Positions 1 to 26,066 of a stretch of 26,066 nt of DNA are shown in pieces (position 1 is the stretch's first letter; each line of letters opens with the position of its first letter). A program made the position numbers and the translations under genes. The notes beneath the pieces were generated by a model that was given only the letters and a program-made list of their open reading frames with translations, was not told the origin of the DNA and ran no database searches. The stretch is taken from the NCBI GenBank assembly GCA_009602725.1, contig WELB01000129.1, positions 182,322-208,387 on the forward strand, given 5' to 3'. This DNA comes from Spirogloea muscicola. Its lineage: Eukaryota; Streptophyta; Zygnematophyceae; Spirogloeales; Spirogloeaceae.

Positions 1-341
1 GGCGGCGCCATGCGACGCCGCCGAGCGGCGGCGCCCTGCAGCGCCGGCTTGCGGCGCCGCCAGTGCGTCACGGGCGCGCCACACGTGTCACATACATGTC
101 ATTACGGGTGTGTCGGCAGATACAAGAATATGCCGAGGAGCTTCTCTCCGGAAGTCCAGGATTGGCCACCTCTGCTGGAGGCGGCCGCGGCCTGCACGTC
201 ACATCGTCAGCAGGCGCGTCACACCGCGCGACACTTGCGCGGGTCGCTCGCGCGTCGCACGCGTCAGGCACGTGCGCGTCGGTGGTTACACGGTTGCGCT
301 TAACTCGGAGTTAAGCGTCCCGTAACGGCGGGGACGTTACA
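1..341 (-). repeat. Partial LTR, family 1-like, 5' end of LTR at 341
   Basis: Read on the minus strand from 341, this begins TGTAACGTCCCC and continues with the same succession of motifs as the LTR at 8096: a GTTACGKGACG-type block, a TTAAC dyad, then gtgacat..gtgacrcgtgt and a ggcggcgccgc block. It is clearly diverged from that LTR and so looks like an older relative. The right boundary at 341 follows from the TGT/ACA terminus. The left side runs off the window, so it cannot be told whether this is a solo LTR or the end of a longer element. Confidence 0.8.
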
Positions 342-2600
342 GAGACCATCCTTTCGGGTATGCAATGTAAACTTTACATCTTACTCACAAAGATGCCGGC
401 CCACCAATGTGCAATTTTGCATGGTGTCAGCCTGCGACCAGAAGCCTATAAGAAGCCCTCTGAGCGCCTGCCAGATTTCACCCCCTGATTTGCCCTGTGG
501 CAAGGCGTTTACCTAGTAGCAATTTCGTTCGGTACAATGTTGGCTTGCTGTCACCATTTAGCTGCGGGAGCGTAGCTTGGAATGCGCGTGCGCTTGAGTT
601 GCAAGAATTTGTCCTGTGCCACTGTGCCTCTTGGGGTAGGAAGACTTGAATCATCAAATCAACGTGACATGGGCATCTTGATTAGCGAGGCTGAATTTAG
701 AAGGAGACTATGCACCAGGCAATAGCAGTGCTCAAAGGCTGGACTCTTATCAAAGCACGAGTGTAATCAAAGCACGAGTGAAGGTGAGCTGGCTCGATTT
801 CTCAGTGCATGTCCTTTAGGCCATTCTAGAAGTGGCTCAAGCTGCAGCTGCGAGCTGGCTACTGTCTTGAGGAGACAATGAAATACCTCGCAATCTGCAT
901 GACAAACGTGTGACCATCAGAGCTTGTGTGTTCGTCCCGTCGTGCTGTATGTACTGCCTCTACAATGGTCTGCTTAGCAGTGGTTACGATAGAGTTGCCA
1001 TAGCAAATGGAGTGGCTCATACCAGGCTCATATTCCGCAGAAACATAGCCCAGGAGCAAAGTCTCATTTTTGTTCATCACTCACCTTGTCACCTTGCCTA
1101 CCGTGAAAATCAGACCATTTCTAGGTGTACCGCAAGGGACTGTCCACCCAACCAGCTAACATGAGGTGTATACCACGGCTCCACTTGCACGGTATTCTTC
1201 AGATAAATGGCGAGCGGCATCACAAAGTATCAAGTTCAAGCCACATTCAGGCGGACGTACACCTAAAGCTGTGCGCTGCACGGAATGGAGAGCTGCAGTG
1301 TCTAAGCCAGGTTGTCTAATGAGTAGTACAATCGAAATGCTGTAACTCATTGCATACAAATCAAATTTAAGAAAGCCCGAAAGATATTGGAGCTGTCGGG
1401 CCCAGAGCAGTGTTGCTTGCCAGCTCTTTTTGCGAATTAGTGCAAACAATCGTCTGTGATTGCTGACATCCTGCGGTGACCTTGCACTTTGTGAGCTAAG
1501 CAGCGTATGAGTAAAAGTGTAGGTCCTATAAGCTCTTCTATAGCTGATGAGAGGATACACGACTTAAGTATGAGATGTGATGACCTCGTGTATCATCTAT
1601 ATCAGGTCATCACATTATCGATTAACTCATGGTTTAGCTCGCCCTGAGGCATCCATGTGTCTGATCATCTAGGTGACATGACGGCTCTTTTCTACAGCAT
1701 TTTCTACAGCATATGTGCAATCTGACGTTGTCACAGAAGGGGAGCTGACTTTGACTATAACCTCGAAATGTGAAGGTGCTCATGCCAACAATTGCAACCG
1801 TATCACAGTAGCTTGTCGTAAATTTGTTGGCAGAAATGCTCCCAAGACCAACTATTGCTGAAAGCGATAACAGTGGTCACAATGCACAAGAGCCTTTGAT
1901 GCTTGATCAGCAATACTCGAGATACGACCCAAGCCAGCATGTTATGATATGTATTCAGTGCAGTCCGTGGTCTTCTTATCTTACAGAGCTACAATAGTGG
2001 TACATAAAGCATCATACTTCTTTGCTGTACATCCTCATGTCCACCATGTATGCTGTGGCCGTCTATAAATTCCTGCTGGTTCCAGCTTCTGCGAGTCAGT
2101 GACACTGGCAACACCATCACGCCCAACCTTCTCGCCTGTGCCACGTAGGCAGGAGACTGACATCGCAGGCCTTTCACAACAAATGACCACTCTTGACATA
2201 AGCAATTCGAGGAAAAGGCCTGGTGATTGGCATTTGACATTTGGTCATAGCCAACAGAGGCAGCAAGCAAGGCTTAGCCCCTCCAACAGGAGCACGATAG
2301 AATGATGGGCTGCCGAAGCAGGACTTCATCACTCTGCAGCATGGCAGGAGTGTGGTGCCACTCAGAACTCCGTGGCCGAGTGCTGGTGGGTTCTGTGTAC
2401 TTGTAATCTGCTTGCTTGCCTAGCTCGCTGTTCATAAGTGACGGCTCTACATCTCGCAATCATGCTAATTGCTTACAAAGCATACCGGAGATATCAGCTG
2501 AACGCCCTTGTGAACTCTTGCATACGTCAGTTGTGCTCTGTAGGCTTCTTGCAGGGGAGCTGGAGTTGGAAAGTGTACTGACTGAGCACTACTGCACTAA
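342..2600. other. Low-GC, apparently single-copy region; no recognised gene
   Basis: Base composition drops sharply beside the flanking LTR and LINE DNA, and no repeat seen elsewhere in the window occurs here. Only short open stretches exist. On the minus strand three pieces look exon-like: about 886-1000 (ends before gtattt), about 1165-1296 (preceded by ctgcag, followed by gtggta) and about 2000-2190. I recognise no family in any of them. A TATA-like TATAAG lies at 447-452 (+), about 105 bases past the LTR edge. A 17-bp direct duplication (atcaaagcacgagtg core) sits at 749-782. The region may hold introns and exons of an unidentified minus-strand gene, but this is weak. Confidence 0.35.
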
Positions 2601-2624
2601 CTAGAAGAAGCTGTGGCCTTTTCT

Positions 2625-2898
2625 GTCCGCGGGCGGCGGGCGCGTCAAGGAACGCAAACACGCCGATCACTCCGTGGGGGACGAGTTCGGCCCGCTCGCC
2701 ATCGACGTACACGGGGCGTTTAGGACTCGATGGCTTGACCTTCTCCAGCGCCTTGCGCGGCGCGCGGTGACCCGCCGCCAAGGGCAGGAGAGCGAGCAGC
2801 CTGGCTCCAATGCCGCCGGGTCCCTCGCTCAAAGTGTTCTGGATGCGCTTGGCCATTTCCCAGCAGGTCCATTGCCTTCGCTGTCCACTTGCGTGTAG
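2625..2898 (+). pseudogene. LINE (non-LTR retrotransposon) 3'-terminal coding remnant
   Basis: A plus-strand open frame reads KERKHADHSVGDEF, then LAIDVHGAF, WLDLLQRLARRAV, SNAAGSLAQSV, and ends in TAG at 2896-2898. The same string of motifs occurs in the minus-strand LINE relic at 15735-16600 (KERKHADHPSGDDF, DVHGAYG, WLNLLQRLARQAIE, FNAAGSLAQAF), so the two are copies of one family. Here only the region downstream of the endonuclease-like domain survives; the 5' side stops around 2625, beside unrelated single-copy DNA. The C-terminus reads LSTCV. A solo LTR starts four bases after the stop codon. Confidence 0.75.
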
Positions 2899-2902
2899 GC
2901 CG

Positions 2903-3588
2903 TGTAACGTTCCCACTTACTGTGAGCGTTAACCCCGGTGGTTACGCTAACCTAATTGGCACGTGGCCGACCAGGCCTGGCCAGTTGGTCCCGCACGGGG
3001 GCCTCGGTGGCGCGGTGTCCACCCTGGCGCCCGGCGCACGGGGCCACGGTGGCACGGTGTCCACCCTGGCGCCCGGCGCACGGGGCCGCGGTGGCGCGGT
3101 GTCCACCCCGGCGCCTCAACACGTTGGCCCCGACAGCGGGGCCGTCCCCTCGGCAGGCCTCTCCCTCGGGGCGAGCCCGCATGCGGCCCGCCCCGCGGGG
3201 TGGGCCATGGAGCGACCCCATGCGCCCCTGAGGGCGGGCGGCACCGGGAGCACAGGAGTCTGGGGGCTGAGAGCTAAGCAGCAGTTTGGATCAGTGAACC
3301 CCGAGAGCGGCGTAGCCCTGCTGCTGCGCCTGCTGCTGCAGCTCGCCGCCGCAGGACGCTGCCGGCTCGCTGCACGACGTCCGTGGCCGGCCCTTGGTGG
3401 GCTAGCTGCGGGCTGGTGCCCGAGAGGTGGAGACGCCGCCTGACGGCGGCACCACAGGGCAAGACTTCCACTGCGCGCCGAGGCGCGAGGTGCTTCACGG
3501 TGTAGGGGTTTGTTTCTAAATCCCTACGTCCAAACCCAATAAGGACATGACTGCCTAATTGCCAGTCTGCAGGGGCCGAGTCATGACA
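2903..3588 (+). mobile_element. Solo LTR, family 2 (686 bp), with 5-bp target duplication
   Basis: Starts TGTAACGTTCCC and ends GAGTCATGACA. The five bases before it (GGCCG, 2898-2902) and after it (GGCCG, 3589-3593) are identical, the normal target duplication of a Ty3/gypsy insertion. No internal region follows, so the element was reduced to one LTR by LTR-LTR recombination. The 3' end is confirmed independently: the minus-strand copy at 18040 has the same terminus followed by a two-base gap and a primer-binding site. The first half holds a 42-bp tandem repeat. The 3' third carries the block shared by the LTR families here (gaggtggagnCGCCGCC, then aaacccaataaggac). Confidence 0.92.
2994..3115 (+). 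repeat. 42-bp tandem repeat inside the solo LTR (about 3 units)
   Basis: Three consecutive units begin cacggggcc at 2994, 3037 and 3079. Each contains a GGTGGCRCGGTGTCCACC core, and the third unit is shorter. The core GGTG..CACC is itself partly palindromic. It lies in the U3-like half of the LTR, where enhancer-like repeats are common, but a regulatory role is only inferred. Confidence 0.8.
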
Positions 3589-3593
3589 GGCCG

Positions 3594-4411
3594 CGCCTTG
3601 GCTGCTGCCTCCACTTTCCGCCAGGGCGACGCCTGCTAGCTAGCTGACTATCCGCCTTCTAGCTAGCTGACTTGCACACATTGACTAGAGGTTACTGAGA
3701 GCCCCCTTGCTGCCGTTTCAGCAATTAGCACCTTGCTTTTTGTGCCATCCGGCTCCTTCAGACCTTGTCCATTCCTTTGGGCCGGCCTCTTACAGCCACC
3801 ACTCAACTTTGAGGCGCTGTTCTCTTCTCTGACCGTGAGCAAGTCATACACAAATGCAGCCTATTGCAGTCACATGTGTTGCACCTAGCAAGGCAGCTTG
3901 TCGAGGTAGTCATCAAAATAAGATTATACTGTACCCCTAAGGGCAACCAACAACCTAAGAGCTGCCAGGTCCACTCCACATTGATCTGCCGCTGCTTCCT
4001 GCTTGTAGCAATTTGGGCAAGAATGCACCTCGTGCAGCTGTAGAGTATTCTTTTGTCTACTTGATGCTCCTCTGAAGAGAAAGAAGGCGCGCGGGGCGCA
4101 TGAAATGAAAAGGAGGCCAATTCAAGCCAATACATTGTTCAGGCAGAGTCGAGTGCAAACTAAACAAAGAAGACACATGTTGCAGGTACTATCGCCACAT
4201 TGTCATATGGCCAGATACAATCACACATCTTGAAGTGTACATGTGCAGCATGCAACTTGTTGACGCCCCACCCGGTTGCCTGTGGTGGAAACAGGGCAGG
4301 TTTTCCATGCAGCATGAGCTCCTGGCAGGCATGTACAGCCTTCAGATGTTGCTCGGCGGATGCCTAAAACTGGTATGAAGTGTCATAAGCAGACTATTGC
4401 AGGCAAATGAA
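3594..4411. other. Unassigned region between solo LTR and repeat X
   Basis: The first 60 bases probably continue the sequence interrupted by the solo LTR (LINE 3' flank). A short direct duplication, ctagctagctgact, occurs at about 3637-3651 and 3660-3672. The rest is moderate-GC DNA with only short open stretches on either strand. I see no recognisable protein, RNA gene or repeat family. Confidence 0.5.
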
Positions 4412-4542
4412 TGTCACGCGCGGGCGCAGAACGTCGTTAAAGCGTCGGCTAGACTGTTGGACAGCACCGAGCAGGGCTAACCCTGGTCAACTATTTCAGG
4501 TAGAGAGGTCGTAGAGGGACCCTCAGCAGGGGTAATCCATGG
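4412..4542 (+). repeat. Dispersed repeat X, copy A, left part
   Basis: Matches the start of copy B at 7376: TGTCACGCGCGGGCGCAGA here and TGTCATGCCCGGGCGCAGA there. It continues with the same cgtcggctaga, cagggctaaccctggtca and caggtag blocks. It is interrupted at 4543 by a solo LTR and resumes at 5066 with the gggtgactcgctggg block. The TGTCA start suggests X could itself be an LTR. Confidence 0.75.
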
Positions 4543-5065
4543 TGTAAGGAACCTCGCCCTACACATGCAGTCAGGTTGAAATATCCTTGTTGAGTTCGGC
4601 TGTAGGGGGTTTAGGAGCCCACCCACTACACAGGAAAGCACTAGCGCATCGCGCAGTGGAAGACAGGCCCTGTGGCGCCGCCGTCTGGCAGCGACTCCAC
4701 CTCCTGGGCGCAGGCGGCGCAGCAAGCCCCGCAGCAGAGTGCGGCGGCGGCAAGGCTGCTCCTGAGCTTCACTGGTTCGAACTGCTTCGAGCCTCAGCCC
4801 CAAGGTTCCTTGTGCTTCCCCGTGCCGCCCCCCCTTCCAGGGGTGTGAGCGGGTCGCCCCAAGGCCCGCCTTGCGGCGGGCCAAAGATCCTCCGCTTGAA
4901 CTGGCGAATCCTGGCGAGGGGTGTTTCTGGACGGGCGGGGCCCGAACCTGGGCGTGCCACTTACCCGGCCAGCCAGCCCGCCACCTGGCGGGCCACCTGG
5001 CCTAAGTAGTCGGTCATGTATAATAACAGAGCCGTGTGGCTTAAGCAAACGGCTGGTTCGTTACA
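4543..5065 (-). mobile_element. Solo LTR, family 3 (523 bp), inserted in repeat X
   Basis: On the minus strand it begins TGTAACGAACC and ends GGTTCCTTACA, so the termini are inverted (TGTAASGAACC on both ends). Flanks are catgg (4538-4542) and catcg (5066-5070), a 4/5 match to a 5-bp target duplication. In the uninterrupted copy B of repeat X the target reads ccatggggtgactcgc, which confirms both junctions. Homologous LTR sequence lies on the plus strand at 15446-15734. No internal region remains. Confidence 0.9.
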
Positions 5066-5165
5066 CATCGGGTGACTCGCTGGGAAGGATGCAACCCGTA
5101 TGGGCGGGCCGGAGAGCCCCGGGGGGCCGGAGACAGTCCCTGTGCCTACTGCCTTGGACGACCTC
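5066..5165 (+). repeat. Dispersed repeat X, copy A, middle part
   Basis: Resumes X after the solo LTR. The blocks gggtgactcgctggg, aacccgtatgggcgggc, ggagagccc and gtccctgt.cctac.gccttg all match copy B at about 7507-7600. Similarity stops near 5160, where copy A carries about 1.1 kb of GC-rich DNA that copy B lacks. Confidence 0.75.
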
Positions 5166-6298
5166 CCCCTCAATCCGACACTTGGGCGCCCGCGCTTGCC
5201 CCCGCGCCGCCGCCGCCGCCGCCGCCGCAGCGGCGGCGGCGGTCCTTTCGCCCTCCGCTGCCGCCGGCTGGCGAGCTGGCGCTGACGAGCTCATGGCGCG
5301 CCAGGCCCCCAGGCTTCTTCGAGCGCCACGCTCAAGGCCTCGTCAGACCCTGGGCCCCCCCTCCGGGTGCCTCGCCGCTGCCGAATTCCCCCGGTCACCC
5401 TCGGCTGGGCAGCAGTTCCTCGTGCCTGCGCCAGCGGCAGCTGCTCCTTTCGACGCTTCACGCCCCGCAGCGGCGGCCTCGGGCTCCCCGGCCTCCTCTA
5501 CCCCGGCGGGAGCCGAGCTCGTCCTTCCCTATCAAGCGCCTCCTTTCTCCACGAGCAGCGACGGCCTGAGTACGAGGTGCTGTCCCTTCGGCCATCCAAC
5601 TCTTGGCGGCCGTGGCACCACCGGCCCTCCTCCCCCGCCCGCCATCCCCTGCCATTGCTGCTTCCTCACCCTCCTCCAGAAGCGGTACAGGTCGAGTCGT
5701 CATGGCCCCCGTCAGCAAGGCTCCCCCCGCTCTGTAACACCTCCGGCCCTCCTTACCCCCACCCGCGATCCCTCCTGCCATTGCTGCTACCTCACCCTCC
5801 TCTAGCAGCGCCAGAAGCGGTGCAGGTCGAGTCGACATGGCCCCAGTCAGCACGGCCCCCTCCGCTCTGTGGCACCTCCGGCCCCCCCTTTCCCCCGCCC
5901 GCCATCCCTCCTGCCACTGCTGCTTCCTCACCCTCCTCTAGTAGCTCCAGGTGCGGTACAGGTCGAGTCGACATGGCCCCCATTAGCACGGCCCCCCCCG
6001 CTCTGTGGCACCTCCGGCCCTCCTTTCCCCCACCCGCCATCCCTCCTGCCATTGCTGCTTCCTTCCCCTCCTCTAGCAGCTCCAGAAGCGGTGCAGGTCG
6101 AGTCGACATGAGCCCTGTCAGCACGGCTCGCCCCGTTCTGTGGCACCTTCGGCCCTCCTAGTATAGGGTGGCATCTTATTGTAGCCGAATTCTTTGCGCT
6201 GCATTCCTTGCACTTTCTGCATGTCCTGCCTGAACAATGTGTTGGCTTGAAGTGGCCTCGCTTTAATTACATGCGCACCGCGCGCCTTCTCTCTCTCG
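5166..6298. other. GC-rich insert in repeat X with possible proline-rich ORF
   Basis: Copy B of X jumps directly from the gccttg block to the gagatcgg block, while copy A has this 1.1-kb segment between them. A GCC run (5206-5228) is followed at once by a CGG run (5230-5242), a strong foldback. A plus-strand frame is open from about 5367 to 6161 (264 codons) and runs through the 135-bp repeats as a Pro/Ser-rich 45-residue repeat with AVQVES and LPLLLPHPP motifs. In DNA this GC-rich, open frames arise by chance on several strands, so I do not claim it is translated. The last 130 bases are lower in GC and show nothing recognisable. Confidence 0.45.
5596..6165 (+). repeat. 135-bp minisatellite, about 4.2 units
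   Basis: Units start at 5680, 5815, 5951 and 6086, giving periods of 135, 136 and 135, with a partial unit before 5680 and a truncated one ending near 6165. Each carries gcggtRcaggtcgagtcg, then atggcccc, gctctgtggcacctccggcc and ccgccatccctcctgcca. The period is close to a multiple of three. Units differ by scattered substitutions, so the array is not brand new. Confidence 0.9.
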
Positions 6299-6535
6299 GA
6301 CCTCCCCCGCGAGGTGGGCTCCTAGAGATCGGCCGGCGGAGAGAAGCCATCTCTCCGCAAGTCCCTCGGTATAGAAAGAATCTTGCGGCGCCAACGCCGC
6401 AGCCGCCAGCGAGGGTTTGCAGGGGTTTGGCGCGCACCGTGGTAATTAGCGCTACAGGTCAGGGTGGCCAGGGGCCCGAAGCGGCGAGGGATCCCCTGGC
6501 GAGGGTGAGCATGCGAGCGTGAGGGCGGCGAGGAG
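6299..6535 (+). repeat. Dispersed repeat X, copy A, right part
   Basis: Resumes homology to copy B: gagatcggMcggcggagaga, ccatctctccRcaagtccctcggta, gccgcagccgcc, ggtttggcgcgc and gatccccYggcg. Similarity fades beyond about 6525. There is no convincing target duplication against the left end at 4412. Confidence 0.7.
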
Positions 6536-7079
6536 ATATCATTGGGTGTTGTGACTCTTCTGCCACATCTTCGCATGTCTGCTCACCTAGTAGTGAGGCC
6601 TGGCAGGGCAGGCTACTGCTAGGTTGCAAAGCAGAGTCCTGGCCTGTGGCGCAGCTTCAGGTGTGGCACCTCGACGCGTGATTAGCGTCCTACGGGCAGG
6701 CACGACATGACGCTTATGTCTATGTTTAGTATACAAAGACCGTGCTCATTTTCCTACTTCAGTGGTCTTCAACCTTGAGCAAGGTGCTGCCCAATGGAGA
6801 TGACTTTGCTCCGAATGGAGCGCGGCACGCCAATTTGAAGTAGAAAGATGCAGGTCTTGGAGCGTTGTACATGTAGTACTTCAAGTCTTTTGTCAAAAAC
6901 TTATCATAGGCAAAGGAAATAGGTGCTTCAGAAGGACCTCATAAGAAGAGCCACTGCCGCAAATGCAGCTATGGGGAGGTGAGTCCAAGACTCCAGGTAA
7001 GCACTGGCTGGAAAACCAGCTATTACAGGAATCAATTTTATTTGTTTCTTGAATAAACGTTGGTTGGGGAGAAGTCTCC
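6536..7079. other. Unassigned intergenic stretch
   Basis: Moderate- to low-GC DNA without open frames of note on either strand and with no repeat shared with the rest of the window. AT content rises toward 7020, on the approach to the cox3 segment. I see nothing else in it. Confidence 0.5.
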
Positions 7080-7245
7080 GTGGACAATCCAACAATTAAA
7101 TCGTTCTGGAAAGATATGGTTACGAATCTTTCCGATCATCCAATATACTGCAATAGTTTTGTATACAGTACTATGGTTGTATGGTGGCGTGATTTAATCC
7201 GTGAATCTACTTATGGTCATCATACATCTGCTGTACAACTTCACG
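7080..7245 (+). pseudogene. Nuclear insertion of mitochondrial DNA: cox3 fragment
   Basis: Codons 7173-7241 read MVVWWRDLIREST followed by YGHHTSAVQL. This is the hallmark segment of cytochrome c oxidase subunit III (WWRD.IRE.T..GHHT..VQ), a protein encoded in mitochondria. The fragment covers only about 25 recognisable residues and appears to lack one codon just before GHHT. Similarity ends after VQL, and the frame stops at 7283. The AT-rich base use contrasts with the GC-rich neighbours, as expected of organelle DNA. The upstream part (7080-7172) is open in the same frame but I cannot assign it; it may be other mitochondrial sequence. It is not functional. Confidence 0.7.
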
Positions 7246-7375
7246 AATCCACGAATTGCCAAGTTTTTTTGGCGCTGTGCTGAGATGGTAGAGTGCACTA
7301 ATTGAGTGGTCCTGGTGTCATCATTGAAACATAGTCTAAACGATCAAAATAAGGATAGGTCCTAAAGTAGGTCTG

Positions 7376-7840
7376 TGTCATGCCCGGGCGCAGAGCGTCG
7401 TCGTAGCGTCGGCTAGAGGCGGTTGGGCGGAACCGACCAGGGCTAACCCTGGTCAGATATCTCAGGTAGGAAGGTGGTATAGGGAACCTCAACGGGGGTA
7501 ACCCATGGGGTGACTCGCTGGGTAGGGCGGAACCCGTATGGGCGGGCTGGAGAGCCCTGGGGCGCCGAGCACTAAAGTCCCTGTACCTACAGCCTTGAAC
7601 CCCCCTCAGGGGGTGAGCTCTTAAGAGATCGGACGGCGGAGAGAGGCCATCTCTCCACAAGTCCCTCGGTAGAGAAAGACCCTAGGGCCGCCGCCGCCGC
7701 AGCCGCCGTTGGGCGTTGGCAAGGGTTTGGCGCGCTGCGCAGGGTACAGGCTCCAGGCCAAGTGGTCAGGGGGCCAATGCGGTAAGAGATCCCCCGGCGC
7801 GGGTGACACGCCAGCGACAGAGAGAGGCAAGGTGTTACAA
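7376..7840 (+). repeat. Dispersed repeat X, copy B (uninterrupted)
   Basis: Runs from TGTCATGCCCGGGC at 7376 to about 7808 (CGCGGGTGACA), a span of 433 bp whose ends are short inverted repeats (TGTCA/TGACA). Weaker similarity to copy A continues to about 7830. The termini would fit an LTR, with 7809 onward as leader and the ORF at 7941 as the start of its first gene. However, the flanks gtctg and cgcca are not a target duplication, and no primer site is evident. The LTR reading is therefore tentative; the repeat itself is clear. Confidence 0.7.
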
Positions 7841-7940
7841 TTTACTTGCCGAGAGATTTAGATCTCTGTGAGTGCGTGGGAGGGCAAGCGACGCGGCGGC
7901 TTTGAGGGAGGCGCATGGGGTGTCCAGGGCGTAGATCCGG

Positions 7941-8095
7941 ATGCCAACGCGGAGCGACGTGCACTACTCGCCCTCGCCGGCGGATCAGCAGCAGGACGAG
8001 GCAGATCTGCCGTCGGAGGCGTTGGATGACGGTGCTGCGGCTAGCGACGGCGAGGGCAGCGCATCGTCTGACGTCAGCATGGATTGGGAGGAGAC
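7941..8095 (+). pseudogene. Truncated acidic ORF broken by the chromovirus LTR
   Basis: An ATG at 7941 opens a frame rich in Asp, Glu, Ser and Ala (DEADLPSEALDDGAAASDGE, later SDVSMDWEE). The frame runs across the LTR edge at 8096 and ends at a TGA inside the LTR (8118-8120), for 59 codons in all. The acidic, biased composition resembles the N-terminus of a retroelement Gag or of a nuclear protein; no family is recognised. It follows repeat X by 132 bases, so it may be the first gene of that element. The remainder is not found on the far side of the chromovirus at 15446. Confidence 0.45.
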
Positions 8096-8957
8096 TGTAA
8101 CGTCCCCATCCGTTACGTGACGTTTAACCGTGGGTTGAACGCTAACGCGTGGTAACGGCACGCGGCCCCGGTATCGTTGGCGTGCGACACGTGGGCGACG
8201 CGCGGGCAAGTGAGACGCAGCTCACCGCGGCTCGCCGGAGCTGTCGCCGCAGGGCCGCCCGGGCCCCCGGGCCATGGCCGCCGCCGCCCTCACGACCGTT
8301 CCGCAGGGCGGCACCGCGCAGGGCGGCACTGCGACGTGCCCGTCGGCGGCATGTCCGCCGAACTGGTGAGCGCCACCTCTTGGCCGCCGGACTCGTAGTG
8401 ACATACCTGTGACGCCTGTAGCGCAGTGACGCGCCTGGCGGCGCCGCGCAGGGCGGCGTCGCCGCCCTCACGACCCGTATCCCCCCGTAGGGCCCGCCTT
8501 CTCGAGGTGGGCCTTGAGGCGAGCCTCCCAGAGACCCTTGGGGAGGGGTGGCACGTGAAGCACTATAAGTAGGGCTGAGACCAGCCTCCGGGGACCCGGC
8601 TCTGGTCAGCGAAGCCCACGCCAGAGAGAGGCGCGCAGCCCTGCTGCCGCCTGCTGCCGCAGCTTGTCCGCGCAGCCCTGCTGCTGCCTGCTGCTGCAGC
8701 CCGACGCCGCAACCTGTCCCTGCGGATCTTCATCGGCTCTTCTGAAGGTAGACTGTGGCTGCTCCCTTTGGGGACAGTTGCTGGCCCGTACCGAGAGGTG
8801 AGTCGCCGCCTGTCGGCTGCGCCTCAGGGCAAGGTATTCCGCTGCGTGTGCATGTGGTGCTTCTCTGTGCTGGGGGTTTCGTCTCTAAACCCCAGAGACA
8901 GAAACCAATCAGGACGTCCTAACCCTTAACTGCTTGTGAAGGGCTTAGAAGGCTTCA
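8096..8957 (+). repeat. 5' LTR of the chromovirus (862 bp)
   Basis: Starts TGTAACGTCCCC and ends GGCTTCA, giving TG...CA ends. It matches the 3' LTR along its full length except for a missing 15-bp unit (gcagggcggcaccgc) near 8445 and a few substitutions. The U3 side is rich in GTTACG/CGTAAC dyads and cgcagggcggc repeats. A TATA-like element is at 8564, and a CTGCTGCCGC-rich stretch follows. Confidence 0.95.
8564..8572 (+). promoter_or_regulatory. TATA-like element in the 5' LTR
   Basis: TATAAGTAG lies about 470 bases into the LTR, just downstream of an end-of-U3 block (gaggggtggcacgtgaag). It is conserved at 15052-15060 in the 3' LTR. It is the likely core promoter for the element's genomic transcript, which would put R downstream of about 8595. 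This is inferred from position only. Confidence 0.6.
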
Positions 8958-8959
8958 TT

Positions 8960-8970
8960 TGGTATCAGAG
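8960..8970 (+). other. Primer-binding site, initiator tRNA-Met type
   Basis: TGGTATCAGAG begins two bases after the LTR terminus. This is the standard complement of the 3' end of initiator methionine tRNA used by many LTR retroelements to prime minus-strand synthesis. The same sequence, with the same two-base gap, occurs on the minus strand at 18026-18037. Confidence 0.92.
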
Positions 8971-9510
8971 GGGTCCTTGTATCTTGCTAGCCTTGTATTC
9001 TGTGATGATACGGCTGACAATGCAAGGATCCTTCTGATGCTCTGGCACTGACTAGTCTCTTGTGGTTGAGACACTTTGCCAGACCGTACTCGTGGATCTG
9101 CATCGACGGGCCGATTGATACTGTTGTCCACTTGCCCGCTGCATCCACAAGCCCGGGGTCGACCAATGTCAAGTGTTCCACCACCCCGGCAGCCACCGAC
9201 ATTGCCAGGTCAGTACTCGCCCGCGTAACCACCTGCGGTCGGCGGATTGCCTGTCTTTTGACAAGGAGGTGAAACCGACCGCCGATGGGCGGCGAGTCTG
9301 GCCATGTGCCAGAGGCTGGTCCATACCCAGTTCTGGCCCCTCCCTCGGCTGCGCTTGCTGCTTGCGTTTTGGGGATATGGCTTGCGCGCTGCCATGATTG
9401 CTTTGCTTTGCTGGGGCACCAGCTTGCTTAGTGTGTTGTGGTAGTATTGTCTTCTCGGTGTGTCTTGCGCCCTCCCACTGACTTGGCCTTCAGTGTGTTG
9501 GTGTAAAGGC

Positions 9511-11844
9511 ATGGAGTCCGAGGACTCAAGTGCGCAACTTAGCGCCCCTCCGCAAGGAGTGCCACCGGCCGACGTCGAGGATGTGGCCAACGAGTTGGCG
9601 GAGCTCCACGCGCTCGGACCAGACGGCCTTTCAACGGCCGATGCACAGCGCCTACGGCGCCTGAGGGAGCTCGTCGAGGCAGCGGCCCCTGGTGGGAACC
9701 CGCTGGTAACCCCAGTCCTGACGGCATTGAGCGAGGAGGTACGAGTTCTCATCAGCCGCTTGTCTTCGGATGAGCAGCGCACTCGTCGCCTCCGAGCGAA
9801 GGTCGACCGTGGTGCGCGGTTGGGCCGTGCCCAGCCGTGCCAACCGTCAAAGTTTGACGGGCAGGGGAGCCTCCCAGCCTGGATCAGAGAGATGAATGCA
9901 TGGTTCGTGCTATGCGAGGCGCCGGTGACGTCCCGAGTGGGAATCGCCGCCACCTACCTCACCGGTGATCCAGCCGCCATTTGGGAGAGTACAAAGGAGT
10001 CCTCGACGCCCAGAGAATATAATACCTGGGACTTCTTTACCCGCTCGTTGACCACCTTGTACGGAGAGGTCCATGCTGAGCTTAAGGCGCGTAATCAACT
10101 CGATGCTATGCGTATGGTAGACGATGATTTCGAAGTTTATGTGCGTCGTTTTCATCTTATTCTGATGAAATGTGGTAACATGAACCCGATGGACCAAGTC
10201 CAGTGGTTCAAAGCTGGTCTGCCGCAACATGTGGCGGTACTGTCCCAGCTTGACAAGCTCACCCATTATGTAGTCAGTACCCTCGATAAGTTCATAGAAC
10301 AAGTACGACAATCTTTCTTGATGTACCCAACAAAGAAGCGCTTATTCCGAGGTGAGGACCGTGACGCGCCAAGGCCTTCGGTGGTGAAGCGTCATAAGCC
10401 TAACCATGGTGGTAAGCCTCGACCCCCGCCTCGGTCGGCGGCAGTGCCCAAGGGCAAGGCCAAGGCCTTCGTCCCTGAGGAAGACCGAGCTTGCTACCGG
10501 TGCGGCAACAAGGGGCATCGCATTCGGGACTGCCTACAGCCGCCGAAGACTCCAGCGTCGTCTACACCATCCTCGACACGCCCTAAGGGCCAGTACAAGG
10601 ACAAGGGTAAAGGGAATAGTGAGTCCCCTTCCTTAACTTCCTTATGTGTAATTCAGCAGCGTGGTATGAATATGCTGTTTGAACTTGTAGGACGAGCATG
10701 TCCAAAGTCCGTTGTGCCAGTAGTATGCTCTGTGCATGAGCTTATGCAAGCACTGGTAGATGGTGGCCCCCTCGTTGTATGGGTTCCTTCTAATCAGCTG
10801 CAGAAAGCTGCGAACATGTATTTGAGCTGGATCAGTTTACACAGTACTAAAGAACCTGTCTTCTTTATTGTGCCGTGCAGTCGCGGAATGAATCCTCTAC
10901 CTCCAAAGGGGCTGGCTTTGCTGTGTCGCCGGAAGGCGGGCCACCTCCACGTGAAGTACGGAGTGAAGGACGGATCTCCAAGACCTTCTAAACTGCTCAT
11001 CTTCGTAGCTAGTAGTTATATTCTTACGGCAGTAGGTGCCTCAGCACTCAGCGCTGACGCGCCAACTATGTTGTTCTCAGGACTGGTGCCTAGTCAGCCA
11101 GCCCAGATCCTTATAGACACAGGGGCTGCTGTTTCTTGTGTTAGTAAGAATTTTGTGAGTGACAATGGTTTGATTGTAAAACCTACTACCATTTCACAAG
11201 CTACTTTGGCAAATGGACAAAGTGCCGAAATTGTGGGCCTATGTCAAGTTCCTCTAACCATTCAAAACTTAAAGACGGTTGTGTCTTGCCATGTCCTTGA
11301 GTTGGCATTGGGGTTTGATGTGATATTGGGCGATGACTGGTTGTGTTCTAATAAGGCCCTCCTTGACTTTGACGCGCGGACTTGCTCGGGCCGACAGGGT
11401 TCTCGTCGTTTTGTACTGCACAAAGACGTTCCCTTTATACCATCGCCTGTGACAGAATCCTCTCTTCAGCTGTCGGCTGTGCAGTTTAAGAGGGTCCTTC
11501 ACGCAGAACCCACCTCGGCTGTGTATCTGCTAACGGTGATGGAAAGTGAGTCCCCCCCTGACTCAGTAGTAGTGAGTAATGTGGCCTCACATGGTGCGGC
11601 TCTTGACAGCTTGTTGGAGGAATTTGCGGATGTGTTCCCCGATGCCCTCCCGGACGGTTTGCCTCCTGACCGAGGCGTGGCTCATACAATTCCACTAGAG
11701 CCCGGCGCTGTATCGCCGTACCGTCCAATGTATCGACTGAGTCCTCTCGAATTTCGGGAGATGCAGTCCAAGTGGAGGAACTGCTACGGAAAGGCCATAT
11801 TGAGCCTTCCCAGTCGCCGTACGGTGCACCAATCCACTTCGTAA
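9511..11844 (+). CDS. Gag-protease polyprotein with an unusual inserted domain
   Basis: 777 codons from the ATG at 9511, chosen because MESEDSS opens a typical acidic Gag start; the frame is open from 9460. It has a Gag core (about residues 100-260, with [26 protein letters not shown] and [10 protein letters not shown]) and a basic linker. A CCHC zinc knuckle follows ([14 protein letters not shown], 10492-10533). Next comes an unassigned segment of roughly 130 residues (about 10660-11030), then an aspartic protease with [10 protein letters not shown] near 11110 and LGDDWL downstream. The C-terminus enters the RT leader ([12 protein letters not shown]), then shifts out of frame near 11770 and stops at 11844. 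Gag coats the RNA and the protease matures the polyprotein. In most chromoviruses gag-pol is one ORF, so the late shift is probably a mutation. Confidence 0.93.
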
Positions 11845-14501
11845 AGAAGAAGGATGGTAGTCTTCGTATGTGCATCGATTATCGAGCCTTAAACAAGCTC
11901 ACCGTCAAGAATCGGTATCCTTTGCCTCGAATAGACGACCTGTTCGACCGTCTAGCGGGAGCTAATGTGTTCAGCTCCCTCGATTTGCAAAGTGGTTATC
12001 ATCAAATTCGTATTACCCCTGAGGACGTCCCGAAGTCGGCATTCCGTACGCCGCTCGGTCACTTCCAGTTCAAGGTGCTCAGCTTTGGTTTGACCAACGC
12101 ACCTGCCACATTTCAGGCGGTAATGACGAAAGTCTTTGGCCCCCTACTGTATGACTTTGTGCTGGTCTATCTGGATGACATACTGGTGTTTAGTAAAACG
12201 CCTGAGGAGCACGTACGTCATTTGCGGCAAGTGCTGCAACTATTACGTGCAAACCAGTTGTATGCCAAGAGATCCAAATGTGTATTCAACCAGCCTGAGC
12301 TCACCTACTTAGGGCATGTTGTAGGCAAAGACGGGGTACGCGTCGACCCCAAAAAGACTTCAGCAGTAAAGGACTGGCCTGTGCCACGGAATGTGCCATC
12401 GTTGCGGTCCTTCTTGGGATTCGCAAATTACTTCCGCAAGTTTCTACAAGGGTACGGAAGTATGGCATCTCCTCTTACGAAGCTCACTCGTAAGGACGTC
12501 AGCTGGGTGTGGACGTCGGAATGCCAGAAGGCATTCGAGGATATCAAACGGGTCCTGGTGAATCCACCTGTTTTGGCCTTGCCTCGAGAAGGCGTGCCAT
12601 TTGAAGTAGTATGTGACGCCTCTTTGATCGGCATTGGTGCCGTACTCTTGCAGGAGGGTCATCCCGTAGCATTTGAAAGTCGCCTGCTTCGTCCTGCAGA
12701 GCGTAACTACACTACGGGGGAGCAAGAGCTCCTTGCTGTTGTGCACGCCTTACGTGTGTGGCGTTGCTATCTCGAGGGTGTTGACTTTACGGTCGTAACG
12801 GATCATTGCCCGTTGACCTATTTTCACACACAACAGCAATTGAGCAGGCGTCAAACACGGTGGGCTGAGTGTATAGCACAATTCCGTTTCCAGTGGTTGT
12901 ACCGCCCTGGACGTATGAATGTTGCGGACCCGGTAAGTCGCAACATTGCAGGGGCTGCTGTGGCGGCTGTCTTGCACGCTTCAAGGGGTCAGACCGCAGA
13001 CGTGCGGCCTACTCGTGGAACTGCTCGGCAGTCCACCGCCAACCTCTCTGAGCTGTATGTGCGTATTCGTGATGGGTATGGCACAGACCCATGGTTTGCG
13101 GCTAAAACCAATACACGCACACTAGTAAATGACCAAGGCTTTTGGTGGCGAGGTGACGCCATTGTAGTTCCTGACTGCAATGCCTTGCGCACCAGTATCT
13201 TGCAAGAACTGCATGAGCCTCCGTATAGTGGTCATTTGGGTATGGGAAAGACGAAGAAAGCCGTCCAGCTTCTCTTCTGGTGGCCGGACTTGAAAGCTCA
13301 AGTAGAGTCTTTTGTAAGGACTTGTGCCACCTGCCAGCGCAGTAAGGCACGCTCTCATAAGCCTGCCGGGTTGCTCCAACCGTTGGAGATTCCTCCGAGG
13401 AACTGGTCTGATGTAAGTGTGGATTTCATCACCCATTTGCCGAAGACGAAAAAGGGTCATGATGCCATTGTCGTATTTGTGGATCGTCTGAGTAAAATGG
13501 CGCATTTTGTGCCTACGACCACAAAGGTGTCAGCCAAAGAGTTCGCTGGTATCTTCGTGGACCGCGTATGGAAACTGCACGGAGTCCCCGAGCGGATCGT
13601 GTCTGACCGCGATCCTCGCTTTACGGGGCACTTCTGGAAGGAAGTGTGCAGGCTGATTGGCACCCAGCAATCCATGTCCACGGCTTTCCATCCCCAGACA
13701 GATGGTCAGACGGAAAGAATGAATCGGGTGTTGGAAGACATGTTGCGGCATTTTGTAAACCCCAGTCAAAGTGACTGGGATGAGTATCTTGCTCCAGCGG
13801 AGTACGCCGTGAACAATGCCTTCTACGAGTCAACCAAGAATACACCCTTCTTTCTTAATTATGGTCAGCATCCCCGAGCACCTTTACAGGTGGGGAGGCC
13901 GGAACGTGTGCCGGCCGCAGTAACTTTTACCGGGAACCTCCTGGAAGCTCAGCGGAGGGCTAGGCAATGCTTGGAGATTGCCCAGCAACGGCAAAAGCAG
14001 TACGCTGATCGACGTCGACGGGATATATCCTTCGACGTGGGTTCTCAAGTGCTACTCAGCACAAAGCATCTCTCCATGCGGGCTGTCGGTACGCCTAAAT
14101 TGCTACCAAAGTGGGTTGGACCTTTTCGTGTAGTGCGTCTGGTCGGCAAAGTTGCGTACGAGCTGGACACGCCGGTACATTGGAAAATCCATAAAGTATT
14201 CCATGTGTCCCAGCTCGAACCATTCCATACGGATGGTCGTGTCCAACCGCCCCCACCTTCCCTTGTCGTCAAGGATAATGAAGAGTTTGAGGTGGAGGAG
14301 ATCTTGTCTCACCGCGACAAACTCCGTGGGCGACGTAAGTCCCGAGAGTATCTTGTAAAGTGGAAAGGCTATGGGCCTGAACACAATACGTGGGAACCTT
14401 CGGGCCATCTTGCCCATTGCCCGTCCGTTCTCCGTAAGTATCTTGCAAAGAAGAAACTCCCTCCTTTGCGTAGTACTTCTATGACTACCCGTCAAAAGTA
14501 A
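11772..14501 (+). CDS. Pol: RT, RNase H, integrase, chromodomain
   Basis: 909 codons in the frame one base behind gag-protease, overlapping it by 73 bases. The frame opens mid-domain without an ATG; the first Met in frame is at residue 33. RT: residues 1-170, YLDD at 133-136, with [20 protein letters not shown]. RNase H: about 276-390, CDAS (Asp282) and TDH (Asp344). Integrase: HHCC zinc site at His481, His488, Cys518 and Cys521, catalytic Asp551, Asp612 and Glu648 (D-35-E spacing), and GPF motif near 783. Chromodomain: about 838-892, [19 protein letters not shown] and NTWEP. The chromodomain normally steers integration toward marked chromatin. All catalytic residues are present, so only the frame break upstream appears disabling. 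Confidence 0.95.
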
Positions 14502-14554
14502 TTTGACGAACTCTCCTTCCGTACCAAGTCCTTGTTCCCGAGGACGTGAACATC

Positions 14555-14568
14555 AAAGTGGGGAGGAA
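14555..14568 (+). other. Polypurine tract
   Basis: aaagtggggaggaa lies directly against the 3' LTR start (TGTAACG at 14569). It is nearly all purine, as expected for the plus-strand primer left by RNase H. Confidence 0.8.
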
Positions 14569-15445
14569 TGTAACGTCCCCATCCGTTACGTGACGTTTAA
14601 CCGTGGGTTGAACGCTAACGCGTGGTAACGGCACGCGGCCCCGGTATCGTTGGCGTGCGACACGTGGGCGACGCGCGGGCAAGTGAGACGCAGCTCACCG
14701 CGGCTCGCCGGAGCTGTCGCCGCAGGGCCGCCCGGGCCCCCGGGCCATGGCCGCCGCCGCCCTCACGACCGTTCCGCAGGGCGGCACCGCGCAGGGCGGC
14801 ACTGCGACGTGCCCGTCGGCGGCATGTCCGCCGAACTGGTGAGCGCCACCTCTTGGCCGCCGGACTCGTAGTGACATACCTGTGACGCGTGTAGCGCTGT
14901 GACGCGCCTGGCGGCGCCGCGCAGGGCGGCACCGCGCAGGGCGGCGTCGCCGCCCTCACAACCCGTATCCCCCCGTAGGGCCCGCCTTCTCGAGGTGGGC
15001 CTTGAGGCGAGCCTCCCAGAGACCCTTGGGGAGGGGTGGCACATGAAGCACTATAAGTAGGGCTGAGACCAGCCTCCGGGGACCCGGCTCTGGTCAGCGA
15101 AGCCCACGCCAGAGAGAGGCGCGCAGCCCTGCTGCCGCCTGCTGCCGCAGCTCGTCCGCGCAGCCCTGCTGCTGCCTGCTGCTGCAGCCCGACGCCGCAA
15201 CCTGTCCCTGCGGATCTTCATCGGCTCTTCTGAAGGTAGACTGTGGCTGCTCCCTTTGGGGACAGTTGCTGGCCCGTACCGAGAGGTGAGTCGCCGCCTG
15301 TCGGCGGCGCCTCAGGGCAAGGTATTCCGCTGCGTGTGCATGTGGTGCTTCTCTGTGCTGGGGGTTTCGTCTCTAAACCCCAGAGACAGAAACCAATCAG
15401 GACGTCCTAACCCTTAACTGCTTGTGAAGGGCTTAGAATGCTTCA
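14569..15445 (+). repeat. 3' LTR of the chromovirus (877 bp)
   Basis: Same ends as the 5' LTR (TGTAACG...GCTTCA), and 15 bases longer through one extra gcagggcggcaccgc unit around 14925-14940. Visible substitutions against the 5' copy include cctgtagcgca/cgtgtagcgct, gcacgtg/gcacatg and ggctgcgcc/ggcggcgcc. The TATA-like element is at 15052. It is followed at once by part of a family-3 LTR. Confidence 0.95.
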
Positions 15446-15734
15446 CAGGGAGCCTTAGGGGCTGAGGCTCGACAGTTGAAGCCCGTGAAGCCCAGAGCAG
15501 CCTTGCTGCTGCTCGCCGCCGCAGCCGCCACCGCACTGCGCTGCGGGGCCTGCTGGGCCGGCCTGCGCCCAGGAGGTGGAGTCGCCGCCGGACGGCGGCG
15601 CCACAGGGCCTATCTTCCGCTGCGCGACGCGCTAGTGCTTCCACGTGTAGTGGGTTGGCCCCTAAACACCCTACGGCCAAACCCAATAAGGACTGCTCAC
15701 TTTAAATGCGTGTGTAGGGCGAGGATTCACTACA
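15446..15734 (+). repeat. Family 3 LTR, 3' part only
   Basis: Homologous to the reverse complement of the solo LTR at 4543-5065: a ccttaggggctgaggctcga block, the shared gaggtggagtcgccgcc and cttccgctgcgcg blocks, and the end tgtgtagggcgagg..tcactaca at 15734. Its 5' part is missing; the chromovirus 3' LTR replaces it. Because the missing part is not found left of 8096, this is not a simple insertion of the chromovirus into this LTR. Confidence 0.85.
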
Positions 15735-16600
15735 CGAGTGGACGGCATGAGCAAGAGAGCGCTGGAGGGACACGGAGAGCCGCATCCGAAAGGCCTGGGC
15801 CAGGGAGCCGGCCGCGTTGAAGCCGGGCAGCCCCCCTGGCAGACCCAGCCGCCGCTCGATGGCCTGCCGGGCAAGCCGCTGGAGGAGATTCAGCCAGCCG
15901 CTGCCATAAGCCCCGTGGACGTCTATGTATGGCCAGGGCCGCGAAGTCGTCGCCGGAGGGGTGATCCGCGTGCTTCCGCTCCTTGCCGCGGATCGCCACA
16001 ACGACCGCATGCCCCGCGGTCGACGCCGACTTGGAGGAGTTAAAGGGATCGACACAGTCGGCGGTCACCACATCCGCGATGATACGCGGACCGCCGCCGG
16101 GCGGGATGGCGACGAGGTCAGCGCGCCGGCCATCGGCGTCGCGCAGGATGGGCATAATCGACGTGTGCTCCACGGCCACCTTGTAACCCGCCTCGATGAA
16201 GATGCCGTGCATGCCGTCTCTGAGAAGGTCATGGGAGCCGGTCCTCTCGCCGCCGTGGGCACAACGGAGCATGTGGGCCGCCAGCGTCGCAGGGTCAGCG
16301 TGGCGGGCACCGCACTCGCATTGCATGACTCCGACGACGCAAGGGGGGAGGAGGCCCAGAAGCCGGTGCACCGCCGTCCTGTAGACTGCGTCAGGCATTG
16401 TGAGAGCCGTGTGGATGGGGAGCGCGGATACCCACGCCGCCGCCCCCGGGGAGGCGGCTGAGAGAAGCCGGGCGCGCCCTCGAATGTCTTGCGGCGGAAG
16501 GAGCTCCACCACCGGGTCGTAGGCCGCTTTGTCCACCAAGGAGGGCGCTTGGTCGATGGGTGACAATGCAAAGTGATAACCTTGCGCCATGCGCCGCCAT
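15735..16600 (-). pseudogene. LINE relic: zinc knuckle and endonuclease-like C-terminal region
   Basis: From about 16590 the minus strand reads RARLLSAASPGAAAWVSALP, a motif typical of the region behind RT in algal non-LTR elements. A C-x-C-x12-H-x3-C knuckle follows (Cys91, Cys93, His106, Cys110 counted from the Met at 16590). Next comes HDLLRDGM, then RRADL (Asp158) and RIIADVV (Asp173). The D-x14-D pattern is that of the restriction-enzyme-like endonuclease of R2-type elements, which nicks target DNA to prime reverse transcription. A 4-bp duplication near 15924-15931 shifts the frame; DVHGAYG and WLNLLQRLARQAIE continue in the next one. RT itself is absent (5' truncation near 16600), and the 3' end is cut by an LTR at 15735. 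It is dead. Confidence 0.8.
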
Positions 16601-16740
16601 CAGTGGAAATAAAGAATGCCTCAATCGTGAGAAGATTCACGCCAGCCCCAAGCCTGCGTATAGGACCTAATCAAATATTGCAGCCAACGAGCGCGAGAAA
16701 GCTCTCATGGGTCATAAATCTCGGGAGTGGAGCTTCCCTT

Positions 16741-16835
16741 CTTAGCGCTCCCCCTGGCCGAGAAGTCGTACTTTGTTCATTCTTTTTTGGGCTGGCTGTT
16801 CCAGCCCCTATTATCAATGGGCGAGCTCTTTCTTC
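16741..16835. repeat. Direct repeat with hairpin, copy 1
   Basis: Starts cttagcgct, carries tcgtactttgttcattc and a T run, then a perfect 7-bp stem (GGGCTGG ctgtt CCAGCCC, 16789-16807), and ends gggcgagctctttcttc. Copy 2 lies about 667 bases to the right in the same orientation. Confidence 0.85.
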
Positions 16836-16907
16836 CCTTCACGGAGTTTCACCACTGAAGAGGCGCACCAATCAGGTGTGCAGCGGCAAGACCCACTCTT
16901 GCCTCCC

Positions 16908-17363
16908 TCAGCCGTGCCGCATAGCACGAGCCAATCCGTGATATCGTCCAGCCACGGTTGGCGGCCCCCCGGCTCCATGTGGCCAGAGTAAATTCGGGGT
17001 GCGGACGGGCGACCCGACCCACGAAGGGTGTTCGCCTGGCTCTGGCGGCTCTGGCCTTGTGCAATTCATGCACCGGGGCCCCTTGCAACCAGTGCACTTG
17101 GGCCCAGGCCCTCCGCCGACGCCGACGCTCAGCGGTATTGAGCGTGGCCTGCACCTCCTCGCAAACGCCCCCAAGGCGTGTGAGGCAGGTCCGATACCCA
17201 TCTCCGCCTCCAGACTCTCCGCAAGGAGTGCGACTTGGGGCAAGACCACCGGCGACAGGCCGCCAGGGCCGGTAGCCGTCCGGAGGGTCGGACCATCAGG
17301 GCCGGCCATCGTCCGGAGCTCCGTCCGGAGTCGGTGTGCCAGCTCGTTGGTCTGCGCCTCCAC
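16908..17363 (-). CDS. Hypothetical ORF, possible gag relic
   Basis: 151 codons starting about 660 bases inside the primer site of the minus-strand element, which is where a gag gene would start. The first third looks helical (ELAHRLRTELRTM, LAESLEAEMG). A cysteine cluster, CTGCKGPRCMNC, lies near the middle, followed by a Pro/Gly-rich tail. The cluster is not a CCHC knuckle. I recognise no family, and a chance frame in GC-rich DNA cannot be excluded. Confidence 0.3.
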   Translation of the reverse strand: MEAQTNELAHRLRTELRTMAGPDGPTLRTATGPGGLSPVVLPQVALLAESLEAEMGIGPASHALGAFARRCRPRSIPLSVGVGGGPGPKCTGCKGPRCMNCTRPEPPEPGEHPSWVGSPVRTPNLLWPHGAGGPPTVAGRYHGLARAMRHG

Positions 17364-17407
17364 TGCAATTGGTTGAGCAGCCGGCCGAGGAGGACTGGGC
17401 CGATTTT

Positions 17408-17506
17408 CTTAGCGCTTCCCCTTGGGCCCCTTCTCGTACTTTGTTCATTCTTTTTTTGGGCTGGCTTTTCCAGCCCCTATCCTCAAAGGGCGAGCGCTTT
17501 CTTCTT
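17408..17506. repeat. Direct repeat with hairpin, copy 2
   Basis: Matches copy 1 from cttagcgct through tcgtactttgttcattc, the T run and the hairpin (GGGCTGG ctttt CCAGCCC, 17458-17476) to gggcgagcgctttcttc. The loop differs but the stem is intact in both copies. Confidence 0.85.
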
Positions 17507-18025
17507 ACTGGGGCGCGCACTGGAGTATCGGACTCCATGCCTCCTAACGGAAAACTGAGTGATCAAGTCAGAATCCGATGGTCAGCATATCAAGACTCCA
17601 TATTGAGTAGCAGGACACCGCAATACTGGTGCCCAAGTAAGCGAGCAAGCAAGACAGCGCGCTAATCCGTAACCCCATACAGCATGCCAGACAAGCAACT
17701 GCAGAGAAGGTCCAAAACCGGAGCACAAAGCCGAGCTTGGTGGAACGATTGACCTTTGCCGCCCAGCGGCTGCCGGTCTCACCTGCCACTCTCAGATGGG
17801 CTATCGCCGACAGGCCGTGGACGCGTGCGTAGGAAAGTCGGCAGCCGTTGCCGATGGTCGTGGCGCCGGGTCAACAAAATTGCGATTGCCGCCCGACTGC
17901 ACTGCCACATCCCTGCTCTGACAGAATTTCTCTCGCTCAAACGAGAAAAGCAGAGCAGAAAATCAAGACGATCCATGCATCAGCTGTCTGTTAAAGAGAA
18001 CAAGACCTGCAAGATGCACGAACAG
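17507..18025. other. Leader-like region of the minus-strand element
   Basis: No significant open frame or recognised motif on either strand. It lies between the second hairpin repeat and the primer site, so in the minus-strand element it would be the untranslated leader. Confidence 0.4.
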
Positions 18026-18037
18026 CCTCTGATACCA
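18026..18037 (-). other. Primer-binding site (minus strand), initiator tRNA-Met type
   Basis: The minus strand reads TGGTATCAGAGG two bases inside the LTR end at 18040. Sequence and spacing equal those of the chromovirus at 8960. This shows that the LTR at 18040 is a 5' LTR of a minus-strand element. Confidence 0.9.
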
Positions 18038-18039
18038 AA

Positions 18040-18325
18040 TGTCATGACTCGACCCCTGTAGACAGGCAATCAGGCGGTCAAGTCCTGATTGGGTTCGGAT
18101 GTAGGGACTTAGGAGCAAACCCCTACACCGTGAAGCACCTCGCGCCTCGCGCGCAGCGGAAGTCTTGCCCTTTGGAGCCGCCGTCAGGCGGCGTCTCCAC
18201 CTCCCGGGCACCAGCCCGCAGCTAGCCCACCAAGGGCCGGCCACGGACGCCTGGCAGCGAGCCGGCAGCGTCCTGCCGGCGACGGGCTGCAGCAGCAGGC
18301 GCAGCAGCAGGGCTGCACCGCTCTC
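18040..18325 (-). repeat. Truncated 5' LTR, family 2
   Basis: The reverse complement matches the 3' part of the solo LTR at 2903-3588: terminus GAGTCATGACA, the gtgtaggggtttg..nnctaagtccctac block, ggtggagacgccgcctgacggc, and the (ctg)ctgcgcctgctgctgcag stretch. Similarity stops at about 18325, so roughly 400 bp (the U3 side) is missing. The next bases are already coding sequence of HAP2. Confidence 0.88.
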
Positions 18326-18363
18326 CCTCGCCGTTGAGTGCCGCTCTCCCTCGCTGTTGAGTG
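18318..18363 (+). repeat. 23-bp tandem duplication at the LTR-HAP2 junction
   Basis: ccgctctccctcgccgttgag + tg (18318-18340) is repeated at 18341-18363 with one mismatch. The first copy begins in the last bases that align with the LTR. It may be a scar of the rearrangement that joined the truncated LTR to HAP2. Confidence 0.75.
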
Positions 18364-18602
18364 CCTCGCTGCTCGCTCAGCGTTGGTACCTGGTCCAGGC
18401 TATCGTCATCGCAAAGAGTGACATCACCGAGTGCGTGGTGCAAGGCCCACATGGAGAGGGGAGCTCGCGGCAAGGAATCAGTTCAGCGCCGGCGCCTGCT
18501 CCCTCACATAGGCCGACGGGAAGGTCCAGTCCTGCTTCTTCGATGGCAACCATGGACTGCCAGAAGAAGGTGGTTATCAGCATTACCGTCTCCAATGGCC
18601 AG
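18326..18602 (+). pseudogene. HAP2: HAP2 exon 1 (signal-peptide end and first conserved block)
   Basis: The frame reads LLSASLLAQRWYLVQA, a plausible signal-peptide tail, then IVIAKSDITEC and, after a Pro/Ser-rich stretch of about 35 residues, DCQKKVVISITVSNGQ followed by donor gtatgt at 18603. In HAP2 the first Cys and the DC..K block are normally only a few residues apart, so the linker is unusually long. No in-frame ATG lies upstream; the frame runs back into the LTR. The start codon is missing or sits in an exon outside this stretch. Confidence 0.8.
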
Positions 18603-19309
18603 GTATGTTGCGGCGAAAATGTCGTCGAGGGAAGAGTCCTCATGCGGCGATAATCCTGAATTTCAATGTCGACATTCTTGGAGGTTTCCTTGGAAGCATA
18701 AGCAGCGGGGAAATGTCACCCGAGCTGCTTCTAATACGTTGAAAAGCATCACCCATGATGCGGGAGAGCACCTGCGATGCATGCGCTGCCTGGATGAACA
18801 AGCCGATTCTGCAACATAGCCGCACTGACGACTTTTGGTCGTTGACAGACGGAAGCAGGCCAAGCCTTGGAGGCCGTTGTCTCTTCCGTCCAAGATGGAA
18901 ATGGGACCTCGCACAAGCTGGCAGAACCCCTCATGATCACCATAACCAAGTCTCCAGTGTACGCAGTCTACCCTCTTACTTACATTCAGGTGGGTAAGGA
19001 TTTGCTCGGGCACAACGAAGAGATTCTTTCCAAGCAATCTCTTTTGCTTCAGCAGCCATAAGCCGCGTCACTTGAGCATACCCTCAATCCGACAGGATAA
19101 ACATGTCATTACTCAAGGCAGACATACTCACTGAAGTCAAACAATGCAGCAGGCAAACATGCTCTGAAATATGTACAGTTGAAAGAAGCAAGTGACCTCT
19201 GCCTTGAGCAGACGTGGCTGCTCCGCAGCACTTCGTGCGTGCTTTGGTGTGCTTGTGGAAGTGTACGCCCTGGTCTGACCACGGTTTCCCTGCAACTCTC
19301 ATCTGGCAG

Positions 19310-19435
19310 TCCTTCAATGGCAAGCCATATGAGGAGGTGGTACTAACAAAGCATTGCGATGATGGTGACTCAGCCAGCAAGCCCACCTGTGGGTGGTTCC
19401 TCAATCCAGATGGTTCTCATGTCTATGCTAGCCAG
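19310..19435 (+). pseudogene. HAP2: HAP2 exon 3, 'TCGW' block
   Basis: 42 intact codons between acceptor ggcag and donor gtgaat: SFNGKPYEEVVLTKHC, DDGDS, PTCGWF, NPDGSHVYASQ. The preceding exon (ends YPLTYIQ at 18989, donor gtgggt) and this one join in phase 0. This is among the most conserved HAP2 segments and was decisive for the identification. Confidence 0.88.
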
Positions 19436-19672
19436 GTGAATGTATTAATTATTCCTTTTCCGTAGTGGGAAGCATGTGATTTTAGAAGAGGCTCACTTAC
19501 TCCACTGCAGATTTCAGTAATTCTGACCACAGGTCTGCAATTCAATAGGGATTTTGCATATAACGTTTGGTTGTGTAATAATAGCTGACGCAAGGCGTGG
19601 CATGACATTTGGAGTGCATGCGTTTCTTCAGCACTACTGTCTTTGACGTGTCCTGGGAATCCAAAACTTCAG

Positions 19673-19778
19673 GACTTTTGCTGTAAATGTGGGGCCGATA
19701 GTGCATTCGACCAGTCTATTTTGGGCACCAGTGGTGGCAGTTACTGAGCGCACCTGGACTGTAATCTTTGCAGCCAAG
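19673..19778 (+). pseudogene. HAP2: HAP2 exon 4 with in-frame TGA
   Basis: Reads DFCCKCGAD...GGSY, then TGA at 19745-19747, then AHLDCNLCSQ in the same frame, ending at donor gtttct (19779). The family has GFCC, so Gly is replaced by Asp, and a basic residue stands where the TGA is. A single C-to-T change (CGA to TGA) would explain the stop. The next exon (19980, LFLGGIPASAHCLRF) joins in the expected phase, so the TGA is not an intron artefact. Confidence 0.8.
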
Positions 19779-20527
19779 GTTTCTTGTCTTACACCTCCTA
19801 AGATTGATTCAAACACACGAAAACCTCCTCTTAAGTAGCTGTGCATATGGTAAAGCGGATAGCAGAGCGGCGTTGTTAATCAAGGGAGAATGGACTATGC
19901 TCAGCGAGTAGTCAGGCCATTGTTACTTTTATTGAACGAGTGACACGGTAGCAATTTTGCAGATTTGTATATTTTGCAGGTCTTTTCTTAGGTGGGATCC
20001 CAGCTAGTGCCCACTGCCTTCGCTTCTCTGACACCTGGCAAGAAAACAAGATGCCAGCGAAATCCAGATGTGGCACTTGCTCGGTTGGTGCTAAGTTATT
20101 TGCTGAGATATGAGTACAGTATCGGTGCGTCACAGCGGCGTGTGCAATTTCTCAAGCTGCTTCAAGCACATTAAGAGCTCCAAACATAAGCACAGGTCAT
20201 GCTCATGTAACAGGAGCCTGTGACACCTGCCTTACCTTATGACGTACCATCTGCTAAATAGCAGCATGCCTATTGCCTCAAAGGTATCCGACTTATGAGG
20301 TTGGCCCTGCTACACTGGAGTTCCAATTACAAATCACAAAAGCAAAGGTTGACGAAGAAAGTTCATCAGCAGTATGTTCCTACAAACTTTCCCTGGTGTG
20401 ATGTTGTATCTTTTGGTCTAGAGCTGGGCATGTAATCCCTAGATCCGTATCCTGGTGCTATTTACACGTATTGCCACTTGGCCAGGCTTTATAAATCATG
20501 TTTCTTTCTCATTTTATGTCCTCCAAG

Positions 20528-20662
20528 GAGGTGTTGACACTGAGTGCGAGCTCGCCAGTGGCCCTGAATAAGGACCGCATTATTAGCGCAACTCTAATCG
20601 GGGACTTCATCACCTACACGCAGCTTCCTGTCCTCGCATCATACTACCTCTCAGTCCCTCAG
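20528..20662 (+). pseudogene. HAP2: HAP2 exon 7
   Basis: 45 intact codons from acceptor ccaag to donor gtgagg: EVLTLSASSPVAL, then DRIISATLIGDFITYTQLPV and ASYYLSVPQ. The LxGD and P-L-x(4-5)-L-x-V/I-P pattern is characteristic of HAP2. It is phase 0 on both sides. Between 20160 and 20527 no exon could be placed. Confidence 0.85.
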
Positions 20663-20855
20663 GTGAGGTGGCGCTTGATACATGAGCATGCAGCGCTTGC
20701 AACTGCTTGCAAGACCTGTTCAAGCAGATGCTCACATTTACATCACATTGCATCATCTCATAGTTGGACACAGAATAATGGCAAAGCGAAGTCATCATGG
20801 CCCCCACACTGTATTACACTGATCTGAAACATCTTAACACACTGCCGCTACACAG

Positions 20856-21050
20856 ATGGTGGGTGTCAGTCCTAGCAACCTGACAACAAGTGTGACGGGG
20901 TCGTTGCTTCTCGACAAGTCTGTCTATACTCTTGATGGTTCTGAATATAACAAAGTCGGGAGCAGCTTTGCTGCCTTCCGTTACGAAGCGTCTCGATGTC
21001 AGAAGCAGGTTGGGAGCTGCCTGGCCAATCAGCTGGCGGACTACGCCAAG
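20856..21050 (+). pseudogene. HAP2: HAP2 exon 8
   Basis: 65 codons from acceptor acacag to a GC-type donor (gcaagt, 21051). Reads GSLLLDKSVYTLDG, then SEYNKVGSSFAAFRYEASRC, SCLANQL and ADYAK. The family has Cys two positions after DG-x in this block (DG.xCxK); here it is Tyr (TAT), a change one G-to-A transition from TGT. The other two cysteines are kept. Confidence 0.85.
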
Positions 21051-21144
21051 GCAAGTATAACAACCTGCAACGGCAAGCCCTGGAGGTTTGTTGCCACCTT
21101 AATGACTCTACATCATTACATGTTACTTGACGTTGGCTCTGCAG

Positions 21145-21225
21145 GCTGATGCCGGTAGGGTAAGCCGGGGAGATACCCCATAGTATGCCCTTACAGCCAT
21201 GGGAGCAGTGTCGCCATACATTGCT
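21145..21225 (+). pseudogene. HAP2: HAP2 exon 9 with in-frame TAG
   Basis: From acceptor ctgcag the frame reads ADAGRVSRGDTP, then TAG at 21181-21183, then YALTAMGAVSPYIA up to donor gtaagt. HAP2 proteins have a P-(hydrophobic)-Y motif here, so the TAG replaces that hydrophobic residue. The exon is 27 codons, phase 0 on both sides, and joins correctly to 21399 (GDGNLSIAIVVDQ). Confidence 0.75.
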
Positions 21226-21398
21226 GTAAGTGGGCTGGTCCACCACCATTTAGGCTTGACGTATCTACAAGCTTGTGTACAACCTTTTGGGCCACTAAGT
21301 GTCGATGTTGCCGTGCAAATCAAGCGGTGGCTTTGTCAGGGCCTCCTGATCAGCAAGGATCTGCCCTCACCGTGTTGTGATTACCATTTGTGTACCAG

Positions 21399-21772
21399 GG
21401 TGATGGTAATCTCAGCATAGCAATAGTAGTGGATCAAATACTGAACTCCCTAGTCATTTTGGAACTCAACGCCGATAATATCACTTACCTTGTCAACAAG
21501 TACGTAAAGAAAGCACTTCTAGACCACCAATGTGCTGTTATGCCTTCTCCAGTTTGCAACACAGCGTCTGTTGACTGACATAGCTGATAAAGCTGATGTA
21601 ATTTCACAGCCTGCTTATGGCTTGCTAGTTCTTGTCACCTGGGCTTGGCTGCAGATCTCCCGGTCAGATAATCAATGCAACGCTCCCAGATTTCGAGGCA
21701 ATCTCTAGCTCCGGGAAGATGGTCGTCCTCGTTCGCAATACAGGAGGCATTGTGGCTGACTACATCGTCTCT
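21399..21772 (+). pseudogene. HAP2: HAP2 exons 10 and 11 (domain before the membrane-proximal part)
   Basis: Exon 10 is 21399-21499 (donor gtacgt) and reads SLVILELNADNITYLVN. Exon 11 is 21655-21772 (acceptor gctgcag, donor gtacgt). The codon split across the intron is AA|A, giving K before SPGQIINATLPDFEA, then GKMVVLVRNTGG and DYIVS. Both are free of stops. The next block (NCSEGIAPI) is readable at 22060-22089, but no acceptor in the right phase precedes it, and the gag remnant begins immediately after. Confidence 0.85.
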
Positions 21773-22100
21773 GTACGTCTGACTCGTTGATGGCGCCCTC
21801 ATGCTAGAACAGTTACAACCACGACCATGCAATACATCTATGCCTGTCTAGCCACATGTGTTGAGCTATACCTGTTTCATATCCATAGTTTTCTAGCCAC
21901 ATCTAACTCCGCTGCTGGGTCATCAGATTCTGATTAAGCTGCAACCTGCAACCTAAGTATCATAAGTGACCAGCCCCGCCATTCAAGGCAGCAGAGCTGA
22001 TAAGATGCTGTCCACGCTATTGCACCTAAACCAGGGCGGTGTTTGTTTTACATATGCAAAATTGCTCTGAAGGGATTGCTCCAATTGTTGTTTGTGAGCA

Positions 22101-22814
22101 TCACCAACTACCTTGACGGCTTGAAGCGGTTCTGCAGATTTGCCTGTAGAAAGTCAGGTTCATGAAGATTTTGTTCACTGCAACATCGGTGTCGCCTGCG
22201 AGGCACTCAACACCGATCTCAGTAACAGACTCGTTAGGCTTGCGGGGAAACCGCATCAATTCCTGCTGATGCTTAATATTGTCTTCAGGAGAATGATAAG
22301 CAAGACGATTGAGCATCTCTTGGACTGGATCCTTTAACAGCTGAGGGCCTCTTGCCTTCTCCTCTGCAGATGCATCGTCTGCTGTGGGGGTAGTCATGGT
22401 TAGAACGGTTCCCTTCAACCTCCTAAACACATTACTGGCCTCCCCACTTAAGTAACGACTCAATAACCGCATTGCCTTTTTGCGGCTAATGGCACAGCCG
22501 TGCATCTCATAGTGACAACACTCGGCTAGATAGTGCTCCTGGATATCTGCAAGTGAGGCACCACCAGGAATACCTGTATAACGTGGCTTCTCGCCTTGAG
22601 ACATGTTGGCGGAACGGTGCTTCGGGATATGTACTGCTCGAGTGGGAGGTTCCGCCTCAGGTTGCTCGGGGACACTATCACCAACCACAGGAACAATATT
22701 AAAAGGATCAACACCAACCACAGGAGCAATATCTAAAGGATCAACACCAACCACAGGAACAATATCCGATGAGTTAATGCCCGACTCTAGGGTCCGACCA
22801 GACCTCAAGTCCAT
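22101..22814 (-). pseudogene. Retrotransposon Gag N-terminal fragment
   Basis: 237 minus-strand codons starting MDLRSGRTLESG. An imperfect tandem repeat follows (VPVVGVDPLDIAPVVGVDPF), then RYTGIPGG, HYLAECCHYEMHG, and RLLSRYLSGEASNVFRRLKG, the latter being the typical Gag capsid 'RYLSG.A..WFRRLK' signature. An acidic linker and a helical stretch complete it. No zinc knuckle or pol follows: the frame ends at 22101, where HAP2 sequence begins. It belongs to a different family from the Gag at 9511. The upstream Met at residue 71 could be the real start. Confidence 0.75.
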
Positions 22815-22829
22815 ACACCATATCCCAAA

Positions 22830-23340
22830 TGAGTTCTAGTTACCACACAAGAGAATGCAGAACAAGTCGTTCTCGGCTCTGTAAATGTGTGTGCGAGCAA
22901 CAAGACGTTCACCAAGTAGTACTAAATGCAGGTCTGAGATCGATTGATCGTAACACGTTCCGTAACCAATTTATAGTAACTCAAGTCAGAACGGGGGCCT
23001 AGCCCAGCCTATCTACTTGGTAACGGGGGCCAAGCCCAGGCCTATCTATTTCGAACAGGCTCCAAGCCTTGTGTCGACGAGTGTCCAAACAAGGATGCAG
23101 TATGCACTCTAACAAGGAACAACAGATGCTGGATGTATGCAACACCTCAGAGCAACGCAAGATTATGCTTGCCAGTTGCCCAACAACACACGAGGTCACA
23201 ATCTTTGTGTCTTACCACGTGTGTCCGGTCTTACGCGCCGGTGACGGAAGCTCCTCGGAGGTAAGGCTCTTTAGCGGCAAATGCGTGAACACCTATGCCA
23301 CGCCCTCCTGGCGTGACACTGTACGCTCGCACTACGCTCG
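22830..23340 (-). repeat. Probable LTR or leader of the minus-strand gag element
   Basis: On the minus strand, 22816-22827 reads TGGGATATGGTG, two bases inside a TCA end at 22830. That geometry equals the primer sites at 8960 and 18026, but the sequence is a poor match to TGGTATCAGAGG. A TATA-like CTATAAATT lies at 22969-22976 (minus), and a 32-bp tandem duplication at 22991-23054. The outer end of the LTR could not be found, and the putative primer site touches the first Met of the gag frame, so this call is tentative. Confidence 0.35.
22991..23054. repeat. 32-bp tandem duplication
   Basis: Two units, acgggggcctagcccagcct... at 22991 and acgggggccaagcccaggcc... at 23023, each ending in atctaYtt. 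Both contain a short GGGGGCC..GCCC foldback. Confidence 0.8.
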
Positions 23341-23354
23341 TTGTTGCAACCAGC

Positions 23355-23465
23355 GGCGATGGTGGCGGCAGTGACGGCAGCAGCAGCAGCGACGACGGCA
23401 GCGGCAGCAGCAGCAGCAGCAGCGACGGCGACAGCGGCGGCAAGCGGCGGTGGCGACAGCGGCAA
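23355..23465. repeat. Trinucleotide-rich tract (CAG/CGG type)
   Basis: Runs of gcagcagcag, gacgacggcagcgg and agcggcgg produce open frames on both strands with Ala, Ser/Gly or Leu runs. Those frames are products of the repeat, not genes. Confidence 0.8.
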
Positions 23466-23830
23466 AAGCCAGAGGAAGAAAAGAGCCGAGAAAGACTTGT
23501 CTCGGCTCCTCCACACCCTTATGCTTGGTCAGGAGGAAATACATTGTTTAATGGAGTGAGCTATGCAACTCATCTCACCCCAAGCCTCAAGGCCAGTGTG
23601 GCCTGAGACACACTCCTACCATTGTCCTACCATTTCCCACTACGACATAGCTAGCCGATTAGCCACGGCTCGTCAAGGTAAATCACACCTTTCCGACGCG
23701 CTTGCGGGGGCTTCCTCGGTCTATGATTGAGGGCCTCTGTGTGTGTGGTGGGGGTGGCAAGAAAGGCACTGCTCACTGGTGTCAGAAGTTGACATGGGCG
23801 GCGATATGCCTGCACGCCGTAACCAGGCTG

Positions 23831-24052
23831 GCACGGCTAGTTGATTGGGTTGGGCTTTCCCGTGTCCGGCGGAAATGGGACAACTGTTTGGGTGGTGCTC
23901 CCGCGGAAGACGGAATACGAGCAGCGATTGGGGCATACACCCGCGTCCAGCGGAACGTGAGCAGCGATTGGGTGATTAAGCCCGCGTCCGACGGGACGTG
24001 AGCAGCGATTGGGGAATGCTCTCCCGTATCAAGCGGGAGTGGGCGGCAATTG
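23831..24052. repeat. 41-bp minisatellite, about 5 units
   Basis: Units start near 23831, 23878, 23919, 23959 and 24000, with a degraded unit at 24041. Lengths are 47, 41, 40, 41 and 41. The core is gagcagcgattggg, then a variable middle, then cccgcgtccRRcggRacgt. The period is not a multiple of three, so no repeat protein is kept. Confidence 0.85.
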
Positions 24053-24062
24053 AATTCGAACG

Positions 24063-24790
24063 TTGTCAAGTGGTACTTCGGCGATAACTGGACACCATTG
24101 CTGACCAAAGCGAGTGGGAGGTTCCGCGGCCGCGTCATCTCTTCACACCAAGCCGATGGATGACCTGTCTAGAATCTCCACGCGTGCAGCCACCTCCGCG
24201 TCCAAGTCAGCACCGACACGAATCGACCACCGACGGGACGGCGCACGGCAGGGCCAAAATCGCTTAGCAGCTACGAAGGGGCCAGAAGAATCGCAGCAGA
24301 GCGAGCCCGGCTTCCAGCGGTCCTTTAGGAACTCTTTACGGGCTGGCCGTTCACCGCCCTTGCCCCCCCTGTCATGAAATATCCCGTCGGTGGCTTAGTC
24401 ATGTCGGTCCGACAAAACATGTGAGGTGGCACAACACGCGGACGACTGAGACACGTCACCTATCTAATACTGTAAACCAGAATTCGCAAACACAGCACCT
24501 CTAGCTCAACTCAGGTCGCGTAAGTGTGGATTTGTCTTTGGCACTATCGATTACACATCAACAGGCCAACCCCATCCTACAATCTCAACAACTCAAACAC
24601 CCGTGCGTATCTGCCGCTGGACCGTAGATTTGGTATCCAAGAGGCAGCCCCAGCCTACCACCCGAAACCGCTCAAAAGCCCAAGAGAAGCCAAAAAGCCC
24701 TACGCCTGCTTTGATGGGTGTGCTCCCACCTTGACGAGTGAAGGCGGGTACCGGTCAGGCTAGCGGCGGGTAAAGGTGAAAGGGTAAGGG
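24063..24790. other. Unassigned region
   Basis: Moderate-GC DNA with one plus-strand open stretch (about 24114-24377) of low-complexity Ser/Arg/Ala composition. No family is recognised. I see no HAP2 exon, LTR terminus or RNA gene here. Confidence 0.45.
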
Positions 24791-24796
24791 AATAGC

Positions 24797-24882
24797 AATC
24801 CCAGGCTACACTGGCCTTGGGGATTAAGGGTGGAGGGGCAGGTCGGAAATAGTGGTCTCAGGCTACACTGGCCTTGAGATCG
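24797..24882. repeat. Two related hairpins
   Basis: aatcccAGGCtacactgGCCTtggggatt (24797-24826 region) and ggtctcAGGCtacactgGCCTtgagatc (24853-24882 region) share the core but differ in the outer stem: CCC pairs with GGG in one, CTC with GAG in the other. The spacing is about 56 bases. The function is unknown. Confidence 0.6.
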
Positions 24883-25109
24883 AGGAGAAAAGATCGTGTA
24901 TTAGAAAGGAATGTAGGCCAAATGGCCAGGTACAAAGGCAAGCACATCTAAAAATCTACATAACCTACAAGGGGGAGGGGGAGGGGGAGCCAAATGGGCC
25001 AAAGAGCCTGCTCCAAAGAAAACAGAACCATTCTTTCCGACCGAAGATAAGTAAGCGGAGGGCTGGGACCGAGTAGTTCACTCGGTCCAGTTTCCTCCTT
25101 TGAGCCGAC

Positions 25110-25220
25110 TTGCCGCCGCCGCCGCCGCCACCGTCGCCGCCGTCGCTGCTGTTGTCGTCGCTGCCATTGTCGCTGCCGCCGTCGCCGCTGCTGTCGTCGT
25201 CGCTGTCTCCGCCGCCGCCA
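25110..25220. repeat. Trinucleotide-rich tract (GCC/GTC)
   Basis: Degenerate ccgccgccg and gtcgtcgct runs give open frames of Ala/Val, Pro/Leu or Ser/Asp on both strands. These are repeat artefacts. A G-rich run (gggggagggggagggggag) lies shortly before, at 24970-24989. Confidence 0.8.
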
Positions 25221-25437
25221 CCGCTGAACAAGCAGCGGACATCGAGCGAGCGCTCCGGACGTGCCAGGAAGGCACGGGCTGGCGCGTTAGGTCGCTTCTC
25301 TGCTTGAGGAGCCTTCTACCGGCGAACTCCGTCAACCGGTACGTAAACCGGTGATTTGACAAGACACACGTGATCTTGCTTTATCCCCATCCATTGTATT
25401 GACTGCATATTCGTGAGCATTCTGTACTGACCTAAGA

Positions 25438-25577
25438 CCCTTCATTGGGCGTGAGACTTTTCGGTCCGAAGTCCCTTCATTGGGCGTGATACTGTTCGGT
25501 CCGAAGTCCCTTCATTGGGCGTGATACTGTTCGGTCCGAAGTCCCTTAATTGGGCGTGATACTGGTTCTGTCCGAGC
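25438..25577. repeat. 35-bp tandem repeat, four units
   Basis: Units at 25438, 25473, 25508 and 25543 read cccttcattgggcgtga, a short middle, then tcggtccgaagt. The middle two differ by no more than one base and the outer two are more diverged. Expansion from the centre is likely. Confidence 0.92.
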
Positions 25578-26066
25578 CCGTAGTAGGGCGTTCTCATTTC
25601 CGTTACTATTTCAAAGACCGATACCGACACTGAAACTGTTACGGTGACGGCTATTGGCCATCAGTTTCGGATCTAGTCCTTGCATCGCTATCATTGCTTG
25701 GTGTCTCGGCTGCCTCTTTACTTAAATGGAAAACATCCATCACAAGCTCCGTTTTACCTTCCCATTCCGACATTACACTATCTATTTCGTTTCCAGCTTA
25801 GCAATATGCAAATTTCTCGTTCTCTATTTTCCTTTCACAAGGTTTGGCGTTGCTGGTCACGTGGATTCAATGTTGTCACCTGCATTTCACACACCTCTCT
25901 CCTATCGACGTTAACTAGCAACCGACACCATGTAGCACGACACCCCCCCCCTTTTGGGACAATGAAAACAGCGCTTCCAAATTGGCGTGAGGAAATGAGG
26001 CGGTGAGGGGGGTGCGTGGCCACGCCGCAGCCGCCGCGGTGGCCCGGCGCCGCCGGCCGGGCCGGC
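25578..26066. other. Unassigned right end
   Basis: Moderate-GC DNA to about 25985 with no recognised gene, then a very GC-rich tail (gccgccgcggtggcccggcgccgcc) that resembles the GC-rich part of the LTRs elsewhere in the window. It may be the edge of another element. Confidence 0.4.

Follow-up and report, generated by a model that had tools for sequence, protein, structure and literature searches.

HAP2/GCS1 is a class II gamete fusogen. Among its known members is Chlamydomonas HAP2, for which crystal chains are available (PDB 5mf1, 6dbs and 6e18) and in which a domain II salt bridge between E126 and R185 is described in PMC6089408. PMC12069490 presents Zygnematophyceae as sister to the land plants, and according to PMC11341676 they conjugate by fusion of non-motile gametes; the number of working HAP2 genes in this class is therefore of interest. 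For one of its members, Spirogloea muscicola, a recent genome triplication is reported in PMC9065682 and PMC11547041, and PMC9632326 names a transcriptome, 1KP TPHT. Here we describe a HAP2 copy lying in a 26,066-nucleotide stretch of the S. muscicola assembly (hereafter the window). This copy shares with Chlamydomonas HAP2 the order of the sequence blocks and the TCGWF, SAHCL and NCS motifs, but it has no start, no ectodomain end and no membrane anchor, and it carries two in-frame stops and broken splicing. It resembles non-processed pseudogenes in its retained introns, its private disabling changes and its open relatives; nothing essential sets it apart from that class, although its two halves have different nearest relatives. 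Among the matches listed in a full-text literature search on HAP2/GCS1, Spirogloea, Zygnematophyceae and pseudogenes, we found no publication on this copy.

Exon structure and lesions of the window copy

The HAP2/GCS1 remnant spans window positions 18363–22219 on the forward strand of scaffold s129 (C129; s129:200684–204540), in surroundings rich in repeats, and comprises exons 1–12 and eleven introns. The window matches contig C129 exactly. Five joined exon groups (exons 1–8, 10 and 11) matched the Pfam profile PF10699 (HAP2-GCS1) with 39.8, 57.5, 33.1, 51.6 and 60.4 bits, the Pfam cut-off being 27.4 bits, and these matches fell within profile positions 3–404 of 515. When the blocks were joined with X in place of the stops, they matched the Chlamydomonas HAP2 crystal chains with E-values of 5.9e-70 to 1e-69. 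Judged by these matches, the assignment to the HAP2 family is far beyond chance. The preliminary description had proposed a search of the whole assembly for a second HAP2 locus; four loci were recovered in total, namely the window copy and three others on scaffolds C24, C39 and C49.

The exons were placed mainly by alignment with these paralogues. Exon 1 (18363–18602), aligned with C39, is a remnant that runs from the end of the signal peptide onward and has no start codon; exon 1 of C39 opens with a start codon and a signal peptide. Exon 2 (18849–18989) has AG/GT borders common to C24, C39 and C49. Exons 3 (19310–19435), 7 (20528–20662) and 10 (21399–21499) rest on both the public gene model and the paralogue alignment, and exons 6 (20284–20371) and 11 (21655–21772) on the paralogue alignment. 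Exon 4 (19673–19778) holds the CCxC block, where the fusion-loop region begins, and contains an in-frame TGA (19745–19747) in place of the conserved arginine that forms the salt bridge (R185 in Chlamydomonas HAP2). The partner glutamate is retained (KPYEE), and C24, C39 and C49 have a sense codon at this position and keep the arginine. The SAHCLRF block forms exon 5 (19980–20037), whose 5' splice site is GC in the window copy versus GT in the other three. Exon 8 (20856–21050), in which a conserved tryptophan and a conserved cysteine are replaced, also ends at a GC 5' splice site; this unusual site occurs in each of the four copies and therefore does not count as damage. An in-frame TAG (21181–21183), again a sense codon in C24, C39 and C49, lies in exon 9 (21145–21225). 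Exon 12 (22054–22093), the NCSEGI block, has lost its AG 3' splice site and carries four extra bases that shift the frame (40 nt versus 36 nt in each of C24, C39 and C49). It is followed by the first 126 bases of intron 12 (22094–22219), of which 22101–22219 matches only the four HAP2 loci. All eleven introns align to those of C24, C39 and C49, and the phases agree with those of the intact 17-exon paralogue.

The alignment thus bears out the twelve ordered exon blocks, the stops at 19745 and 21181 and the missing start codon of the preliminary description. Its statement that nothing follows the NCSEGI block holds for coding sequence, exons 13–17 being absent, but homology continues past 22093 to 22219 within intron 12. 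What is missing is the signal-peptide start at one end and the ectodomain end, membrane anchor and tail at the other. The remainder of the window yielded neither the C-terminal exons nor the membrane anchor. On C129 the window is preceded by about 28 kb of N and followed by about 16 kb, and C-terminal exons or syntenic neighbours could hide in these runs.

Five lesions are private to the window copy among the four: the two stops, the lost 3' splice site, the altered 5' splice site and the 4-base frameshift. Sequencing error may be conceivable at single lesions, but several independent lesions agree. A comparison over 71 well-conserved columns in 26 homologues further identified three conserved residues that were lost only in the window copy, G168D, W312S and C327Y (window numbering), and all three are retained in C24, C39 and C49. 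In the covered part 11 of 12 conserved cysteine positions are kept; the lost one is cysteine in all 24 aligned homologues and tyrosine here.

The window copy is publicly annotated as gene SM000129S26143, a 310-aa protein whose sequence is matched exactly by the window. This model omits exons 4 and 9, thus bypassing both in-frame stops, and extends exon 8 to 21089 and exon 11 to a stop at 21790. The 310-aa product is probably an artefact of skipping the damaged exons, and it would have no signal peptide, fusion-loop region or membrane anchor. In a search for further annotated copies, which covered proteins between 0.55 and 1.75 times as long as the query, a 210-aa protein query matched only SM000129S26143 and one unnamed protein.

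Repeat junctions and the other HAP2 loci

The HAP2-homologous block is bounded by repeat junctions on both sides. At its 5' end the gene is truncated by a dispersed repeat (17956–18325, forward strand), which may start further upstream, as 17956 is the start of the query. This repeat has at least 40 further matches (40 scored of 719 candidates), including one at 3303–3588 of the window; 39 of the 40 stop at query position 366–370, mostly at 370, which corresponds to 18325, and one weak match stops at 360. The junction itself occupies 18326–18362 (forward strand), homology to C39 HAP2 starting at 18362, and a tandem repeat of period 23 and 2.1 copies lies over it (18318–18365). At the 3' end, an unrelated low-copy repeat (22220–22900, the latter being the query end) takes the place of the remaining intron 12 and exons 13–17. 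Beyond its own locus it has 19 diverged matches, and the single other match for the junction query starts at 22220. A gag insertion common to the HAP2 copies was also considered, as a peptide within the public C39 model resembles the opposite frame of 22101–22835. We rejected it because that peptide is intron 12 sequence, whereas the window's element begins at 22220. The open frame across this junction is taken to be coincidental.

The C24, C39 and C49 loci share the exon–intron structure of the window copy over exons 1–12, at 92–94% DNA identity, but differ from it in keeping both the N- and C-terminal parts, in carrying none of its lesions and in their mutual flanking sequence; all three are open over exons 1–12. 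The corrected C39 model has 17 exons and 669 aa and matches PF10699 over positions 2–514 of 515 at 6.4e-123. C24 is readable through all 17 exons and is open except in the last one, where a stop lies 13 codons short of the usual terminus; C49 was read through exons 1–12. The signal-peptide start and the C-terminal membrane anchor are present in C39 and C24. The public C39 model omits the fusion-loop exons. A search for annotated C-terminal fragments at other loci used the C39 C-terminus as query, the first 11 residues of which came from the public model and are intron; it gave no match at E ≤ 0.001 among 818 candidates. On the sequence evidence, three HAP2 copies are retained together in S. 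muscicola.

A stretch upstream and a stretch downstream of C39 HAP2 each had three genome matches, on C39, C24 and C49, and such mutual flanks are expected from the published triplication. Neither of the two stretches matched C129, where long N runs could hide one. One gene-like stretch close to it on C129 had its only other match on C99. In a comparison of the readable flank on C129 (about 54 kb) with about 69 kb of C39, the HAP2 block was the only long unique match, with two further unique matches of 74–81 bases. An early reading of the window copy as a third homeologue decayed in place was dropped once four loci were found and the other three proved to have a common flank.

Divergence, nearest relatives of the two halves and tests of constraint

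The introns of the window copy diverge from those of C24, C39 and C49 by 7.7–9.5%, and the distances that separate it from the others are of about the same size as those among the three. In the four-copy comparison it pairs with C24 at 25 of 34 informative sites. This signal is concentrated in the 5' half, where 23 of 25 sites left of position 20380 pair with C24, versus 2 of 9 to the right (change-point permutation, P about 0.001). Trees of the halves gave a support of 100 for the 5' half and of 62, unresolved, for the 3' half. Simple descent from C39 was rejected on these grounds.

Changes private to the window copy comprise 12 replacements, 9 silent changes and 1 stop codon, against 33 replacement to 34 silent changes for C24, C39 and C49 pooled (Fisher P 0.47). 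With no clear difference between the two, the codons alone do not establish a long neutral decay, and all but one of the 12 conserved cysteine positions are still in place. Pooled, the three open copies have a replacement-to-silent rate of about 0.30, with neutrality rejected at 1.6e-6; for C49 alone (13 replacement to 8 silent) it is not rejected (P 0.10). Over exons 1–11, no coding indel was found in 1383 common bases, and the introns had 16 indel events in 2291 compared bases.

Origin of the copy and its meaning for HAP2 in Spirogloea

These data leave us highly confident, timing aside, that the window copy is a dead, non-processed, relocated HAP2/GCS1 duplicate, that is, a pseudogene. Its retained introns show that the duplication proceeded through DNA rather than through mRNA, and to judge from its lesions it most likely has no present function. 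The HAP2 segment is best read as having dispersed around the time when C24, C39 and C49 diverged, and as having either exchanged sequence with C24 over its 5' half or been a mosaic from the outset. We lean, with modest confidence, towards some constraint on the copy for part of its life, followed by decay. In a variant of this explanation, the segment was dead on arrival, a fragment spread by repeat-mediated duplication, with neither start nor anchor at any time. The repeat junctions at both ends and the absence of any tested C24, C39 or C49 flank beside the copy speak for this variant, and the private changes disfavour neutrality since its origin only weakly (one-sided P 0.057, stop counted). 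However, the copy has fewer replacement differences from C39 than a neutral branch predicts (in six settings P ranged from 0.002 to 0.04; the test used C39 alone though the 5' half is closer to C24), and its coding blocks, unlike the introns, are free of indels. We hold a dead arrival to be possible, with the balance somewhat against it. The relocated duplicate might also be what is left of a fourth HAP2 lineage of the same age as the subgenomes, one that exchanged sequence with C24 over its 5' half and died late while the other three were kept. It would then go back to a paralogue present before polyploid formation or in its course, or would be a remnant of one more parental genome. We consider this unlikely.

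The remaining readings would place the copy in a different light. An ordinary homeologue of the reported triplication, decayed in place, would be expected to stand about as far from the other copies as they stand from one another, as this one does, but C24, C39 and C49 already make up the triplet, and the tested C129 neighbour has its partner on C99. The N runs on C129 leave some doubt; we regard this origin as very unlikely. The preliminary description had offered a dead duplicate, a loss of sex and an allelic or mating-type-limited version as possible meanings, and with three open loci elsewhere the dead duplicate stands. A decay of HAP2 through disuse of gamete fusion could be argued from the broken copy, from the C39 replacement at a site with arginine in 22 of 25 homologues, from the early C24 stop and from the compatibility of C49 alone with neutrality. 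Against this, C24, C39 and C49 are open over exons 1–12, they reject neutrality when pooled and they retain the arginine and the cysteine lost in the window copy. Given three far more complete copies elsewhere, one broken copy is by itself no sign of lost sex, which we judge highly improbable. An allelic or mating-type-limited HAP2 version is very unlikely: the copy lies on a different scaffold with none of the tested flank, its introns are as diverged as stated above, and no observation in this assembly of one strain points to mating-type limitation.

The window alone suggests a dying fusogen; the whole genome holds three copies that are open after triplication and one that is dead. The public models err both ways, as they list the dead copy among the genes and leave C39 without its fusion-loop exons, and an inference of sex or HAP2 copy number from them would mislead. 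If the copy does go back to a fourth lineage, this alga temporarily possessed four fusogen genes, and a homeologue-specific use of HAP2 would become testable.

Four HAP2 loci and their gene models

A translated search of the 153.1-Mb assembly (excerpts of PMC11341676 give a genome size of 174 Mb for Spirogloea muscicola) with SM000039S14524, the public model of the HAP2 gene on contig C39, returned 50 matches, all on four contigs, each with one HAP2 locus. Where a second locus had been sought, three were found besides the window copy on contig C129: C39:595544-600913, C24:152738-158000 and C49:93424-98730, each with N- and C-terminal parts. Over exons 1–11 (461 codons), these three contained no stops or indels; the window copy contained two stops and no indel. 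The corrected C39 model comprised 17 exons and 669 aa in a single continuous frame, matching the Pfam HAP2-GCS1 profile PF10699 over 2-514/515. All 17 exons of the C24 copy were placed by alignment; its codon 1 is GTG and codon 2 ATG, and exon 17 has an in-frame stop 13 codons ahead of the point where the cytoplasmic tail normally ends. The C49 copy also starts with GTG then ATG and is open through exons 1–12. Its exons 13–17 were placed by translated search only, which read a TGA in the piece 97917-98000; the matching pieces of C39 and C24 gave TGA and TAG each, though the exons are open there. At one exon 5 site, 22 of 25 aligned homologues have arginine; the C39 copy, alone of the four, has cysteine.

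The GC 5' splice site past exon 8 was common to all four copies and probably marks a genuine GC-AG intron rather than damage, which would account for the shortened exon 8 of the public C39 model, cut ahead of this site. That model also takes intron 12 sequence as coding and lacks exons 4–6 and 12, though these are open in C39. Among the matches of two protein searches, none was an SM-prefixed HAP2 protein from C24:152735-158006 or from C49:93421-98730; these loci may be unannotated, or annotated with unusual length.

Of 7993 candidates scored in a protein database search with the joined HAP2 blocks of the window, 28 proteins reached E ≤ 0.001. The two best matches, SM000039S14524 and SM000129S26143 (EukProt), were the two carrying the SM prefix, which we take to denote Spirogloea muscicola. 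SM000129S26143 (310 aa) was rebuilt letter for letter from the window, itself identical to C129:182322-208387, as seven exons with GT-AG introns at 18543-21790 (one solution found); the window copy is thus already annotated as a gene. This model starts at an internal ATG, omits exons 4–6 and 9, and with them both stops and one altered splice site, runs on beyond exon 8 and stops shortly past exon 11.

Lesions and limits of the window copy

Twelve exon remnants were present at 18363-22219 in family order, as the preliminary description had proposed, and the two in-frame stops that it reported, TGA at 19745 (exon 4) and TAG at 21181 (exon 9), were absent from the C24, C39 and C49 copies. Also private to the window copy were a GC in place of GT at the 5' splice site past exon 5, an exon 12 that lacks its preceding AG and carries four additional bases, and replacements at family-conserved residues (G to D, W to S, C to Y). 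In the covered part, 11 of 12 conserved cysteine positions were kept. The TGA sits at the arginine forming the conserved domain II salt bridge, R185 of Chlamydomonas HAP2, whose place was fixed as 59 residues on from E126 along the aligned chain. According to excerpts of PMC6089408, changing the Arabidopsis counterpart abolished gamete fusion, and the corresponding change in Tetrahymena did not eliminate mating.

Exon 1 is truncated at its 5' side, beside a dispersed repeat with its end at 18325; at least 40 other matches to this repeat were counted, one of which lies in the window. A 23-base tandem repeat at 18318-18365 lies at the junction of the two; it resembles the tails of some non-LTR elements. 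At 22219, 40 bases short of the exon 13 start as placed in C39, HAP2 homology stops and a diverged low-copy element begins. The remaining 3.8 kb of the window yielded no C-terminal exon, in agreement with the earlier reading that nothing follows the NCSEGI block. The window also holds a Ty3-type LTR retrotransposon (8070-15210; gag, protease, reverse transcriptase, RNase H, integrase and chromodomain) enclosed by direct repeats 96-97% identical. Judged from its sequence, the window copy most likely does nothing: any product would lack the signal-peptide start and the membrane anchor, and its fusion-loop region would be terminated or removed, whether translation halted at the stops or splicing bypassed them.

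Genomic setting and kinship of the copies

For a 1011-base stretch situated 3.5 kb ahead of the C39 HAP2, three genome matches were obtained, on C39, C24 and C49; all three sit upstream of HAP2 on the same strand. A 1001-base stretch ~24 kb downstream matched the same three contigs in one orientation. Neither stretch had a match on C129 in the genome search. These three-fold shared flanks agree with the triplication reported for Spirogloea muscicola in excerpts of PMC9065682 and PMC11547041. In contrast, C129:240749-242379, a gene-like stretch of 1631 bases located 36 kb downstream from the HAP2 copy of the window, had one other genome match, on C99 (96%). A second C129 stretch, 140999-142499, was a repeat and uninformative on neighbours; its copies on C104 and C236 were given as 100% identical, which suggests recent transposition in this genome. 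When ~54 kb of readable C129 flank was compared with ~69 kb of C39, a single long unique match emerged, the HAP2 block; two further unique matches spanned 74-81 bases. On this evidence, the window copy lies outside the collinear three.

Intron identity was 90.5-92.3% across all six pairs of copies. The tree grouped the window copy with C24 with full bootstrap support on a short internal branch (0.007), with branches of 0.036 and 0.034 for these two and 0.044 and 0.041 for C39 and C49. This affinity to C24 was restricted to the 5' half: the window–C24 difference was 4.7% there versus 8.2% in the 3' half, where C39 was nearest (6.4%) and the tree was unresolved; C24 was favoured at 25 of 34 informative sites, 23 of them left of 20380. 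In our reading, this fourth copy dates back almost to the divergence of the other three and exchanged sequence with C24 afterwards; an equally good fit is that it was mosaic from its duplication onward.

Constraint and the fate of HAP2

Between the window copy and C39, dN was 0.034 and dS 0.115. Neutrality from the start would predict 51 to 73 replacement differences and 37 were seen, both stops included; P ranged from 0.002 to 0.04 with the setting, in a comparison with a copy that is not the nearest one over the 5' half. The window-specific changes comprised 12 replacement and 9 silent ones plus 1 stop; the other stop was left uncounted because the remaining copies differ at that site. These could not be distinguished from the pooled changes of the other copies (33 to 34; P 0.47), and neutrality was marginal (P 0.057). 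The substitution pattern thus makes constraint for some time after duplication likely but not proven.

The window copy is very probably a dead, non-processed, relocated duplicate, one of the options raised in the preliminary description and the one borne out; our confidence is slightly lowered because N runs bounding the window (C129:153833-182321, ~28.5 kb, and C129:208388-224220, ~15.8 kb) could hide neighbours. Another option, that the broken gene reflects loss of sex in this lineage, is unsupported and appears highly improbable, since three putatively functional copies are retained. Neutrality was rejected for C39 (P 0.0002) and C24 (P 0.003) each; C49 by itself did not reject it (P 0.10), which slightly raises the odds of such a loss. 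The portions of the literature consulted did not say whether Spirogloea is known to have sex. Of general interest, besides the faulty public HAP2 gene models, is the triple retention of HAP2 following triplication in a conjugating alga.
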